Part shown: piece after piece, positions 1 to 64,000 of the stretch | Numbering within the stretch: position 1 is the stretch's first letter | Layout of the letters: every line of letters begins with the position of its first letter | DNA from: Candidatus Bathyarchaeota archaeon | GTDB lineage: Archaea > Thermoproteota > Bathyarchaeia > Bathyarchaeales > Bathycorpusculaceae | Direction: 5' to 3' | Assembly (NCBI GenBank): GCA_026014545.1 | Contig: JAOZIH010000005.1 | Location: forward strand, 1 to 64,000 | DNA length: 64,000 bases | The notes under the pieces: generated by a model | The model's input: the letters and a program-made list of their open reading frames with translations, nothing else | Databases searched by the model: none | Told to the model about the DNA's origin: nothing | Program-made: the position numbers and the translations under genes

Positions 1-2
1 AG

Positions 3-587
3 ATTCGAATCACCAACTTCTACAATGTAACCTTTGATTACATAGGAATAGACGTGACCCCGCAGCGAGATATTAAAATTCAGAAAATTAACGCAACCGC
101 TGTTCTTCATCAAAACTTTACAAGTCTTTCTATGTCTGCTGGCGCTTTCACAAGATACGGTGACGTAACACCATTAATCCTTAACGAAGATGACATGTTC
201 GTGATTGGCCGCCAAGGCGATCAGGTGTCTCTGCGCTTTCCAACCACTAATCTGGCTCCTCTTGAAGAGGGCATGGAACGCGACTACTTCCTGTTCGTTG
301 CTTGCTGGTTCAAGGATCCGCCGGGAAACTGGGGCTACGGATTCGATTTCACAGTTGAACCGCTGCCTTTCCGAAACATGACAGGCTTTCCATATCCCGC
401 TACAGAAAGCTACCCCCACGACGAAGCGCACCTGCAGTATCTACGAGAGTACAATACTCGAATAATAAAACCGCCAACTGAAATGTTAACGTTGGGCTCT
501 TTCGCGACATGGGCAATTATAGTCGTAGCGCTGATAGCAGTTGTTGACTTAGGCATTCTAGCCTACTTCAAGAAACGCAAGCACTAA
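3..587 (+). CDS. C-terminal part of a membrane-anchored surface protein (5' end outside window)
   Basis: The reading frame is open to the left edge of the window (first whole codon at base 3), so this is the tail of a longer protein; the in-frame GTG at 54 is probably internal. The visible part is an extracytoplasmic beta-rich stretch with no recognised motif. It ends in one hydrophobic helix (residues roughly 150-172 counted from the GTG) followed by the basic stop-transfer tail KKRKH, a layout typical of archaeal surface proteins held by a C-terminal anchor. Its function is unknown. It converges on tiaS, whose 3' end lies about 50 bases away. Confidence 0.75.
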   Translation: MRITNFYNVTFDYIGIDVTPQRDIKIQKINATAVLHQNFTSLSMSAGAFTRYGDVTPLILNEDDMFVIGRQGDQVSLRFPTTNLAPLEEGMERDYFLFVACWFKDPPGNWGYGFDFTVEPLPFRNMTGFPYPATESYPHDEAHLQYLREYNTRIIKPPTEMLTLGSFATWAIIVVALIAVVDLGILAYFKKRKH

Positions 588-637
588 GCAGCATTTCTTT
601 CTCACTAATCAAATTATGAAGCGGAGTAGCTTGATTA

Positions 638-1978
638 TCAAGAATGCCAATTTTCAATTAGAGTTATCTGCGCTGCGTTTTGTTTTTCTAGCCCATAACG
701 GCTTAGAGGCTTCGTCAAATGCCTTTGCGATCTAGTTGCCGTCGCATATAAGCCAATGTTTAGTCGTCTTTCCTCCACAACCTGCACTTTATTAGCGTCG
801 TTAAGTCTTGTCTTGCACTTCTCACAGCGAAAACCCTTGCTCTTCCCCATAGATTTCAACCTTTTGCCACATCGGGGGCATAGCGGATTTTGCAGGATAA
901 TTTTTGGGACAAGCGACAGAATGTTAATCTTCTCAAGGTTTATCGTCAACCGCTTTCCAGCCGAGGGCTTGCGTACGGCACCATAAACTTCTACAATGTC
1001 GCCCTCGATTAGTTCTCTTGCTATTTTGCGAAGGGCCCCTGTCGGCTCATAAGCGGCGCAATCAACTTCGCCTGTTTCATCCTTAATGGAAAAGATTACA
1101 TGGCGCAGCGGAACCACCTTGGGGTTCCGCGATACTGTCCCACGTACAATAACTGAGCTGTAGGGTTCGATTTGGCTTAAAGTTACCACTCGCTTAAGAT
1201 GCGCGTCTGTACCTTGATTAGTGCGGAAAATCACCCACCTTTCAACTGGCTCCATTGACTTCACAAGCGCAAAGGCTTTTTTAACCACTTCAGGCGTTTC
1301 GCCTCTGATGCCAAAAAGGATGGGATCTGGACCACGCGGTGTGATGATAACTCTGCCTCTTTCCCAATCCACATTATTAAACGTGTACGGCCGCGTCAGC
1401 TTATCCATTTCAAAAATCGAGCGCACATCCACTTTCCGCTTTAGCCCGTAATTCTTCGCCGTTCGGTACGCGATTAACTCGTAAGTGTGATCAGCTTCAA
1501 GCGTCTCGCCAACCGCCGCTAACGCGCCGATGATTCCTCGGCAAGTATTAAAGCCAACCGCTTCGCCTTCGAACTTTTTGACAAGCTTCAAAGCTTCCTT
1601 CAAAGTTACAATACCCGTAATGGCGCTTTTAGCGAAAGCCTTGAGCTCCGCAGGGACCCCACGCTGGGTAATGAAAACTATTCCTGGATCAGTGCCCTTG
1701 AAACTTAAGTCAGAATGCTCCTCCACCAAGCTTAGCGTAACCTCTTTTATTTTTTCCTCAAGCTCATCGGCGTGGCTAATTCGGAGGCAAAGCGCGCCGT
1801 TGCCTCTTGTCTTCCAAGGCACGTTAGGATTAAGCCTGATCAAGTTTGGATAATCCAGAAACTTGACCCCTAATTTTTCAAGCTTTTCTACAAGTAAGGC
1901 GGCAACGTAAGTCGTACAGCCCTGCCTTGTTGAGTCAGTGTCATCAATTCCGATGTGCAATATTTGTGGATTTGTCAA
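638..1978 (-). CDS. tiaS: tRNA(Ile2) 2-agmatinylcytidine synthetase TiaS
   Basis: TiaS uses ATP and agmatine to convert C34 of tRNA-Ile(CAU) to agmatidine, so that the tRNA reads AUA; it is archaea-specific. The N-terminus has the family signature GIDDTDS within the first 17 residues. The middle carries the kinase-like TCKD region, then an OB-fold (around residues 270-350) and a C-terminal zinc ribbon with two CxxC pairs (CPRCG and CEKC, about residues 368-390). The length of 446 aa is normal. The start at 1978 is TTG; a second TTG at 1960 would give a protein beginning directly with LHIGIDD and is a fair alternative. The substrate tRNA gene is not in this window. Confidence 0.93.
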   Translation of the reverse strand: MTNPQILHIGIDDTDSTRQGCTTYVAALLVEKLEKLGVKFLDYPNLIRLNPNVPWKTRGNGALCLRISHADELEEKIKEVTLSLVEEHSDLSFKGTDPGIVFITQRGVPAELKAFAKSAITGIVTLKEALKLVKKFEGEAVGFNTCRGIIGALAAVGETLEADHTYELIAYRTAKNYGLKRKVDVRSIFEMDKLTRPYTFNNVDWERGRVIITPRGPDPILFGIRGETPEVVKKAFALVKSMEPVERWVIFRTNQGTDAHLKRVVTLSQIEPYSSVIVRGTVSRNPKVVPLRHVIFSIKDETGEVDCAAYEPTGALRKIARELIEGDIVEVYGAVRKPSAGKRLTINLEKINILSLVPKIILQNPLCPRCGKRLKSMGKSKGFRCEKCKTRLNDANKVQVVEERRLNIGLYATATRSQRHLTKPLSRYGLEKQNAAQITLIENWHS

Positions 1979-2136
1979 CTATAACTTAGCTCCAGATGTT
2001 AGAGGGGGCATGCAAATAAAAAAATATTTTTTAGCTCACATAATTATTGGCACATAAGTTTCAAGAAATTTTTCTAAACGCGCTTAGCACCGCAGTTAAT
2101 CGTTCTGCTAATTAAAGAAAAGGGAATTTGGAATGA

Positions 2137-2373
2137 TTATTTCTCTTCTATGACAATCATTGTTAGTGTCGATCTAACCTTGTCAAGTCGGCGAATGCGC
2201 CAAGTTACTATCTCTTTCAATTTATCCATTGTTTCCGCTTTAACTCTTGCAACTATGTCATAGACTCCGTAAACAGCAGAGGCTTCATCAACACCTTCGA
2301 CTTTTTTTAGTTCCTTAAGCACATCTGACTCTGAACCTATTTCAGTATTTATCAATACAAACGCGGTAGGCAT
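2137..2373 (-). CDS. Stand-alone Lrp/AsnC effector-binding (RAM) domain protein
   Basis: This small protein (79 aa from the chosen start) matches the RAM/ACT-like ligand-binding half of Lrp/AsnC regulators: a first strand with AFVLINTEIGSE, then VEGVDEASAVYGVYDIVARV, then the closing strand TLTMIVIEE. It has no HTH, so it is an Lrp-type single-domain protein that could bind amino acids or pair with full-length Lrp proteins. The ATG at 2373 was preferred to the ATG at 2409 because a GGGGAG ribosome binding site lies a few bases upstream of it and homologues begin near MPTAFVL. The ligand cannot be told from sequence. Confidence 0.85.
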   Translation of the reverse strand: MPTAFVLINTEIGSESDVLKELKKVEGVDEASAVYGVYDIVARVKAETMDKLKEIVTWRIRRLDKVRSTLTMIVIEEK

Positions 2374-2406
2374 ACAAACTCCCCACTTTAATGTTGTCTC
2401 ACTATG

Positions 2407-2445
2407 CATTAAAATTTTTCCCCAAACCCAAAATTAAATTTTAAT
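2407..2445. repeat. AT-rich element, inverted copy of the one at 3923-3956
   Basis: On the minus strand this stretch reads ATTAAAATTTAATTTTGGG, then TTTGGGG and an A/T run. The same motif in the opposite orientation lies at 3923-3956. The pair brackets the propeller gene at 2479-3837. The element also lies just upstream of the RAM-domain gene, so its A/T blocks may simply be promoter elements. Confidence 0.35.
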
Positions 2446-2478
2446 CCAACCCATCACTGTGCTAAAACGTTTTAGTGC

Positions 2479-3837
2479 CTATGACGCTGACCCTGATGAT
2501 TTATTGCGATGGTGAATTCGCCGAAAAATTACAATCAACAAGACAACACTAGCAAGAGCTACTAACAGTATTACAACAACCTTGAGAGTTGTAAGTAATG
2601 TTGGCGTCAATTTAGAAGATGAAGGTGAACCTAAAGCATAAACGCTACCTGCTTCCGTGCCCACGTAGAGAACGCCATCGGATACAACAGGGGATGACCG
2701 AATAGGACCATCAGTGATATAGTTCCAGATAACCCCTCCGTCGGAGGCGTTTAAAGCATATAGGTTTCCTGCTTCACATCCAAAGTAAACAACCCCATTA
2801 ACAACGGCAGGCGTGGATTGAATTGGAGAACTAGCATTAAAAGACCATAATTCCGAACCATTATGGGCGTCCAAAGCATACAAAAGATAATGATTACAAC
2901 CGACATATAACTTGCCTTCTACGATGACTGGTGACGAATCGATATAACCCAAACCGTAATAATCTCGAGCGACGGAAAAATTCCAAATCTTACTTCCGTT
3001 TAAGGCATCCAAGGCATAAACGTTGCCGTCGTATGAGGAAACATAGACTACTCCTTCTGAAACCGTGAGGGGCGCGTAAACTTCACCACCCGTGGTGAAA
3101 TTCCAAATCTTGTGCCCGTCAACGGCGCTTAGAGCATAAACGCTATGATCTTGCGAGCCTATGTAAATAACTCCATTTACTATAACTGGTGACGTGAAAG
3201 TAGCGTACCAGGGGTAACTTTCTTTTGCTTTACGTATAGGATACTTACATAGTATGGCACCACTGTTAGAATTGAACGCAATCAAGTTACCGTCGTCTGA
3301 GGCGGCATAAACTACTCCATTTGAAATTGCTGGCGAGGCATGGAAAGCCGCATTGTAAGAGGGTTGATAGGCTCTCCTTTGTTGGTCGTAATACCATGTC
3401 TCGCTGTAGTTCCATAATTTATTTCCTGTTAAGGCATTAAAGGCATAAAGACCTCTGTATGACCCTATATAGATAATTCCATTGACAACAGTTGGAGGAC
3501 TGTAAATATTATAATCAAGTGAGTAATTCCAGAGTTTTTTGCCGCTGTGGGCATCAAAGGCATGTATGCCTGCATCATGATCGCCTGCATCACCTCCACT
3601 TGCACCGATGAAGACGACACCGTCAGTCACGTTGGGAGAACCGAAAGGTTGGGTTTCATTATAAGACCAATAGTTATTGTGGAAATCATGTGCAGTAATA
3701 ACGTATGTTGGCAAAGTATGTTTCCAAAGCAATCTTTTCTCAATTACTGAAGTACTTGTGCCAGCGCTGCCAAATGAAATTAACAATAAACAAAATATTG
3801 CTAAGATAGCGGCTAAAGCTATTCCTGCTTTTCTCAT
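2479..3837 (-). CDS. Secreted PQQ-like (BamB-type) beta-propeller protein with C-terminal membrane anchor
   Basis: An N-terminal signal segment (residues about 5-25) is followed by about seven to eight repeats of the form VVNGVVYxGSxDGxLYALxAxxGxxxW, the PQQ/quinoprotein-like propeller blade. After the propeller comes a short SPSSSKLTPT linker, then one transmembrane helix (residues about 412-436) and a basic tail. The blades hold none of the catalytic motifs of true PQQ dehydrogenases, so a binding or scaffold role on the outer face is more likely than catalysis. Its target is unknown. A second, much larger propeller protein is at 31233-33836. The start is ATG; no strong ribosome binding site is visible, and A/T-rich promoter-like sequence lies 20-40 bases upstream. 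Confidence 0.85.
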   Translation of the reverse strand: MRKAGIALAAILAIFCLLLISFGSAGTSTSVIEKRLLWKHTLPTYVITAHDFHNNYWSYNETQPFGSPNVTDGVVFIGASGGDAGDHDAGIHAFDAHSGKKLWNYSLDYNIYSPPTVVNGIIYIGSYRGLYAFNALTGNKLWNYSETWYYDQQRRAYQPSYNAAFHASPAISNGVVYAASDDGNLIAFNSNSGAILCKYPIRKAKESYPWYATFTSPVIVNGVIYIGSQDHSVYALSAVDGHKIWNFTTGGEVYAPLTVSEGVVYVSSYDGNVYALDALNGSKIWNFSVARDYYGLGYIDSSPVIVEGKLYVGCNHYLLYALDAHNGSELWSFNASSPIQSTPAVVNGVVYFGCEAGNLYALNASDGGVIWNYITDGPIRSSPVVSDGVLYVGTEAGSVYALGSPSSSKLTPTLLTTLKVVVILLVALASVVLLIVIFRRIHHRNKSSGSAS

Positions 3838-3922
3838 GGTCCACCAAATATCAATTGTGATATTTTATTATAATACTTTTTAAGGATTTCTTGACAAACA
3901 GAAAGTAATGTTGGGGTTTTTC

Positions 3923-3956
3923 ATTAAAATTTAATGGGTTTGGGATTAAAATTTTT
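3923..3956. repeat. AT-rich element, inverted copy of the one at 2407-2445
   Basis: The plus strand reads ATTAAAATTTAATGGGTTTG, then GGATTAAAATTTTT. It is similar to the reverse complement of 2407-2445 apart from a few insertions and substitutions. The rest of the 3838-4022 gap holds the likely promoter of the propeller gene and nothing else recognisable. Confidence 0.35.
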
Positions 3957-4022
3957 CTCAAAACTAAGCCTCATCGTAGCACTTGTTAGGTAGCCGCCTA
4001 CAGAAAAACTCGCCATTCACCA

Positions 4023-5018
4023 TTAATCTTTTCCAATACGAAGGCTATCCACTTCAGCTCGTGCTGGAACCTTTACAATTATCGACTTCTCTAGGCGCTC
4101 TCGACCGAATTTAACCATGACTTCGCTGCATTTTGCATCTGAGTAAAATGCTGTAAGTGCAGCAGCCGCTTGAATGGCTTTTTTGGTTTTTGCGCCTTGA
4201 AGAATAGTTATCGGGCTACCGACATTAGGAACTTCAAAATAATAGTCACTTCGCGACTTATGCGCAACTAAAAGCTTGTTTTCCTCCTCGTTTCTTCCTA
4301 CAATTATCTTGTTTTTGCCCAATCTAAAGTGCCGCCCCACCTTAAGAAGAAATATGTCATTCATAGAGCAGCGTTTCTTGTGCTTGAAAAGATCCCGCAG
4401 CTTATCCGAGTACTCCTTGCATGTAAGCAGGCAACCGCCAGCTGGCGACGGATACTCTGTGATGCCGAATTCCTTAGCAAGTTGAATCTGCTGCTTTCTA
4501 GATCTGCCATGAATCGCTAAGAGCTTCGCTCTGTCAACTAAGCCGCGCTTTTCCGCCTCAGTTTCAGGAAGCAGCTTTGCCGACAGCGGTCGCAAAATTT
4601 TGCCCCTTAACCCAGCCTCTTCCTCGATTAGCTTTAGCGCATTAAAGTGCTGCGACATGGGTCTTTCGCCGAGAACCTCGCCTGTAACAATGAAGGACGC
4701 GCCTATCGCCTTGGCGTGTTTCTTTGCTTTACGCAAAAAGAAAATTTTGCAGTCAATGCATGGATTCATGTTTTTGCCATAGCTGTACTTTGGATTTCGC
4801 AGCATCTTCAAGTAATCGCTGCCGACGTTTACAAGCTTAAGCGGCACGCCCAGCTGCTTCGCAGCTTTTTCAGCGCTTGATTTGCCTGTTTTACCCGTGG
4901 AAAAGGGTGTTGCAAAACTTATGGCTTCAACATCAATGCCTTGGTTAAGGAGCAGCTTAGCCGCTAGGGTGCTGTCTAAACCGCCTGAAAGCAGAACTAA
5001 CGCCTTAACCTTGCTCAT
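4023..5018 (-). CDS. MnmA/ThiI-like PP-loop tRNA thiolation family protein
   Basis: The N-terminus has an ATP-pyrophosphatase PP-loop, LSGGLDSTLAAKLL (residues about 9-22). MnmA-like cysteine motifs follow: NPCIDCK (about 85-91) and PSPAGGCLLT (about 190-199). The C-terminal part has the LLKVGRHFRLGKNKIIVGRNEEEN block seen in COG0482-like archaeal and thermophile proteins annotated as tRNA thiouridylases. The chemistry expected is ATP activation of a tRNA uridine followed by thiolation, with two conserved Cys as catalytic candidates. The substrate position cannot be fixed from sequence. The gene stands alone, diverging from the EamA transporter at 5196. Confidence 0.8.
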   Translation of the reverse strand: MSKVKALVLLSGGLDSTLAAKLLLNQGIDVEAISFATPFSTGKTGKSSAEKAAKQLGVPLKLVNVGSDYLKMLRNPKYSYGKNMNPCIDCKIFFLRKAKKHAKAIGASFIVTGEVLGERPMSQHFNALKLIEEEAGLRGKILRPLSAKLLPETEAEKRGLVDRAKLLAIHGRSRKQQIQLAKEFGITEYPSPAGGCLLTCKEYSDKLRDLFKHKKRCSMNDIFLLKVGRHFRLGKNKIIVGRNEEENKLLVAHKSRSDYYFEVPNVGSPITILQGAKTKKAIQAAAALTAFYSDAKCSEVMVKFGRERLEKSIIVKVPARAEVDSLRIGKD

Positions 5019-5195
5019 ACAGCCATCACACTATTATACGCGCAAATAAGCGCCTATAGATGCCATGCCCGCTTTAACGTGTGATTAACAACTGAGCAGT
5101 ACGATGCTTTTTTACGTTTTTCTTCATTATAATCATTATAAACATGCAAAATAGAAAGATTAGTTTTTAATACATCCGCAATTTTCAAAGAAGCC

Positions 5196-6068
5196 ATGCT
5201 TGGGGCCTCTCTGGCGCTGTTGGCAGCAGCAACCTCTGCCCTATCGGTTATATTAGTGAGGAAACACTCCGCCGTGTCCAGCGCCTTTAACATCAGCTTA
5301 ATTATTTCATTATCTGGTATGGCTGTTCTATGGCTCCCAGCGTTTCTTTTAGCCGATGGCGAAACAATTAGCTTAAGCAGCTGCTTATTTTTCGCCGTAA
5401 GCGGCGCGTTATCTCCCGCACTTGTGCGACTGCTTTATTATAGCGGATTAAAAAGAATAGGGGCGCCAGTCAACGCCTCTCTATTTTCGATTTATCCGCT
5501 TTACAGCTCTCTTCTAGGCGTGCTCTTGCTGAGCGAGCACCTTTCTCCAAAAAATTGGGTAGGTATCATAATAGTTATATTCGGTAGCATACTTGTAGCC
5601 GCAACATCGCCTAAAAATGGTGCAAACAAAGTTTTTTCAAAGAAAAATTTGATGCTTCCATTAGCTGGCGGCGTGGCACTTGCAGGTTCCAGTATAATCA
5701 GAAAATACGCTTTGAATCTTTACAATGCGCCAGCATTCGGGGTAGCAATAGCATATGCATCTTCGCTTTTCATTTATTCCTTAGCGCTGGCAACTCATGC
5801 GCCAACACGGAAAGAATTATCTATTAAAAAAGATTTCCAGCTCTTTTGGAAGGCCGGAGTTGGGCAAGCGATTTCTTGGATACTGATTTTTTATGCACTT
5901 AGCTACGAGCAAGTGTCCACTGTGACTTCGCTACTTGTTACGGAACCGCTGTTTGTGGCAGTATTCGCTTATCTCTATCTAAGAAAACTGGAGTATGTCT
6001 CGCCTAAACTTATCTTTGGCACTGTTCTCACAGCTTTTGGCGTTGCGCTGATCACTGGGATTATTTGA
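5196..6068 (+). CDS. EamA/DMT-superfamily transporter
   Basis: The protein is 290 aa of mostly hydrophobic sequence with about ten predicted transmembrane helices in two homologous EamA halves (residues about 5-140 and 155-290). The second-half feature YALSYEQVSTVTSLLVTEPLFVAVFAYLYL is typical of drug/metabolite transporters. The substrate is unknown. Only 45 bases separate it from the processive glycosyltransferase downstream on the same strand, so a shared transcript is likely and a sugar or lipid-linked substrate is conceivable. The ATG at 5196 has no clear ribosome binding site. Confidence 0.85.
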   Translation: MLGASLALLAAATSALSVILVRKHSAVSSAFNISLIISLSGMAVLWLPAFLLADGETISLSSCLFFAVSGALSPALVRLLYYSGLKRIGAPVNASLFSIYPLYSSLLGVLLLSEHLSPKNWVGIIIVIFGSILVAATSPKNGANKVFSKKNLMLPLAGGVALAGSSIIRKYALNLYNAPAFGVAIAYASSLFIYSLALATHAPTRKELSIKKDFQLFWKAGVGQAISWILIFYALSYEQVSTVTSLLVTEPLFVAVFAYLYLRKLEYVSPKLIFGTVLTAFGVALITGII

Positions 6069-6113
6069 ATTTTCTGGGCAAAGCGGGCTTTTTTGGGAAA
6101 ATAATAAATATGG

Positions 6114-7262
6114 ATGAAACAAACAATGAGGGAAATTGGAGAGACGGCGAGAGGCCAGATTGTGACGGATATCAGTGTTTTCATCCCCGTCTATAAAGAG
6201 TCACAGCAATTGCCGAACATACTGGCGAAACTGGTTTCGCAGGATGCTAGTAAGGAAATTTTTGTGTCCATCGACGAGCCTGAAACGCAATTTTTAGAAA
6301 AAATTCAAGGCTTTGCAGATGTAAAATTCATAATTAATAAGAAGAGAATTGGGAAGGCAAACGCGCTTAACAATTCCGTGAAACTATCCTCAGGCAAAGT
6401 GCTATTATTCTTAGACGCAGACGTAGAATTGCCAGATGACCCAGGTTTTCTGAAGAAAATAATCGATGAAATGAGACACACGGACATTCTTGACATAAAG
6501 AAGCGGGTGATTCGAAACTCCTTCCTGTCAAAAATGACATATTATGAATACTTCACCTTCAACATTAGCGCTTGGATAGCCTCAGAGTCTCTGCACAAGT
6601 GCCCCGCCACCAACGGCGCCGCGTTTGCCATCAGAAGAGAAACCTTTGACGCAATAGGCGGCTTTAGCAATGTGGTAGCTGAGGACCTAGACATTGCCAC
6701 AAGAGCTTTCCTCAAAGGCTACTCTTTCGCTTACACCAAAGAAGTTGAAGTGCAAAATGTGGTGCACTCGAGTTGGCGTAAATGGTTTAAGCAGAGACGC
6801 AGATGGGCGATAGGTCAAGCCCTATGGTTAAAGGGCTGCTACAAGGAACTATTCAAAGAGTGCATGAAGAAACCGCAGATATTCCTTCCAGGCTTGTTTT
6901 TCCTCTATCCGTCGCTTGCCATGTTCTTTTTAACCGTGATAGTACCCAGTAACTGGCTGCGCGAATCGCTCGTGATGTTCTCCTTCCTCTTATCAATGAA
7001 GTTTAACATTGCATTACCAGTGTTTCTCGCATCCCTCGCCATTGCAGACTTGCTTAAGGCTCTGTTGATTTCAATGGCCAGCTTCGTAGTGACCGCCATT
7101 ACCTTCCATATTTTCGCCCGAAAGCTTGAGTTCAAAATGAGACTCCATGAGCTCTTCATCTACTACTTCTTCTACTCCATCGCATGGTTGGCAATAATCG
7201 CTGCCGGCTACATTCAAGTGCTGGTCTTCAAGAAAAAAGCGGCGCCAGACTGGGTAACCTAA
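6114..7262 (+). CDS. Processive family 2 glycosyltransferase, membrane-bound
   Basis: The GT-A fold is clear: FIPVYKES near residue 23, the DxD-type metal site in LFLDADVELPDD, the acceptor/catalytic ED in VVAEDLDIATRAF, and QRRRWAIGQ, the QxxRW motif of processive synthases (cellulose and hyaluronan synthase type). The last 130 residues form several transmembrane helices. It probably polymerises a surface polysaccharide or extends a lipid-linked glycan while exporting it. The start is uncertain: ATG at 6114 lacks a ribosome binding site, whereas GTG at 6162, just before TDISVFIPVYK, has GAGAGG eight bases upstream and would remove 16 non-conserved residues. Confidence 0.87.
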   Translation: MKQTMREIGETARGQIVTDISVFIPVYKESQQLPNILAKLVSQDASKEIFVSIDEPETQFLEKIQGFADVKFIINKKRIGKANALNNSVKLSSGKVLLFLDADVELPDDPGFLKKIIDEMRHTDILDIKKRVIRNSFLSKMTYYEYFTFNISAWIASESLHKCPATNGAAFAIRRETFDAIGGFSNVVAEDLDIATRAFLKGYSFAYTKEVEVQNVVHSSWRKWFKQRRRWAIGQALWLKGCYKELFKECMKKPQIFLPGLFFLYPSLAMFFLTVIVPSNWLRESLVMFSFLLSMKFNIALPVFLASLAIADLLKALLISMASFVVTAITFHIFARKLEFKMRLHELFIYYFFYSIAWLAIIAAGYIQVLVFKKKAAPDWVT

Positions 7263-7348
7263 ACACCCAATATTTTTCAATGTGCATCCATAGCAAGCAA
7301 TAGGTAAAATTATATCTTTATGCGTTTACTATTGAAGGCGCCGTTGGA

Positions 7349-7426
7349 GGGTCCGTGGCGCAGCACGGATAGCGCGTCAGCCTTCTAAGCTGAATGTCCT
7401 GGGTTCAAATCCCAGCGGACCCGCCA
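7349..7426 (+). tRNA. tRNA-Arg (anticodon TCT), CCA encoded
   Basis: The acceptor stem GGGTCCG (7349-7355) pairs with CGGACCC (7416-7422). The anticodon stem TCAGC/GCTGA encloses the loop CTTCTAA with anticodon TCT at 7384-7386. The T-loop is canonical TTCAAAT. CCA follows at 7424-7426. There is no intron. A TTATATCTTTAT box about 30 bases upstream is a likely promoter element. Confidence 0.97.
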
Positions 7427-7463
7427 ATCCGCAAGCGAGTTTAACCCACAACAATACTTGAGC

Positions 7464-8357
7464 TTAGTTATCTTCAAAAGAAGGTTTATTACGCCGTTTT
7501 TTCAGATGAAGTGCGAGGCCTAAACCAACGATTGCAACAGTGGCTATGGTGACTGCGGCAATGGGTAAGAAATCGGAGAATTCAACATTAAAGAATATTG
7601 TTTCGGACACAGCGGTGTTTCCAGCTAAATCAGCCGCATACACGGTTAAGTTATGAGGCCCCCTTGGTAGACCTGTCAATGTGATGTTGCCTGGCGTTGT
7701 CTGATTTTCCATTCCGTCTATACTATAGAGAATCTGCGACGCGGGTTCATTGACCACGAGAATCAGCTCGATGGCCGATGTAGCATATGTTTTGTTTTGA
7801 AGCGACAGAACAGTTAGCTGAGGGGAAACTACGTCTTTGATGAAGCTGACGGTTGAGTAGCCAATCAGCTGGAACCTGTCGTAGTAATGGTATGAATACA
7901 GCACATTATTTTCTCTGCGGTACTCTTCTCCGGTTTGAATGTAGCCTACGCCCACGGCGTAAATTGTAACTGAGAGGTTGCCTCCACACGCATCAGATAG
8001 GTCTATTGAACGATGCACGCCTACATATCCGCCAGTATACGTGATTTCGCGTGCTTCCCAACTGGCTTTATAATAAATCTCAGTTATTTCATAACGAAAA
8101 TTGCTATTGTTGCCTTGCGGAATTGACACGTCAAAAAGCAGTGTAACATTCCTCGGGCAAAATGAGCCGTTTGCGGGCGCATAAATGGTAACTATCGGCG
8201 ATTGTGCGTCCTCTGGAGGCAGCACATCTCTATAGACATTAATTATTGGATTTGCCTTAGTTAACTTCGCAAGAGACGCCTCGGCCATTGAGAATAGAAT
8301 CGCCGAAAGGATAACTGCCGCTGCAAGCCTCTTCTTTTTCAATGGCAAACCCAGCAT
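7464..8357 (-). CDS. Exported Ig-like surface protein with C-terminal anchor
   Basis: The protein begins with a basic signal segment (KKKRLAAAVILSAILFSMAEA, residues about 7-27). Two beta-sandwich-like modules follow; the second (about residues 170-260) resembles bacterial and archaeal Ig-like repeats with the phrase LPRGPHNLTVYAADLAGNTA. The C-terminus is a single transmembrane helix (about 265-285) and KKRRNK tail. No enzymatic motif is seen. It is probably a cell-surface binding or structural protein. The ATG start at 8357 lies about 25 bases downstream of an A/T-rich promoter-like stretch (8375-8396). Confidence 0.75.
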   Translation of the reverse strand: MLGLPLKKKRLAAAVILSAILFSMAEASLAKLTKANPIINVYRDVLPPEDAQSPIVTIYAPANGSFCPRNVTLLFDVSIPQGNNSNFRYEITEIYYKASWEAREITYTGGYVGVHRSIDLSDACGGNLSVTIYAVGVGYIQTGEEYRRENNVLYSYHYYDRFQLIGYSTVSFIKDVVSPQLTVLSLQNKTYATSAIELILVVNEPASQILYSIDGMENQTTPGNITLTGLPRGPHNLTVYAADLAGNTAVSETIFFNVEFSDFLPIAAVTIATVAIVGLGLALHLKKRRNKPSFEDN

Positions 8358-8583
8358 GCTAAGTAATACTTGTTTTGCGTTAAAAAAGTTTTAAATGTAA
8401 ATGGGTCAAGAAAACTCCCTGAAGAAATGCTGATTTCTTGTCTTTCAGCATTAATGCTTTAGTCAAAGTTTTAATTACATCAAGTAGGAAGGATAATGCA
8501 ACCGCAAACAGCAGATGGCAACACTGCCAGCAGCAACGTTAAAGTTATTATTTAGAATTCTATGTTTTGTTGGCGTAGGTTGA

Positions 8584-8659
8584 AGCCCGGTGGTGTAGCG
8601 GTCAAGCATAGGGGCCTCTGGAGCCCTAGACGAGAGTTCGAATCTCTCCCGGGCTACCA
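8584..8659 (+). tRNA. tRNA-Gln (anticodon CTG), CCA encoded
   Basis: The acceptor stem AGCCCGG (8584-8590) pairs with CCGGGCT (8649-8655), and CCA is encoded at 8657-8659. The anticodon stem GGGGC/GCCCT (one G-T pair) holds the loop CTCTGGA, anticodon CTG. The T-loop reads TTCGAAT. There is no intron. Confidence 0.96.
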
Positions 8660-8812
8660 AAAAAGTTCAATTTTCCATCTCCAAGAGAAGCACCTTCAAA
8701 CAGTTAATCCAGAGCATGTCGAAGTGACAGTCGAAGCTAATTATAGAGAGAGCTACAGACAAAAACACGCGCGAAAGAAACACTCAAAGAAATCCAAAGC
8801 CCACTAAAGCAC

Positions 8813-9193
8813 TTATTCTAACTTGAAAACTATCGCCAGTTTCTTCCGCTTCAAATCCTCAACCACGTGAACCCACGCTGCAGGCATAGCTTCCTTTTCA
8901 TCCTCAGTCAAGCGCCGCACCGTCAAGTCCCTGTTAACATAAAACGCTTGTTTGCATGCCTCGCATATCTGATATGGGAAAAGCTCATCCAACGGCTTCG
9001 ATACTTTCTGTGCCGCGCCGCAGTTAGGGCACCGACGCACCGCAAACTTTTCGCGCCGCTTCTCTCTCGCCGCTTTAACCTCGACATGTCGCTCCAGCTC
9101 TTCCCAGGAAGAGTATATGCGGTGTAGCGGCGAGTCACCTCTCTGCCAAATCTCCCTAAGCATGTTTAACAATATTTTTCGCTCGTTCACCAC
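8813..9193 (-). CDS. Small zinc-ribbon protein of unknown function
   Basis: This 126-aa protein has two CxxC pairs, CPNCG (about residues 55-59) and CEACK (about 77-81), spaced as in a zinc ribbon. The N-terminal half is basic and helical (EELERHVEVKAAREKRREKF) and suits nucleic acid or ribosome contact. The C-terminal part carries ALVHVVEDLKRKKLAIVFKLE-like strands. No family name can be given. It is followed at its 5' side by a gene-free stretch with one strong hairpin. Confidence 0.75.
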   Translation of the reverse strand: MVNERKILLNMLREIWQRGDSPLHRIYSSWEELERHVEVKAAREKRREKFAVRRCPNCGAAQKVSKPLDELFPYQICEACKQAFYVNRDLTVRRLTEDEKEAMPAAWVHVVEDLKRKKLAIVFKLE

Positions 9194-9217
9194 TTACGCT
9201 TCCACCGCATACACATT

Positions 9218-9238
9218 AGCGCAGCATGACGCTGCGCT
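9218..9238. other. Perfect 8-bp hairpin in an otherwise empty intergenic region
   Basis: AGCGCAGC and GCTGCGCT flank a five-base loop. It lies about 220 bases past the 3' end of the gene at 9459-10577 and just upstream of the zinc-ribbon gene. There is no T-run, so it is not a typical terminator. The rest of 9194-9458 shows nothing recognisable. Confidence 0.4.
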
Positions 9239-9458
9239 TAGAACCGCACTGTAAAGGCTATCCGCTAAAATAAGTGAAACACCAAAGGCAAAACCATCAT
9301 CGCTTTTCCCGCCTATTTGCACAGGAACGCCGCCTAACAGTAACTGTATATGCCCATAGAAAGCTTAAACTTTTCCCGTCTCTACCACTTAAAGCAACCA
9401 GCATTTTTAACAATGAAAAAGAAAGGGAAATTACGCTCCAATACAGCTTAAGCGCAAC

Positions 9459-10577
9459 TCAGGTTTTCGCGAACCTTATCCAAGAATCTATCGCTTCAAC
9501 TGTTGGCTTATCCTCTTCAGTCATCTTACCTTCAGCAACATATGCCTTCACAATCAAGCTTATTTTCTTACCGAGTTCAAAAGGGTCTTGCGCCGCCAGC
9601 TCTTTCCTGTTCGTTACACCTGCTTCCTCCAGCAAAAGCAGCTCTTTCTCCTTTATTCCAGGAATCATTGCAAGCTGTGCTCTTCCCTGCAGCTTCTCCA
9701 CAGTTTTCTCAGATATACCTGTTTTCGCCGCGATTAAGGCTGGATCCGACGTAACTAGATCGCCAACGGTTGTTATCCCTATTGCCCGCAAGTCTTTTCC
9801 TGTGCTTTCACCTATGCCTCTAACGTCTTCTATGTTGTTTTGGCTGGATAACTGCGGTTTAGGTCCTACAAACTCTAATTCTAATCGATCTATCTTCGAT
9901 TTTATATCTGCAATCTCGTTTTCTTGTTTTAGGATGGCTTTTTCGGTTTTCCTATTTCGCTCCTCATGCTTATCCATGAAGCTTTCTAATCTTGCAAGCT
10001 GCCCAGCTAATTCGCTCTTTGCATCAGCCAAGTTTTTAGCAAAGGTATTAGCCAAGCTTGCATTGCTCTTTTTTATCTCCTCGCTTTGCTCAGTGAACTG
10101 CCGCATAACACTTGCCTTTACAGCCGTTAATTCAACGTCAAACTTTTTAGCTAAATCCTCCTGCGCTTGCTTGAGCAGTTCTTCTTGTTTGCTAAATGCT
10201 TTTGAAACGTCTTTTCGCATGCTGTTTAAGCTTTCGTCAACTAGGAAAACTCGTGCTTGCAGGCTTTCCAAATTTTGTTGCTGTATTTTCTGGCCGCTCT
10301 CTATATTGTTCATTCTTGTATCCATTTGCGCAAGCAACGCCTTGGTTGATAACTCATCTATTAGCTTATGTGTGGTTGCCCCAAGGAAAGCTAATGTGGC
10401 AACGATGGTGATTAAGAGATAAGCCCACACGGGGATTCCCAAAGTTATGCCGCTGCTCAAGAAAGGCTGGAACACGCCGCTTAGTCCCAAATCAGCCCAA
10501 AGGATTATTGCGTGAACTGCGAAGAGTCCAGCGAGAAAAGAGAAGAAGCCTAATATCCAGATGGTTTGCCCTTTCAA
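9459..10577 (-). CDS. Membrane-anchored coiled-coil protein with C-terminal helix-hairpin-helix (DUF4332-like) domain
   Basis: Two transmembrane helices (residues about 5-30 and 45-70) are followed by a long coiled coil (about 75-235, heptad-rich with many K, E, Q and repeated KFDxELxxVKxSV-like turns). The C-terminal domain (about 245-360) has paired helix-hairpin-helix motifs: VRGIGESTGKDLRAIGITTV, then AMIPGIKEKELLLLEEAGVT. Such HhH pairs bind DNA non-specifically or mediate protein contacts. The layout suggests a tether between membrane and nucleoid, loosely like RmuC- or CdvA-type scaffolds, but this is inference. No nuclease motif is seen. The start is the ATG right after a TTGAGGAATGAAA stretch that supplies a GAGG ribosome binding site. 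Confidence 0.75.
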   Translation of the reverse strand: MKGQTIWILGFFSFLAGLFAVHAIILWADLGLSGVFQPFLSSGITLGIPVWAYLLITIVATLAFLGATTHKLIDELSTKALLAQMDTRMNNIESGQKIQQQNLESLQARVFLVDESLNSMRKDVSKAFSKQEELLKQAQEDLAKKFDVELTAVKASVMRQFTEQSEEIKKSNASLANTFAKNLADAKSELAGQLARLESFMDKHEERNRKTEKAILKQENEIADIKSKIDRLELEFVGPKPQLSSQNNIEDVRGIGESTGKDLRAIGITTVGDLVTSDPALIAAKTGISEKTVEKLQGRAQLAMIPGIKEKELLLLEEAGVTNRKELAAQDPFELGKKISLIVKAYVAEGKMTEEDKPTVEAIDSWIRFAKT

Positions 10578-10794
10578 GTTTCATTCCTCAAAGGCTTATA
10601 ATAATTAGATGTGAACATTTAGATTAACTTTGTTTTTAAGCTTTTTCTTTAAAATCGCCAGCGTTGGCATAAGATTCATTTAATCAAACTAATTTCGTAA
10701 GCTAAAAGCGAGCAGAAAATGGTTGATTTGACTTGGAATTTATTTATACATTGCTTACACTTATTATTCACTTGCCGCATAAGGGTGAACCGCT

Positions 10795-11340
10795 TTGACG
10801 CTGGATCACTTCTTACTTCCCAAAGAAATCGTGATAGACGCTGCAGGCTGGAGTGATCTTCTTCTGGGCGTGGTGGTTGGGGCGCTTAAGCCGCCTGATA
10901 GAAGGTACCTGGAACGTCGAATTCCTACGGCTTCTTTTCAGCCACCTAATTTCAAGAATAAGCGGTATTTGCAGGATGCGGTGAAAATTGCTGATGAAAT
11001 AATTGCGGTTATGCGTCCTGATGAGGAAACGCACTTCAAAATTTCCACGGCTTATGTCCTATCAAGCGTACGTTTGCATCTGCAAGAATTGGGGTTTAAA
11101 GTGGAAAAAGCGGAGTTTACAGGTGAGCTTCGCCAGATGGTTGAAAGGGGCTATGTGCGCTGGTGTAGTGAGGTCGGCGTACCTGAAGAAGTGGTGAACA
11201 GCAAGAAACGTTTTTGGGCTATGCTGAGATGGGTTGCTGAGAAGCCCCGTTTGCGAGAAAGCCTTGTGAAGACGGGTTGGGCGAGTTGGGCGCAAAAGTG
11301 GCGGAAAGAAATTTTTAAGCCTATTGATTTGCCTGGTTAG
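10795..11340 (+). CDS. Conserved-looking hypothetical protein
   Basis: This 181-aa soluble protein has no recognised domain. It is rich in Trp and Arg towards the C-terminus (KTGWASWAQKWRKEIF) and has mixed alpha/beta character. The start is TTG at 10795, supported by a GGGTGA ribosome binding site about six bases upstream; no ATG or GTG near it keeps the full frame. It converges with the small coiled-coil gene at 11350, with 9 bases between stops. The TATA-like TTTATTTATA about 50 bases upstream may be its promoter. Confidence 0.7.
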   Translation: MTLDHFLLPKEIVIDAAGWSDLLLGVVVGALKPPDRRYLERRIPTASFQPPNFKNKRYLQDAVKIADEIIAVMRPDEETHFKISTAYVLSSVRLHLQELGFKVEKAEFTGELRQMVERGYVRWCSEVGVPEEVVNSKKRFWAMLRWVAEKPRLRESLVKTGWASWAQKWRKEIFKPIDLPG

Positions 11341-11349
11341 GAAGGGGAG

Positions 11350-11643
11350 CTACTGGTTTTTCTTCTGTTTTGCTTCTTGTAGTTTTTCCCATTCTTGTTT
11401 GGTTTGTGTGATTATTGCTTCTAGGTTTTTTGGTTCTTGGAGATCTTGTATCACGTTGTCTAATTCATATTTTATTAGCGAGATGACTTCTGCTGGTCGG
11501 AGGGGTTCAATTCTTGCTGCCTGATATGTTTTCAGTGAGCGCAAGCCAAATTTTACCATTAAACTTTGCAATTGAGCTCTCAAATTAACTAATTCATCTC
11601 GGCTTTCTTTCATCAGCTGATTGAAATCTTCAGATGTCGACAT
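11350..11643 (-). CDS. Small helical (coiled-coil) hypothetical protein
   Basis: This 97-aa protein is almost wholly helical, with charged heptads at both ends (residues about 5-32 and 65-97) and a central segment SLKTYQAARIEPLRPAEV. It resembles the other short coiled-coil protein at 17123-17341 in size and character but not in obvious sequence. The function is unknown. It is the last gene before the 16S rRNA region and is read on the same strand as the rRNA. Confidence 0.65.
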   Translation of the reverse strand: MSTSEDFNQLMKESRDELVNLRAQLQSLMVKFGLRSLKTYQAARIEPLRPAEVISLIKYELDNVIQDLQEPKNLEAIITQTKQEWEKLQEAKQKKNQ

Positions 11644-11875
11644 TTCTTTTGCCTCAAATTGACGGTTAATTTAGAGCTAATCCATGTTTTTCGTTTAAAT
11701 ATACCTTTCTTTTTTCACTTGCAAATGCCGTCCTTGCTGTTGCGTGTTTTTGTCTATACCCTCTATAAATTAGCTTTAACTAGAAATCCACTTAACCCCT
11801 CAGAATTCACCCAAAAAATGTACCATATTATCTTTAAGCATAATTGTACTTAGGGGGCTTTGACGTTAACGCCTT

Positions 11876-11903
11876 TTCTCCTTGCTCCTCCAACTTGGCT
11901 ATT
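11876..11903 (-). repeat. 3' arm of the 16S rRNA bulge-helix-bulge processing stem
   Basis: Bases 11889-11903 pair perfectly (15 bp) with 13470-13484. 11885-11888 pair with 13488-13491 (4 bp) and 11876-11881 with 13492-13497 (6 bp). The three unpaired bases here are 11882-11884 and those on the other arm are 13485-13487. A 4-bp helix between two opposed 3-nt bulges is the canonical substrate of archaeal tRNA-splicing endonuclease, which excises pre-16S rRNA. Confidence 0.9.
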
Positions 11904-11912
11904 TCGTTTCTT

Positions 11913-13407
<1,495 letters not shown>

Positions 13408-13469
13408 TACGCACACTGTGCGCCTCCTGCTGATCATGCACGACGTTTATTTCTGGAGGGTACTTCCGC

Positions 13470-13497
13470 AATAGCCAAGTTGGATTTGGAGGGAGAA
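13470..13497 (-). repeat. 5' arm of the 16S rRNA bulge-helix-bulge processing stem
   Basis: This is the partner of 11876-11903, lying about 63 bases upstream of the mature 16S 5' end. The order outward from the rRNA is a 15-bp helix, a 3-nt bulge (13485-13487), a 4-bp helix and a 6-bp outer helix, with the opposing 3-nt bulge on the other arm. Confidence 0.9.
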
Positions 13498-13855
13498 TAC
13501 CCACATTAACGTCAAAGCCCATTTCAGACCTAACAGCGTCAGGTCCACATACATGTCCCCGCAATTGGAGGCCAACTCCGTCATCCCTATAAGGCAAAGC
13601 GCCGTTGTGGTTGGGGTTGAGCCGCCGCCATGTGAAAATTGCGGGGCTAGCTAATTGTAGCTGAATTATAGCTGAAGCGATTTCAGCAGATATAAACATT
13701 GTGTTCAGGGAGAAATAAATGTTGCTCTGTACGCTTGATGTTGCCCGCTTGGCCTTTGCAGTTGATGTTGACTGCCATTGGCCATAAGCGCTATAGCTAA
13801 AGTTTAAACTGGGCTTCTGATAATTAGGATATGCTGTGTTTGAGGGAAACGGGCA
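13498..13855 (-). promoter_or_regulatory. 16S rRNA leader and probable promoter region
   Basis: This stretch lies between the processing stem and the divergent NrdD-like gene. On the minus strand GTTTATATC at about 13690-13698 is a candidate TATA box that would start an rRNA leader of roughly 170 bases before the processing stem; a second A/T stretch lies near 13805. A 158-codon frame runs through here into 16S but looks accidental. The exact promoter is not resolved. Confidence 0.4.
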
Positions 13856-16069
13856 TTGTCGAGTCTTCCGCATCGTGCACGTGGAGTTAAAGTTCTGAAA
13901 GCCGTTTCGTCACCTCTTAGACTGCAGATTCTAAACTTGCTTTTCGATAAAAGCGCCCTCTCCTATACGGAATTAATGAATGCTTTGAAAATGAACCCTA
14001 GCAGAGATGCAGGGAAATTCGCGTACCACTTGAAGTTTTTGCTCAAGGCGGACTTGGTTGAGGCGAATGCGGAAGCCAAAAAGTACTATTTAACTGAACT
14101 GGGCAAAATGGTTCTTGACATAGCTGACAAAGTGGAAAAAAAAGCCGTCAAGCCCCGCGGAATGTTGGTTCGCACATCGCATTTCACGCTGGAAGAATTT
14201 GACGCTAACAAAATTGCTAACTCGCTTATACGGGAAGCAATGGTTCCGCCTGAAATTGCGCAGAAAGCAGCCAAAGAGGCGGAAAAGCGGCTTTTCAAGT
14301 CGAAAATTAAGTATTTGACTGCACCTTTGGTCAGGGAAGTTGTAAATGCCATTTTAATCGAGAAGGGCTTTGAGGATTATCGCCATAAACTCACGAGGCT
14401 AGGCATGCCTGTTTATGAAGTAAGCGCCTTACTGGACATAAAAGAAACTGGTGGCGGTTCATCCGCTATGCTCTCGAGGGCAGGAGATGCTGTGTTCAGG
14501 GAATATACGCTTTTGAACGTTTTCCCCCGAGACATCGCGGATGCGCATGTGGCGGGTGCAATTCACGTAAACGACTTAGGCACATGGATTTTGAAGCCAA
14601 ACGAAGTAATGCATGACTTGCGATTTTTCTTTCAAAATGGCTTCAGAACGACGAGCCCCTTTCAAATCTCGCATGGTGCACCTCAAAATTTTGAGGCTAC
14701 GTTATCTGTTGCCTTTAATGTTCTTGTGCATACTAGCAAGGAAGTAAACGCAGCACAGACTTGCGATTACTTCAACGTGTTTCTCGCTCCATTCATAAGA
14801 GGGATAGACCCTAAGCAAGTAAAAGAAAAACTCCGAATATTCCTACTAAACGTTCACCATCACGCGGAAACCGCGCTTGGGTTAACACCGGCAATTCCAA
14901 AATTTATTGCAGACAAACCCGCCATTGGCCCCGAAGGAAAAATATGCGGCAAGTACGGCGACTTCGGCGAAGAAAGTCTGTTGCTTGCATCGCTCATAAT
15001 TGAGGTTCTCGAAGAAGAAAGCTTGCCTAAACCTCTGCTTAACCCCAAGATTGTCATTAAGATAAACAGTGAGGCATTGGTGGACAAGCAAGCAAGAGAT
15101 GTGCTTCTAAAGGCACACAGGTTAGCCGCAGCGAGAGGGCTACTTTACTTTGCAAGCATGCTGCAAAAAGAAGTGAAATACGCTGTTTTTTCTGCTTCAG
15201 GGATTAATCTCAAAGCAGATTTGACTGGCGACTGGGAAACAGATACTCTGCGAACAGGCTGCCTCGGCGCTGTAACTATTAATTTGCCGCGGATTGCCTA
15301 TGAAAGTGGGAAAGATAAGAACAAGTTTTTTGAAATCTTGAAGGAAAGATGCGAATTAGCTGCGCGTGCATTAAGAGTCAAACATGCGGCGCTTAAGCAG
15401 CATGGGAAAAACTCCTTGCCCTTTATGATGCAAAGTTCCAACGGCGACACTTATTTCAGGCTTGAGAATTGTTCGCGCCTAATAAATTTCGCTGGACTAC
15501 GGGAATCGGTGGAAATTTTCTGCGAGAAAGATTTAAGTAATGAAGAAGCTGGCAAGTTTTCAGAGGAAGTCATCAAGAATGTTTTGGCTTTCAAGCAAAA
15601 ATTTAGCAAAAAGTATGGAAAACGCTTGTTCCCCATAATGCTTAGTAGTCCCGAAGCCTCTGAAAGGCTTGCGCAGCTGGACATCGAAAAGTACGGTGTT
15701 GCCAAGGTGAAGTTCTCAGGAACACGTGAGAAACCTTTCTACTCAACCACTAAGCGGCTGAATTTGGCTGTTGACAATTTCCCGTATATTCCCATGGAAG
15801 CTTTGGAGGTTGAGCAGAAGCTTAAAGGTTTTGACGCTGGAGGAACACTGCATGTTATAGAGATGGCAAATAACGATTGCAAACCTGAAGAGCTCATGCA
15901 GTTAACTGAGCATCTAATTAAGAATCAAGGCTTAGAATTCTTCACCTACAACCGCATAAGCACATACTGCGATAACTGCAGAAAAAGCTGGATAGGCTTG
16001 CTACACAAGTGCCCCTCATGCGGCTCCATAAGCACGCTGACAACCTTTAACAGATTTGCCTTCACTTGA
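13856..16069 (+). CDS. ArsR-like HTH / ATP-cone / class III ribonucleotide reductase-like protein lacking the glycyl-radical motif
   Basis: Three parts are visible. Residues about 8-85 form a winged HTH (SSPLRLQILNLLFDKSALSY, then KFAYHLKFLLKADLVEA). Residues about 105-195 form an ATP-cone (FDANKIANSLIREAMVPPEI). The remainder is an NrdD-like alpha/beta barrel with a Cys in TGCLGAVTINLPRIA (about residues 468-482) that matches the thiyl-radical loop. The C-terminal zinc ribbon is present (CDNC and CPSC, about 707-725), but the protein stops ten or so residues later in FNRFAFT, where NrdD normally has R-x-x-G-Y with the radical glycine. There is no nrdG next to it. The TTG start has a GAGGGA site upstream. 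It may be an inactive, nucleotide-sensing regulator rather than a reductase; this is inference. Confidence 0.85.
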   Translation: MSSLPHRARGVKVLKAVSSPLRLQILNLLFDKSALSYTELMNALKMNPSRDAGKFAYHLKFLLKADLVEANAEAKKYYLTELGKMVLDIADKVEKKAVKPRGMLVRTSHFTLEEFDANKIANSLIREAMVPPEIAQKAAKEAEKRLFKSKIKYLTAPLVREVVNAILIEKGFEDYRHKLTRLGMPVYEVSALLDIKETGGGSSAMLSRAGDAVFREYTLLNVFPRDIADAHVAGAIHVNDLGTWILKPNEVMHDLRFFFQNGFRTTSPFQISHGAPQNFEATLSVAFNVLVHTSKEVNAAQTCDYFNVFLAPFIRGIDPKQVKEKLRIFLLNVHHHAETALGLTPAIPKFIADKPAIGPEGKICGKYGDFGEESLLLASLIIEVLEEESLPKPLLNPKIVIKINSEALVDKQARDVLLKAHRLAAARGLLYFASMLQKEVKYAVFSASGINLKADLTGDWETDTLRTGCLGAVTINLPRIAYESGKDKNKFFEILKERCELAARALRVKHAALKQHGKNSLPFMMQSSNGDTYFRLENCSRLINFAGLRESVEIFCEKDLSNEEAGKFSEEVIKNVLAFKQKFSKKYGKRLFPIMLSSPEASERLAQLDIEKYGVAKVKFSGTREKPFYSTTKRLNLAVDNFPYIPMEALEVEQKLKGFDAGGTLHVIEMANNDCKPEELMQLTEHLIKNQGLEFFTYNRISTYCDNCRKSWIGLLHKCPSCGSISTLTTFNRFAFT

Positions 16070-16078
16070 AGCTGAAGC

Positions 16079-17032
<954 letters not shown>

Positions 17033-17122
17033 CTAAATAACATTTTTTATAAATAAACGCCTCTGCCCGAAACAAGACGCTGGAGCCTTAGGCAACGGTG
17101 AAAACTGTGCGCGAATAGCCTT

Positions 17123-17341
17123 TTATTTTCTTTTTTTTGACGCTGAGTCAGCTTCTAAGTCTTCGCCGCTTAAAAGGGCGCGCAGCGATTTCACTTCGTC
17201 TCGCAACATATTTATCTCGCTTTCCAGCGCTTTGGCTTTTGCATCAGCCATCTTTTTGAGCTCCTCAATTTCAAGTAACAGGTTTTTTCTCTCATTTTCT
17301 AGAGCTCTGATTCGTTCAATCGTGCTTTTGAAGCTACTCAT
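17123..17341 (-). CDS. Small coiled-coil protein
   Basis: The 72-aa protein is one long heptad-repeat helix (residues about 3-55, leucines at regular spacing: LENERKNLLLEIEELKKM) with an acidic-then-basic tail ending KKRK. It may dimerise or act as a small adaptor. No function is known. It lies about 90 bases upstream of pyrB on the same strand. Confidence 0.6.
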   Translation of the reverse strand: MSSFKSTIERIRALENERKNLLLEIEELKKMADAKAKALESEINMLRDEVKSLRALLSGEDLEADSASKKRK

Positions 17342-17571
17342 AAGCGTTCCCTTTCTGTCATCATTGAATTTGTTGCATCAGCACTTAAGACTTTTGCAGT
17401 TCCACTCCTGAAGGGTTGACTACATGCAAGTGTTGCTAATTATTCGTAAAAATAGCTAGAACACTTTCTTTTCCCTAAACTTTAGGCAACTTTGCATAGG
17501 AGGTTATTTTTTATATAAGTAATTGACAAATAAAAATGCATCAATCATAGTGATTTAAGGTTAGGTCTTCA

Positions 17572-18909
17572 ATGAGAAAAACAATATTCAAGAAACTGGA
17601 AGCGGAAGGATTAATTGCGAACTATAATCGTTTGAGGAAAAATTTGCCTCCGCGGCTTCCTGACCGAGTTTTCATTTGGGATGAAACTTTCCGCGAGAGT
17701 CTAAAAGTGCCTACAGCATTTTTGACCTATGTGGAGCAGGTTAAGCTTGCCAAGTTGATGGACGAAGCAGGAATAGCCGTGATTAACGTTGGTTTTCCCG
17801 CTCTTTCTGAAAGCGAAAAGAGTAATGTTAAACGGTTGGTTAATGAAAGTTTTAAGAACGTAACGCTTACTGCATCAGCGCATGCCACAAAAGATAGCAT
17901 AGACGCGTGCTTGGAGTGCGGTATAAAAGAAGTAACCATTGAGATGCCTTTTAATGGACTTAATCTTAAGTATAGACTGAAGATGACCAAAGAACAGGCG
18001 CTGCAAAAGGCCGTGGAGAGCATCGAATATACCATAAAGCATGGTGCGCGCGTAAATTTTGTTCTTATGGATGGCTCCAGGACGCCGCTGGAGGATATTT
18101 TGCAAATTTTTGAGGCTGCAGCCAATGCTGGTGCGCGCAGGTTGGTTGTAGCTGATAGCTTGGGCTTCTTAAGGCCGCTTTCGATGCATTATCTTATCTC
18201 TCATATCCGAGAAGGGTTGCCAGATGCTGTGAAAAATAAGGCTGAGCTTTCAGTTCACTGCCACAACGACTTCGGGTTGGCAACAGCGAACACGTTGGCT
18301 GCGGTAGAAGAAGGCGTGACCTGCCTCCACACTTGTGTTGCAGGTCTTGGCGAGCGCGCTGGGATAGCGCCCTTTGAAGAGGTTGTCACCGCTTTAGAAT
18401 TGCTCTATAACATTGACACTGGCGTGGATCTGGGAAAGATTTATAGGATTTCGCAGTTAGCTGAAAAAGCCTTTGCGTTGCCGATTCAGTTCCATAAACC
18501 CATAATAGGCGACGGCATATTTGCCCACGAAGTAGACCAGCAGCTTGAGGAGTTACAGACGCAACCCTTGCTTTTTGAACCGTTCCCGCCGGAAATTGTT
18601 GGGCGCGAAGCCACCCTTTTTATTGGTAGAAACACAGCGCAAACGTTGATTCAGCAGATCATGGAAAAAGCGGGAATAAGGGCTTCGCCGCGTCAGATGG
18701 ATGAGTTATTTAGGCGTATAAAGGGTTCGCAGGAAAGCTGGGATAAAGGCGAAGCTCAGATGACGTTTTATCAAGTAAAGAAGCTTTTGAGGGAACTGCA
18801 GAAAGGCTACCTGATGTCTGAATTTTGGCTTTTAGTTGAGCAAGTAACTCGGCAGAAGCCAAAGTTACAGGAATTAGAAAAGAAGCAGCAAGAAGCAAAC
18901 GCTAAATAG
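17572..18909 (+). CDS. HMGL-like (isopropylmalate/citramalate/homocitrate synthase family) enzyme
   Basis: The TIM-barrel HMGL domain covers residues about 30-300. WDETFRE (about 36-42) supplies the metal-binding Asp, HCHNDFGLATANTLAAVEEG (about 230-249) supplies the HxH metal ligands, and VAGLGERAGIAPFEEVV follows. After residue 300 comes a helical tail without the LeuA allosteric dimer domain, so this is a short form. It should join acetyl-CoA to an oxoacid, or cleave such a product; the substrate cannot be assigned. A TATA box (TTTTATATAAG, about 17509-17519) precedes a leader of roughly 30 bases and an AGGTTAGGT site before the ATG. Confidence 0.87.
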   Translation: MRKTIFKKLEAEGLIANYNRLRKNLPPRLPDRVFIWDETFRESLKVPTAFLTYVEQVKLAKLMDEAGIAVINVGFPALSESEKSNVKRLVNESFKNVTLTASAHATKDSIDACLECGIKEVTIEMPFNGLNLKYRLKMTKEQALQKAVESIEYTIKHGARVNFVLMDGSRTPLEDILQIFEAAANAGARRLVVADSLGFLRPLSMHYLISHIREGLPDAVKNKAELSVHCHNDFGLATANTLAAVEEGVTCLHTCVAGLGERAGIAPFEEVVTALELLYNIDTGVDLGKIYRISQLAEKAFALPIQFHKPIIGDGIFAHEVDQQLEELQTQPLLFEPFPPEIVGREATLFIGRNTAQTLIQQIMEKAGIRASPRQMDELFRRIKGSQESWDKGEAQMTFYQVKKLLRELQKGYLMSEFWLLVEQVTRQKPKLQELEKKQQEANAK

Positions 18910-18929
18910 CCTGCAGCGGCGCCTTTGAA

Positions 18930-19955
18930 TCAAGTTTTCAAGCGTAACTGTCGCTTTATTTTTTCAATCTCACTTGTAGATAAGGCAGTAGGGTAATTAT
19001 AGATTGGGCCGCTTGGCTTTTCATTATAAAACGGGCGGTTGCAGTCAGGGCAGCCAGAAGTGAGAAAGGGCTCGCCTGTTTCTATAATGTTGGTAAGTAT
19101 ATTTGGTTCGACACCGTAATCCGTCAGGCATCCTGCACCATCAAAATCCATATCTTCAGAACGCGCTTTCCCTGTGACAATCAGATATCTAGCAAGCTGC
19201 ACTCGCCTATATGACTCAATTAAGGGTTGAGGATGCTTTTCTAGGCGTGTCCCGCGGACTGGGGTGAACGCGAATAGCGCAGGCAAAACGCCCATTTCAA
19301 CGCATCTTTGGATTAAGCTGATGATGTCGTTTTCCGTTTCGCCTAACCCAACAATCAAGTGGGTACTTACGTTTCCTCTGCCGAATACCTCAAGCGCCTC
19401 ATTCAGTTTTCTAAACTGGCTTTCCCACGTGTAAGGACCAGACACTCCGGCACCTTTAGTCTCATCGAACAGTTTCTCGTTTGCTGCATCCAAGGCTATG
19501 CCAATTCTGTTTACGCCAGCTTCAGCCAGCCGCAGCAAGTCCTCGCGACTTAAAGGTTGACATGAAACGGAAATAGGAATAGCTGCATGCTGCTTAACTG
19601 CTTTGACAAGCGAAACCAACTGCGCGGTTACATTGGGATAGTTTAGGGCTTGAATGCAGACACGCTTTATTCTTCGCTGGGCATAGGCAATTTTAATCGC
19701 TTTAAGGGTATCTTTTGTTAGAAAAATTGGCCAAGAGACTCGGGAGAGCATTTCATCTTTGCTTCGGCTTCCCCGCGCTTGAGGGCAAAAAGCGCAGTTT
19801 GCAGTGCATTTGCCTGTTACATACGTCATTAGATAAGCAGTTGTGGGTTCAGCGGTAAGTTTGCCTTTCAATAGCCCTAGAATTATCGCTGAGCCTATTG
19901 AAACTCGAATTTGCTGCGGTAAATCTGCTTCGTTATGGCTTGGATGCGTCGACAA
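18930..19955 (-). CDS. BioB-like radical SAM protein
   Basis: The radical SAM cluster motif CTANCAFC (CxxxCxxC, residues about 51-58) is followed by the TIM-barrel elements expected of biotin/lipoyl-synthase relatives, including GIALDAANEKLFDETKG and HLIVGLGETENDI. A second Cys-bearing block near the C-terminus, TSGCPDCNRPFYNEKPSGP (about 296-314), is unusual and may hold an auxiliary cluster. In archaea, BioB-like proteins with such tails include components of the LipS1/LipS2 lipoyl synthase, so lipoate formation is one candidate, but no partner gene is visible here. It converges with the HMGL-like gene. Confidence 0.8.
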   Translation of the reverse strand: MSTHPSHNEADLPQQIRVSIGSAIILGLLKGKLTAEPTTAYLMTYVTGKCTANCAFCPQARGSRSKDEMLSRVSWPIFLTKDTLKAIKIAYAQRRIKRVCIQALNYPNVTAQLVSLVKAVKQHAAIPISVSCQPLSREDLLRLAEAGVNRIGIALDAANEKLFDETKGAGVSGPYTWESQFRKLNEALEVFGRGNVSTHLIVGLGETENDIISLIQRCVEMGVLPALFAFTPVRGTRLEKHPQPLIESYRRVQLARYLIVTGKARSEDMDFDGAGCLTDYGVEPNILTNIIETGEPFLTSGCPDCNRPFYNEKPSGPIYNYPTALSTSEIEKIKRQLRLKT

Positions 19956-20060
19956 ATAATTTCCCCGATACAGGTTGTAAAGAGATAAAATGAAAAGAAG
20001 GTATATTAGCTTAGAGCTAAGTGCCTAAACACCTGAAAATGCCGCTCTATATGCGTATGT

Positions 20061-21422
20061 TTGGCCTTTTTAGAAAGGCGTTTCAAGTTGTCATGTTTGG
20101 ACGAAACAGGCATTTTTGACATGAATAGTGTTATTAAACCATTTGCTGTAAATATTGTAGCGGGCTTGTTTCGTATGGAAATGGACGAAGTGCTCTCCGC
20201 ACTTGAACGCTTTGTGGAAACAAACTCCAATGTTGTTGATGTCCAGTGGGATCGGCGAATGAGCCCAAAATTACTTGTAAACCCCTACTCGGAGGACTAC
20301 GAAGAAAGGAAGACAGCCGCGCATTATTTCTTGCTGGCTGCGTCGATACTTGAGGAGGAAGTTGTTGGCTTCTCTGAAAATGCCAGGCGTCTGCTAGTTT
20401 ATCTTCACGAGAAATTTGGCAACCGCCTCTTTGAAATTCGCAAGCCCCACCTGTTTGAGGAGGAAATCATAAAGTGCGGGTTTTACCATACTCTGGGACC
20501 CTATAGGGAGGTTATTCCTGAAGTTCTGGTTCGCGTCAACAATTTCGTCAAAAGCAAAGCTGAAAGAAACCTTATTGAATACGCCCGAAGCTTCAGCAAG
20601 CCAGCCGAGCTTGTGGAAGATCTAATAGAAAATATTGAAGTACCCAACATGCCGCATAAGGATGAAATGTGGAGTTACCTGCGGTGGATGGTGCGTGGTA
20701 AACCTGACTTAAAACTTTTTGAACACTTTTCACCCGAAGACCTCCGCGTTCCCTTGACTAGGGAAAATGCAGATGTCGCGGCGAGTTTAGGTTTGATAAA
20801 GTCATCGGCACCTTATTTATGGAAAGACAGGAACTTGGCAATGAGGGCTCGCGAGACAATAACGGCTTTTGCTAAGCAGCTTTTTCCAAAGGATCCAGCG
20901 AAAGTTGATTACCCGTTTTTCTTGCTGGGCCGGTGGTTGAGGCAAAAGAGCCTAAATAAGAATACGTTGAAGGAGGCGCTGCAGTTTTTTGATCACATGC
21001 ACGAGGTGACTGGCCAGCCGCATGCTTACTATCATAAAATGAGCCGCTATAAGAGCGGGTGGGAAAAGAAGACAGCAAGCATTCTCTCTAAAATGAAGAT
21101 TCCCTACGGCTACGAGACCATCACTTTCCCGCTTCCTGGCGACACTTACACACCTGACTTCATCCTTGACAAGTCAATTCAGGGCAGACGTATCATTTTG
21201 GAGCCTCATTATGAAATGAGCAGAAAACAAGCGCAGAAGTATGCGTTATTTAAGCGAACTTATGGGCATGAGTTTCTTTTGATTTTGCTGTTAAAAAACG
21301 ACCTCATACCCTATTATCATGAACGAAAAGTGCTTGCAGATGACGTATGCGATGACGTGTGGCCCATCGAATTCGTTGATCTACTTGTTGAGCGGATCAG
21401 AACGGGAACCTACGGCCAATAA
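20061..21422 (+). CDS. Hypothetical protein with possible C-terminal PD-(D/E)XK-like nuclease fold
   Basis: The 453-aa protein has a helical N-terminal two-thirds (residues about 60-300) with an early VNPYSEDYEERKTAAHYFLLA block like those of archaeal HhH-type DNA glycosylase relatives. The C-terminal 120 residues read SGWEKKTASILSKMKIPYGY, then YTPDFIL and RIILEPHYEM. That order (E, PD, E-x-[K/H]) fits a restriction-type nuclease core, although the usual last Lys is His. A role in DNA repair or defence is possible but unproven. The TTG start at 20061 is the first in-frame codon; no strong ribosome binding site is visible. Confidence 0.65.
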   Translation: MAFLERRFKLSCLDETGIFDMNSVIKPFAVNIVAGLFRMEMDEVLSALERFVETNSNVVDVQWDRRMSPKLLVNPYSEDYEERKTAAHYFLLAASILEEEVVGFSENARRLLVYLHEKFGNRLFEIRKPHLFEEEIIKCGFYHTLGPYREVIPEVLVRVNNFVKSKAERNLIEYARSFSKPAELVEDLIENIEVPNMPHKDEMWSYLRWMVRGKPDLKLFEHFSPEDLRVPLTRENADVAASLGLIKSSAPYLWKDRNLAMRARETITAFAKQLFPKDPAKVDYPFFLLGRWLRQKSLNKNTLKEALQFFDHMHEVTGQPHAYYHKMSRYKSGWEKKTASILSKMKIPYGYETITFPLPGDTYTPDFILDKSIQGRRIILEPHYEMSRKQAQKYALFKRTYGHEFLLILLLKNDLIPYYHERKVLADDVCDDVWPIEFVDLLVERIRTGTYGQ

Positions 21423-21701
21423 GAATGACGAATTGCTTATTCTAAATTATGCTATCAAAAGCTGAGCGCTTACGCAAAATTCTACGTTATTACGCAATTT
21501 TTGCTTTCGTCCCTTTATATAGCTGAACCGATGCCGCGGGATAGACCCTCTATAGGTTTCTGCAATGAACCACTAATAGCCGCCAAATATGAAGGCGCTG
21601 CGAAACTATGCTGTTTATGCTGAAGCTTTCAGCAAGTGGTGTGTGGCATAAAAGTTAATAATCGTACCGTTGTTTAGCAATGCTGTTAATGGGTGCGATT
21701 G

Positions 21702-22439
21702 ATGCGAGTTATCGTTCACTGGAGCGGCGGTAAGGACTGTTGTACTGCGCTTCACAAGGTAATTGAGCAGGGGCATGAGGTTACCCATCTTGTAACTTAT
21801 GTTTACATGGAACCCTACGTTTTTCATAGCTTGCGCGTGGCTGAGCTTCAGTCTAAGGCGCTGGGGATTCCGCATCTCAAGGTTAAAGTGGAAGGCAACA
21901 GGTTCAACGCCATCATCGACGCGCTTACGCGCCTGAAGCGGGAGGAAAATATCGAGGGAATCGTAACTGGCGACATTGACAATGTCCACCACAAGCGCAC
22001 GTGGGACTATGCTTGCAAGAAGCTGGGCATGAAACTGCTTATGCCACTGTGGGATAGGCGCTTCTTTTCCATTCTTCCCGGCGACCGGTACCGCAAACGT
22101 GTTTTGGAGATAGAGCTTTCAGTGGGTATGAAGCCAATCATCAGCTGCGTTGACTTGAATTACCTCGGCGCAGAATGGTTTGGTCGCGAGTTTAACAGGA
22201 AATGCGTTGAGGATATGCGGCCACTGGTTGGTCCTTGGCATAAGGGCATCGACGCTACTGGCGAGCCAGGCGAATTTCACACTACGGTGCTGGATGCGCC
22301 GCTTTTTAAGCAGTCAATTGAAATCACCAAATTCTCCAAGAAAAATGAGGAAGTAGACTTCGGAGGCTGGCCAAACCGCGTGGGCAACTTTCTCTATATG
22401 GATGTTGAAGAAGCGGTTCTGAAACCTAAAAAGTCATAA
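21702..22439 (+). CDS. Dph6-like ATP-pyrophosphatase (diphthine-ammonia ligase family), copy 1
   Basis: The PP-loop HWSGGKDCCTALHKV is at the N-terminus. The family's later motif is present in altered form: EGIVTGDIDNVHHKRTWDYACKKLG, and the end motif GEPGEFHTTVLDAPLF, which corresponds to GE(Y/F)ET-VLDAPLF. Dph6 amidates diphthine on elongation factor 2 using ATP and ammonium. A second, more canonical paralogue lies at 59318-59998, so this one may act on a different substrate. ATG at 21702 was chosen over GTG at 21693 because GGGTG lies upstream at a good distance. Confidence 0.8.
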   Translation: MRVIVHWSGGKDCCTALHKVIEQGHEVTHLVTYVYMEPYVFHSLRVAELQSKALGIPHLKVKVEGNRFNAIIDALTRLKREENIEGIVTGDIDNVHHKRTWDYACKKLGMKLLMPLWDRRFFSILPGDRYRKRVLEIELSVGMKPIISCVDLNYLGAEWFGREFNRKCVEDMRPLVGPWHKGIDATGEPGEFHTTVLDAPLFKQSIEITKFSKKNEEVDFGGWPNRVGNFLYMDVEEAVLKPKKS

Positions 22440-22449
22440 AGCTCCACAA

Positions 22450-23631
22450 TCAGCTTATGGTTGCGTTCCAGAAGTAGATTGCTGAATATTTTTCGCGGTA
22501 ATTGAATCTTGGGTCATTGTAGATGATGTCAAGTTTTAGCCCATACTTGTCTAATAGTTTTTTCATGTTTTCTCCTATCGTCGGCGTTTTTTCGTCTTCT
22601 GGCCAGAAGCCCCAGATTCTGTCTTCTATTATGTTTTCTGAGCGGCGTGTGCCCCAGCCGTAATCTTTTGGTAGAACAAGCGCTGCTTCCGCTTTTACTT
22701 GCCCATAGAGTTCTCTGGGGTACGCATGAATGTACTGCCAGAATCGCTTCATTGCAGCGAAGTGCTCTTCCAACAAGATGCCATAAACATTATCTTCTGG
22801 ATACTTAGGGTGGTTGAATACTATGATGTATTTTGCTCCTGAATGGTACGCCATGAGCATCTCACGGTATATTTCCGGGCCGCTTGCCAGATACGGCGCA
22901 TCATAATAGGTCCATGTTATTATTGCGCCCCAATCTTTGCCTTGAACGTTTGCAGCGCCACGACATAGCGCTATCTGCTGTGCCGTATTAGTTTTCCAAC
23001 CTAACTCAACGAATATGGTGTCGTAGCCTGCTAAGTAGTCGAACCAGTAAAGCGCGTAATCCGACGTGAAGAGTGGAATGCTCACGTTTAGGCTTTTCAG
23101 GTTTCGCCAGCTGAGGCTTGCGGGTATGCTTGTTGTGAACTTGTTTGCGGCGTCGCTGTAGTCCGTTGCGTTTGCCATGGCTTCTCGGGCGTATCTGCCT
23201 GTTTGCCACTGGTTCATATCGATTTGGTGTCCTCCTGGCTCATCGTATAAGTAGATACCGAGGAACTTGTCGCCCCACCTGCTTGGTGCGTTTTCAAGCC
23301 ATGCGCGAAGCCACGGAAAACTCGCAAAAGCCACGAAGTCAAAATACACTATAAAGCTCATTCCGGCGTCTGCGGCATAGTCACAGACATCGTTAAGCGC
23401 TGTTTCGTTTATGTTTATGTCCCAAGAGCCCATAATGAAGAGGTTTGTGTAACCCTTTACCCTGTCTATTAGCTGCTTGACTTCGCTCGTTGAGTTGGAG
23501 CCATACATTACTCCGAAAAAGAAATCTCCACAGGAGTCTTCGCTTTTGTTTTGGTTATAAATGTATGCGGTTGGCAACACTGCGGCGAAAAGGATGATTA
23601 TGGTGAGAAAAAGCGGCCATGCTGGCTTCAT
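22450..23631 (-). CDS. Exported glycoside-hydrolase-like TIM-barrel protein
   Basis: A signal segment (residues about 5-25, PLFLTIIILFAAVLPTAYI) leads into a domain with TIM-barrel strand pattern: FLGIYLYDEPGG (about 124-135) with an Asp-Glu pair where retaining glycosidases keep the acid/base, and YIIVFNHPKYPEDN later. The sequence is rich in aromatics, as in sugar-binding clefts. No GH family can be named with confidence. It is likely exported, with no C-terminal anchor, so it may stay attached by the N-terminal helix or be released. It converges with the Dph6-like gene (10 bases between stops). Confidence 0.65.
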   Translation of the reverse strand: MKPAWPLFLTIIILFAAVLPTAYIYNQNKSEDSCGDFFFGVMYGSNSTSEVKQLIDRVKGYTNLFIMGSWDININETALNDVCDYAADAGMSFIVYFDFVAFASFPWLRAWLENAPSRWGDKFLGIYLYDEPGGHQIDMNQWQTGRYAREAMANATDYSDAANKFTTSIPASLSWRNLKSLNVSIPLFTSDYALYWFDYLAGYDTIFVELGWKTNTAQQIALCRGAANVQGKDWGAIITWTYYDAPYLASGPEIYREMLMAYHSGAKYIIVFNHPKYPEDNVYGILLEEHFAAMKRFWQYIHAYPRELYGQVKAEAALVLPKDYGWGTRRSENIIEDRIWGFWPEDEKTPTIGENMKKLLDKYGLKLDIIYNDPRFNYREKYSAIYFWNATIS

Positions 23632-23683
23632 GTATTCTCGTCATTTATCCATGCTGTTGGATGCATAAATAGGTTCTCTAAAC

Positions 23684-24406
23684 CTACCTCGATATGGCTG
23701 CATCGTTTTTCTTTGCTCGCAAGCGTGGAATAAACCCTGGAACCCTGCGCTTGTATTCGAGGAATTGCTCGCCGAACTGCTCTTCCATCTCTTTGTCCTC
23801 CATTTTAGCGAGACGCCAGTACAGCACCACCAGAACAGGCCACAGTGCAAACGTGATTATCGATAGCCACTGAACGTTCAAGCCAAGCGTGATGAGCAGG
23901 AATCCGAGGTACTGTGGGTGGCGCACGTACTTGTAGATGCCTGTTGTCACAAGCGTGCCTTCTTTTCTGGCTTTGTGGATTTGTTTCCAACCGTAGATGA
24001 TTAGGAGTATGCCTATGCCCATGATTATTTTTGATGCGGGAAACACGTAATAATGATGAATATAGTAAAGCGTTTCTTCGCCTAATAAGCCTGCCAAAAG
24101 GAAATCTATCGAGTACACGTTATAGCTGAAAATGCCCGATAGCATGTACATTGTTAGGGGGATTCCGAACATTTCCACGTACAAGGCAACGAGGAAAGCG
24201 ATGTAGACGCTGTTAGGCAAACGTGAAAGCTTCCTTTTAAATGGAAGGAACAGGACGAAGAGGGAGAGGAAAATCACGTTTAAAGCGATTAGGAGCCACT
24301 TGTCTGGTGTACCGAAGCCATAGGCTGTAAAAGTGCCGAAATGCAGTGGAATCGCTATTATCACTGTTATGATAATGAATTGCACGATTTCCTTAAGCTT
24401 CACCAT
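23684..24406 (-). CDS. Isoprenylcysteine carboxyl methyltransferase-like membrane protein
   Basis: Several transmembrane helices precede the ICMT/PEMT-type C-terminal motif: GIYKYVRHPQYLGFLLITLG, then the EEQFGEQFLEYKRRVPGFIPRL tail that binds SAM. Archaeal members are integral membrane methyltransferases of unknown substrate, probably lipid or a small molecule. ATG at 24406 is preferred to the TTG at 24490, since the region between contains TATA-like elements (near 24470 and 24432) and non-conserved residues. The neighbouring gene-free stretch 24491-24696 holds only promoter-like A/T sequence. Confidence 0.8.
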   Translation of the reverse strand: MVKLKEIVQFIIITVIIAIPLHFGTFTAYGFGTPDKWLLIALNVIFLSLFVLFLPFKRKLSRLPNSVYIAFLVALYVEMFGIPLTMYMLSGIFSYNVYSIDFLLAGLLGEETLYYIHHYYVFPASKIIMGIGILLIIYGWKQIHKARKEGTLVTTGIYKYVRHPQYLGFLLITLGLNVQWLSIITFALWPVLVVLYWRLAKMEDKEMEEQFGEQFLEYKRRVPGFIPRLRAKKNDAAISR

Positions 24407-24696
24407 TGTACTTTTACGCTCAGTTTTATGCCTTAAAATAAACTTGCCAACATATTTTTCTGGTTGACTGGATATAAATAAGTTTGCCAATTTGAAAAAA
24501 TGGCCAAGTTTTTGCAGTACGACGCTTTGGCGCCGTTACTGCACGCTGCAATCTATAGCCACTTATATGGGTGCCTTTTTGCGATTTTTTTTAACATTCA
24601 TTTGTTAGGTTCTGAGTATACTCGTTTAAGAGCCGTTGAAATGATGGAATATGAAAATTATTATATCCAAATTCCTTACTAAAAACCGTGAGGAGA

Positions 24697-27126
24697 ATGG
24701 AGAAAAAATCAATTTCTGGAATAATTTTACTGTTACTTTTAGTTAACTTGTTAGCATTCGCGTTTAACACTCAGCTAGCTGAATCTGCTAGTACTGTTAC
24801 TATCGCGGCGGACGGAGCAATAGACCCTCCGACTGTGCCGCTGAGGCGTGATGGGAGCCTCTACGTTTTTACTGATACCATCCGCGCTGAAATCATAGTG
24901 CAAAAGAGCAACATAATACTGGATGGAAACTGCTATGCGCTTCAAGGTTCAGGAAGCGGCCACGGCGTCCGCTTGGACGGCGTAAGCAACGTTACAATCC
25001 GAAACATGAACATTAGTGGCTTCACGTGTGGCATCCACATTGAGGGCGCATCAGGCTGCACTATTTCTGGTGGCTTCATAGCCAATTGCAGTTACGACGG
25101 CATTCACCTTGTCTCTTCATCAAACAATGCTATTGCACGCAACACGTTAGCGAATAACTACCACAGCATCCGCATACATGAATCTTCAGGCAACGCCTTC
25201 TCCGGGAACACGATAACCAGCAGTTACCACGGCATCTTCATGCACAGCTCTTCCAGCAACACAATCTCTGAAAACAACTTGACAAACATTTACCTACGAG
25301 GCATAGAACTCTACAGCGCCTCAGATTCCAACATCATATCAGGAAACGTGCTGTCAAATGTTTTCCGCGGAATCTGGCTCTCAGTCTCCGCAAACAATCT
25401 CATCTCAGGCAACACGATAGAAGAAAATCATTACGAGGGCATCTCGTTCTATGGCTCTTCCAACAACACAATATCGGGCAACACTTTCAGAAACAGCCAT
25501 TACGACGCCATCTCCATCTATGGCTCCTCACAATCCAACAAGATTGTGGAAAACACCATAACAGACAGTTACTACGGCATCCACCTACATGACCATTCAA
25601 AATTCAACATCCTCTCCGAGAACATTATCAGCCGCAGCGACCGAGCCATCCACCTTCACGGCTTCTCAGAACTCAACACAATCTCCGGGAACACTATAAC
25701 CGACAGTTATGACGGCATCTATCTTGACGGCTCCTCAGCGCTTAACACCATTTCCGAGAACACTATAAGCCGCAACAACCGCGGCGTTTACATTGACTGT
25801 TCCTCAAATAACACTGTTTCCGGCAATAAGGTAACTGCTAATCGCGACGGCATCTCCATCTGTGGTAGCGCCAACTTTAATACGCTTTCAGGAAACCTTG
25901 TAAGGAACAACAGCGGTCACGGCATCTACGTTTACCGCGCCGTCTACAACGTTATCTCTGAGAACACTGTAGCCGAAAATTATCACGGCATCTACCTCGC
26001 CGGCTCCGCCAATAACACTGTCTCGGCGAATACTGTGGAAAGAAATGGCTACAGCGGCATCTTCATGGATGACTCCGCCGACTTTAACGTGGTCTCCGGC
26101 AACCGCGTGAAGGGCAACGGCTACGATGGCATCATAGTCTATGATTACTCCAACTTTAACTTTATCTCCGACAACATCGTAGACGGCAACAGCTATGATG
26201 GTATCTTCCTCTACTGCTCCTATAACAACACGATTTCTGAAAACAATATAACAGGCAATTTCCGCGGCATCTTTTTCTGGAACTCATCAGGCAGCGCTAT
26301 ATTCGGCAACGCTATAGCGGACAGCGGCTACGACGGCATGTGCATCCACGGCGCATACAACACCATCTTCAGCAACACAATAGCTGACAGCGGCTACGAT
26401 GGCATCGGCATTCACGGCGCCTTTAACGTCGTCTTCGGAAACACCATAAAAAACAGCGCCTACGACGGCATTCACTTCTACGATTCATTTTACAATAGTG
26501 TCTTCCACAACAACCTAATCAACAACACCCGCCAGATTCGCCTTTCAGACAGCAGCATAACGCTGGATGACGGCTATCCCTCAGGCGGAAACTACTTCAG
26601 CGACTACAGCGGCCTTGACGGCAACGGCGACGGCATCGGCGACACCACGTACATCATTAACGAAAGTGCCCAAGACAATTATCCACTTATGGCGCCCATC
26701 CATATTTTCCCTGTGGACGCATGGAATGGGACTCTGCAGTTCGTTAACGTAGTAAGCAACGCAGAAATCTCAGACTTCAACTTTGAATCTTCGGATGGTG
26801 CACTAGTACGTTTTACTGCCAAAACGCCAGATGACGCGGTTTTCTGCCGAGTCGCAGTTCCTAAAGCCGCCTCAAGCAGCGTCAGCGTTTGGGCGGTCAA
26901 GCTCGACGGTCAAGCTGTTATAGCAAACATTACCGCGACAGATGAGGCAACTTACCTGTACTTCACAATTGAGGCTGGCACGCAGATGATTGAAGTAAAA
27001 GGCGAAGCTGTGAACGAGTTTCCAATGTGGATTCCTCTGGCCTTTGTGTTTATCACAGTAGCTACTGTCTTGACCGTGCTTGCCTATAGATGGCGCCTCG
27101 CTAAATCATCACGACGCTCACACTAA
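24697..27126 (+). CDS. NosD-like right-handed beta-helix surface protein
   Basis: A signal segment (residues about 4-26) is followed by a long run of parallel beta-helix rungs of about 22-24 residues, each with the core N-T-I-x-x-N-x-x-x-G-I-x-L (for example NTITDSYDGIYLDGSS), between residues about 60 and 620. The rungs show the NosD/PbH1 pattern of pectate-lyase-type folds. A calcium-like loop GLDGNGDGIGDT and a beta-sandwich follow. The C-terminus has EFPMW, a hydrophobic helix and a basic tail, like a PEF-type sorting signal. It is likely a surface carbohydrate-binding or carbohydrate-cleaving protein. ATG 24697 is preceded at short distance by GAGGAG; GTG 24688 is an alternative. Confidence 0.88.
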   Translation: MEKKSISGIILLLLLVNLLAFAFNTQLAESASTVTIAADGAIDPPTVPLRRDGSLYVFTDTIRAEIIVQKSNIILDGNCYALQGSGSGHGVRLDGVSNVTIRNMNISGFTCGIHIEGASGCTISGGFIANCSYDGIHLVSSSNNAIARNTLANNYHSIRIHESSGNAFSGNTITSSYHGIFMHSSSSNTISENNLTNIYLRGIELYSASDSNIISGNVLSNVFRGIWLSVSANNLISGNTIEENHYEGISFYGSSNNTISGNTFRNSHYDAISIYGSSQSNKIVENTITDSYYGIHLHDHSKFNILSENIISRSDRAIHLHGFSELNTISGNTITDSYDGIYLDGSSALNTISENTISRNNRGVYIDCSSNNTVSGNKVTANRDGISICGSANFNTLSGNLVRNNSGHGIYVYRAVYNVISENTVAENYHGIYLAGSANNTVSANTVERNGYSGIFMDDSADFNVVSGNRVKGNGYDGIIVYDYSNFNFISDNIVDGNSYDGIFLYCSYNNTISENNITGNFRGIFFWNSSGSAIFGNAIADSGYDGMCIHGAYNTIFSNTIADSGYDGIGIHGAFNVVFGNTIKNSAYDGIHFYDSFYNSVFHNNLINNTRQIRLSDSSITLDDGYPSGGNYFSDYSGLDGNGDGIGDTTYIINESAQDNYPLMAPIHIFPVDAWNGTLQFVNVVSNAEISDFNFESSDGALVRFTAKTPDDAVFCRVAVPKAASSSVSVWAVKLDGQAVIANITATDEATYLYFTIEAGTQMIEVKGEAVNEFPMWIPLAFVFITVATVLTVLAYRWRLAKSSRRSH

Positions 27127-27161
27127 GCATTAACCGTTTTCAGCATGTCTCCTGCTTAGTG

Positions 27162-28556
27162 CTATTTAAAGCCAAGCCGAAACATTACTGCCCTTCGGAA
27201 ATGCGCCAGTATTGTACGTAGTATTGAGAAACTCCAGAATCTTCCCCTGCCAAATATGCTGAAGAAGTATCCAGGCCGCAGATAGAACCGCTGGAAAGCC
27301 AGTTCCCGTAGCTCCCGCAGTTCTTCTCCGGTCATTGTGCCCATCTTGAACACTGGCGTAGCAGTGTCAAACTTGTTGAAGTCGTTTGTCAACAGTAACC
27401 CTTCCTTCACAACTTTCTCGTACAAAGGTGTTCCAGGATAAGGCGTGGCAATGTAGTAGCCGATGTCGTCGGGCTTTAGCCGCTCTATGAAGCGTATGGT
27501 TTCCCAAATTGTTTCCCTGGTTTCTCCAGGAAAGCCCAAGATGACGTTTGCAACCGTCATAAGCCCAACCTCTTTTGCCCATCTAAACGCTTTAATCGTC
27601 TGCGCTGGCGTGATCCCCTTACGCATGGCGTCTAAAACTGGCTGTGAACCAGACTCAACGCCGAGCCATACGGCGAAGCAGCCAGCTTCCTTCATGGTGC
27701 GAAGCAAGTCCTTTGTAACCATGTCCACACGGGTTTCACAATCCCACTTTATCTTCAAGCCTCGTCGCTTTATCTCGCGGCATATCTCCGCTGCTCTCTC
27801 CTGATCTACAGTGAAGGCATCATCATAGAATGTGAATTGATATGCACCAAACTTTCTATGCAAATATTCGATCTCGTCAACCACGTTTTTCGGGCTTCTC
27901 ATGCGATACCGGCGCCCAAACATGCGCACCGCAGTGCAGAAGTCGCACCAGTAAACGCAGCCGCGGCTTGTCACCAGCGGGAATATTACTGTTCCATGTT
28001 TACGCAAGCGCTCAAGCGGCCACAAGTGATGCGCTGGGAAGGGCAAGGCATCTAAATTCTCGATGTATGGCCTGTCCGCGTTCTTCACAATTTTCCCATT
28101 CTTTCTACAAGTGGTTCCAAGGACGTCATAGTAGTCTCTGCCGGCTTCCACTCGCTCCGCAAGCTCCAGCATCGTGTTCTCCCCTTCCTTTCTTACAATA
28201 ACATCCAATTGCGGGCATTCTTGCAGTGCTTCCTTATCCCAGAAGGAAACATGCGAGCCTCCCATGGCCGTTAGGCAGTTCGGGTGAACTTCCTTGGCTA
28301 TCTTGGCTATCTGCAGCCCAGACTTGTACGTAAGCGTAGTCGACGTGATGCCTACGATGTCGGGCTGGCGCTTCGCAATCTCGCTTCTAAATCCTTCATA
28401 AGTTAAGCAGAGCGCTTGGCAGTCAATAACGTCCACTTTATACTGGGCTCTTTCTAAAACAGCAGCCAAATACCCTAGACCCAAGGGAGTAAACGGCGGA
28501 TGCTGATGGGACCCACTCGGGTAGGGCGGGTTCACAAGGGTTACATGTGTCTTCAT
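27162..28556 (-). CDS. B12-binding radical SAM protein (copy A)
   Basis: A cobalamin-binding-like Rossmann domain fills residues about 1-140 (LGYLAAVLERAQYKVDVIDC, then QPDIVGITSTTLTYKSGL). A radical SAM core follows with CVYWCDFC (CxxxCxxC, about 199-206), after TSRG. Further core elements are GVESGSQPVLDAMRKGIT and NVILGFPGETRETIWETI. Such proteins methylate or rearrange unactivated carbons; in archaea relatives modify membrane lipids, but the substrate here is unknown. ATG 28556 has GGGAG upstream. The gene diverges from a close paralogue at 28766. Confidence 0.88.
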   Translation of the reverse strand: MKTHVTLVNPPYPSGSHQHPPFTPLGLGYLAAVLERAQYKVDVIDCQALCLTYEGFRSEIAKRQPDIVGITSTTLTYKSGLQIAKIAKEVHPNCLTAMGGSHVSFWDKEALQECPQLDVIVRKEGENTMLELAERVEAGRDYYDVLGTTCRKNGKIVKNADRPYIENLDALPFPAHHLWPLERLRKHGTVIFPLVTSRGCVYWCDFCTAVRMFGRRYRMRSPKNVVDEIEYLHRKFGAYQFTFYDDAFTVDQERAAEICREIKRRGLKIKWDCETRVDMVTKDLLRTMKEAGCFAVWLGVESGSQPVLDAMRKGITPAQTIKAFRWAKEVGLMTVANVILGFPGETRETIWETIRFIERLKPDDIGYYIATPYPGTPLYEKVVKEGLLLTNDFNKFDTATPVFKMGTMTGEELRELRELAFQRFYLRPGYFFSIFGRGRFWSFSILRTILAHFRRAVMFRLGFK

Positions 28557-28765
28557 TTCTTCTCCCTAAGCACCTGTTCTTGCATATCTACATGAAGGTG
28601 TGTGCTTAATATCTTTTGCATAATCAGAATGTTAAAACGCAAGAGCATGGCTCTGAGATGCACGCTACCGGCTTCCCGTTCAGCAAAAGTATTTAAGCGC
28701 ATTATCATCTTAAAGGTGTAACTCATCAACATGGTAAGCCACAAAATGCAGAGAGAGGAACAGAA

Positions 28766-30130
28766 TTGATTTTTCTCATGACCACGGCTCCACCTGAACA
28801 TTCGCCATGGAGTGTGCCAATGAAGCTTCCGCCGCTGGGCTTATCCTACGTCGCGGCGGCTCTTGAAAAAGCCGGCTTCAAGGTGGAGATGCTCGACAAT
28901 TACTTGCTAAGAAAACCAATAAACGAAGTCAAAGAAATCGTTAAGCATGCCAACCCGGAAATTGTGGGAATGACCTGTAGCTCCGCATCGTACCCGCGAT
29001 GTGTTGAAACCGCCAAAGCCATCAAAGAAGCGCTGCCTTCCTGCAAAATTGTTGTTGGCGGCTGGCACCCATCTTACGTGCCTGAAAGCATGCTCCAGCA
29101 TCCCGAGATAGACTATGTTGTTATGGGCGAAGGTGAACAGGCAATGGTGGAGCTTGCAACATGTCTCACAAAAGGCGACGAAGCGGCTGCCAAGCAAGTT
29201 GCCGGCGTAGCCTACAGACATGGCGGGAAAATAGTGCAGACAGTCCAGAAGTTCATAAAAAATCTGGATGAGCTTCCTTTTCCCGCGCGGCATCTGCTGC
29301 CCATGCACCTATATGAAACAGAAATTCCCTATCTGAAGGCGAAGCCCTTCACCACCATGAACATAGTGCGCGGCTGCCCATTCAACTGCGTATACTGCGA
29401 AACCCGGCGACTGTGGGGACAAACATGCCGCGCCTTCAGCCCACCGCGAGTCATCAACGAAATCAAGCATTTAACAGAGAAATATGGCATAAAGGGCATC
29501 TACTTCGTAGGCGACAACTTCACCATAAACAAAAAGCGAACAATAGACCTTTGTGAACTGATAAAGAAATCCAAATTGGACATCGAATGGGTCTGCGACA
29601 CACGCGCTGACATGATCTCGCGGGAGCTACTCCAGGCCATGAAGGAGGCTGGTTGCCGAACAATCTGGTTCGGGGTAGAGTCGGGTTCACCGCGCATTTT
29701 AGAAAAAATCAACAAGGGCATCACTAAGGAGCAGACAGTTCAAGCGTTTAAGCTATGTAGAGAAGCAGGTATACAAATTGCTTCTTCATTCATAATGGGC
29801 ATTCCTGGCGAAACGTTTGAAGACATAGAGCTGACCTACAAGTTTGCCAAAAAACTTGACCCAGACTGGGCTCAATTCAACATTTACGTTGCAGTGCCAG
29901 GCAGCGGCCTATACGATGAAGTAATGCAGAAGGGCCTCTATGACCGAGTGGAAGGCTTCTTAGCCTACGTTAAGACCGACGAATTCAACTACGAGTCTTT
30001 GCTAGCAATCCAAAAGCGTTACCAAGCCGACATGGACTTGGCGCCAAGAAGGATTTTGCGGAAAATGAGGCGTGAAGGCTTCTGGACCGTTATGAAAAAA
30101 GCCCCACGATACCTTCGTCGTTTCCTTTAA
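28766..30130 (+). CDS. B12-binding radical SAM protein (copy B)
   Basis: It has the same layout as its divergent neighbour: a B12-binding-like domain (LGLSYVAAALEKAGFKVEML, then PEIVGMTCSSASYPRCVE), then RGCPFNCVYCETRRLWG with the CxxxCxxC cluster motif (about residues 203-210), then GVESGSPRILEKINKGIT and SFIMGIPGETFEDIELTY. The two share the same domain order and many motifs but differ at the C-terminus. TTG at 28766 is the start, with GAGGAAC upstream. A SAM methyltransferase gene follows 75 bases after the stop and may form a unit with it. Confidence 0.88.
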   Translation: MIFLMTTAPPEHSPWSVPMKLPPLGLSYVAAALEKAGFKVEMLDNYLLRKPINEVKEIVKHANPEIVGMTCSSASYPRCVETAKAIKEALPSCKIVVGGWHPSYVPESMLQHPEIDYVVMGEGEQAMVELATCLTKGDEAAAKQVAGVAYRHGGKIVQTVQKFIKNLDELPFPARHLLPMHLYETEIPYLKAKPFTTMNIVRGCPFNCVYCETRRLWGQTCRAFSPPRVINEIKHLTEKYGIKGIYFVGDNFTINKKRTIDLCELIKKSKLDIEWVCDTRADMISRELLQAMKEAGCRTIWFGVESGSPRILEKINKGITKEQTVQAFKLCREAGIQIASSFIMGIPGETFEDIELTYKFAKKLDPDWAQFNIYVAVPGSGLYDEVMQKGLYDRVEGFLAYVKTDEFNYESLLAIQKRYQADMDLAPRRILRKMRREGFWTVMKKAPRYLRRFL

Positions 30131-30205
30131 TTCTCTCTCAGTTTTGTTCACGCTTAAATTACTGTGGCTTGTTAGAAATCACTTAACAATGAAAGTGGTC
30201 TAGCA

Positions 30206-31015
30206 ATGAGCGGCGACTTGCAGGAAAGAATTCACGCGGCGAACGTTACAGTTCATCGGTTTGAGGCAAAATATTATGAGCTGCTTCATCCCGAAGTCTA
30301 TGGTAAGCAGGAACAGAAAAGAGTAACCGAAGTTCTTAAAATGGCAGATAAGCTCATCACAGATAACAGAAAAAGAGCGTTGGATTGCGGCGCTGGCACT
30401 GGAAACTTGACAAGTAAACTTCTCAGCATGGGCTACCACGTAACTGCAGTGGACATTTCCCCGGAAATGTGTGCTATTTTAAGAAAAAAATACCTGGCAC
30501 ACATACAAGCAGGAAAACTTGTCATCATTAATTCACCTATAGAAGACGCAACTTTTGGCGAGGGCGAATTTGACTTAATTGCCTGCTATTCTGTACTACA
30601 TCATCTGCCAGACTACGCTGGAGCATTACAGCGGCTTACTGTCTTTTTGAAGAAGGGCGGCGTGCTCTATGTGGATCATGAAGCATCACCGTTTTACTGG
30701 AAAAGCGAGACAAAAATGGCGGCGCACCTCGTGAAGCACCTTTATTTTCATTCTGTTCCAGCAATTAATGCCTTCCACTTTGGGCTCATAGGCCTAAACC
30801 TGCCTTCTCTTGATTACACGTTATCCGATTACTGGCATAAGAAGGAGCACCATTTAAACCACCAGACAATACAGCGTATATTTGAGAAAGAACACTTTGT
30901 CTTCTTCAAACGCGTGGACTATCACCTCAACGGAACATGGCTCTTCAACCCAATTTTCCCGCTGTACAAACACCTCTGCAAACCTGAAATGAGCTTTTGG
31001 ATAGCAAAAAAATAG
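30206..31015 (+). CDS. Class I SAM-dependent methyltransferase
   Basis: The Rossmann motif I is ALDCGAGTGNLTSKLLSMGY (about residues 58-77), motif II VTAVDISPEM, and the later LIACYSVLHHLPDY is typical of methyltransferases in lipid or quinone pathways. The C-terminal part (VDHEASPFYWKSETKMAAHL) resembles no specific family. The gene follows the B12 radical SAM gene closely on the same strand, so a shared pathway is likely. Confidence 0.85.
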   Translation: MSGDLQERIHAANVTVHRFEAKYYELLHPEVYGKQEQKRVTEVLKMADKLITDNRKRALDCGAGTGNLTSKLLSMGYHVTAVDISPEMCAILRKKYLAHIQAGKLVIINSPIEDATFGEGEFDLIACYSVLHHLPDYAGALQRLTVFLKKGGVLYVDHEASPFYWKSETKMAAHLVKHLYFHSVPAINAFHFGLIGLNLPSLDYTLSDYWHKKEHHLNHQTIQRIFEKEHFVFFKRVDYHLNGTWLFNPIFPLYKHLCKPEMSFWIAKK

Positions 31016-31149
31016 CCAACATTTTAAATGCTAATTAATATTAGTTGAAGCATATCCAATAAACGTTTGAAGATAGGCGCGACGCAGCCTTATTTTATTA
31101 ATTATGCGAGATTAGCACGGCTTGCGGCTGCGTATATTTGATTTAAAAA

Positions 31150-31158
31150 CTTATAAAG
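31150..31158 (+). promoter_or_regulatory. TATA box of the large propeller gene
   Basis: CTTATAAAG lies about 75 bases before the ATG at 31233, implying a transcribed leader of roughly 50 bases that carries a GGAGA element near 31216. The gap 31016-31232 shows nothing else. Confidence 0.45.
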
Positions 31159-31232
31159 ACAGTTATCATAAGATAATGGCGTTCTTGTGTTTTCCGCACA
31201 AGAATTAAAACTACTGGAGAAAGAAGAAGAGA

Positions 31233-33836
31233 ATGCAATTTGCACGAGGTAAAGCTGTTCTTAGTGGCTTGATTTTGATGGCAGGTATGATTGTTGCGCT
31301 TGTCGCTTTGCCAACTGTCCATGCACAATTTGGACCACAAATCAATACGATGACGTCTTATGCCTTTGTCGGCGCTAAGCCTAACCCAGTAGGCGTCGGG
31401 CAACCAGTTTTGATTCATTTCGGAATTACCGCATCGCTTCAAAACGCAAGTGAAGGCTTTACAGGTGTAACTGTAACTGTGACAAGACCTGATGGCGTAA
31501 CTGAAACGTTAGGGCCGTTCAGAACCGATTCAACCGGCGGATCAGGCACCACTTATATGCCAACAATGGCTGGCAACTATACTCTGCAGACGCATTTCCC
31601 CGAGCAATGGTACAATTTTAGTGGCACTACTTTGTTTGGCCCCATTGATAGTCGCACGCTTTATAAGGCTAGTGACAGTGAGAAACTGACGCTTGTTGTG
31701 CAAGAGGAGCCAAGACCGTATTATCCCGGCGTGCCGCTTCCAACCGAATACTGGTCTCGTCCAATAGATGCACAGGCGAGAGAATGGTACACCATCTCAG
31801 GAAGTTGGCTTGAGGATCCTGAGAATCGGTTTGCACCTTATAACGATGGTCCAGAAACTGCTCATATACTCTGGACGAAGCCGCTTACAATAGGCGGTCT
31901 AGTTGGAGGAGACGTAGGGTTTAATGAATCAATAAACCAAGGACCCGTTGGATTCGGAATCGGCGATGCTTACGAGGGTATATGGAGCAGCCGATTTATC
32001 CTTGCAGGAAGACTTTACTACGCTGTCTATTCAGCGGGCTCATTATCGATGGGTGTCTTCCCCGAGCCAGTTGAATATCATTGTGTAGATTTGCATACCG
32101 GAGAAGAGCTGTGGACTAAAACTTTCCTAAACAATCAAACGATATCCTTCGCTCAAGAGCTGTATTTCCAAGGTTTCAACTATATGGGCACTTTCGCATA
32201 TTTATACGTTGCAACTGGCGGCTATAACTTCTTTACAGGTCAATATCTGCCTGGAACATGGACGGCCTTCAACGCTTACACTGGCAACTGGGCGTTCACC
32301 GTTAAGAATGTGCCCGCAGGCACCACTTTGCGCGATGGAAACGGCGGGCTTCATGTACTAGTAGTTGACCAAGCGCACGGCTGGATGGCTCTTTGGAATA
32401 TGAGCAAGTTCATAGCAGAATCAGCTACTGGATATTATGAAGGTGGTGGCAGCTGGGGAAACGTAGTTAATGGCATGACATTTGACGCGGGAGCAAGCAC
32501 TGCTGCAGCTAAGGCTGCATATAGCTGGAATAAAACGATACCCACAGGCTTGCCTGGAAGCGTCCAAACAGTATTCTTTGGCGACAGGGTTATAGGCTCG
32601 AACCTTGCAGGCGGTTTCATGGGCGGCACTGTGCCAAGCACTGTTGTAGTCTGGGGCTTGAGCTTGAAACAGGGCGAGGAAGGACAGGTATTATTTAACA
32701 GCGCGTGGGCACCACCTTCTGACTGGATTCTAGGTAATCAAAGCATCAGTTGGGCTGCTTGGAGCGCAGAATCCAAAGTCGGAGTTCTATGGTCAAAAGA
32801 GCTCAGGCAACATTATGGCGTCAGTCTCGAAACAGGAAAGCTAATCTGGGGACCAACACCGTCACAGAACTACTTGGACATATACGAGGGAACAATGCTT
32901 ACATCCCACTTGATCGCTTATGACAAGCTCTACGCTTGCGGAGTTGGCGGAATACTCTACTGCTATGACGCACAGACAGGCAACCTACTTTGGACATATC
33001 CTGCCACTGACCCCTACACTGAAAGCCCATTTTCAAGCAATTGGTGGCTTGGCATAGTATTCATCACTGACGGCAAACTCTACGTAGGCTCTGGAGAGCA
33101 CTCACCCAATCAGCCTTTGCCACGTGGTGCACCCTTCCTCTGCCTCAACGCAACAACAGGAGAGCTAATCTGGAGAGTTGATGGCTTATTCCGCCAAACA
33201 GGCTGGGGCGGACTGGCAATCATTGGCGACAGCATAATGGCTACAATGGACACCTACGATATGCGCCTATACGCCGTTGGCAAGGGGCCGAGCGCCATAA
33301 CTGTTTCCGCGTCACCGAAGGTTTCTGTACATGGCAGCAAGGTGCTTGTAGAAGGTATGGTCACTGATATTTCGCCAGGCACGGACGACATTGCTTTGAA
33401 GAAGCGGTTCCCGAATGGTGTTCCTGCTGTTGCGGACGAAAGCATGAGCGACTGGATGCTCTACGTCTACAAGCAGTTCGCGAAGCCAGCAGACGTGAAG
33501 GGCGTTGAAGTAGTCATCGAAGTGCTTGACCCGAACAACAACTACTACGAAGTCGGCAGAACCACAAGCGATGCAAATGGCTTCTACAAAGTGTCGTTTG
33601 AGCCCCCTGTTCCTGGAGAATACACCATTATCGCCAAATTCGTAGGTTCAAAAGCATACTATGGCTCATCAGCTGAGACAGCCATAACCGTGGAGTCAGC
33701 ACCTGAACCCACACCTACGCCAACACCAACACCAGCATCAATACTTGAGACATACGTAATTGGCTTTGGTATTGGCTTGCTCGTAGCCATAATCATAGTC
33801 GGCCTGCTACTCTATTTGCTCCTTAGAAAACGGTAA
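31233..33836 (+). CDS. Large exported PQQ-like beta-propeller protein with Pro-Thr stalk and membrane anchor
   Basis: A signal segment ends near AQF (residue about 33). Residues about 35-150 form an Ig-like strand-rich module; about 195-690 form the propeller, with repeats such as DKLYACGVGGILYCYDAQTG and DGKLYVGSGEH. A carboxypeptidase-regulatory-like module (VVIEVLDPNNNYYEVGRTTS, then GFYKVSFEPPVPGEYTI) precedes a PTPTPTPTP stalk and a transmembrane helix ending LLRKR. It is a typical Bathyarchaeia-type cell-surface protein, perhaps part of the S-layer or a binding protein. No catalytic residues are recognised. Confidence 0.85.
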   Translation: MQFARGKAVLSGLILMAGMIVALVALPTVHAQFGPQINTMTSYAFVGAKPNPVGVGQPVLIHFGITASLQNASEGFTGVTVTVTRPDGVTETLGPFRTDSTGGSGTTYMPTMAGNYTLQTHFPEQWYNFSGTTLFGPIDSRTLYKASDSEKLTLVVQEEPRPYYPGVPLPTEYWSRPIDAQAREWYTISGSWLEDPENRFAPYNDGPETAHILWTKPLTIGGLVGGDVGFNESINQGPVGFGIGDAYEGIWSSRFILAGRLYYAVYSAGSLSMGVFPEPVEYHCVDLHTGEELWTKTFLNNQTISFAQELYFQGFNYMGTFAYLYVATGGYNFFTGQYLPGTWTAFNAYTGNWAFTVKNVPAGTTLRDGNGGLHVLVVDQAHGWMALWNMSKFIAESATGYYEGGGSWGNVVNGMTFDAGASTAAAKAAYSWNKTIPTGLPGSVQTVFFGDRVIGSNLAGGFMGGTVPSTVVVWGLSLKQGEEGQVLFNSAWAPPSDWILGNQSISWAAWSAESKVGVLWSKELRQHYGVSLETGKLIWGPTPSQNYLDIYEGTMLTSHLIAYDKLYACGVGGILYCYDAQTGNLLWTYPATDPYTESPFSSNWWLGIVFITDGKLYVGSGEHSPNQPLPRGAPFLCLNATTGELIWRVDGLFRQTGWGGLAIIGDSIMATMDTYDMRLYAVGKGPSAITVSASPKVSVHGSKVLVEGMVTDISPGTDDIALKKRFPNGVPAVADESMSDWMLYVYKQFAKPADVKGVEVVIEVLDPNNNYYEVGRTTSDANGFYKVSFEPPVPGEYTIIAKFVGSKAYYGSSAETAITVESAPEPTPTPTPTPASILETYVIGFGIGLLVAIIIVGLLLYLLLRKR

Positions 33837-33925
33837 AAGCAGCAAAAGCGACTAACTATTCCCCTTTCTTTTTTTATTTCTGATGCATACGCCGCGGAGA
33901 GAAAAAAGGCAATGAATCTTTAAAA

Positions 33926-34963
33926 TTACGCATTACGCTTGAGTATGCTCTTCAAAGCGTTTATGAGCTTAAGGTTTTCTTCTGCTGAGCGGACTGTTAC
34001 TCTAAAGTAGCTGTCGCCGAGCCCGATAAAAGTGCTGCAGTCTCTGATGAGTATGCCTTCCTTAGCCATCTGCTCTTTCAATGCGGTGGACGTGATCTTC
34101 TTATCTATTATTTTCACGAGCAAGAAATTCGTTTCTGACGGGAAGACTTGCAAGCCGCCGATTTCGCTGAGCATTTTCGCAAGTTGCGCTCTTTCCCTTG
34201 CAATGGTGCGCCGGGTGTTCTCGATGAACTCGGTGTCCTTTAATGCTGCTGAAACGGCGTAGAAGGCTAAGCTGTTGATGCTCCAGGGTTGCCTAATCGA
34301 CTGTAACATGTCTACGAGGTCTTCGGAGGCAATACCATAGCCGAAGCGGATGCCGGGCATACCGTAGAATTTCGTGACAGACCTAATCACGAAGAGGTTC
34401 ACGTACTGCCTAACATAACCCGCCATTGTGGCATCTTGGCCTTTCTCTGCAAACTCGATGTAGTTCTCGTCTATGCTGAGGATGATGTTTCTTTTGTGGC
34501 AGAACTCGACAAGATCCAAAAGTGCTTCTTTACTGTAGAGTGTTCCTGAGGGGCTGTGTGGATTGCAGATGTAGATTATGCGGTTATCCGCCGTCACCGC
34601 CTTTTTCACGCTTTCTGTATCCAACGCAAAATTCTCTGGCAACTGAACGAAGATGGGCTCACCGCCTGCCCTTAAAACTGCCTTCTCATACTCGGTAAAC
34701 GACGGCACAGGGATAACTGCCTTGAATCCACTTGTTAACGCGTCCGTAATCATGTATATGAGCTCGATGGAGCCGTTTCCTAAAATGATGTTCGATTCTT
34801 CAACGCCATGGCCCACATACCGCGCGATTTCCGTTCTTAACTCCACAGGGTTCGGATCCGGATAAAACCTTATTAGCTTAGCATGCTCCTTTATGGCCTC
34901 CACCGCTTTCGGAGAAGGCCCGAGAAAATTGATGGGACCGCTGAATTCAAGCACTTTTTCCAA
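33926..34963 (-). CDS. PLP-dependent aminotransferase, HisC/CobD type
   Basis: This fold-type I enzyme resembles histidinol-phosphate aminotransferase and threonine-phosphate decarboxylase. The PLP lysine is in SVTKFYGMPGIRFGYG (about residues 197-212), and ICNPHSPSGTLY and FIGLGDSYFRVTVRS are also present. No his or cob genes are near, so its substrate is open. The listed TTG start is not the true one: the frame continues upstream without a stop to about 35059 and encodes FVSHGGDIWGFARKY, the conserved N-terminal motif of this family. That stretch has no ATG, GTG or TTG. CTG at 35042-35044, nine bases after GGAGG, is the best candidate. It would overlap the upstream gene's end. Confidence 0.85.
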   Translation of the reverse strand: MEKVLEFSGPINFLGPSPKAVEAIKEHAKLIRFYPDPNPVELRTEIARYVGHGVEESNIILGNGSIELIYMITDALTSGFKAVIPVPSFTEYEKAVLRAGGEPIFVQLPENFALDTESVKKAVTADNRIIYICNPHSPSGTLYSKEALLDLVEFCHKRNIILSIDENYIEFAEKGQDATMAGYVRQYVNLFVIRSVTKFYGMPGIRFGYGIASEDLVDMLQSIRQPWSINSLAFYAVSAALKDTEFIENTRRTIARERAQLAKMLSEIGGLQVFPSETNFLLVKIIDKKITSTALKEQMAKEGILIRDCSTFIGLGDSYFRVTVRSAEENLKLINALKSILKRNA

Positions 34964-35027
34964 TGGAATGTTATATTTTCTGGCGAAGCCCCAGATGTCG
35001 CCGCCGTGGCTTACAAACCGCTTCTGC

Positions 35028-35582
35028 TTACACGGGTTTTTCAGCTCTTTTTTCCTCCATCAACCTAATTATTTCCTTTTCTAACTCCCTGTGTGCCTTG
35101 AAATGGGCGTTGTAAATGTTTATTATTTTATATAGCCAATATACTATGCCAACGCCTAATGTAATTATGGTTATCAACGCATATTTTTTTATTGGCACAG
35201 TCTGCGGCATGAAAATTCTTTCCGGGAAAGCTTTTGCGAGAAACGCATCTTGCTGCTTTTCATGTCGAATCAAGTCTTTAGAAAGTAAATAAGTTATTAC
35301 AAACGCTGGCACTACCAAGATAATGGAGGCTGCCCACGCCTTCGCGTTTCTCTCAACGGCGCTCTCAGGAAGTGTAAGTGCCTCTTTCCCCTGTCGTCTT
35401 AGATGCTCGGCTATTTGCTCTTCCAGCGCGTGCTCGCGGCGAAAATGCCTATTTCTACTTTCAATAAAGTGGTAGAACATTGGGAAGAAAGCTAACCCGA
35501 AAGTTGCTACAGCAGATAAGAACCACATGGAAAACCAGATTCTTCTATCCTTTTCCAATATTGCTTGCATAGCCCTTTCCAT
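35028..35582 (-). CDS. Integral membrane protein of unknown function
   Basis: There are three or so hydrophobic segments: residues about 16-38, 84-104 and 128-148. Charged helical loops lie between them (RREHALEEQIAEHLRRQGKE) and a Glu/Lys-rich tail (HRELEKEIIRLMEEKRAEK) follows. No family is recognised. Its end overlaps the extended form of the aminotransferase, so the two are probably co-transcribed and translationally linked. Confidence 0.7.
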   Translation of the reverse strand: MERAMQAILEKDRRIWFSMWFLSAVATFGLAFFPMFYHFIESRNRHFRREHALEEQIAEHLRRQGKEALTLPESAVERNAKAWAASIILVVPAFVITYLLSKDLIRHEKQQDAFLAKAFPERIFMPQTVPIKKYALITIITLGVGIVYWLYKIINIYNAHFKAHRELEKEIIRLMEEKRAEKPV

Positions 35583-35623
35583 TCTTTATGATAATTCTGC
35601 GTTTTATAGTGTTTCCAGCCAAA

Positions 35624-35633
35624 GTTTATAAAT
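35624..35633 (+). promoter_or_regulatory. TATA box of the glycosyltransferase cluster
   Basis: GTTTATAAAT is centred about 29 bases before the ATG at 35658, which places the transcript start at or near the start codon. The first gene of the cluster therefore looks leaderless. Confidence 0.6.
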
Positions 35634-35657
35634 TCTTTTATTCAGCATCTTAGTCAA

Positions 35658-36365
35658 ATGGACAATGATGATGTGCTGATTTCCGTGATTATTCCCGTAT
35701 TTAATGAAGCGCTGACGGTAGGCAATATAATTGAACGCTTAAAGACTGTTATGGAAGGCTCAAACTTCAAATATGAACTGATTGTTGTAGATGATTGCTC
35801 AACCGACAATTCGCTGGAAATTTCAAAGCGGCATGGCGCTAAAATTTTCTCGCTGAAAGAACACGCTGGCAAAGGGTGTGCCCTCAGAACTGGCTTCGCA
35901 AAAGCAGGAGGCTCTATAATTGCAACCATTGATTCCGACGGCTCGCACTGTCCAGAGGAGCTTCCGCGTCTTTTGGCGCCTGTGCTGCAGAACAAGGCAG
36001 ACCTCGTTATTGGGTCCAGATACTTAAGCCAAAAATTCTCGGCTACCAGAAAATTGAATGTTGCTGGCGTTCGCCTCTTCAATTTTTTAATTAAACTTTT
36101 AATTGGAACAAGTGTTTCTGATTCCCAATCAGGCTACCGCGTGATGAAATCCGCGATTTTACGGGGCATCCGTTTAAAGTCGAGAGAGTATGAGATAGAA
36201 TCGGAGATGCTCGTGAAAATCGCCAAGCGCGGCTTCAGAATCATGGAGGTGCCAATAACTTTTGAGCAACGCACTTATGGCACATCCAACTTGGATCCCG
36301 TAGTTGATGGATTCAAGATTCTTCTATCGATAGTGTCTTCATGCATAAAGGATGGCCGAGCGTAG
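35658..36365 (+). CDS. Family 2 glycosyltransferase, dolichol-phosphate mannosyltransferase-like
   Basis: The GT-A features are VIIPVFNEALTVGN near the N-terminus, VVDDCSTDNSLEI (about residues 40-52) and IDSDGSHCPEELPRLL, the DxD-type site. The short length of 235 aa, with no transmembrane tail, matches DPM1-type enzymes that charge a polyprenol phosphate with a hexose from the cytosolic side. It starts the three-gene glycosyltransferase run 35658-38553 and overlaps the next gene by 25 bases. Confidence 0.88.
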   Translation: MDNDDVLISVIIPVFNEALTVGNIIERLKTVMEGSNFKYELIVVDDCSTDNSLEISKRHGAKIFSLKEHAGKGCALRTGFAKAGGSIIATIDSDGSHCPEELPRLLAPVLQNKADLVIGSRYLSQKFSATRKLNVAGVRLFNFLIKLLIGTSVSDSQSGYRVMKSAILRGIRLKSREYEIESEMLVKIAKRGFRIMEVPITFEQRTYGTSNLDPVVDGFKILLSIVSSCIKDGRA

Positions 36366-37354
36366 TGGATTCTGCATATCTGCCAAAGATTTCAATAATT
36401 GTGGCGACTTTCAATAACGAACAGACCATAGGCGAATGCTTGAAGGCTATTTTTGAACTGAATTACCCAAAGGATTTTCTTGAAGTAATTGTTGTCGACG
36501 GCTGCTCTACAGATGCAACTTTGCAGATTGCCCAGCAGTACCCGGTTAAGCTGGTTTCAGCGCCGCTTAATGCGCCCGCGGCCTATAATTATGCGCTTAA
36601 AACCGTTCAGAATGGTATTGTGGCATTTATTGATTCAGATGCGAAAGTTGAGCGGGAATGGCTGAATAAGCTTGTGGCTTATTTGCGTGATCCGCAAGTT
36701 GCAGGAGTAAGCGGCGGCATCGAAACATGGAACACTGAAAACGCTTGGGCGAGAAGCATCGGTTATGACCTTAAAAGCAGATATGCACGCTTGAAGAGAA
36801 GTGTCAAGCGTGTTGCAACCATGAATCTTTTGATGAAGAAGCATATCATCGAGGAGGTTGGCGGTTTCGACGAGAACTTGCCATCGCAGTATGATACTGA
36901 CTTGGGTTATAGAATAACAAGCCGCGGCTACAAGATACTCTTCGACCCTAACGCTAAGTGTTACCATTTTAATAGGCCTACGTTGCGCAGTTATTTTCGG
37001 CAGCAGCTGCAATATGGCAAGAACACCGCCAAGCTGTATCTCAAGCATGCGCGACTGGCTAAGGGCGACGAAATCACTGATTTCGGCATGAACATGCAGC
37101 CTTTATTGCTTCTGGCCGCCATAGCCTTTCTTCTTTTAGGCATAATAGACATGCTACGCCCTTTATGGCTCGCTTCAGCCTTTCTTTTTACGCTCATGCT
37201 AATTTACTACGTTATTTCAGCAGTCAAACTTTCAATTAAGTTTAAAGATGCCACCGCCATGCTGCTGGTTGTGCTGTACTTCGTGCGCGCGTTTGCATGG
37301 TTTTCCGGCGCAGTCATCACCACCCTCAGTTTTCTCTGGGAGAGAGCAAGGTGA
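36341..37354 (+). CDS. Family 2 glycosyltransferase with C-terminal membrane helices
   Basis: The GT-A domain has IIVATFNNEQTIGECL, VDGCSTDATLQIA and FIDSDAKVEREWLNKL. The acceptor region has ESQYDTDLGYRI-type sequence (about residues 185-195). Two to three transmembrane helices follow residue 250. It probably adds a sugar to a lipid-linked or surface glycan. The overlap of 25 bases with the upstream gene indicates translational coupling. Its stop overlaps the GGTGA site of the next gene. Confidence 0.85.
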   Translation: MHKGWPSVVDSAYLPKISIIVATFNNEQTIGECLKAIFELNYPKDFLEVIVVDGCSTDATLQIAQQYPVKLVSAPLNAPAAYNYALKTVQNGIVAFIDSDAKVEREWLNKLVAYLRDPQVAGVSGGIETWNTENAWARSIGYDLKSRYARLKRSVKRVATMNLLMKKHIIEEVGGFDENLPSQYDTDLGYRITSRGYKILFDPNAKCYHFNRPTLRSYFRQQLQYGKNTAKLYLKHARLAKGDEITDFGMNMQPLLLLAAIAFLLLGIIDMLRPLWLASAFLFTLMLIYYVISAVKLSIKFKDATAMLLVVLYFVRAFAWFSGAVITTLSFLWERAR

Positions 37355-37359
37355 GCCGC

Positions 37360-38553
37360 ATGGTTAACGTGTGCTTTATTTCGCCAGAATATCTGCCTCT
37401 CTCCGGAGGCACAGGCTCTTACGTTTACTACCTTTCAAACGAGCTTATGAAACGCGGCAATTCCGTATATATTGTTACGGGGTACGATCAAAGTGGAGAC
37501 TTTAAAGTCAACGAACGGCACCGCGTCTTTTTCCTTAAAACGCTTAAAATGCCTATCGTAAAGTCGTTTCAGTTTGCTGCTTCTGCTTCAAGAAAATTAA
37601 CCAAGATGCGTGGTCGTTTACCCGTAGATATTACGCATGTTAATCTTCCGCTTGTTCCGAGTTTTGCTGTTCCAAGCGGCTTCGGTAAAGCGTTAATCTC
37701 CACGGTTCACTCGACATGGAAGGGCGAGGCAGAGGCGATTAAGGGCGAGCCGTATAGCAGGCTTAACGCGAATGAGAAGTTTATGGTGAGCTTCAACTGG
37801 TTCCTGAGGTTTTTTGAGGAAAGAATGCTGGAGCGCTCAAACAAAATAATTGCTGTAAGCGACTTCACACGACGCGAGCTTCTGCAATACTACCCTGTGA
37901 AGGCGGACAAGATTCGGGTAATCCACAATGGCGTAGACACAAGCAAGTTCAGGCCTGCCGATGACAAGCTTAAAGCGAAAGCAGAGCTGGGCTTAAGCAC
38001 CGTGGATAAGGCAATTCTCTCCGTGGGTCGCTTGTACGCGCGGAAAGGCTTGTTCACGCTAATCGAGAGCGCAGCTTTAGTTACTAAGAAATTCAGAAAT
38101 GTTAAATTCATAATCGCAGGTAAGGGCCTGAGCAACGAGATGGCGAAGCTGGTTAACTACGCGGAGAAGCTCGGCGTAAAGGAAAATATTGTTTTCACAG
38201 GTTATTTCCCCGACAAGAAGCTGCCGCGGCTTTATCAGGCAGCAGACATTTTCGCCTTCTCCACGTTTTACGAGAATCTTCCGTTCGCTGTTTTGGAAGC
38301 CTTATCCACAGGCTTACCTGTCGTGACAACGCGGGTCGGCGGTATCCCGGAAATGATTGAAAGCGGCAGAAACGGCTTTCTAGTTGAACCCTTCAACTCG
38401 CGCGAATTGGCAGAAAAAATTTTGTTCTATCTGGAGCATCCTGCAACAGCGGCTGAGATGGCGCTTTCCGCCCGCGGAACCATCGAAGCAAGATTCGATT
38501 GGCGGCTTATCGTCAAAAAAGTGCTTGCCGTCTACGACGAGGCGTTAAGCTAA
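37360..38553 (+). CDS. Family 4 glycosyltransferase (group 1)
   Basis: The GT-B fold shows the N-terminal CFISPEYLPLSGGTGSYVYYL and the C-terminal donor-site block YENLPFAVLEALSTGLPVVT, then RVGGIPEMIESGRNGFLVEP. The ATG at 37360 is chosen because GGTGA (37350-37354) lies five bases before it; longer frames starting at 37297 would overlap the preceding gene in the wrong way. It is the last of three glycosyltransferases that together would build a glycan for proteins or lipids. It ends with a 4-base overlap with the opposing DUF362 gene. Confidence 0.88.
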   Translation: MVNVCFISPEYLPLSGGTGSYVYYLSNELMKRGNSVYIVTGYDQSGDFKVNERHRVFFLKTLKMPIVKSFQFAASASRKLTKMRGRLPVDITHVNLPLVPSFAVPSGFGKALISTVHSTWKGEAEAIKGEPYSRLNANEKFMVSFNWFLRFFEERMLERSNKIIAVSDFTRRELLQYYPVKADKIRVIHNGVDTSKFRPADDKLKAKAELGLSTVDKAILSVGRLYARKGLFTLIESAALVTKKFRNVKFIIAGKGLSNEMAKLVNYAEKLGVKENIVFTGYFPDKKLPRLYQAADIFAFSTFYENLPFAVLEALSTGLPVVTTRVGGIPEMIESGRNGFLVEPFNSRELAEKILFYLEHPATAAEMALSARGTIEARFDWRLIVKKVLAVYDEALS

Positions 38554-39506
38554 CCCGTTTCTATGGGCTTGCCTCTGTAGGCTATAGTGGCCTTTTGCAG
38601 GAGCTTCACGAAGCCAAGCGAGCAAAAGAACATTTTTGTCAAAAGCTCATGCTTGTAAATCATTGCTTGCGCCTTGACGGGCAAATCAATTTTTGGGCGC
38701 TTAAACCTTTGCGTTGCCTCTGCGATTTGTAAGCCCTGCACGTTTATGTCGTTGGCTTGCAAGTTTTCTTTTTGGGCTATGTAGCGTAAGTAATCTACCT
38801 CCTCTATGTTTAGGCCCATGATTTTCGAGGCGACAAGGTCGATGGCTAATGCGCAGTTGCTGGTCAGCATCAAGCCCATTTTGACGGGTGTGCCCTTGGT
38901 TGGGCCGTTGCCTTCAATGGCTACTCGCGCGTCCATTATGGTGAGTTGCGGCTGGAGAATCCTGTAGAGCTGATAGAAAACCTCGTTTATGTAGGGATGA
39001 AGGTAAATGCGTTTGTTGCTTGGCACGCAGCCGAACAGGTTTTTTATGGCTCCGCTGTACATGGCCCACTCGTGAGTTTTCATAAGCGCCAAATCCACTA
39101 TGGCGTCTGCGTCAAGCACGGTTTTCGGAAGAAACAGCGCTTTCAGGCGGCTGCCGCCAAGTTTCACCTTGACTATTTTGTCTTCTGAGAGATTGATTAC
39201 TTTGCCGCCTGCTTTCTCCACGGCTGCCTCCATACCCGTTTTCTTGAATGCCATGCGGCAGGAGTAGTTGAAGCCGTCTGATTCGCCTACTATAACTTCT
39301 TCCGCTTGGTTGCGCAAAAGGCTAACAAGCTCGTATGCCAATGTGGGATTGGTTACAACGCCAGGCACGTATTCGGGATGGCTCAGGTTGGGTTTTATGA
39401 AAATCCGCTTTTTCCCGCTTAGCTGCGCGTCTTTTACCGCTTGCTTTAGAATTTCGCTTATGCGCTCGTTGGCTTTGAAGATTTTGACGGTTTTTTGCTG
39501 CGTCAT
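38550..39506 (-). CDS. DUF362-family protein
   Basis: The typical DUF362 blocks are present: RIFIKPNLSHPEYVPGVVTN (residues about 27-46), VGESDGFNYSCR, DAIVDLALMKTHEWAMYSGA and MDARVAIEGNGPTKGTPVKMG. There is no added ferredoxin-type CxxCxxC domain. The biochemical role of DUF362 is not established. The ATG at 39506 overlaps the stop of the radical SAM gene (ATGA), so the two are translationally coupled. The frame can be read about 130 codons further upstream, but that part lies out of frame over the radical SAM gene and is not coding. Confidence 0.85.
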   Translation of the reverse strand: MTQQKTVKIFKANERISEILKQAVKDAQLSGKKRIFIKPNLSHPEYVPGVVTNPTLAYELVSLLRNQAEEVIVGESDGFNYSCRMAFKKTGMEAAVEKAGGKVINLSEDKIVKVKLGGSRLKALFLPKTVLDADAIVDLALMKTHEWAMYSGAIKNLFGCVPSNKRIYLHPYINEVFYQLYRILQPQLTIMDARVAIEGNGPTKGTPVKMGLMLTSNCALAIDLVASKIMGLNIEEVDYLRYIAQKENLQANDINVQGLQIAEATQRFKRPKIDLPVKAQAMIYKHELLTKMFFCSLGFVKLLQKATIAYRGKPIETG

Positions 39507-40918
39507 GGGTTTTCTGCTTCCTTCGACAGCATACAGCCTGGGTCTGAGGCTAAAAAGTCGCCGTCGTGGTATGCGCTTGCTCTGGCTCTGCATCCGCCGC
39601 AGATGTACTTGTAGTGGCATCGGCTGCAGGCTCCTTTCAAGTTGGCTCTGTCGCGCAGCGCGTTGAATAGCTGGGAGCGTAGCCATATGTCGCTGAACCT
39701 TTCTTTTTTTAGGTTTCCAACATGTATGGGTAAGAAGACGCATGGGTGCACGTCGCCTTGCGGCGACAGCGAGCAGTAGAGTCTTCCAGCGCCGCATCCG
39801 CCTATGAAATCCGCTAGCGGCACGGCTTTCTTGCTGACTTTTACGGTTTGCATGTGCGCCATGGACATGGCGAGTTCTTTGCCGTTGCCTTGGCATTGGA
39901 GTGCTACGCGTGCAAGCTGCGGCGCAGTGGTGAGTATGGTGACTTTGAAGCCCTTTGACATTCGCTCGAGCAGGTGCAGCATGAGTTTTTCTCTTTCCTC
40001 TGGCGATATGTCTTGGTTGTAAAGTTTTTTTCCGCGGCCTGTTGGGACGAAGTTGAAGTAGGTGAATCGTGCTACGCCGATTTTCTTGGCTAAATCAAGG
40101 ATTGCAGGCATCTCCTCAATGTTGTTCTTCGTGGCAGTGGTGGCGATGCATGCGCAGAGGTTGGCTTCCACGCAGTTCCTTAAGCCCGCCAGTGCCCTCT
40201 CAAATGCGCCTGGGGTTCCCCTGAATGAGTCGTGAGTTTCTGCGGTGGCGCCGTCAATGCTTACTTCCACGTAGTTAATCTTTGCCTGCTTAAGCTTCTG
40301 CACGTTCTCTTTCGTCAAAAGAGTGCCGTTGGTGGCCACGGAAACGTAAAGCCCACGTTTGGCGGCGTAGCCTGCCACTTCGAAGAAGTCTTTTCTGCTG
40401 AGCGGTTCTCCGCCCGAGAAGGCAAGCGCGGTTACGCCGGCATCCGCAAGCTGATCCACGACGGCGAGGGCTTCCTCGGTGGTGAGTTCTGGCTGGGCGG
40501 CTGTGCCAGCGTCGGAGTAGCAATGTTTGCAGTGTAAGTTGCATTTGTGCGTGAAGTCCCACACGACCAGAAATGGCGCGTAAATGCAGAGCGGCTTGCG
40601 TATTCCGTAGTGTATGAAGGATTTTACAAGGGTAATTATGGCTCTTCTCGCGTAGGGGTCTGCCAAAAGCTTTTCCACCTTCTGCCGCTTTATGTTGAGG
40701 CTTCGTCTGAGGAATTCTATCCAGAACCTTATGATGCGCGAGTACAAGCCGTTGCATTTGCACTTTGACGCTTTGTTGCCCACATAATCGTCCAGCGCGG
40801 CTTCAAGGATTGTTCTGCCGCATAAGCCGCATTTTTTCAGCGAAAGCTGTAGCATCTTCTTTGTGGTGGGCAAGCCAATTATGGCGTTCCAGAAGCTGTC
40901 GTGGCTCAGCAGACTCAT
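39503..40918 (-). CDS. Radical SAM/SPASM-domain protein
   Basis: An N-terminal extension of about 110 residues carries CGLCG and CKC, possibly a metal site. The radical SAM core begins at WDFTHKCNLHCKHCY (CxxxCxxC). It continues with AFSGGEPLSRKDFF and VSIDGATAETHDSFRG. The C-terminal SPASM region has CGAGRLYCSLSPQGDVHPC and CSRCHYKYICGGCRARA for auxiliary clusters. Proteins of this build modify peptides or proteins, or make tetraether and cofactor bonds; the target is not known. It is the first gene of a two-gene operon with DUF362. The gap behind it to 41200 holds only the trmY promoter. Confidence 0.88.
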   Translation of the reverse strand: MSLLSHDSFWNAIIGLPTTKKMLQLSLKKCGLCGRTILEAALDDYVGNKASKCKCNGLYSRIIRFWIEFLRRSLNIKRQKVEKLLADPYARRAIITLVKSFIHYGIRKPLCIYAPFLVVWDFTHKCNLHCKHCYSDAGTAAQPELTTEEALAVVDQLADAGVTALAFSGGEPLSRKDFFEVAGYAAKRGLYVSVATNGTLLTKENVQKLKQAKINYVEVSIDGATAETHDSFRGTPGAFERALAGLRNCVEANLCACIATTATKNNIEEMPAILDLAKKIGVARFTYFNFVPTGRGKKLYNQDISPEEREKLMLHLLERMSKGFKVTILTTAPQLARVALQCQGNGKELAMSMAHMQTVKVSKKAVPLADFIGGCGAGRLYCSLSPQGDVHPCVFLPIHVGNLKKERFSDIWLRSQLFNALRDRANLKGACSRCHYKYICGGCRARASAYHDGDFLASDPGCMLSKEAENP

Positions 40919-41164
40919 TAGCGTTTCCCTTTCTTGGCGCGTGCAACTTATGCTAATAGAATTGGAGTATGGATAATGTTAAAGATTTCTACAAGCAGCT
41001 CTGATTTTACTTTGTGAGGAGAGAAGGGCAACTATTGCCCTGAAGAGCTAAAACGAATCTTTCCGAATGGATGGAGAAACGTAAAAGATAACCAGAAGCG
41101 TTCTCCATAACCAGTTTATTTGCTATCAACGCTATTTTTCGTAGTTTCTATTTTGAGAATAGTG

Positions 41165-41174
41165 ACTTTTTAAA
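41165..41174 (+). promoter_or_regulatory. TATA box of trmY
   Basis: CTTTTTAAAA lies about 30 bases before the GTG at 41201, so the mRNA probably starts at the initiation codon. The rest of 40919-41200 shows no gene or structured element that I can recognise. Confidence 0.5.
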
Positions 41175-41200
41175 AGCCACAGCGGCAATAACAATAGCTT

Positions 41201-41776
41201 GTGATACTCTTGCCGCGCGAGTTTATCCTGTTTTCTCGTTTAGGAAGAACTGACGCTGCCTTCAGCAGCCTACACGATGCTGGACGCTTAGACATCGTAC
41301 ATGAATGCATAGTCGCCAGCCTCTTCCTCTCGCATGGCATACGCCGAAACGTAACTTTCCACGCTATCCTCAACGGGCCGCCAGCCCCTCCGCTGCACAT
41401 CGAAATCGACGGAGCAAGGCTTTATGATGTGCGCACGGACGTGGACACTTGGCAGCGCATCCTCAAAAAGGTGCTTTCCGGAAAAGCGCATCCAGGCATA
41501 TCCACGAGTAAGACAAGCTTCGAAGCGCTGTTGAAGGCTAAGGCGGAAACCGCGCATGTTTATGTGCTCGAAGAGGGCGGAAGAGACATCGCTGAAACAG
41601 AGCTTCTCGAGAACGCTGTGTTCGTGCTCGGCGACCATGTGGGCTTACCCAAAAAAGCAGAGGCGTACGCGCTCCGCTACGGCGAAAAAATCAGCTTAGG
41701 CAAACAGCCCTACCTCGCAGCGTCATGCATAACCATACTGAACTATATCTTAGATAAAGCCGGCTCAAGACATTGA
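41201..41776 (+). CDS. trmY: tRNA (pseudouridine-54 N1) methyltransferase TrmY
   Basis: TrmY (SPOUT family) methylates pseudouridine 54 in the T-loop of archaeal tRNAs to m1-psi. Family marks are REFILFSRLGRTDAAFSSLHDAGR at the N-terminus, CIVASLFLSHGIRRNVTFH, and the SAM-binding knot FVLGDHVGLPKKAEAYALRY (about residues 144-163). The length is usual. GTG at 41201 is the start, apparently leaderless. The last 12 bases overlap the 3' end of the opposing thiL. Confidence 0.92.
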   Translation: MILLPREFILFSRLGRTDAAFSSLHDAGRLDIVHECIVASLFLSHGIRRNVTFHAILNGPPAPPLHIEIDGARLYDVRTDVDTWQRILKKVLSGKAHPGISTSKTSFEALLKAKAETAHVYVLEEGGRDIAETELLENAVFVLGDHVGLPKKAEAYALRYGEKISLGKQPYLAASCITILNYILDKAGSRH

Positions 41777-42850
41777 AGTGCTCTTGCTTTTGAAGTGCTC
41801 CCAACCGCGCGGCTCAATCACGCCCTTTTTGCCGTCAACATTTAGCAGCACTTGTCGGTCCCGCGTAGCCTTGCCAATAGGCAACAAGCAGCCGCCCATT
41901 GCTTCCACAACTGTTTTCGCTTCCACCCACCGCTTGGGCTTAACAGTTACTACAAGCTCGTATTCTTCTCCGCCATAAAGCGCAAGCTCCAATGGATCAA
42001 GCCCATTAAACTCCGCGAATCTGCGCACTTCCTCAGCAACAGGCACACTTTCAATCACAAAGCCCACGCCGCTCATCCGCGCAAGCTCATGTAAGCTCCA
42101 AGCCAAGCCATCACTTGAATCGATTGATGCGGAAACGGCGCCTGATTTGCCAAGCGCCAAGCCTTCTCGAAGCCGCGCTTGCGGCATGCAAACTGCATTC
42201 AGAAGCACCTCACGCAGCTCTTTCGAAACCATAAAGCCGTCCATTAGCAGTCGCAAGCCTGCAGCTGTTTTGCCGAAGAAGCCGGTAACCGCCACGATGT
42301 CTCCAACTTGGGCGCCGCCGCGCAGCATAAGCGTTTTGCAGTCAGCAATTCCGAAAAGCGAAATTGAAATAACCAAGTCGGGCGCTTCGTTCGTGTCTCC
42401 GCCAACAATGTAGGCGCCGTACTCGCGTGCTCCCGCATTCAGCCCCCGCGCAATCTCATCCACGTCTTTCCGCATTATCCCTCGCGGTAGCCCAAGCGAC
42501 GTGAGCAACACTGCGGGCTGCACGCCTTTTGCTGCAAAATCGCTAACGTTCATGACCACTGCTTTACGTGCTGCTTGCCAAAAGCTCATGCCACGCGGCA
42601 TGTCGGTGCAGCCTACAAGCATGTCTGTCTTCAAAACGGCAACACGCCCTTTGTCGATGTTTATAGCAGCGACGTCGTCGCCAAAGGGCACAGGTAAATC
42701 AGTCATCATGTTTAGGCGGCTTCGTATAATCTCAATTATTTCGCGCTCACCCAAAAATTCGCCTGCGTCCCCTCTATCATGCTTATATTCTCTGGATTTA
42801 CTCAACCGAACAAGCCTCCACCAAAAACTCTCCCCGCTGTTCACGTACAC
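41765..42850 (-). CDS. thiL: Thiamine-monophosphate kinase
   Basis: ThiL phosphorylates thiamine monophosphate to thiamine diphosphate. The AIR-synthase-like ATP-grasp fold shows PFGDDVAAINID, VLKTDMLVG, AVVMNVSDFAAKGVQPAVLL, VGGDTNEAP and ASIDSSDGLAWSLHEL. The first 35 residues (MYVNSGESFWWRLVRL) are not conserved; the true start may be nearer LGEREIIEII, but the alternatives are not marked by a ribosome binding site. It is divergent from tRNA-Thr and overlaps trmY at its end. No other thi gene is in the window. Confidence 0.92.
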   Translation of the reverse strand: MYVNSGESFWWRLVRLSKSREYKHDRGDAGEFLGEREIIEIIRSRLNMMTDLPVPFGDDVAAINIDKGRVAVLKTDMLVGCTDMPRGMSFWQAARKAVVMNVSDFAAKGVQPAVLLTSLGLPRGIMRKDVDEIARGLNAGAREYGAYIVGGDTNEAPDLVISISLFGIADCKTLMLRGGAQVGDIVAVTGFFGKTAAGLRLLMDGFMVSKELREVLLNAVCMPQARLREGLALGKSGAVSASIDSSDGLAWSLHELARMSGVGFVIESVPVAEEVRRFAEFNGLDPLELALYGGEEYELVVTVKPKRWVEAKTVVEAMGGCLLPIGKATRDRQVLLNVDGKKGVIEPRGWEHFKSKSTSMS

Positions 42851-42955
42851 TTAAGGGTGCTAAAGCCTTTTAAAACTGACGCTTAACATGCTTTAAGCGA
42901 TTCAGCGCCGAACATTTAAAAATAGGTTTACTACAGTGAATTAGCGATTGCATGT

Positions 42956-43029
42956 GCCTCGGTAGCTCAGCCTGGTAGAGCGGCTGCCTCGTAAGCAGCA
43001 GGCCGCGGGATCAAGGCCCGCCCGAGGCT
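42956..43029 (+). tRNA. tRNA-Thr (anticodon CGT), unusual A at T-loop position 54
   Basis: The acceptor stem GCCTCGG (42956-42962) pairs with CCGAGGC (43022-43028). The anticodon stem GCTGC/GCAGC holds CTCGTAA with anticodon CGT at 42990-42992. The T-arm stem GCGGG/CCCGC encloses ATCAAGG, where the usual T54 is A. CCA is not encoded. A TTTAAAAAT box lies about 40 bases upstream. The spacer that follows, to 43225, shows no gene. Confidence 0.93.
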
Positions 43030-43225
43030 CCTCAAGTTCAGAATAAGGGCCCTTCCTTCTTTTAAATGTTTCACACTTTCAAGTTTACTCAAATATTGCG
43101 ACATAATATTTCTCCCTCGCCTACACCAATGCCAAGTTAACTTAAAAAAATATTTTGGTAAAGAACCTATAAAAGATAAATGAAAAACCAACCAAAAAAT
43201 AACAGAAAAAGTTAGGCAGCAGGCG

Positions 43226-44266
43226 TTATGCAGTTGCGATTACCATTACGGCCTGCGTTGCCGTTGAACCGTCAAGTGTGTAAGCAGTTACTGTCAGGGC
43301 GTATTTACTGCCTGCTTTGAAGCTAAACGGCGCCGAGCTGCCCTCATCAAACGGAAGCCAAAGCACAAGCTTTCTCGTCAGGGACAGACCTGGATGATCA
43401 GCGCAGAACCTTGCCTCTTCAGGCGACAACGCTAAGTTAACGCAAACTTCAATAACGCCGTATATTTGCCTGTCATCATAAGCGTCTCCTACCCGTAGTG
43501 GCAAAGTGGAAGTTTGAGGATGCTTATTTGCAGACTGTCTTCCGCTACACCGTTAACATAAATTTTTAAGTATTGACCATCATAAATGCCATCGATGTGG
43601 TATCAAATACCTGTTGACGGCACAGTTGACGGGTAAACGCAACGCCAGCTTGTTCCATCATGAAATGCAGCCTCAAAGCGCTCAAATACCGAAACCTATT
43701 AGGTAATTTTCACCTTTTCTTAAGTACTGTTGATCTCCCGTAACTGTCTAATGCTTCACCCAGCACATTACAGCAAAATTGTTGAGATTGAGGTTTGAAG
43801 CATGTTGCACCTCGACAAAATTATTTGTATCGAAGCCTAACGCTTTGCCATATTTCCCATCAATCCAGCTTCCACCATAGATGATTCCATGGTTATTGTT
43901 GCCTGAGCCGTCCAGCACCATGTTTGATATGCCCAGCGGTATGATGAGCGTATTTCCGCTTATGTGTCCAGGCTCGGCTGGCGGCAAAGCCAGCTTAAAA
44001 CACTTACCATTATCATCGTAGCCCGCCACGATTATACCCGCCAAAGGAGTGTTTCCAGCGTTCTTCACGGAAACAGTCAGGTAAGCCCTATTGCCTATGA
44101 TGGCGAGGTTAGCTGAGGCAGACTGGATGCTTACCGCGCTGCCAAGCCTCCCCGTCAGGTTCATGGTTGCCAGGTAGATGGTTGCACCTGCCGAGACAAC
44201 TATTGCGATGAGAATTAGAGTTGCAAGCAGCGAACTTAAACCCCTAATCTTCATCCACCGTATCAT
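43226..44266 (-). pseudogene. Decayed gene for an archaeal pilin-like protein fused to a LamG adhesin domain
   Basis: The intact first part (43748-44266) begins with a class III/type IV pilin signal, KIRGLSSLLATLILIAIVVS, followed by a beta-rich pilin-like domain and then the LamG opening GSGNNNHGIIYGGSWIDGKY and CWVKH before a stop. The rest of LamG continues in other frames: GENYLIGFGI then a stop, ERFEAAFHDGTSWRC with a later stop, HIDGIYDGQYLKIYVNGV, and finally RVGDAYDDRQIYGVIEVCVN and LSPEE in the open frame 43226-43504. At least two frame changes and two or more in-frame stops are needed, so the gene cannot make the full protein unless the assembly is wrong. Confidence 0.75.
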
Positions 44267-44403
44267 ACAAAAAGAAATTTAAATCTTAAAAGCGTGGTAG
44301 AATAAAACTTCGCCCAAGACGCATATGCAAGCATTACGGCCTCAGACACTCTAAAAAATAAGCACTTATTTATGGAAGCGTAATTTTTGGCGTGTTTTCG
44401 CTA

Positions 44404-44538
44404 TTACTCATAATCTTCGGCTGACGTTATTGGCTTGCTTCGCGAGGCATATTCTTTGTCGATGTCTCTGTGAGCATACGGTGCCTCAAGCACGGCTTGT
44501 TCGCAGCCATAAATCTTTCTCAATGGTTCAATTAGCAA
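44404..44538 (-). CDS. Small ORF, possibly a gene remnant (44 aa)
   Basis: A TTG at 44538, with GAGGTGG just upstream, opens a 44-codon frame reading LLIEPLRKIYGCEQAVLEAP and ending SAEDYE. It overlaps the end of the preceding small ORF by 7 bases. No family is recognised. It may be the tail of a single broken gene together with 44532-44734, or a tiny coupled gene. Confidence 0.3.
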   Translation of the reverse strand: MLIEPLRKIYGCEQAVLEAPYAHRDIDKEYASRSKPITSAEDYE

Positions 44539-44734
44539 CTTTCCACCTCACAGCTTCGTTTGAGCAGATACGAAACTGGGTCTCCCTCAACCTTCTCGAT
44601 ATGATACTCTGGCAGCGGATTCCCGCTTGTCGTCACTATAACCAAGTCCTCAGGAGACAAGCCCTGCTTTAACGCTTCTTCTTTTGCGCTGCCCCGCAAA
44701 CCTTAACCTTTCTGATTCTCTTATCCGCAGACAT
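44532..44734 (-). pseudogene. Frameshifted small gene
   Basis: ATG at 44734, with AGGTG upstream, begins SADKRIRKVKVCG and soon hits a stop. The neighbouring frame takes over at the same place as GSAKEEALKQGLSPEDLVIV and runs on through TTSGNPLPEYHIEKVEGDP to a stop at 44532. One base change in length would join them into a protein of about 66 residues. No function is known. The same 2-kb stretch holds the decayed pilin-LamG gene, so it may be a region of gene loss. Confidence 0.4.
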
Positions 44735-44944
44735 CTTTTACACCTACTAGACGCCACGTCCTATCATTAATTTTTCCTTCACAAAATATCCTTTTGTGAA
44801 ACTAAAAATTGCTTACACTAACTACAATTTGGATGAAATTCTATAGCTTTATTCAAATTTTTACTATGTTACTGAGAAATAAATAGGCACTAAGGAATAA
44901 AATTTTTAAATCAGCTAAACGAATTCAACTAAACAGGGAATAAG

Positions 44945-46411
44945 ATGCAGACAAAAAATTTTACTATTCATTTTTTATTATTAAGCTTGTTGCTTTATAA
45001 CATTTTTCAAGCGTCTGCAACTACTCCTTTTGGTATTCAAGTTGTAGACTCAGAAGGAACAGTTGGCAATTACTCCTCACTTGCACTGGATTCGAAAGGT
45101 AATCCCCATATAGTTTATAGAGACCACTCTGTTGGCAGGATAAAGTATGCTAAATGGACAGGTTCAAATTGGGAAACCACCATCATAGGCGGCGACTACA
45201 CTTGGATTAGCTTCGTTTTAGATTCAACCGATAAAGCCCACATCGTATACTGCGATTACACAAGTATAAAATACGCGAAGGAAACTGCTGGAAATTGGGA
45301 AATTACAACGGTAGATCAAGGCTATTCATATTATACTTCTCTCGCTTTGGATGCAAATAATAATCCCCACATAGCCTATAATGTTGAGGGCAGTGGTGTT
45401 AAATATGCCAGATGGGATGGATCAAAATGGATTGTAACAAATGTTACTTCTGGCGTTTCACATACTTCATTAGCTGTGGATTCAAAAGGTAATGCCCACT
45501 TACTTTACTATGATGATGGCTTAAAGTATGCCCGCTGGTCTGGCTTAAATTGGGTTGTGCAAACAGTAGACTCGAATGCTCATGTTTCCAATTTTAAGCT
45601 GGTTTTAGATTTTAATGGTCACCCTCATATTAGCTATCGTGGCTTCTTTTACCCATATGCTAAGCTTGAACTTAGATATGCCCGATGGACCGGGTTGAAT
45701 TGGAGTATTCAAGTTGTGGATTCGACAGGTTACGATTTTTTCCAGCGTGGCGATAATTCTTTAGCGTTAGATTGGATGGGTAATCCTCACATATGCTACT
45801 TGGACTCTGGAGAAGGTGATTTGAAGTATGCTAAGTTGACTGGTTTAAGCTGGAATATACAAGTTCTTGACTCACAAGGATTTGTCGGCGAATCTAATTC
45901 TATCGCTATTGATTCTAGTGGCAGAGCGCATATAAGCTATTTTGACAACACAAATGGGGACTTGAAGTATGTTTGTCTTGTTGCTTCCCAGTTTCCTTCG
46001 CTTCCAAACATTGCAGTAGATGATTTGAACGTTGGAGAAAGCTCATATAAAATTATAGTTTCCAGTAATTCCACCATTCAAGATTTAGTAGTTGACCAAA
46101 ACTCCAAGAAGTTAAGTTTTTATGCCACAGGTCCCGATGGTTCGCAGGGCCTTTGCAATTTAACGGTTCCTACAGCATTGATTCAATCTTTATGGCAGGG
46201 AAATTATACTGTTTTGGTCGATGGAAAGCCGCCGACATCAATTAGCAGTTTCTCAAACCAAGTTTACACCTATATATATGTTACATACTCCCATTCTACC
46301 CGTAAAGTTGAAGTTGTTCCTGAATTCTCACCTCCAAGCATGTTAATAATTCTCGTTATCCTTTCGCTTATAGCTCTTATTTTTAAAAAAAGACCAGGAG
46401 GCAAAATATAA
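44945..46411 (+). CDS. Exported beta-propeller-like protein with PEF-type C-terminal signal
   Basis: After a signal segment (residues about 5-26) the protein has about seven repeats of some 45-50 residues with the cores SLALDSKGNPHIVYRD and LKYAKWTGSNW, as in six- or seven-bladed propellers of archaeal surface proteins. A small beta-sandwich (about 350-445) follows. The tail reads VVPEFSPPSMLIILVILSLI, then ALIFKKRPG, an archaeosortase-type PEF-like sorting signal. It is probably covalently or membrane-attached on the outer face. The next gene lies 3 bases after its stop, so the two form one operon. Confidence 0.8.
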   Translation: MQTKNFTIHFLLLSLLLYNIFQASATTPFGIQVVDSEGTVGNYSSLALDSKGNPHIVYRDHSVGRIKYAKWTGSNWETTIIGGDYTWISFVLDSTDKAHIVYCDYTSIKYAKETAGNWEITTVDQGYSYYTSLALDANNNPHIAYNVEGSGVKYARWDGSKWIVTNVTSGVSHTSLAVDSKGNAHLLYYDDGLKYARWSGLNWVVQTVDSNAHVSNFKLVLDFNGHPHISYRGFFYPYAKLELRYARWTGLNWSIQVVDSTGYDFFQRGDNSLALDWMGNPHICYLDSGEGDLKYAKLTGLSWNIQVLDSQGFVGESNSIAIDSSGRAHISYFDNTNGDLKYVCLVASQFPSLPNIAVDDLNVGESSYKIIVSSNSTIQDLVVDQNSKKLSFYATGPDGSQGLCNLTVPTALIQSLWQGNYTVLVDGKPPTSISSFSNQVYTYIYVTYSHSTRKVEVVPEFSPPSMLIILVILSLIALIFKKRPGGKI

Positions 46412-46414
46412 AAT

Positions 46415-47323
46415 ATGGGCATAAGCAATAAGCGGGTTACCAGTTTATTCTTTATCGTCTTATTTTTCGTCTCGTTGAGGCTATATTGTGCGCCGGCCTA
46501 TTCCCTAAGTAATGATTCTATAAACTTCTACAATTTTGACTGGGTTTTTAAAGAAGCGAATGTTACGAGAGTAGAGGTAGATATTTGTTGGCTTGTAAGT
46601 GGCGGTAATACCTTTGTGTTTTTGGATGGAACATTAGCTAATGGGTTATATGTGACCATTGGCTTGAGGGAGGTGTCTGGATTGAGATTGGCGTCGATGT
46701 CTGTTTTTAGACCTAATGTGACTGCTTCTCCTGGCGAGGGCTTTACTGTGCAGAATGGTTTTGAAGATGACACATACAGTATTGGTTTTTATAATTTCAG
46801 TTTAGGAGAAAAGTACAGGCTAATTCTTTATGCAGATGGCGTGAGCGTTAGTGGTTACGTGTTTAGGCATTCAACTGAAGATTTAACGAAGGTCTGCACT
46901 TTTTACACTGGAGCTAACTCGGTCTTTAGAGGTGACAGCTGGAATAGCGTTTCACTGGAGCATTTTGGCATGGAAGATCCAAGCGCCAATAAATCGGTTA
47001 TCTCTATTAGTTCGCCTTTACGAGTCGACGTTTTAGGGAATAAAATTGGTGCAACAGGTGGATACGTTAATTATCAGGTTTTTTATGCGAAAAGCGATGT
47101 TGACAGTGATGCTAATGGCAATATCATCATTTCTCATGGTGGCGACACTATTAACGATGGAACTCCCATTGATAATGGCTATATTAGTTGGGCAGCTTCT
47201 ATGCCGCCTGAGCCAATTTTAATTTCAGAGTTTCCGTCTGTTTTAGTGTTGCTTTTCTCTTTCATTTTAGCCTCTACGTTGGTTATTTTGCTTATAAAAA
47301 AGAAGAAATATATGTTGTATTAG
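46415..47323 (+). CDS. Exported protein of unknown function with PEF-like C-terminal signal
   Basis: The signal segment covers residues about 8-32. The mature part is beta-rich and has no recognised domain, although GEKYRLILYADGVSVSGYVF looks like a lectin or jelly-roll edge. The tail is EFPSVLVLLFSFILASTLVI, then LLIKKKK. The ATG at 46415 has GGAGG about 12 bases upstream, inside the previous gene. Its close spacing and shared tail type suggest that it works with the propeller protein. Confidence 0.7.
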   Translation: MGISNKRVTSLFFIVLFFVSLRLYCAPAYSLSNDSINFYNFDWVFKEANVTRVEVDICWLVSGGNTFVFLDGTLANGLYVTIGLREVSGLRLASMSVFRPNVTASPGEGFTVQNGFEDDTYSIGFYNFSLGEKYRLILYADGVSVSGYVFRHSTEDLTKVCTFYTGANSVFRGDSWNSVSLEHFGMEDPSANKSVISISSPLRVDVLGNKIGATGGYVNYQVFYAKSDVDSDANGNIIISHGGDTINDGTPIDNGYISWAASMPPEPILISEFPSVLVLLFSFILASTLVILLIKKKKYMLY

Positions 47324-47591
47324 GTAATTTTATGCACTGTTGAGTTTAACGATGTTTGTGAATTCTTTAATGTAAATTGCATTTTTGAATTTTTGTAGTG
47401 CTATTTGATTAAATCCGCAACAACTTGGAAATTTCAGATTTATTCAGCAAAAGCTTTAAGCATATTTTTCTGAGACTTACAAACTTTAGATATATAACTG
47501 GTTTATAGATGCATGTTAGTGCAAATGGGTTTTGCATATCGGTTTGATGCGGGTGAGGTAAAAAAGGGAGTTCGCGTTCAAAAACACTGAT

Positions 47592-47616
47592 GAGCACCTG
47601 ATGTGCTCTCTTTTTT
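47592..47616 (+). terminator. Hairpin followed by a T-run
   Basis: GAGCAC and GTGCTC flank a five-base loop and are followed by TTTTTT at 47611-47616. It is about 270 bases past the last upstream gene, so it may end an untranslated or small RNA rather than the mRNA itself. The rest of the 47324-47715 gap is A/T-rich, with a TATA-like TTTATAAAAT near 47657 that suits the next gene; I see no coding frame in it. Confidence 0.4.
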
Positions 47617-47715
47617 GGTGTTGTGTATTTGTGTTGTTCTTGTGCTCAGAAATATTTATAAAATATTAATAATGCAGATACAAAACAAATGAGACGTGCA
47701 AAAGGAAGATGCACC

Positions 47716-48051
47716 ATGCCATTGTTCCATTTTCACCATCACGAAGATAAACTCAAATGCCCCTACAAAGGCTGCGAAAAAACCTTTGAGAAGCCCACAA
47801 TTATAACAGACTCATCTACCTTCCCACGGCAGTCCTACTACGCGTGTCCACACTGCATGTCCAAACTCGAAATAACAGTAGAAAACATGAAAATCGTAGA
47901 CGTAAAACCAGCTGATTACCCCAAAGTATTCGAGTCACCCGCAAAATGCGCCCACTTCTCCAGCCTCCTAAACGCGCAACTACACGACGGCCTGCTCCCC
48001 GATGAATGCCTGCTCTGCCCAAAAGTGCTTCAATGCCGCGCCCGCAAATAG
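47716..48051 (+). CDS. Small cysteine-rich, probably zinc-binding protein
   Basis: HFHHHEDKLKCPYKGCEKTF is followed by YYACPHCMSKLEI (residues about 45-57), a zinc-ribbon-like pair. A second set, KCAH, then ECLLCPKVLQC near the C-terminus, could hold another metal or a cluster. Archaeal proteins of this look are uncharacterised. The ATG at 47716 was chosen because GGAAG lies seven bases upstream; the longer frame from 47689 adds nine weak residues. Confidence 0.7.
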   Translation: MPLFHFHHHEDKLKCPYKGCEKTFEKPTIITDSSTFPRQSYYACPHCMSKLEITVENMKIVDVKPADYPKVFESPAKCAHFSSLLNAQLHDGLLPDECLLCPKVLQCRARK

Positions 48052-48227
48052 ACCAACAGCTTTTTCTCCCGCTCAAAACCTCCAATTAACAACATCCTTT
48101 TCAGAATACTGCAGCAACAAAGCGTCTATGCGTCGTCTGATGCAAAACTGTTAAATGGCAAAAGCAAATTATTGAAAACAAAACTCTTAAAACCAAGTAA
48201 TAACTGAAAATTGACGGCGCTTGCGTA

Positions 48228-48302
48228 GGGGCTGTCGGCTAGTTTGGTCTAGGCTTGTAGACTTGGGCTCTATAGACCCCGGTTCAAATCCGGGCAGCCC
48301 CA
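48228..48302 (+). tRNA. tRNA-Pro (anticodon TGG)
   Basis: The acceptor stem GGGGCTG (48228-48234) pairs with CAGCCCC (48295-48301), discriminator A. The anticodon stem GTAGA/TCTAT (one G-T pair) holds CTTGGGC, anticodon TGG at 48264-48266. The T-loop is TTCAAAT. CCA is not encoded and there is no intron. A CTTAAAACC box about 40 bases upstream is a likely promoter. Confidence 0.95.
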
Positions 48303-48373
48303 CTACTAAATGTTAAATTATTGAAGTTTTTAGGCGACAGAAATTTAAGTATGTCTGTGCTTAACAGATAGTT

Positions 48374-48715
48374 ATGTCAGACAAGCTTGCCGAGTACCTT
48401 ACAAACTATATTCAGGAAAGAATTGGCGTATACAAAAAATACATTATAGCTGCCTTCAACAGCAAAGACCACTGTATCTGGTATCTAGAAAGTAGTGCAG
48501 GTATGCCTGTGCCTTCATCTGACCTGAAAAACTGTGAGCTCCTAAGAGACGCTAAAATCTTCACAGAAGACACGCGCATATCGCGAAATGGTCGTAACAT
48601 CTACAAAGTTTTCTGCTTAACAGAATTCGGCAAGCAACTTGCAAAAGCAATTATGAAAGAGAACCAGATGCCTGAAATCGAAGAACTTGTTACTGATGAA
48701 GCAGCCAAAAAATAG
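48374..48715 (+). CDS. Small hypothetical protein, possibly winged-helix
   Basis: The 113-aa protein has helices at both ends and a centre with NCELLRDAKIFTEDTRISRN, then GRNIYKVFCLTEFGKQLAKA, a helix-turn-strand pattern like the recognition helix, wing and closing helix of winged-helix regulators. It could be a one-domain transcription factor, but the similarity is weak. ATG start; the gene follows tRNA-Pro by about 70 bases. The gap 48716-48994 upstream of hppA shows only an A/T-rich promoter-like region. Confidence 0.65.
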   Translation: MSDKLAEYLTNYIQERIGVYKKYIIAAFNSKDHCIWYLESSAGMPVPSSDLKNCELLRDAKIFTEDTRISRNGRNIYKVFCLTEFGKQLAKAIMKENQMPEIEELVTDEAAKK

Positions 48716-48994
48716 AATGGAGCACGGCACAAAATTAACCTGCTCGAACTCTTTGTAAGCTGTAAAGCGGAAAAGTATCGTTTTCTTCTTTTTACAATAT
48801 CTTGTCCTATGGCATGTGCTCAACTGGCTCTTTAATTATTTTGTGACATTTATCTCTGTAATTTTCGAAGATTCCATTCCATTTATGCGAATTAACTACA
48901 CAAAAGTTTAAATCCAATGTTGATAATTTGCGTGAGTCGTTTAAAAATTAAAAATTAAACAGCAAATAATCCAATACGCAAGTGAGGTCTTTCA

Positions 48995-51900
48995 ATGGCT
49001 AATGTGCTATCCCCCTTGGAATATGGAGCACTATATGCAGTTGTAGGCATCGCGATAGTAGCGCTCGCTTATGCCTTCTTTCTTCGAAGGCGAATACTTA
49101 AGGAACCCACCGCAACTGGCCGCGTAAAAGAAGTCTGGGAAGGCATACGCGCCGGAGCAAATGCATACTTGCGCGTTCAATTCAAATCCATGCTGCTGCT
49201 GATAGGCTTCTTGGCAATCTTCCTTTACTTTTCCGCCTCGCTTGACAATAGCCCACTATTTGTAGCAATCGGGCGTGTCGGCGCCTTCCTCATGGGCACC
49301 TTCTTCTCTGCTATGGTCGGCTACATCGGTATGAACATGGCTGTCCAAGGCAGCATACGGGTCGCTGAGGCTTCAAAGAAGGGATTCCGTGAAGCGCTCA
49401 AAGTTGCATACCGCACAGGCACAATAACCGGCATGCTCACTGACGGCTTAGGTTTGCTCGGCGGCGTAGCTATCTTCCTCATATACGTTGACCATTCCCC
49501 TGAAGTGCTATTGGGCTTCGGCTTTGGCGGAACACTATTGGCGCTTTTCATGCGTGTCGGCGGCGGCATCTACACAAAAGCCGCTGACGTAGGCGCCGAC
49601 CTCGTAGGCAAAGTTGAACGCGGCGTCCCAGAAGACGACCCGAGAAACGCTGCGGTGGTCGCTGACCTCGTAGGCGATAACGTAGGCGACTGCGCAGGTA
49701 TGGCCGCAGACATCTTCGAATCCTACGAAGTAACCATGGTTTCAGCGCTCATACTTGGTTTAGCCATCGCTACCCAAGGACCAATTTTTGAGGCAAAATG
49801 GATTGTTTTCCCCATTCTCGTACGTGGCATCGGTGTAATCAGCACACTCATCGGCACTTACATGGTGGCTAAATGGCCTGACAAGCTAACGAAAGGCGAC
49901 GCATTCAAAGCCATGGATCTATCCTACGACCTATCAAGCGCCATTTCTGCGGCAAGCTTTCTTGTTCTATCAATCTTCTATGTGAATGACATACGCGTGT
50001 TCCTCGCAACCACCGTAGGCATAATCCTTGCAATAAGCTTCAATAAACTTGCAGACCACTTTACCAGCCCAAGCAGAAACCCCGTTGACGGCGTAGCAAA
50101 ATCAAGCAAGACAGGACCAGCAACTGTAATTTTGCAGGGTCTCGCACTAGGCTTCGAAAGCACCGTTTGGACAATATTTCTCGTCGCATTAACCATAGTC
50201 ATCTCTATGCTAATCTGGTCTGGCGCCGGCTTCCTGTTCGCATCTTATGGCATAGCTTTGGCGGGCATAGGTATGCTAACGCAGACAGGAAACAACGTTG
50301 CCATGGACACTTTCGGACCAATCGTGGATAATGCGAATGGCATAGGCGAAATGGCTGGCCTACAGGGCAACTCAAGGAAGATCCTCGCAGACTTGGATGC
50401 CTCAGGAAACACAACAAAGTCTGTGACGAAAGCCATCGCCATTGCTTCAGCCGTTGTAGCCGCAATCTCGCTGTTCTCATCTTTCACAGAAACTGTGCAT
50501 GTGAGCCTAGACATCGCGGCTGACCCGCTGGTCTTCGTCGGTCTACTAATAGGCGGCGCGCTACCATTCCTGTTCAGTTTCATATCCATAAGAGCCGTAG
50601 GCAGAGCAGCGGGCAAAATCATCGAAGAAGTACGAAAGCAATTCCGCATACCTGGCGTAATGGAAGGCACCAAGCTGCCTGACTACGCCAAAGTCGTAGG
50701 CATATGCACAGCTGCAGCGCAAAGAGAACTTGCAAGCATAGCTATCATCGCAATACTAACGCCTCTAGCCGTAGGCCTAATACTTAGCCCATCAGCATGG
50801 GGCGGTTTCCTTGCAGGAGTAATCCTGACAGGCCAGCTACTTGCCGTTTTCATGGCGAACTCCGGCGGAGCTTGGGATAACGCTAAGAAAAAGATTGAAG
50901 ACGGCTACTATGGCGGCAAAGGTTCAGAAAGCCACAAAGCCTCAGTCATTGGCGACACCGTCGGCGATCCCTTGAAGGATACAGCTGGTCCCGCGCTAAA
51001 CCCAATGATTAAAGTCATAAACCTTGTATCTCTCCTCTTTGCGGCTTCGATACTTGCGTTGAAGAACAGTTTCCTTGTTCAAGTGCCCATACTTAACGTG
51101 GAAATTCCAGTTGCAGCAACAGCGCTTGCCGTCGTTCTAATCGTATTGATAGGCGTAGCAATCGTTTACAGTAAGCGGGAAACAAAAGAGGAGGAGCAAG
51201 TTCGAGATATAGACGCGCCAATATTCGAAAATGTCATTGTTAATCCAAATCCTGTGGCGGCTAATACCCTTTTCACATTAAGCGGTGTTCTTGATGACTC
51301 AAGGACAGGTGGCTCGCGGATCGTTTCAGCAGAATATAGCTTTGATGGCGCTTTATGGTTCCCGATGGCTGCTGAAGATGGTCAGTTGGACACGCAGCTT
51401 GAGCGGTTAGCCGCGAAAACCCTGATTGAAAAACCGGGTATATACCCGCTCATAGTGCGTGGCGCAGATGAAATGGGTAATGTAACTGCACAGGAATGCG
51501 GGGTAATCATTGTTTACGACCCAAATGTAGGTTCAGCAATCGGCGAGGGCTGGATTGAGTCTCCTGAGGGCGCGTACACAGAAAAGCCGCAAGCCAAAGG
51601 CAAAGCTACCTTCCAATTCACCGTCGGATACCAAAAAGATACAGGTGCCCCCGTGGGTCAGGCTGAATTTGTATTTCCAGCAGCCGAATTAACTTTCAGA
51701 AGCGAACGGCTCGAATGGCTAGTAATCACCGAGGACAAAATCCACTTAACGGGAACAGGTTTGCTTAATGGTGCAAAAGAATGTGCCTTCGCGCTAATTG
51801 CAATACCCGCTAAAACCGCAGAAATCAAACCGGCCAAATTCCGACTGACCCTATGGGAAAAACCGACAGGCAAAGTGCTCTACGACAGCGACTTAGGTAA

Positions 51901-52024
51901 TCCTGATAGCGCTTACCCAATAACGAAAGTTGCTGGCGGAAACATAACCATTGAATCAAAAACGCAGACAACTGGCAAAAAGAAATCCCGCAAAGCAAAT
52001 AGTGCCAACCAAAATACAAGTTAA
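48995..52024 (+). CDS. hppA: K+-independent proton-pumping membrane pyrophosphatase with a long C-terminal extracytoplasmic-type extension
   Basis: The first 725 residues are a complete membrane pyrophosphatase with about 16 transmembrane helices. Catalytic loops are DVGADLVGKVE (about 196-206), PEDDPRN and ADLVGDNVGDC, and late GDTVGDPLKDTAGPALN. The motif GNTTKSVTKA (about 470) has Lys and Thr at the two positions that mark K+-independent H+-pumps. Unlike known members (about 680-770 aa) it then continues for about 275 residues: an Ig-like module (about 740-835, VIVNPNPVAANTLFTLSGVL) and a beta module (about 845-985) reminiscent of post-COAP-1 domains (GEGWIESPEGAY, then GTGLLNGAKECAFALIAI). 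The ATG has GAGGT upstream. Confidence 0.93.
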   Translation: MANVLSPLEYGALYAVVGIAIVALAYAFFLRRRILKEPTATGRVKEVWEGIRAGANAYLRVQFKSMLLLIGFLAIFLYFSASLDNSPLFVAIGRVGAFLMGTFFSAMVGYIGMNMAVQGSIRVAEASKKGFREALKVAYRTGTITGMLTDGLGLLGGVAIFLIYVDHSPEVLLGFGFGGTLLALFMRVGGGIYTKAADVGADLVGKVERGVPEDDPRNAAVVADLVGDNVGDCAGMAADIFESYEVTMVSALILGLAIATQGPIFEAKWIVFPILVRGIGVISTLIGTYMVAKWPDKLTKGDAFKAMDLSYDLSSAISAASFLVLSIFYVNDIRVFLATTVGIILAISFNKLADHFTSPSRNPVDGVAKSSKTGPATVILQGLALGFESTVWTIFLVALTIVISMLIWSGAGFLFASYGIALAGIGMLTQTGNNVAMDTFGPIVDNANGIGEMAGLQGNSRKILADLDASGNTTKSVTKAIAIASAVVAAISLFSSFTETVHVSLDIAADPLVFVGLLIGGALPFLFSFISIRAVGRAAGKIIEEVRKQFRIPGVMEGTKLPDYAKVVGICTAAAQRELASIAIIAILTPLAVGLILSPSAWGGFLAGVILTGQLLAVFMANSGGAWDNAKKKIEDGYYGGKGSESHKASVIGDTVGDPLKDTAGPALNPMIKVINLVSLLFAASILALKNSFLVQVPILNVEIPVAATALAVVLIVLIGVAIVYSKRETKEEEQVRDIDAPIFENVIVNPNPVAANTLFTLSGVLDDSRTGGSRIVSAEYSFDGALWFPMAAEDGQLDTQLERLAAKTLIEKPGIYPLIVRGADEMGNVTAQECGVIIVYDPNVGSAIGEGWIESPEGAYTEKPQAKGKATFQFTVGYQKDTGAPVGQAEFVFPAAELTFRSERLEWLVITEDKIHLTGTGLLNGAKECAFALIAIPAKTAEIKPAKFRLTLWEKPTGKVLYDSDLGNPDSAYPITKVAGGNITIESKTQTTGKKKSRKANSANQNTS

Positions 52025-52161
52025 AAATCTGAAAAAGCCAAAATTGCGACCAATAGAAATCTCCATTTTATCTTTTATACATCTCTTAGTTTAGAAAAAG
52101 GGCAGTAGTGCTTTACAGATGCACTTTGTTCTCCCGTAACTAAGATAATGAGAGCTTAGGT

Positions 52162-54141
52162 TTACAATAGAAGTGTCAATATTCGAAATGCAATTCCACC
52201 TAAGAGTATCGCGAATATTATTTCAAACAATGTTATAGTCAGCGCTTTTTTCCAGCCGAACTCCTTGACCAGCGCCGCTATGGTTGCTATACACGGTATA
52301 TAGAACATTGCTACTAAAGTGAAAACAACCATCTGCATTGGCGTCAGCGCTTCGGCGAAGTTAGTTGTTCCTAGAAGCGTTGCCAGCATCACTAGTGCTA
52401 GCTCTTTGCGCAGTATACCAAATATCAGCGTTATCCCTGTGATAGCTGGCAAGCCTATCCAAGCTACCGTTATAGGGCTGAGCGCTGCGGCTATGGGCTC
52501 TAGCAATCCTGCAACTTCAGCAAGCTTCAACGCAAAGCTACCTGCAATTATTAGTGGAAAGGCTATCTTTATGAATTCAGCCACTCTGAACCAGGTCTGC
52601 TTTAGGATAGTTTTCATGTGCGGCCAGCGGTAGTCATGCATCTCCATGATTAGCGCCGTCGGCTCTCCAGGAACGACTTTGAACGCCAATCGTCCCAGCA
52701 GGAAGATTATTAGGAAGTTGAAGAGATAGAGTGCCAGCGCCCAGTGAATGCCTAGAAAGTTGCCTACAAGCCCCAGTATGATTACGGTGGTTGCAGCGCA
52801 TGGCACAAGAGTCGTGACGAACGCGGCAAGTAGCCTCTCTCGTTGTGTTTCCATTATTCTGCATCCTAAGCAGGCGGGTACATTGCAGCCGAAGCCGAGC
52901 ATGATGGGGATGAAAGCTTTCCCATGCAAACCCATTTTATGCATGATGTTGTCCATTAGGAATGCGATGCGGCTTAGGTATCCTGAGTTCTCGAGAAAGT
53001 AGAGTATGAGATAAAAAGGGATTATGTAGGGCAAGACTATTGTGATGCCTGCGATTAGCCCTTCCATGACGCCGCCCCAAACTAATGCGCCAATAATTCC
53101 CGTTCCGAAAGCGCTGCGCACAAGCGGCTCTAAGCCATAGAGTAAATCACTAAGTACGCTTGAGGTTACGTCTCCAAAGGTAAAGATGCCGTAGAAAACT
53201 AGTACAAGCGAAAAAATCATTGTTAGGTAGCCGGTGATTTTGTGAGTTGTAAAACTATGCACGCGTTCGCCTATGGTGGGCTTTATAGGCGGCACCATTG
53301 TTTGCACTGCTCTTGCTATGCAGCCAGCCGCTTCGTATCTCTCAGAGGTTATCACAGTTGAGCATCCGTGGCCATGGAGCTTCTCAATTTCTGATGCAAG
53401 CTTTTTGGCTGTAGCGACTACTTGCGGTGCAACTCGGTTAATCTCTCTTTCTATATCTTCATCCCCTTCCAGCAGCTTGATAGCCGTGTACCGACGTGGA
53501 TAAATAAGTTCAGCGTCTTTCATCGCATCTATGAGTAGACTTATTTTTTCTTCTATCTCTTCCCCATACCTTATCTCGGCTGGTTTTTTATCTGGTGCCT
53601 TTTCGATTATTTCGATGGCTTTCTCTAGGAGTTTGTCAATGCCTACGCCTTTAACCGCGATTGTTGGCACGACGGGTACTCCCAAAATCTGCTCCATCTT
53701 CTTAATGTCCACATTGATGCCCTTGCTTTTCGCGATGTCCATCTGGTTCAACGCAACTATCATCGGTGTTTCCAGTTCCATAAGCTGTAAAGTGAAGAAG
53801 AGATTTCTCTCGAGCACCGATGCGTCCACAACGTTTATCACAATGTCTGGCTGCTCAACTGCTATGTATTTTCTTGAGACAATCTCCTCCAGCGAATAAG
53901 TGGACAGCGAGTATATTCCCGGCAAATCTACAATGTCTATTGTGTACCCCTTAAACTGAAGCGTTCCTTCTGCCTTTTCAACTGTTTTTCCCGGCCAGTT
54001 ACCTATATGCTGATGCAATCCTGTTAAATGGTTAAAAATCACGGATTTTCCAACATTAGCGTTTCCAGCCAATGCTATCTTAAGGTGCCTTGCTTTCTGG
54101 CTACTACTTTTCTTGTTTAATGGACAAGAGTGGCATGACAT
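52162..54141 (-). CDS. feoB: Ferrous iron transporter FeoB
   Basis: An N-terminal cysteine pair (MSCHSC) precedes the G-domain: GNANVGKS (G1), DLPGIYSLS (G3) and NQMD (G4). Then come a helical GDI-like spacer and the membrane part with the two Gate motifs, the first including GFGCNVPACLGCR. GTP hydrolysis drives or gates Fe2+ import. The ATG at 54141 is chosen over GTG 54150 because AGGTGA is five bases upstream of it. It follows the DtxR-FeoA gene within 15 bases, so both are on one mRNA. No free FeoA gene is present; the FeoA domain sits on the regulator. Confidence 0.96.
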   Translation of the reverse strand: MSCHSCPLNKKSSSQKARHLKIALAGNANVGKSVIFNHLTGLHQHIGNWPGKTVEKAEGTLQFKGYTIDIVDLPGIYSLSTYSLEEIVSRKYIAVEQPDIVINVVDASVLERNLFFTLQLMELETPMIVALNQMDIAKSKGINVDIKKMEQILGVPVVPTIAVKGVGIDKLLEKAIEIIEKAPDKKPAEIRYGEEIEEKISLLIDAMKDAELIYPRRYTAIKLLEGDEDIEREINRVAPQVVATAKKLASEIEKLHGHGCSTVITSERYEAAGCIARAVQTMVPPIKPTIGERVHSFTTHKITGYLTMIFSLVLVFYGIFTFGDVTSSVLSDLLYGLEPLVRSAFGTGIIGALVWGGVMEGLIAGITIVLPYIIPFYLILYFLENSGYLSRIAFLMDNIMHKMGLHGKAFIPIMLGFGCNVPACLGCRIMETQRERLLAAFVTTLVPCAATTVIILGLVGNFLGIHWALALYLFNFLIIFLLGRLAFKVVPGEPTALIMEMHDYRWPHMKTILKQTWFRVAEFIKIAFPLIIAGSFALKLAEVAGLLEPIAAALSPITVAWIGLPAITGITLIFGILRKELALVMLATLLGTTNFAEALTPMQMVVFTLVAMFYIPCIATIAALVKEFGWKKALTITLFEIIFAILLGGIAFRILTLLL

Positions 54142-54153
54142 AAAATTCACCTG

Positions 54154-54879
54154 TTAGTCAGCTACTGGGCTTTCTACTTCTACAAAAATCTTCGAGGCAA
54201 CACCTTTTCCAATGGCAAGTTTTGAATCTCGCACCGCCAGCTCGACGGGCCCTCCAAGCGGCGCAATTCTGACGATGCAGATTCTCGTGCCCGGCGTAAG
54301 CCCCATATCCAAAAGACGCTGAACCATGTTGCGGCCGCCTCTGATGAACGCGATTTTACCGCATTGCCCTTCTTTGAGACTGCTTATGGCAATTAGCCTC
54401 TGATTATGCTTCCCCTCTTCCTCCAAGCCTTTTTCGTGTAGCTGTATGCATTTGGCACAACTTTCTATTTGGAGATTGCAGGGCGGGATCATTTTTCCGT
54501 CGTCTGGGCAGCTGTCAGGATGCCTCAGAAATCTGCACAGCGACTCTTCTGCCTCGTCTGAAAGGGAATGCTCCATTTCGCAAGCTTGACTGTGGACTTT
54601 TTCTTTGTCAATTTTTAAAACATCATGTAAAAAGCGTTCTAGTAAGCGGTGTTTGCGTACTATTTTTTCAGCAATTCGTCGTCCTTCACTTGTTAAGGTT
54701 GTTCCGTGATATGGAGAGTATGTGATGTAGCCTTTGTTGGCGAGTTTTTTCAGCATCTCGGTTACGCTGGCTGGAGCTATCTTTAATGTTTGCGAAATTT
54801 CTGTGGTGCCTACTGCTTTTCCGTTTTGAGACAGTTCATATATTGTTTTTAAGTAGTCTTCACTGCTTTTTTGCGTCAT
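54154..54879 (-). CDS. DtxR/MntR-type metal-dependent repressor with C-terminal FeoA domain
   Basis: The N-terminal winged HTH (residues about 3-65, ISQTLKIAPASVTEMLKKLA) is followed by the metal-binding and dimer domain: HRLLERFLHDVLKID and EMEHSLSDEAEESLCRFL, with His, Glu and Cys ligands. A cysteine cluster CPDDGKMIPPCNLQIESCAK is in the linker. The SH3-like FeoA domain covers about 165-240 (GLTPGTRICIVRIAPLGGPV). Iron-bound protein should repress feoB and itself. Two matching operators lie 12-76 bases upstream of its start. Confidence 0.93.
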   Translation of the reverse strand: MTQKSSEDYLKTIYELSQNGKAVGTTEISQTLKIAPASVTEMLKKLANKGYITYSPYHGTTLTSEGRRIAEKIVRKHRLLERFLHDVLKIDKEKVHSQACEMEHSLSDEAEESLCRFLRHPDSCPDDGKMIPPCNLQIESCAKCIQLHEKGLEEEGKHNQRLIAISSLKEGQCGKIAFIRGGRNMVQRLLDMGLTPGTRICIVRIAPLGGPVELAVRDSKLAIGKGVASKIFVEVESPVAD

Positions 54880-54891
54880 AAGTTCACCAAT

Positions 54892-54907
54892 TTTAGGTGT
54901 GCCTAAA
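54892..54907. promoter_or_regulatory. DtxR-type operator 1
   Basis: TTTAGGTGTGCCTAAA is a palindrome with arms TTTAGG/CCTAAA around four bases. It overlaps the TATA-like TATAATTT (minus strand, about 54905-54912) of the dtxR-feoB operon, so repressor bound here would block the basal factors. Confidence 0.8.
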
Positions 54908-54937
54908 TTATAGGCGTCTCCAGTGATCCTAATAAAC

Positions 54938-54955
54938 TTTTAGGTGCGCCTAAAA
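54938..54955. promoter_or_regulatory. DtxR-type operator 2
   Basis: TTTTAGGTGCGCCTAAAA has perfect 7-bp arms around TGCG. It lies 46 bases upstream of operator 1, in the position of an upstream site, and shares its core. Confidence 0.8.
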
Positions 54956-55089
54956 ACATCTGCAAATCAATTGCAAGTCTAACTAAAAGCTACATTCAAT
55001 TCCTAAGTAATTTAAATTCTAAAAGCTCTAGTAAGGGCTAAATATTTCCAAGTCTATTTCGGTTGCGTCTAAAAGAGGGAACAAACCAG

Positions 55090-56427
55090 ATGGACGACTT
55101 CGCAGACCTATTCATCAAGTTAATAGAAGCAAGCCGCAACCATGAACACTATCGAGATGTAGAGTGCATAAACCTAATTGCCAGCGAAGGCCTCAAATCA
55201 CCAGCCGTAAAGCAAGCGCTCAGCTTAGCCTCTGATTTAGAAGGGCGCTATGCGGAAGGAGAAAACGACTTGGAGGGCCACGTGAAAAAGCGCTATTACC
55301 AAGGCCAAAAGTACATGTCACTTATCGAGAACTACTCCACCGACCTCATGAAAAAACTCTTTAAATGCACATGGGCTGACGTGCGCTTAGTTTCCGGCAC
55401 GCACGCAAACTTGGCTACCTTCAAAGGCTTATCCACCGCGGCTAAAAACAGGAAAATGGTTGTAACCCCGCTAAGCTGCGGAGCACACATCTCTCATGAT
55501 TACGCAGGGCTAGCAGGCTCCGTACTTGGGCTTGAAAACATAAATCATGTTTACAGCATAGAAGAATTCAACATAGATGCCGAGAAATCCGCCGACGTGA
55601 TAAGAGCTGCAAAACCCGGCATTGTAACCTTCGGCGGAAGCCTATTCCTCTTTCCACATCCAGTTAAGGAGCTGAGAGCTGTGGCTGAGGAAGTCGGCGC
55701 TTACGTAGCCTATGATGCATCTCATGTTCTCGGGCTTATCGCAGGCGGCGTCTTCCAAGATCCATTCAGCGAAGGCGTCGACATCATAACCTCTTCAACC
55801 CACAAAACCTTTCCAGGCCCGCAAGGCGGCGTCATACTTGGAAACGCAAAAGATGCACGTATGGAGAAGGCAATAAAGGCGATTCAGTTCGCCATATTCC
55901 CACTAAGCGCTTCAAACACTCACTTGGGCAGGTTGCCTGCGCTGGGCGTGGCCGCGTTGGAGATGAACCTTTTCGGCGCGGAACTGGCGCGGCAAACAGT
56001 AAAGAACGCGCAGACTGCAGGGCAATATCTGTACGAGCATGGCATCAAAGTCCTATGTGAAAAGAAGGGCTTCACACGGTCGCATCAGATAGCCGTGGAC
56101 GTCTGCGACTTCGGCGGCGGCAAAAAAGTGGCGCAAGACCTCGAGGACGCTAACATAATTGTAAACAAAAACCTGTTGCCCTACAATAATCAGAATGACC
56201 GGGATAATCCCTCAGGCTTGAGAATCGGCTTTCAAGACGTGACGAGACGCGGTTTCCGCGAAAGCGACATAAAACACCTATGTGATCTAATGATCAGCGT
56301 AATCAAGGGTAAACGTAAGCCAGCAGAAGTCAAGGAGGACGTCATCGCTTTTAAAAAGGAATTCAACCATGTTAAATACGGCTTTCAAAGCGTGGAAGAA
56401 GCGATAAACTATCTAAAAAAAGCCTAA
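55090..56427 (+). CDS. glyA: Serine hydroxymethyltransferase
   Basis: GlyA interconverts serine and glycine with transfer of a one-carbon unit to tetrahydropterin; archaeal forms use tetrahydromethanopterin. Marks are NLIASEGLKSPAV, EGRYAEG, SGTHANLATFKGL, and the PLP lysine in TSSTHKTFPGPQGGVI. The length and sequence style are those of archaeal SHMT. The ATG at 55090 has GAGGG upstream; the TTG at 55063 is not needed. serA follows 44 bases later on the same strand, so the two make a serine-glycine operon. Confidence 0.95.
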   Translation: MDDFADLFIKLIEASRNHEHYRDVECINLIASEGLKSPAVKQALSLASDLEGRYAEGENDLEGHVKKRYYQGQKYMSLIENYSTDLMKKLFKCTWADVRLVSGTHANLATFKGLSTAAKNRKMVVTPLSCGAHISHDYAGLAGSVLGLENINHVYSIEEFNIDAEKSADVIRAAKPGIVTFGGSLFLFPHPVKELRAVAEEVGAYVAYDASHVLGLIAGGVFQDPFSEGVDIITSSTHKTFPGPQGGVILGNAKDARMEKAIKAIQFAIFPLSASNTHLGRLPALGVAALEMNLFGAELARQTVKNAQTAGQYLYEHGIKVLCEKKGFTRSHQIAVDVCDFGGGKKVAQDLEDANIIVNKNLLPYNNQNDRDNPSGLRIGFQDVTRRGFRESDIKHLCDLMISVIKGKRKPAEVKEDVIAFKKEFNHVKYGFQSVEEAINYLKKA

Positions 56428-56471
56428 AATAAACCGCGATGTGCCTAATTAAATAAAGGAAAGTACAAAAG

Positions 56472-57656
56472 ATGAAAGTCCTATTGAACGATGGGTTAGA
56501 GCAAGAAGGCATACAATTATTCGAAGCGTTTGGAATAAAAACAGACACAAATAAACGCGATTCAAACCAATTGATTAAAGACATCGGCGACTTCGACGCC
56601 TTGATTGTAAGAAGCGCCACAAAAGTCACACGCGACATCATAGAGGCAGGCGCTAAAGGCAAGCTAAAGATAATCGGGCGCGCCGGTGTTGGTTATGATA
56701 ACATTGATGTGGCTGCGGCGTCGGAAAACGGCATCGTTGTGAAGTCAGCGCCTTACGGAAACACAAACGCCGTGGCAGAATTAACAATCCTCCTAATGCT
56801 GGACATCTCAAGACATGTTTCGCAAGCCCATCACTCACTGAAAAACGGCATATGGGAAAAAGCCCGATTCAGAGGAAACGAGCTTTCCCACAAAACATTA
56901 GGCATCCTCGGCTGCGGAAAAATCGGGCAGCGGGTTGCTGAAATAGCTCGCCGCGGCTTCGACATGGAAATCATCGGCTACGACGTGAGACCCTGCTATA
57001 ATACAATCATAAAATTCATGTCCAAAGAAGAAGTGCTATCAAAGGCCGACTACGTGAGCATCCACACAGGAGGCACCGACGTCATAGTAGGCGAAAAAGA
57101 GCTTCGGTTAATGAAGCAAACAGCCTACCTCATCAACACCTCAAGAGGCGCAAACGTTGACGAGGAAGCATTGTACCGTGCGCTGAAGGAAAAACGCATT
57201 GCCGGCGCGGCGCTCGATGTTTATGCAGAGGAGCCTAAGGTTAACGGTGCAGAATTCAAGAGCAAACTACAAGAGCTTGACAACGTCATTTTCAGCTCGC
57301 ATTTAGGCGCTTCAACCATCGAAGCCCAAAAAGAAACATCTATCGAAATCGCCCGCGCTGTAGCAGGCTATCTGCTGGGCGGAGACTTCGTAAACGCAGT
57401 GAATGCAGGCGAAAGCATAGAGCTCGAAGAAAAACCAGTCTACACCCTATTTATTCATCATCGAGACGTTCCAGGTGTATTCGCCAAAATCGACAAGGTC
57501 TTAGCCGATAACAACATAAACATCCGCGCAAACTACTCTAGGCAAATTGGAAGCGGCGGCTACGCCGTTTCAGTTTACGTCCTACATCAACGCGTAACGC
57601 CCGAGATAATAGCGACACTGAAAAAAATCGAGAATGTCTGCAGCGTGAAAACATAA
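56472..57656 (+). CDS. serA: D-3-phosphoglycerate dehydrogenase
   Basis: It oxidises 3-phosphoglycerate, the first step of serine synthesis. The nucleotide-binding motif is GILGCGKIGQRVAEIARRGF (about residues 143-162), with GRAGVGYDNID before it and INTSRGANVDEEAL, DVYAEEP and FSSHLGAST after it. A C-terminal ACT domain starts near residue 320 (YTLFIHHRDVPGVFAKIDKV) and may bind serine for feedback control. The ASB domain of long SerA proteins is missing, so this is the short form. It follows glyA. Confidence 0.92.
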   Translation: MKVLLNDGLEQEGIQLFEAFGIKTDTNKRDSNQLIKDIGDFDALIVRSATKVTRDIIEAGAKGKLKIIGRAGVGYDNIDVAAASENGIVVKSAPYGNTNAVAELTILLMLDISRHVSQAHHSLKNGIWEKARFRGNELSHKTLGILGCGKIGQRVAEIARRGFDMEIIGYDVRPCYNTIIKFMSKEEVLSKADYVSIHTGGTDVIVGEKELRLMKQTAYLINTSRGANVDEEALYRALKEKRIAGAALDVYAEEPKVNGAEFKSKLQELDNVIFSSHLGASTIEAQKETSIEIARAVAGYLLGGDFVNAVNAGESIELEEKPVYTLFIHHRDVPGVFAKIDKVLADNNINIRANYSRQIGSGGYAVSVYVLHQRVTPEIIATLKKIENVCSVKT

Positions 57657-57747
57657 CGGCGCCGAAACAAACCTACAAAAAGGAATACAGACTCTTCCAA
57701 TTTCTCATAATAAAAAACTGCAAAGCTTGACGCTTTGCTTCTTATGT

Positions 57748-58548
57748 TTAGCTCAGCTCTACCTCTTGAATGAAGCTTCCATGCCATGTGTGATACCATA
57801 TTTGCCCTGTATAGCCATTAACGCTGAGCATTCCATAGACTTTGCCGCCTGAGAGCACCGTAATATGATAGTAACCGTAGAAGGCTTCAGCTTTCTCAGC
57901 TGTGGTTCCTAGATAATAACTGTCCAAGTATTGCTGGGCAATGGCTTTTGCTTGCTGCGCAGTTATCGTCATTGGCGCTGTCGGGCTTCCTATGAACCAA
58001 CCCATCATGCCGCTGTGCATGCCATATTTAGTGTTCCACATCATATTTGGACCCATTTCAGGATAGATGCGGCCGCTATACTTGTCAATGAGCATTTCGA
58101 AAGCGCCGACTCCCGTGCTTCTCTCGTAATATTGCACATAGAAATTCAGTGTGTACTCTTCAACTTCTTTCACGGCTAAATCTGGATTGTTCAGTTGTAG
58201 CAGATATTGCTGCGCAATTGTTACTGCGGTGTCTATTGGTATAGGCGCCGAAGTGGCTCCGCCGCTTTGAGTGGGTGGTGTGACGTAAGTGTTCCAGCCT
58301 AGTCCTCTGTGGCAGCCTCCTCTATATGCGTACGGCGCAGGCGTATTTGGTTGATTGGGATATTGCTGGTATCCATAAGTATTCCACATCATCCCACCCA
58401 TCATTCCATATGGATAAGCGCCGTTAGCGTAGGTTCCATACAAGTGGTATGCATTTTGTCCGTTCACGTAGGCAAACACCGAAACAGTTAACAACGCTGC
58501 AGCTGCTACCGTGATTACTGCGGCAACGAGTATTTTCCAGCTTTTCAT
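57748..58548 (-). CDS. Exported PepSY-like protein rich in Met, Tyr and Gly
   Basis: The signal segment covers residues about 4-26. It is followed by a Met/Tyr/Gly/Pro-rich stretch (GMMGGMMWNTYGYQQYPNQP) and two copies of a PepSY-like motif: PIDTAVTIAQQYLLQLNNPD (about 103-122) and TAQQAKAIAQQYLDSYYLG (about 199-217), each followed by a beta hairpin ending in YSGRIYPE or YTGQIWYH. Such domains often inhibit peptidases or bind metal near the membrane. It is divergent from the membrane-bound winged-helix gene, which also has a GMxxHMSGMMGG segment. The ATG has AGGTGA six bases upstream. Confidence 0.75.
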   Translation of the reverse strand: MKSWKILVAAVITVAAAALLTVSVFAYVNGQNAYHLYGTYANGAYPYGMMGGMMWNTYGYQQYPNQPNTPAPYAYRGGCHRGLGWNTYVTPPTQSGGATSAPIPIDTAVTIAQQYLLQLNNPDLAVKEVEEYTLNFYVQYYERSTGVGAFEMLIDKYSGRIYPEMGPNMMWNTKYGMHSGMMGWFIGSPTAPMTITAQQAKAIAQQYLDSYYLGTTAEKAEAFYGYYHITVLSGGKVYGMLSVNGYTGQIWYHTWHGSFIQEVELS

Positions 58549-58599
58549 TCGATTTCACCTCTACCCTTTATTGCAGTAGCGGCTGGTAAAAGAGTTCGC

Positions 58600-58628
58600 T
58601 GAAACAATTCTGAAACATTTTTGAAACA
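58600..58628. repeat. Three TGAAACA repeats at 11-bp spacing
   Basis: TGAAACA occurs at 58600, 58611 and 58622, one copy per helical turn. GTTCGC lies directly before the first (58594-58599) and directly after the last (58629-58634). The site lies between the two divergent genes and likely binds a regulator, perhaps the winged-helix protein encoded next to it. Confidence 0.6.
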
Positions 58629-58707
58629 GTTCGCGCATGGTAGAAACGTCAATTTTTGGACAATAGGTTTAAATTTAAAGTAAACAATTTTTTTGTTTAG
58701 AGTATTT

Positions 58708-59271
58708 ATGCAGAAAATTCACGTATTTTTGCTCCTCCTATTAGTTTCACTTGTATCATTAGCAATCCTAAGCGTGGCAGGCTTCTACTTGCTGGCGGCA
58801 TCGCCGTACCCATCAAGTTGGATGAGTGGCATGTGGAGTCACATGAGCGGCATGATGGGCGGTGCACCAGTTACAACCCAAAATCCAGCGGTTCTCTATT
58901 TCGGCGCTCTTTTTGTAATTCTAATAGTTATTATCATAATCAGCATCGTAGGCTTAGTATACTTCGCATTTCCCGCAATTAAAACAGCAACTCCCTCCGT
59001 ATCCGTAGCCACCGAAAATCCTGCTCTACAAGGCACGATTACGCCATATGATTCTGTGATTAAGACTCTAACGGATGAAGAACGCAAGGTCATCGAAGTG
59101 CTGAAGGCGCATGATGGAAAATACTTGCAAAAGTATCTTCGGAAAGAAGCGGGGCTCAGCAGGCTTAAGACGCATAGAATTCTCGTCCGCTTAGCAGAAA
59201 GGGGCATAGTGAAGCTAGAAAAGTTTGGAAACACAAACCAAGTGGTGCTGGCAGATTGGCTCCGCGACTAA
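58708..59271 (+). CDS. Membrane-anchored winged-helix regulator
   Basis: There are two transmembrane helices (residues about 5-28 and 53-85), with the extracellular loop WMSGMWSHMSGMMGG between them, likely a metal or redox sensor because of its Met and His content. The cytosolic C-terminus (about 110-187) is a winged HTH: TDEERKVIEVLKAHDGKYLQ and AGLSRLKTHRILVRLAERGI. It probably binds DNA while held in the membrane. The ATG at 58708 suits the TATA-like TTTAAATTTAAAG at 58668-58680, giving a leaderless message; TTG 58693 is the longer option. Confidence 0.8.
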   Translation: MQKIHVFLLLLLVSLVSLAILSVAGFYLLAASPYPSSWMSGMWSHMSGMMGGAPVTTQNPAVLYFGALFVILIVIIIISIVGLVYFAFPAIKTATPSVSVATENPALQGTITPYDSVIKTLTDEERKVIEVLKAHDGKYLQKYLRKEAGLSRLKTHRILVRLAERGIVKLEKFGNTNQVVLADWLRD

Positions 59272-59284
59272 CACCGCCAGCAGA

Positions 59285-59293
59285 CTATATAAG
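59285..59293 (+). promoter_or_regulatory. TATA box of the second Dph6-like gene
   Basis: CTATATAAG is centred 29 bases before the ATG at 59318, which has no ribosome binding site, so the mRNA looks leaderless. Confidence 0.6.
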
Positions 59294-59317
59294 TGAATTT
59301 AACCCTAACAATAGGCA

Positions 59318-59998
59318 ATGAAACTCGGAGTTCTGTTTTCAGGCGGTAAAGACTCAACACTCGCGCTTCATAAGGCTGCAGAAAGCGCTGAAATCGTGTG
59401 CCTAATCACCATAGTTTCGGAGAATAAAGAGAGCTTCATGTTTCACACTCCAAACATCGACATAACCGCACTTCAAGCCGAAGCGCTGGGTTTGCCGCTG
59501 ATAAGAAAAGCGACAAAGGGCGAGCCTGAAGAGGAACTTGACGATTTAGAAGAAGCTATAGCACAGGCGGTTAAGGACTTCAGAATCGAGGGAGTAGTCA
59601 CAGGCGCCGTGGAATCTGTTTATCAAACTAAGCGCATTCAACGCATATCCGACCGCTTGAACATCTCATGCGTTAATCCCTTGTGGAAGCGAAACCAGAA
59701 AGCCCTTTTAGAAGAGCTTGTGGCGAAAGGCTTCGAAGTAATCATCTCTGGTGTTTTCGCTTATCCACTGGACAAAACATGGCTGGGCAAAAAAATAGAC
59801 CCGCCGCTGATACAGCGGCTTGCCAATTTAAGCGAAGAGTTCGGCCTAAGCATGGCAGGTGAAGGCGGCGAGATAGAAACCACTGTTTTAGATGCGCCCT
59901 TGTTCAAAAAGAAAATTGAAATCTTGGAGTCGACTGTTGAAGCGCAAGGTAACTCGGGTGTTTTCATAATCAAAAAGGCGCGGTTGGCGCCAAAATAA
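59318..59998 (+). CDS. Diphthine-ammonia ligase-like protein (Dph6 family), copy 2
   Basis: It has the PP-loop LFSGGKDSTLALHKA, then GVVTGAVESVYQTKRIQRISD and GVFAYPLDKTWLGK, and ends GEGGEIETTVLDAPLFKKKI. These fit the standard Dph6 pattern better than the copy at 21702. It should amidate diphthine to diphthamide on EF2, though some archaeal relatives act elsewhere. The Lon-like gene follows 38 bases after its stop on the same strand. Confidence 0.85.
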   Translation: MKLGVLFSGGKDSTLALHKAAESAEIVCLITIVSENKESFMFHTPNIDITALQAEALGLPLIRKATKGEPEEELDDLEEAIAQAVKDFRIEGVVTGAVESVYQTKRIQRISDRLNISCVNPLWKRNQKALLEELVAKGFEVIISGVFAYPLDKTWLGKKIDPPLIQRLANLSEEFGLSMAGEGGEIETTVLDAPLFKKKIEILESTVEAQGNSGVFIIKKARLAPK

Positions 59999-60036
59999 CT
60001 GAGTAGCGGCGGGTAGCTATGAACATTAAGAGTTAA

Positions 60037-62493
60037 ATGTTTCCTCAGATTAGATTAGGGCTGACGAGGTTTAAGAAAATGATGGGCAAATTACCCCCAG
60101 AAAGCCTTAGAAAAGAATGCGATACTAGCCTCGTGCGCTGCAAGACAACCCAAGAACTGACGCCACTTCAAGAAATAATCGGTCAGGAAAGAGCCGTTCG
60201 AGCTTTAAGGTTTGGTTTAGGCATCAGAAATCAAGGATTCAACATTTATGTGGCAGGTTATCCTGGAACAGGGCGGAAAACCGCGGTTAAAAGCTTCGTT
60301 GAAGAAGTAGCTCGTGTTGAACCTGTTCCTTCAGACTGGTGCTACGTAAATAACTTTTCCAATCCATACGAGCCAAAGGCCATTCAACTGCCCGCTGGAA
60401 AAGGACGGCAGTTCCGTGATGACATGAAATTTCTTATCGAGAGCGTCAGAACAGCGCTTCCTAAAGCCTTTGAAAGTGAAGATTACGCTGCAAAAAGAGA
60501 TGCTACCATCCGCGAAGTAGAAAGGCAAAGGAAAGAGTTAATTGACAAATTAAACGTGAAGGCCCAACAGGAAGGTTTTGTAATTCAAAGCACACCTGTT
60601 GGCTTGCTTCTTATCCCCGTAGTAAATGGACATCCACTAAGTGAGGAAGAACTGTTAAGGTTGCCGCCGAAGGTGCAGCAGCTAATTCAAGAAAAGCGCG
60701 AGCGTTTGGAGGCAGAATTCCGAAGCGCAACGCGGCAGTTCATCGATTTAGAACGGAAAGTAACTGAGGCGCTTAAGAAGCTTAACAGGGACGTAGCGCT
60801 ATACGCAATCGGCAATTTGGTAGACGACTTGATAGAGAAATACAAGGATCTGCCGGAAATTACCTCCTACTTGAGAGATGTGCAAAATGACATTCTCGAT
60901 AACATAACCCAGTTCGTAAAACAAGGGGAGCCTCAACAGCAACTTCCCTTTCCGTTGCCTTGGCTGAGAGAGTCGCCCTTCAAAAAGTACGAAGTAAACG
61001 TAATCGTTGATAACTCTACGCTTAAAGGCGCGCCTGTTATAATGGAGTTCAACCCTACATACCAAAATCTTTTCGGCACAACCGAGAAAGAAGTACAGTT
61101 CGGCGCGCTAATAACAGACTTCACCATGATCCGAAGCGGCTCTCTACACAAGGCCAATGGCGGCTACTTAATTATTCCCGTCGAGGATTTGCTTCTAAAT
61201 CCATTTTCTTATGAAGGATTAAAACGCGCGCTGAGAGATTGCAAAATCGTTATCGAGGAGCCGCAGGAAAGATTCGGCTTTATTAGTACCAAAAGCCTTA
61301 AGCCGCAGCCGATACCCTTGAAAGTTAAAGTAATCCTCATAGGGAGCCCCTACATTTATCAGCAACTATATCTTTTAGACATGGAGTTCGCGGAGCTTTT
61401 CAAAGTTAAAGCAGAATTCGATACCACCATGCCGCGTACAGAGGAGAATATACGGCAATATGCGGCTTTTGTCTGCACATTATGCCAAAAGGAAAACCTG
61501 AAACACCTCGATAGCTCTGGTTTAGCCAAGATAATAGAATATAGTCAGCGACTGTCTCAAGATCAGCAGAAACTATCCACACGCTTTGCCGAAGTCGCCG
61601 ACATCATCCGCGAAGCAAACTTTTATGCCACACAAGAAAACTCGCGCTTCATAACTGGAGACCATGTTAGAAAAGCCATTGAAGAAAAGATATACCGCTC
61701 AAAACTCATCCAAGAGAAAATCCAAGAAATGATCAACAGAGGAATACTCTTAATCGATACTGACGCAGAGAAAGTTGGGCAAGTTAATGGCTTATCCGTT
61801 ATGAGCTTCGGTGATTTTACTTTTGGCACTCCCTCCCGCGTAACAGCAAGCGTTGGACTAGGCCAAGAAGGCGTAATTGACATAGAACGCGAAGCAAAAA
61901 TGGGCGGGCCCATCCACACGAAAGGAGTACTTATTCTCAGCGGCTACTTAAACGAGAAGTACGCGCAGGATAAACCGCTCAGCCTCTCTGCTCGACTTGT
62001 TTTTGAGCAGAGCTATGCCGGCGTAGAAGGCGACAGCGCTTCAAGTACTGAATTATACGCTATACTTTCCGCGCTTTCTGGGCTGCCGATAAAGCAGTAT
62101 ATCGCTGTTACTGGCTCAGTAAATCAGAAAGGTGAAGTCCAAGCTATAGGCGGTGTGAACGAAAAAATTGAGGGCTTTTTTGAAGTTTGCAAGGCAAAAG
62201 GTTTTACGGGTAAGCAAGGCGTGCTGATTCCTGAGAGTAATGTGCAGAATCTAATGTTGAAAGAAGAGGTTGTGGAAGCCGTGAAAAATGGGCAATTCCA
62301 CATTTACGCTGTTAAAACGATTGATGAGGGCATAGAAATTCTCACAGGAGTTAAAGCTGGCACAAGACTTCCAGACGGAACTTTCGAGGAAGGAACCGTG
62401 AATCACCGAGTAGACAAGACGCTTAAGGAGATGGCTGAAAAACTCAGAGAGTTCACTTCTGCCGCTGGAGAGGTAAAGAAAAGCGAAGATTGA
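60037..62493 (+). CDS. Lon-family ATP-dependent protease (COG1067 type)
   Basis: The AAA+ part has GYPGTGRKTAVKSF (Walker A variant, about residues 71-84), with an inserted coiled-coil region (about 145-280) and the marker NGGYLIIPVEDLL. The S16 protease domain has the catalytic Ser in VEGDSASSTELYAILSALSG (about 662-681) and the Lys in IGGVNEKIEGFFEVCKAKGF (about 702-721). There is no transmembrane helix, so this is not the membrane-bound LonB usual in archaea; it is the soluble type common in bacteria, perhaps acquired by transfer. An internal ATG (about 60079) before GKLPPESLRKEC may be the true start. Confidence 0.9.
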   Translation: MFPQIRLGLTRFKKMMGKLPPESLRKECDTSLVRCKTTQELTPLQEIIGQERAVRALRFGLGIRNQGFNIYVAGYPGTGRKTAVKSFVEEVARVEPVPSDWCYVNNFSNPYEPKAIQLPAGKGRQFRDDMKFLIESVRTALPKAFESEDYAAKRDATIREVERQRKELIDKLNVKAQQEGFVIQSTPVGLLLIPVVNGHPLSEEELLRLPPKVQQLIQEKRERLEAEFRSATRQFIDLERKVTEALKKLNRDVALYAIGNLVDDLIEKYKDLPEITSYLRDVQNDILDNITQFVKQGEPQQQLPFPLPWLRESPFKKYEVNVIVDNSTLKGAPVIMEFNPTYQNLFGTTEKEVQFGALITDFTMIRSGSLHKANGGYLIIPVEDLLLNPFSYEGLKRALRDCKIVIEEPQERFGFISTKSLKPQPIPLKVKVILIGSPYIYQQLYLLDMEFAELFKVKAEFDTTMPRTEENIRQYAAFVCTLCQKENLKHLDSSGLAKIIEYSQRLSQDQQKLSTRFAEVADIIREANFYATQENSRFITGDHVRKAIEEKIYRSKLIQEKIQEMINRGILLIDTDAEKVGQVNGLSVMSFGDFTFGTPSRVTASVGLGQEGVIDIEREAKMGGPIHTKGVLILSGYLNEKYAQDKPLSLSARLVFEQSYAGVEGDSASSTELYAILSALSGLPIKQYIAVTGSVNQKGEVQAIGGVNEKIEGFFEVCKAKGFTGKQGVLIPESNVQNLMLKEEVVEAVKNGQFHIYAVKTIDEGIEILTGVKAGTRLPDGTFEEGTVNHRVDKTLKEMAEKLREFTSAAGEVKKSED

Positions 62494-62501
62494 CGGCAAC
62501 T

Positions 62502-63296
62502 TTACTTTCGCTCGATTAACTTTATTTCAAAAAGCTGCGTCCACAATTTTCCAGTTACGAAAAGCCTGTCAGCTTCTGCATCATAGGCAATTCCGTTAAG
62601 TACACTGTTTGGGTTCTGATTCGTTTGCGTGTAAATTCCTGCTAAGTCTATCCAGCCCTTGACTTGCCCTGTCTGCGGGCTAATTATTGCGATTTTTTCT
62701 TCACCCCAAACATTAGCGTAAACGTCTCCCTTAACAAACTCAAGTTCATTGAGTCTTGTCACAGATACGTTTCCATCGCGAACCTCAACTTGCCCAATCC
62801 TCTGGAAGGTTTCTGGATCCAAGAAGTACAGATTTGCGGTTCCATCACTCATTATTAGCTGCTTGCCGTCATGTGTAATTCCCCAGCCCTCAGTTGGATA
62901 GCTAAAATTTTGCAGTAGCTCAAATGTTTGCTTATCATAGACGAAGCCTACTTGATTCTGCCAAGTTAACTGGATAATCTTATCGCCGAAGATTGTGATG
63001 CCTTCACCAAAAAATTCCTCTGGCAAACTATGCATCTGCAAGATTGCGCCTGTTTCTAAATCTACTCGGCGCAGTGTAGAGTAACCCCACAACCCCGTAC
63101 TCTCATATAATATGCCTTCATCAATAACTAATCCTTGAGTGAACGCAATCGGGTCATGTGGATAAGCTCTAACGACCTCGTAAGTATAGCTAATCGGCGT
63201 CGTGTTCGCAGGCGCCCTTGTCAGCAAAACAACTGCACAGACAATTAATCCTACAGTGAGTGGCAAAAGAATAATGCCCAATTTTTGCTTTTTCAT
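62502..63296 (-). CDS. Glutaminyl-peptide cyclotransferase-like exported protein
   Basis: One N-terminal signal/anchor helix (residues about 5-25) is followed by a beta-propeller of the glutamine cyclotransferase family: YEVVRAYPHDPIAFTQGLVI, LYESTGLWGYSTLRRVDLET, and LNELEFVKGDVYANVWGEEK. These enzymes cyclise N-terminal Gln to pyroglutamate on exported proteins. It converges with the Lon gene, 8 bases apart. The ATG has no clear ribosome binding site. Confidence 0.85.
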   Translation of the reverse strand: MKKQKLGIILLPLTVGLIVCAVVLLTRAPANTTPISYTYEVVRAYPHDPIAFTQGLVIDEGILYESTGLWGYSTLRRVDLETGAILQMHSLPEEFFGEGITIFGDKIIQLTWQNQVGFVYDKQTFELLQNFSYPTEGWGITHDGKQLIMSDGTANLYFLDPETFQRIGQVEVRDGNVSVTRLNELEFVKGDVYANVWGEEKIAIISPQTGQVKGWIDLAGIYTQTNQNPNSVLNGIAYDAEADRLFVTGKLWTQLFEIKLIERK

Positions 63297-63433
63297 GGCG
63301 CTTGCAGCCTATTTTTCCTGTGAAATACCCTCTTTAATGCTTTTCTCTTTCCATTTTTACTGCAGAATTGGATACATTTAAATTGAAATATCTGCAAAAT
63401 ATGTAATGCAAGCGCTTGTGGACGGTGCTATTT

Positions 63434-63607
63434 TTGGCCAAAAAAGGTGATAAATACAAGTGTGAAGAATGCGGCCTAATAGTCTTAGTTGAAGATCCCT
63501 GCGGATGCGAACCGCTTCAGATACTCTGCTGCGGAGCGCCAATGAAACCCGTGAAAGAAGCGGCGAAGAAACAAGCAAAAGAGAAGGCAAAAGCCAAGAA
63601 ACAATAA
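63434..63607 (+). CDS. Desulforedoxin-like small iron protein
   Basis: KYKCEECGLIVLVED, then LQILCCGAPMKPV gives the CxxC...CC spacing of a desulforedoxin FeS4 site. The tail is a Lys/Ala-rich helix (about 20 residues) not seen in classic desulforedoxins. It may serve superoxide or rubredoxin-type electron transfer. TTG at 63434, giving a start at AKKGDKYKC, is chosen because GGTG lies upstream and homologues begin there; the TTG at 63416 would add six residues. Confidence 0.8.
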   Translation: MAKKGDKYKCEECGLIVLVEDPCGCEPLQILCCGAPMKPVKEAAKKQAKEKAKAKKQ

Positions 63608-63757
63608 ATGCTGAATTCATCAACCGCCCTCTTTTTTTATTTTTTAAAGATCAGCAACTCCTGCATTGATGCCTTTAACGGTGTTGATTCTGCATCTATA
63701 TTGTAAGTAAATAAAGCTTATTTTATCTCAGCAATTCTTTATCACTCGGGTGCAATT

Positions 63758-63970
63758 TTGAAAATATTGAGAGAAGAGCGTAAACGGAGCAGAGCGATTA
63801 TCCTTTTGCTTCTTCCAGCTGTAGTTTTCATCTGGATAATTGGCTGGGGCCTGTACTGGATCGGCCATCAAAGGGAACATCAAACGATGAAGCAGTCAGA
63901 ATCTCAAGAAGAGCATGTTCACTTGATGCCCATAGTGCTCGAGGAACCTTTAGAGGCAAGAAGTGACTAA
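63758..63970 (+). CDS. Small single-pass membrane protein
   Basis: A basic N-terminus (REERKRSR) precedes one hydrophobic helix (residues about 13-36, with WIIGWGLYWIG) and an acidic, His-bearing outer tail (ESQEEHVHLMPIVLEEPLEA). This 70-aa form looks like a short archaeal membrane protein of unknown role. The TTG start is tentative. The 63608-63757 gap has a TTTTTTTATTTTTT run just past the desulforedoxin gene, likely its terminator. Confidence 0.55.
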   Translation: MKILREERKRSRAIILLLLPAVVFIWIIGWGLYWIGHQREHQTMKQSESQEEHVHLMPIVLEEPLEARSD

Positions 63971-64000
63971 GCGCTGTGGCACGCCAGCGTACCCGTTGCT

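Follow-up and report, generated by a model that had tools for sequence, protein, structure and literature searches.

Among the known systems closest to this locus is NrdR (TIGR00244), a repressor of ribonucleotide reductase (RNR) genes of 140-220 aa, in which an N-terminal Zn-ribbon with an RRRR motif is joined to an ATP-cone and whose genes lie beside RNR genes. The ATP-cone of NrdR reads ATP/dATP and sets the oligomer state and DNA binding of the protein (PMC9110341). The window (the whole stretch of 64,000 nucleotides of Candidatus Bathyarchaeota DNA that was analysed) encodes a protein that likewise has a DNA-binding unit and an ATP-cone. Association with RNR genes was found at loci elsewhere in the family, but not at the window locus. 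Unlike NrdR, the protein begins with an ArsR-type winged helix-turn-helix (HTH), has a variant cone (VRTS) and a whole, apparently dead NrdD barrel, and is about 740 aa long; TIGR00244 was not among the families found in it. With the class III reductase NrdD (PF13597, TIGR02487) it has the fold, the ATP-cone and the Cys4 ribbon in common, but it lacks the thiyl Cys, the glycyl-radical Gly and the NxN and TPAE motifs, carries the additional HTH, and scores 251 bits on the NrdD equivalog model TIGR02487, below the cut-off of 326.35, whereas active NrdD neighbours score 485-532 bits. The winged helix is common to ArsR/SmtB regulators (PF01022), but here an ATP-cone and a reductase body are attached to it, and it does not form a small stand-alone metal sensor. 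The protein is a member of neither NrdR nor functional NrdD, and is NrdR-like in architecture and context. No published description of this architecture was found in the open-access full texts searched. Likewise, the open-access literature yielded no description of the control of dNTP supply in archaea without NrdR, for which the protein offers a concrete candidate.

Domain organisation and predicted structure

The features of the locus are listed in Table 1. Four Pfam families matched the protein above their cut-offs: HTH_5/ArsR (E = 5e-7), DUF7347 (E = 8e-8), ATP-cone (E = 2e-6) and NRDD (E = 3e-67, profile positions 13-534 of 562). The two winged-HTH models gave 30.0 bits (PF01022) and 32.8 bits (DUF7347) against curated cut-offs of 22 and 27.6. 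These matches bear out the ArsR-like HTH, ATP-cone and NrdD-like barrel that a first-pass annotation had read from the sequence, and the zinc ribbon that it proposed was also recovered, with all four cysteines invariant in 91 relatives. An AlphaFold2 model built from the 91 relatives (mean pLDDT 90, pTM 0.80) had class III reductases as its best Foldseek matches (Streptococcus thermophilus 9dca, E = 4e-27; T4 NrdD 1hk8, TMt 0.75). The cone matched NrdR more weakly, as did the HTH CadC and HlyU (over about 90 columns).

Table 1 Features of the locus (window coordinates)
Feature	Position	Strand	Basis
HTH + ATP-cone + inactive NrdD-like protein, 737 aa, TTG start	13856..16069	+	intact open frame, Pfam, relatives
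ArsR/DUF7347-type winged HTH, residues ~8-90	13877..14125	+	Pfam HTH_5 and DUF7347; Foldseek CadC, HlyU
ATP-cone, residues ~104-190, VRTS variant of usual KRxG motif	14165..14425	+	Pfam ATP-cone; identity
Class III reductase (NrdD) barrel, residues ~206-690	14471..15925	+	Pfam NRDD; AlphaFold2 model, Foldseek
Ile450 at thiyl-radical Cys position of active NrdD	15203..15205	+	alignment
Cys469 of TGCLGAV, not the thiyl Cys	15260..15262	+	alignment
Cys4 zinc ribbon C705, C708, C719, C722	15968..16021	+	invariant in relatives
C-terminus TFNRFAFT; Phe736 at glycyl-radical position, no tail	16043..16066	+	alignment
pyrB (aspartate carbamoyltransferase), convergent conserved neighbour	16079..17029	-	62-locus cluster; Pfam OTCace on cluster member

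The annotation had also noticed that the frame stops (FNRFAFT) where R-x-x-G-Y should be. Full-length relatives with 60-85% identity were found in 11 other Bathyarchaeia MAGs, and all of them end at the same position, after F-D/N-R-F-x-x-T or a close variant. Because these relatives stop at the same place, sequencing error does not account for the short C-terminus, and a frameshift or a missing tail was ruled out. Family-model matches were present in 234 of 257 Bathyarchaeia-class genomes (threshold 1e-20; in some, such as those of families f25 and f27, the matches are active NrdDs only) and in 233 of 398 genomes sampled within the window's own phylum (1e-40), and were absent from the f36 and f42 genomes. 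The HTH protein occurs, full length and strongly constrained, in most Bathyarchaeia genomes and many other Thermoproteota. This conservation refutes a decaying pseudogene or an assembly error, which the missing tail and a frame-broken copy in one relative (L124, G515) might have indicated and to which we give practically no weight.

Immediately upstream of the open frame is a complete gene for archaeal 16S rRNA (11913-13407, minus strand; Rfam RF01959, 1490 bits), and the ORFs listed inside it are spurious.

Catalytic residues and pattern of conservation

From one set of genomes we took 121 HTH-bearing relatives and 29 active-type NrdDs, aligned them and scored six positions, namely the thiyl Cys, the radical Gly, the two Asn of NxN, and the Pro and Glu of TPAE, the catalytic status of which we take to be established. 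Alignments with the solved structures of Thermotoga maritima and Prevotella copri NrdD place the CCR/GCR and RxxGY motifs at corresponding sites. All six positions were kept in 28 of the 29 active-type archaeal NrdDs, and none of the 121 HTH proteins had more than three. In the window protein, the column of the thiyl Cys (the second Cys of MCCR or QCC(R/A)) is occupied by Ile450 and that of the radical Gly by Phe736, with no tail following. The first-pass annotation had placed the thiyl Cys in TGCLGAV; this site was rejected, as the two active NrdDs encoded in this genome have the Ser of TGSIGVV in the column of Cys469. A Cys occupies this column in 32 of the 91 relatives.

At the C-terminal column, whose inspection across archaeal homologues had been suggested, the RxxGY motif occurs in none of the 121 HTH proteins aligned with active NrdDs, and a Gly stands in 14 of them. 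Several families keep the tail with the Gly replaced by Ala or Ser (RSSAKY, RSSATY), and the window's family (f1) has lost it entirely. The thiyl-column Cys is present in ten HTH proteins and absent from 111, and the sister sequences of the ten do not consistently have it. That the protein might still be a reductase or another glycyl-radical-type enzyme, with its radical supplied in trans by a YfiD-like protein or by another residue, would agree with the retained fold and with these scattered Cys and Gly residues, both of which occur together in two proteins. However, the NxN and TPAE motifs are gone together with the thiyl Cys, neither Cys nor Gly is consistently common to sister sequences, and 17 amoA-positive genomes retain the protein without any active NrdD; we consider such an activity, which the annotation had also entertained, very improbable.

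Some departures from the general pattern were observed. The two proteins with both residues (L106 and L110, family f10; KYAGRL and RYSGRP) lack the other motifs, and their sisters lack the Cys. In family f30 (L136, L137, L141, L160), the tail Gly is kept family-wide as (K/R)xxG(R/K), lacking an immediately following Tyr, and a thiolase-type gene lies upstream. The relatives of family f35 (L129, L130, L131) are 615-718 aa long, end in GCDSLKFI and are without the zinc ribbon; pyrB is nearby and an HYPK-like UBA gene adjoins. An NrdD-type neighbour at L148 (7412-9454) keeps CCR and its frame stops before RxxGY, which may reflect a frameshift or a second dead paralogue.

Conservation is centred on the N-terminal part of the HTH proteins. 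Their mean pairwise identity was 64% for the ATP-cone, 50% for the HTH and 33% for the barrel, and the cone was more conserved than the barrel in all 7260 of 7260 pairs. The pattern is opposite among active-type NrdDs (MCCR type left out), in which the cone exceeded the barrel in 45 of 253 pairs. Such a distribution is as expected if DNA binding and sensing, and not catalysis, are what selection maintains. Within the cone, R106, S108 and R160 are invariant in the 91 relatives. In a tree computed by a quick method and containing some long branches, one branch with support of 100 separated the HTH proteins from the active-type NrdDs; the former are one clade with a single origin.

Gene neighbourhood

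We counted reductase genes at the 82 loci outside family f1 that had at least 1 kb of downstream sequence. At 33 of them the next gene downstream, in the same orientation, encodes a reductase; these counts do not represent phylogenetically independent events. The gene is the class III nrdD at 18 loci (gap of 173-579 bp) and the class II nrdJ at 15 (above the TIGR02504 cut-off in three examples); the 18 nrdDs are spread over several distinct NrdD clades in the tree. No adjacent reductase gene was found at the 37 loci of family f1 or in families f30 and f35.

All 17 amoA-positive genomes tested, which belong to three families, have the adjacent nrdJ. Each of them contains exactly one gene matching PF02867, and this gene is the neighbour of the putative regulator. 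No active NrdD was found in these 17 genomes, the PF13597 matches being the HTH protein and a few weak fragments, and no NrdR was found in them. Most Bathyarchaeia have the candidate regulator, and so do all the ammonia-oxidising archaea tested, where the sole reductase gene comes after it; it stays while the adjacent enzyme changes class. In one ammonia oxidiser (the L124 copy mentioned above), the regulator gene is broken, with an open frame of 509 aa and a reported in-frame TGA, and the nrdJ downstream is open.

The conserved adjacency could also suit a protein partner that binds active NrdD or NrdJ and tunes how it works or oligomerises, in which case the winged helix would make contacts with protein; the retained NrdD fold could pair with NrdD. 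However, the class of the neighbour (NrdD or NrdJ) differs between lineages, and the well-conserved HTH comes from a DNA-binding family. We therefore regard a protein partner as unlikely and favour a transcription regulator.

Seven ammonia oxidisers each have, at 0-1 mismatches, a single copy of a 25-bp element, ATGAARTTCATAGTANCGGTGTNAA, and this copy is always in the regulator-nrdJ gap (L126, L155, L157, L158, L159, L162 and L154). The element is partly palindromic, lies about 100 bp before the nrdJ start, and is a candidate operator that can alternatively be read as a micro-ORF (MKFIVxV). A search of the regulator-nrdD gaps of Bathyarchaeia found no clear motif common with the gaps of the ammonia oxidisers. 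Rfam detected only tRNA at the ammonia-oxidiser loci, and no riboswitch.

Downstream of the regulator gene in the window, pyrB lies 9 bp beyond the stop. A convergent pyrB is linked at 62 loci, in many of them 1-20 bp apart and sometimes beyond nrdD. This linkage could point to a regulator mainly of pyrimidine synthesis (pyrB/pyrI) and not of the reductase. However, the convergent orientation provides no shared promoter, nrdD sits between the regulator gene and pyrB in several relatives, and in the ammonia oxidisers the linked gene is nrdJ and pyrB is not close by; we judge pyrimidine synthesis to be a distinctly improbable main target. The arrangement suggests an ancestral order of regulator, nrdD and convergent pyrB, from which nrdD would have been lost at this spot in f1.

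Proposed regulation of reductase genes

The loss of the catalytic motifs, the single origin, the selection centred on HTH and cone, and the adjacency to two classes of reductase, together with the domains themselves, lead us to consider it likely that the 737-aa protein is a nucleotide-sensing transcription regulator of RNR genes, derived from a class III reductase that is catalytically dead. The first-pass annotation had raised this possibility, and the sequence comparisons support it. In such a regulator we infer DNA binding, the ligand, the target and the sign of regulation. By analogy with NrdR, we propose that the protein binds DNA upstream of nrd genes in a way that depends on nucleotides. 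The ArsR-type winged helix, to judge from its fold, would bind DNA, the ATP-cone and possibly also the barrel's former dNTP specificity site would read the ATP/dATP or dNTP state, and the barrel with the zinc ribbon would form a dimerising, ligand-responsive body. Nucleotide binding would alter assembly, hence DNA affinity, and hence transcription of the downstream reductase gene, which would be nrdD in many Bathyarchaeia and nrdJ in ammonia oxidisers. Since VRTS replaces the KRxG motif of the cone, nucleotide binding is not assured. The family would be a clear example of an enzyme that has become the likely regulator of the pathway to which it belonged.

More tentatively, and with somewhat less than an even chance of being right, an ancestral class III reductase may have become a transcriptional sensor of dNTPs that serves reductase genes whatever their class, in which the cone reads ATP/dATP and the old specificity site the other dNTPs. 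This single-origin, widespread archaeal family might then provide the main control of RNR genes in Thermoproteota without NrdR, including the ammonia oxidisers.

The genome of the window contains other reductases, as the annotation had advised checking: two complete NrdDs (contigs C32 and C33) and an NrdJ-type gene. The remark that no nrdG is near holds locally, but is misleading, as C33, a contig other than that of the window, carries a complete nrdR-nrdD-nrdG cluster with NrdR upstream and NrdG beside nrdD. With two NrdDs, NrdG, NrdR and an NrdJ-type gene of its own, the genome does not need the 737-aa protein as an enzyme. The presence of an NrdR beside nrdD speaks against the regulator reading, and so does the lack of an adjacent reductase gene in families f1, f30 and f35. 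As the nrdD carried by relatives before pyrB is missing in this lineage, control of the genome's nrdD and nrdJ genes by the regulator would be in trans, possibly alongside NrdR; this trans action is the weakest link of the proposal for the window itself. The NrdJ-type gene (G000, contig C21, 26998-29490) has an open frame of 1062 aa, and its first match extends across some 2 kb of DNA to cover 347 profile positions, which an intein or another insert may explain.

Follow-up and report, generated by a model that had tools for sequence, protein, structure and literature searches.

A membrane pyrophosphatase with surface-protein-type C-terminal modules in a Bathyarchaeota archaeon, and their predicted cytosolic location

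The locus raises two questions: whether a membrane pyrophosphatase (mPPase) of Candidatus Bathyarchaeota truly continues into two modules of the kind seen in secreted proteins, and on which side of the membrane such modules would lie. To our knowledge, mPPases are normally bare pumps without regulatory domains. The gene is situated in a stretch of 64,000 nucleotides, here called the window, from a draft genome (G000) of 1.86 Mb in 41 contigs. The genome further encodes a normal-length mPPase on contig C33 and a soluble pyrophosphatase of family I.

The fused gene, its relatives and its loss

The frame runs uninterrupted from an ATG at 48995 to a stop at 52022-52024 and gives a product of 1,009 aa. 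Its parts, with the evidence used to delimit them, are as follows.

48995..52024, + strand: fused mPPase gene, 1,009 codons plus stop in an open frame; the fusion occurs also in G071 and G004
48995..51064, + strand: 16-helix mPPase core, residues 1-690, with E242 (6.53), K475 (12.46) and T478 (12.49); Pfam H_PPase, PDB sequence matches, AF2, Foldseek
51110..51175, + strand: extra helix TM17, residues 706-727, then YSKRE; hydropathy, AF2, conservation in the 17-TM subgroup
51176..51220, + strand: charged linker, residues 728-742; sequence, AF2 short helix 731-739
51221..51496, + strand: PKD/Ig-like module, residues about 743-834; weak PKD match, OmpL47-type match of the G004 copy, exported kin L045-L048
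51497..51952, + strand: post-COAP-1-like module, residues about 835-986; alignment to secreted homologues, NF041523 match of the G004 copy
51953..52021, + strand: basic tail, residues 987-1009 (end TGKKKSRKANSANQNTS); sequence, present in G071 and missing from G004

The core is a typical mPPase. H_PPase (PF03030) was matched over residues 21-682 with 769 bits (profile positions 1-645, Pfam cut-off 29.7), and the catalytic loops were invariant in alignment A4. The AF2 model of the core had pLDDT mostly over 90 and reached TM-scores of 0.84-0.89 by target length against solved mPPases in Foldseek. The PDB sequence search matched the core to solved 16-helix mPPases, whose chains stop at TM16.

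The original prediction described one 1,009-codon frame with two added modules and proposed that the same fusion be sought in other genomes. It was found in a congener, G071 (92% identical over residues 169-1008), and in a member of another genus, G004 (70% identical over residues 3-996). Three species from two genera, with separate assemblies, carry the fusion, and the layout of the junction is alike in all three proteins: KRET.EE, a short linker and NPNPV. The mPPase with a PKD/Ig-like and a diverged post-COAP-1 module behind it is a genuine fusion. That the assembly or annotation had merged two genes, as might be suspected of a draft in 41 contigs, has a negligible probability, since the same junction recurs in three separate genomes, of which the most distant is 70% identical. 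An assembly error joining two genes was ruled out by the same recurrence. A search for a separate orthologous gene coding for a signal peptide of its own found none; in G003 a 92-aa tail piece is all there is.

The history of that piece could be followed by comparison within one genus. Relative to G004, G003 has a clean deletion of 3.16 kb (L035 4242-4517 vs L036 3095-6255), which in one step took away both a winged-helix gene and the pump, together with the first portion of the added part, and left the tail piece adjoining the soluble pyrophosphatase gene. Loss of the pump is evidently possible. In G004 itself, a soluble family I pyrophosphatase gene lies directly 3' of the fused gene (L005 4500-5078). 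In the window, the stretch 52162-54879 (- strand), convergent with the pump gene, holds a FeoB-like iron transporter gene and, upstream of that gene, a DtxR-type regulator, apparently, by eye, with a FeoA-like C-terminal part.

Pumps of the window type are rare. Only seven of the 163 genomes of the order have one, three fused and four unfused, and a comparably similar pump was seen in only 5 of 398 genomes of the phylum sample. The closest named relative, L054 from a Bathyarchaeota MAG, is 66% identical. The four unfused pumps (G060, G061, G016 and G015) are 75-77% identical and stop 19-22 residues past TM17. In the best tree the unfused G060 and G061 are placed beside G000 and G071, so that the fused pumps are not grouped together; a single clade of fused pumps was neither supported nor rejected (p-AU 0.06), and one old fusion followed by losses and a later transfer are both conceivable histories.

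Between G000 and G071, dN/dS was 0.058 in residues 736-1009 (274 codons) and 0.012 in the core. The added part and the core are both under purifying selection, which is strong in the added part, and together with the recurrence of the fusion this value shows that the added part is neither an artefact nor a drifting read-through, the latter being ruled out. We regard a tolerated passenger, a gene end once captured that has no role of its own and is kept as it folds harmlessly, as an unlikely explanation of the added part. The added part is the faster-evolving one (83% identity vs 97% in the core), four close relatives are without it, and G003 lost the entire pump and retains only the broken tail piece, all of which fit a passenger; the low dN/dS over 274 codons and retention in two genera point instead to constraint, of which selection to avoid misfolding could supply a part.

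Identity and origin of the added modules

In the window copy, PKD (PF00801) was matched with 15.3 bits and E 0.02, short of the gathering score of 23.5, and the first module is called only "PKD/Ig-like". The window copy of the added part gave no NCBIfam match. The added part of G004, which is 45% identical to the window copy, matched post_COAP_1 (NF041523) with E 4.7e-8 and 33.5 bits, under the curated cut-off of 40, and an OmpL47-type domain with E 1.8e-6, likewise under the curated cut-off. Since the window copy has no NF041523 match and the G004 copy stays below 40, the second module was labelled "post-COAP-1-like"; it appears to be a diverged relative of post-COAP-1. The names first given from the letters of the DNA, Ig-like and post-COAP-1-like, agree with the PKD, OmpL47-type and NF041523 matches, all of which are below cut-offs.

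Of the searches proposed for the added part, Pfam returned the weak PKD match; queried by itself against PDB sequences, the part returned nothing. A profile of the post-COAP-like module found no significant match in PDB; the profile of the whole part matched PKD and cadherin folds, partly because the secreted rows in it contain PKD repeats. Prediction of the whole protein by AF2 was confident for the core and TM17 and failed for the added part, which had pLDDT about 30 without alignment depth, so its fold is not interpretable.

Secreted homologues align along the entire added part, and four of them, in the archaeal order of the host, have the identical order of modules (L033, L040, L041 and L043; L033 is an 836-aa LamG-PKD-post-COAP protein bearing a signal peptide). 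In these LamG/PKD/OmpL47-repeat proteins a PKD/Ig-like module stands immediately before post-COAP-1, as in the window protein, and identity to the window copy is 31-35% over the whole part and reaches as much as 43% within the post-COAP-1 module. Unlike the window protein, they contain no pump and have a signal peptide and several repeats without membrane helices. The Ig-like module is also akin to modules of the exported archaeal proteins L045-L048, of which L045, L047 and L048 have N-terminal hydrophobic segments. Relatives of the post-COAP-like module were absent from viral contigs and phages, and on plasmids they were found only in choice-of-anchor proteins of Deinococcus and Chlorohelix. 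The added part most likely derives from the captured 3' end of a surface-protein gene.

C-terminal additions to mPPases have, in the literature searched, one published precedent, an OmpA-like domain reported in Paucibacter and other Burkholderiales (PMC11210485). Its type, too, is known from extracytoplasmic proteins, but these enzymes are bacterial and the domain is about 110 aa long and unrelated to the modules of the window protein. No description of a PKD/post-COAP-1 pair on an mPPase was found in the same literature, and this variant appears to be new.

The seventeenth helix and the side of the membrane

The original prediction placed the modules directly behind the last helix, TM16, and thus outside the cell, where they could tether the pump to the S-layer or sense the surroundings. 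This overlooked a helix. By hydropathy the membrane part has 17 segments, and the last of them (706-724) is the highest of the protein (Kyte-Doolittle 3.05). AF2 with 46 sequences modelled residues 706-727 as a helix that follows a short extracytosolic hairpin, with mean pLDDT of 90-96 in the blocks concerned. Every unfused close relative shares TM17 with the fused protein, and the helix is not specific to the fusion; TM17 with a KR-rich motif behind it occurs also in mPPases of Streptomyces, Nocardioides, Armatimonadota, Thorarchaeota and Bathyarchaeota. In a tree the window pump fell into a 17-TM subgroup with Streptomyces-type enzymes, a branch of 24 rows with support 100/99. By every feature tested, the window pump is a member of the 17-TM subgroup of mPPases.

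Mimura et al. in 2004 are said to have mapped the 17-helix topology of the S. coelicolor mPPase experimentally. Actinobacterial 17-TM K+-independent H+-PPases of this type share with the window protein the core, TM17 followed by SKRR or SKRE, K12.46 and the subgroup in the tree, and differ in the tail past TM17, which usually has 10-30 aa, while that of the window protein has 285 aa with two modules. An Acidimicrobiaceae 17-TM mPPase (L068 4001-6394) has an Ala/Pro/Gly-rich tail of at least 78 aa past TM17, compared with the usual 10-30 aa. The 15-16 loop of mPPases bears part of the hydrolytic centre. In solved mPPases this centre faces the cytoplasm (PMC5150537), hence TM16 should run outward and TM17 inward. 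A paper citing Mimura et al. gives mPPases 15-17 helices (PMC9405524), and 17-helix forms were described as occasional in a 2025 paper (PMC12614893). Given the 17-helix subgroup and the OmpA-like domain of Paucibacter, the premise that the mPPase chain stops a few residues from TM16 does not hold generally.

The distribution of charge is in line with this topology. Over the 24 proteins of the subgroup there were 69 K/R in the 12 residues past TM17 vs 18 in the 16-17 loops. As TM17 brings the chain back and K/R follow it, the C-terminus and the modules are strongly predicted, from helix parity and charge, to be cytosolic. The content of KRDE was 23-25% in the fused modules and 17-20% in the secreted homologues; among the proteins of the window, cytosolic ones have 24-30% and surface ones 14-17%. 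This agrees with cytosolic modules as supporting, not decisive, evidence. N-glycosylation sequons gave no clean split of fused and secreted post-COAP proteins, the secreted ones also having few.

An extracellular position of the modules, with the pump anchored to the S-layer or sensing the environment, is accordingly quite improbable. It would suit the fact that PKD/Ig-like and post-COAP-1 modules are elsewhere parts of secreted proteins that carry signal peptides (L033, L043), and the C-terminus of a 16-helix mPPase would indeed be outside; TM17, however, flips the side, and the unfused close relatives all have TM17 with a short charged tail. Parity and charge predict the modules inside, where anchoring to the S-layer or sensing of the outside is hardly to be expected. 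A cytosolic home would be unusual, as both modules have clearly exported relatives.

The pump itself could be classified from its residues. K475, T478 and E242 correspond to K12.46, T12.49 and E6.53. According to the published scheme, which includes E6.53, A12.46K and G/A12.49T accompany K+-independence (PMC10897367). The three residues fit this class and support, at the level of sequence, the call of a K+-independent H+-PPase, which had been made earlier from GNTTK...T. The mPPase of Pyrobaculum aerophilum (PDB 8b37) has the same K+-independent H+-PPase signature, but it has 16 helices and is without C-terminal modules.

A possible cytosolic role and the upstream winged-helix gene

We consider it rather probable that the protein is a 17-helix K+-independent H+-PPase in which the captured end of a surface-protein gene serves as a cytosolic docking or regulatory domain. 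Judged from family and residues, the pump part would export H+ at the expense of cytosolic PPi, which it would hydrolyse, and would do so without K+. TM16 would exit outside and TM17 would return the chain to the cytosol, so that the modules would lie at the cytosolic face of the homodimer, beside the PPi-binding side and near the PPi entrance. There they might act in docking or regulation, for example as a binding site for a cytosolic partner or as a stabiliser of the dimer; this role is suggested weakly, and the search for a docking partner of the modules gave none.

A second component of the locus lies 282 bp upstream of the fused gene.

48374..48715, + strand: winged-helix-like gene of 113 aa; G004 counterpart, proximity to mPPase genes, AF2 resemblance

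A gene 64% identical to it stands directly upstream of the fused mPPase gene of G004. The protein had no Pfam or NCBIfam assignment. Single-sequence AF2 gave a model with mean pLDDT 79, the other four models being much lower, which weakly resembled HxlR/PadR/MarR winged-helix regulators (best E 2.9e-3), and the profile of the family gave a marginal match to AF_1382 in PDB (E 0.013). Homologues were found in 20 of 91 genomes of the taxonomic family, and none were seen outside it in the phylum sample. In 19 of the 20 carriers (loci L036 and L143-L160 among them) an mPPase gene is no more than 3 kb away, the usual distance being about 100 bp; the exception is G013, where no mPPase was detected. 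At 17-TM pumps the gene is co-directional and upstream (G000 and G004; decayed in G016), while with 16-TM pump genes it is convergent. As there are two arrangements and more than one pump subclass, co-inheritance of a single locus is an incomplete explanation. This suggests that the winged-helix family is a putative, unrecognised regulator of the expression of pyrophosphate pumps. In G063 two diverged, mutually convergent winged-helix copies are found (L148 1158-1821), and the mPPase next to them carries GNTMKSICK, an unusual motif.

Only tentatively can the two parts be joined into a wider picture, in which an exported-type pair of modules came to serve regulation or docking at the cytosolic face of the pump, and several pump subclasses are accompanied by a winged-helix family (48374-48715) of dedicated regulators, so that pyrophosphate pumping would be under previously unrecognised control. 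As far as we know, little has been learned about the regulation of pyrophosphate use in prokaryotes. The fused protein would represent a clear case of surface-type modules apparently relocated into the cell interior, and a constrained domain on the cytosolic side together with a pump-linked winged-helix gene would, if true, offer handles on how cells regulate their use of pyrophosphate.

Follow-up and report, generated by a model that had tools for sequence, protein, structure and literature searches.

The repeat locus and its two genes

The window (the whole stretch of DNA that was analysed, 64,000 nucleotides) belongs to contig C6 of a genome of 1.86 Mb (41 contigs). It contains a gene for an exported protein and, divergent from it, a gene for a membrane-tethered regulator. 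Between the two genes, the heptamer TGAAACA occurs three times in 11-bp steps, at 58600, 58611, and 58622 (span 58600-58628). The features of the locus are as follows.

57748..58548, minus strand: exported protein, 266 aa, with an N-terminal hydrophobic signal segment, a Met/Gly/Tyr-rich stretch, and two PepSY-like domains
58585..58593, minus strand: probable TATA-like element of the exported gene, reading TCTTTTACC toward the gene; assigned from the consensus of 45 promoters, to which it is a weak match
58594..58599, plus strand: conserved GTTSGC extension between the putative operator and the TATA-like element of the exported gene; G, T, and T are each found in 43/45 arrays
58600..58606, plus strand: TGAAACA, putative operator copy 1, the copy closest to the exported gene
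58611..58617, plus strand: TGAAACA, putative operator copy 2
58622..58628, plus strand: TGAAACA, putative operator copy 3; at least three relaxed copies within 58 bp occur in 33/45 arrays
58667..58679, plus strand: probable TATA element of the regulator gene, GTTTAAATTTAAA
58708..59271, plus strand: membrane-tethered regulator, 187 aa, with a transmembrane (TM) helix (2-30), an outer loop, a second TM helix (60-87), a linker, and a winged helix (113-187, DUF7343)
58813..58887, plus strand: outer loop of the regulator, residues 36-60, with SSWMSGMWSHMSGMMGG as its core; candidate Met/Trp/His metal site

The original prediction, made from the letters of the window, had described the two divergent genes and the triple repeat. 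Homologs of both genes were found by protein search, and the three copies were confirmed at their positions. The exact triple occurs only once in the 1.86-Mb genome, and the reversed control does not occur at all. Within the window, about 1e-7 such triples are expected by chance at the fixed spacing, given the word's own frequency; the figure rises to 0.007 when every 7-mer and every constant spacing between 7 and 20 bp is allowed. The array had also been described as bordered by GTTCGC on both sides. Both copies are indeed present (58594-58599 and 58629-58634), but only the left one is conserved; the right one is absent in a relative from the same genus (L003), and it looks like a chance occurrence. 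We therefore rejected a symmetric GTTCGC-bordered element, since the right copy is conserved neither in that relative nor in the alignment of 45 arrays described below. The left extension reads GCGAAC toward the exported gene and may hold the BRE. TGAAACA itself was rejected as a mere BRE, because it occurs in 2-4 phased copies that are oriented as TGTTTCA toward the exported gene. On the regulator side, a TTTAAAT or CTTAAAT element is found at the same place as the probable TATA element in L003, L007, L008, and L011.

In the exported protein, a GMMGGMM stretch follows the N-terminal hydrophobic segment, and the PepSY-like domains occupy about residues 102-163 and 197-264. The Pfam PepSY model (PF03413) gave 19.8 bits for the window protein, under the curated cut-off of 24, and matched 7 of 15 aligned relatives (alignment A3) at E <= 0.01. 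The structure model of the protein contains two helix-plus-sheet repeats (mean pLDDT 62). Its best Foldseek match, the C-terminal domain of YpeB (5boi), had an E-value of 1.2e-3 and a probability of 1.00, yet a TM-score of only 0.21-0.25. Two motifs, PNMMWN and W-x-H-x-W-H-G, are conserved in the 15-member alignment on an otherwise variable Met/Gly-rich background, and their residues could form a metal site.

For the regulator, the ATG at 58708 was the best start, and a TTG start at 58693 was rejected. The protein matched DUF7343 (PF24034) with 40.2 bits (curated cut-off, 27.6), and all 34 members of the regulator alignment A2 matched the same family at E <= 0.01. Two hydrophobic helices were recognized both by hydropathy and in the structure model; basic residues near both inner helix ends would fit an outer loop and a cytoplasmic DNA-binding domain. 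A predicted TM region and a predicted DNA-binding domain are thus combined in one protein, as in the definition of transmembrane transcription regulators (TTRs). The outer loop carries W-M-x2-M-W-x2-M plus an MMG motif. The winged helix was modelled at a pLDDT of 92-94 over most of its length, and the linker is of low confidence. With regard to the helical region by which MarR proteins dimerize, the monomer model shows only a helix at 113-120 before the winged helix and one at 183-186 after it. The winged helix has a MarR-like fold, and its best match in the structure search was 9u7b (Z 10.8, rmsd 1.5, 70 residues). Many MarR chains had Z-scores of about 10, and archaeal RosR and TFE-alpha were in the same range; thus, the MarR-like fold is not specific. 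The MarR_2 Pfam model stayed below threshold (15.6 bits; curated cut-off, 27), and a receiver domain was not found among the Pfam matches to the 187-aa protein at E <= 1. A PDB search with alignment A1 was set aside, as it gave opsin matches via the TM helices, plus one MarR. Across the regulators of all the clades described below, hardly any variation is seen in the recognition-helix region, LSRxKTHR.

The array across Bathyarchaeia and its relation to the regulator

The two-copy pattern TGAAACRNNNNTGAAACR gave 95 matches in 41 of the 162 genomes of the order, and the reversed pattern gave nine. When five upstream bases were added and one base was relaxed, this extended pattern gave 61 matches in 34 of the 256 genomes of the class and none in the reversed form. 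The array was found across the class Bathyarchaeia and in two MAGs labelled as Thaumarchaeota. The fetched loci contained 66 distinct arrays, of which the 45 that precede an exported-type ORF were tabulated. Four arrays (in L064 and in the clade C loci L078, L084, and L089) were set aside from the tabulation, and 17 without a recognizable exported start were dropped; some of the latter are chance-like sites inside genes, and others lie at contig ends or before a broken gene.

In 41 of the 45 tabulated genes, the consensus GTTSGC-TGAAACR-N4-TGAAACR... precedes the start codon by 46-66 bp. At random positions in the same kind of loci, an exported-like start was found within 160 bp in 224/3000 cases, and at 46-66 bp in 26/3000. 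Seen from the exported gene, the order is the TGTTTCA copies, GCSAAC, a T/A-rich TATA-like element, and the start codon. In the alignment of the 45 arrays, TGAAAC is invariant by search design; the seventh base is A in 38 and G in 7, the last two positions of GTTSGC are G in 38/45 and C in 38/45, and T is found at -13 in 43/45 promoters. Tandem 7-bp direct repeats with a 4-bp spacer are thus present, and copies beyond the searched pair also follow at 12 or 13 bp. The spacings between copies were 11 in 65 cases, 13 in 9, 12 in 7, 10 in 2, and 22 in 1, including the searched pair; as all 45 arrays were selected with an exact 11-bp pair, only the copies beyond this pair are evidence for the spacing. 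The original prediction had named the absence of the repeat from orthologous intergenic regions as an observation against it. Such an absence was not seen, and the repeat is conserved in the orthologous promoters.

The array also follows the presence of the regulator. We divided the regulators into clades A (Met-loop type), B, and C from alignments A1 and A2; the unaligned genomes were assigned by their match range. The array was found in 24 of 25 genomes with an A-type regulator and in 17 of 137 without one (Fisher's exact test, 1e-16, which ignores relatedness). Within genus g12, the corresponding counts were 12/12 and 2/20. Class-wide, 28 of 39 genomes with an A or C regulator had the array, versus 6 of 217 others; these counts also ignore shared ancestry. 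The search for PepSY genes, which were chosen by protein similarity, gave 40 match rows corresponding to 34 genes; 29 were scored, three more, in G122, have triple arrays, and two were left out. At least two copies preceded 17 of 19 PepSY genes in genomes with an A regulator versus 1 of 10 elsewhere, a contrast that is confounded in that the genes without the array are mostly also more distant relatives. In G141, which has no regulator match, the PepSY promoter retains one intact and one decayed copy.

There are exceptions. An A-type regulator occurs without an array in G010 (75% complete), the array is accompanied by only a B-type regulator match in G019, and in G027 (92% complete) and G127 (85%) arrays were found but no regulator match was. 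In G027 (L168, 2550-3110), a four-copy array precedes an acidic Trp/Met exported gene that appears, by eye, to be broken. The reading of the regulator as a membrane-spanning protein, with the phased repeat as its putative operator, is supported by the conservation of the repeat in promoters and by its co-occurrence with the regulator.

The array does not depend on the neighbourhood of the regulator gene. In G014, G038, and G058, the PepSY gene has the array and the regulator gene lacks it. The regulator genes of G014 and G038 each adjoin a same-strand gene without a proper array, and the PepSY gene with its array is on another contig. The PepSY genes of G014 and G058 are flanked as in the window, by a dehydrogenase-type gene and a diphthamide-synthase-type gene. 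G122 has 10 extended sites and two regulator matches, and in the Bathyarchaeum tardum enrichment (G080; L061) two triple arrays lie about 0.7 and 1.1 kb from the regulator gene. Because the array accompanies the exported gene even where the regulator is encoded at another place, the regulation would be in trans, and the array would be a trans-read operator of exported genes, numbering up to 10 extended sites in a single genome. A divergent-promoter model acting only in cis was rejected for the same reason. The proposal that the array controls both genes therefore holds in part: the array belongs to the promoter of the exported gene, but it would be part of a trans regulon and not of one shared divergent promoter. 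The separation of the two genes, named beforehand as evidence against the proposal, does occur in several genomes, yet we take it as support for action in trans. The array is not found at the own promoter of several A-type regulator genes (among them those in L055, L056, L058, L061, L062, L065, and L068); thus, autoregulation is not general. In the window's own genome, a search for further targets with the relaxed pattern gave only sites on C3, C34 (18 bases), and C33 (20 bases). All of them are within or overlap long ORFs, so a single target is seen in this genome.

Regulator clades and the genes behind the arrays

The outer loops of the three clades differ in their Met content: all 18 clade A loops contain 3-7 Met residues, clade B loops contain 0-2 (n=7), and clade C loops contain none (n=9). 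Clade B loops are of the GGFGGRGHGMG type. In the clade B loci that we read, the layout TGTAACR-N2/3-YGTTTCA-N5-TGAAACR adjoins the CTTATAA box of the regulator gene, and a Cys-rich exported protein is encoded divergently. This layout was found in 15 of 16 clade B genomes and in 0 of 146 others, and control matches were zero. The third copy directly abuts the CTTATAA box in these loci, and autorepression is thus predicted in clade B.

Clade C consists of regulators from soil Bathyarchaeota and Thaumarchaeota MAGs, in which an operon encoding a membrane protein and the regulator is preceded by a TGTATCA-N4-CGTTTCA pair. Of the 17 loci, most have the 11-bp pair; L075 and L079 are truncated at a contig end, and L085, which contains a run of N, has no pair at 11 bp. 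In L078, L081, L084, L087, and L089, the regulator is a downstream gene of the operon, a multi-helix membrane protein comes first, and TGATACR/TGAAACR pairs lie ahead. Autoregulation is plausible in clades B and C. The two sister clades keep the repeat in altered layouts while the outer loops and target genes differ.

The exported proteins behind the arrays include Met-rich PepSY proteins, small Cys- or Met-rich proteins, acidic Trp/Met-rich proteins, and a cupredoxin (L066). The exported proteins next to the A-type regulators in L066 and L067 are both cupredoxins (PF00127; E 1.4e-12 and 1.7e-10), and the one in L067 has three copies ahead at spacings of 23 and 12. A SHOCT protein in L039 has its own array. 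Some loci adjoin genes for metal transport: two P-type ATPases, one with two HMA domains, lie beside L063, L064 adjoins a cation-efflux gene, and the array in L176 adjoins a P-type ATPase; these are case-by-case observations with no background rate. In the window, the nearest metal genes, for FeoB and a DtxR-FeoA fusion regulator (52162-54879), are concerned with iron and lie at a distance of about 3 kb; the TGAAACA array was not found at them. From their composition and neighbours, the exported proteins behind the arrays probably handle metal, and a copper-like metal is our favourite ligand.

Sensing of metal or redox state through Met residues, as originally proposed, is plausible in clade A only; the repeat persists in clades B and C, whose loops have few or no Met residues. 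As clade C keeps it with a Met-free loop, Met sensing need not be ancestral.

Some further observations were made on the neighbouring genes. The clade B loci L092 (4353-6456) and L049 adjoin an SBF-type transporter gene, which we read as ACR3-like, and ArsR-type genes, and a VIT family gene lies near L092. These clade B neighbours suggest a metalloid or iron context. In genus g12 (L170, L171, L172, L173, L175, and L176), an ArsR-type HTH gene lies downstream of the array-bearing PepSY gene in the same direction and might add another level of regulation. Behind the array, many small exported proteins that look unrelated carry a short Gly/Arg/Trp/Cys tail at their end (GCWGW, CWGR, PCWAR, RFW, or GRCW; found in L037, L038, L040, L113, L129, L151, L183, L194, and L224), which could be a common tag for C-terminal processing or for metal.

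Proposed mechanism and comparison with known systems

We consider it reasonably probable that a transmembrane one-component regulator binds the TGAAACR array, senses an outer signal, likely a soft metal, and most likely activates an exported Met-rich PepSY-like protein that would bind metal. In the mechanism proposed from these comparisons, two membrane helices would carry the short outer loop, and the C-terminal DUF7343 winged helix would lie in the cytoplasm and bind polar 7-bp TGAAACR sites, arranged head to tail every 11 bp, or about one helical turn. This spacing would place several tethered monomers on the same side of the double helix, immediately upstream of the BRE/TATA elements that serve the exported-protein genes, where they would recruit basal factors. 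In clade A, the signal at the outer loop would most likely be a soft metal, such as Cu(I) on Met/Trp/His, or a linked redox state; W-M-x2-M-W-x2-M plus MMG is a candidate Cu(I)/Ag(I) site. The signal would alter the clustering or the DNA engagement of the regulator, and the exported Met-rich PepSY-like protein, most likely activated in response, would bind metal outside the cell.

The direction of the control has to be weighed against the position of the copies. Copy 1 lies about 6 bp from the TATA-like element and adjoins the possible BRE, and in clade B the third copy abuts the regulator's CTTATAA box, a classic place for autorepression. Both positions would suit the same regulator on the same operator acting as a repressor, with copy 1 blocking TFB/TBP until the signal lifts the repression. 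However, the arrays of the exported genes extend upstream from the TATA in 2-4 copies, into the region where the archaeal activators ArnR and EarA are described to bind, and a repressor would not need copies 2-4 there; we regard repression as unlikely. The protein on the array might also be another, soluble regulator, such as the ArsR-type protein of g12, with the membrane protein merely co-travelling with the regulon. The ArsR-type gene lies directly downstream of the PepSY gene in G122, G123, G131, and G133, and the arrays of G019, G027, and G127 occur without an A-type regulator match, as such a binder would allow. Against it, an ArsR-type gene was not seen in the ORF lists beside the arrays of G000, G014, G019, G043, G050, G056, G058, and G071. 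Moreover, three regulator clades keep TGAWACR pairs despite their different targets, and LSRxKTHR is near-invariant in the same proteins. A soluble binder thus seems quite improbable.

As to the signal, the outer loop may sense something other than metal: a redox state or oxidant, the state of the cell envelope, or the exported protein itself as a CpxP-like feedback partner. In the CpxP/CpxA system, an exported protein is divergently encoded with a membrane sensor, a likeness that we counted for non-metal sensing. The loops of clades B and C, with few or no Met residues, point the same way, as do the Cys-rich targets of clade B and the multi-helix membrane proteins controlled in clade C. In clade A, however, the targets are largely Met-rich proteins or cupredoxins, and some loci adjoin metal pumps, so that non-metal sensing appears somewhat doubtful. 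We continue to favour activation by the membrane-tethered regulator in response to a soft metal in clade A.

Taken over the three clades, the comparisons tentatively suggest a modular, class-wide switch family, in which the winged helix and the TGAAACR operator are fixed and the extracellular loop and the controlled protein co-vary. Such a family would signal outer metal or redox state directly without a kinase, with several clustered tethered monomers per promoter. In this modular reading, a Met loop would be paired with Met-rich PepSY proteins or cupredoxins, an RGHGM-type loop with Cys-rich proteins, and a short hydrophobic loop with a membrane-protein operon. The family would be a natural loop-swap series on one DNA-binding domain, and thus a way into how membrane-tethered regulators signal. 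The DUF7343 domain also gains a testable function. Bathyarchaeia are abundant, and none had been isolated in pure culture as of 2023 (PMC10477458). Tests in a heterologous system and in the Bathyarchaeum tardum enrichment are now possible, as the regulator, the putative operator, and the set of targets are defined.

In the limited open-access literature that was searched, we found no description of DUF7343, the TGAAACA repeat, or such a system. Several known systems share parts of it. In the copper-related CopM/CopRS system of Synechocystis (PMC4335983), a copper-binding protein is likewise encoded with the sensor system that controls it. CopRS is a two-component system, whereas here sensor and DNA binder would be one protein, copper is a putative ligand, and the exported protein is PepSY-like. 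The sites bound by PhoP of Mycobacterium tuberculosis are direct repeats of a 7-bp motif separated by 4 bp (PMC4832192), a geometry identical to that of TGAAACR-N4. PhoP is, however, a soluble two-component response regulator, and the present protein is a membrane-anchored DUF7343 protein in which no receiver domain was found. EarA of Methanococcus maripaludis is an archaeal activator with four copies of a short site upstream of the promoter, although it controls the fla operon through a different site, TACATA (PMC6396743).

Transmembrane one-component regulators are a known kind. TTRs have been surveyed and reported to be widespread in archaea (PMC10269533), and, as proposed for the present case, a TTR acts from the membrane as a single protein with both a TM region and a DNA-binding domain. 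The passages of the survey considered here name no DUF7343 family, operator, or metal-related regulon, whereas here an operator, targets, and three loop clades are proposed by comparison. ArnR and ArnR1 of Sulfolobus acidocaldarius are archaeal membrane-bound one-component regulators with two TM helices, and activate surface-structure genes from paired sites at -43 to -84 upstream of the BRE/TATA (PMC6396743). The array, just upstream of the TATA-like element, lies in a region comparable to this ArnR site (-43 to -84). Domain order, site type, and targets set the present family apart from ArnR. In ArnR, an N-terminal HTH is followed by a HAMP and a sensor domain and by two C-terminal TM helices, and the sites are 15-bp inverted repeats (PMC6396743), whereas here the TM helices come first and the HTH last, and direct repeats precede genes for exported proteins of the putative metal-binding type.
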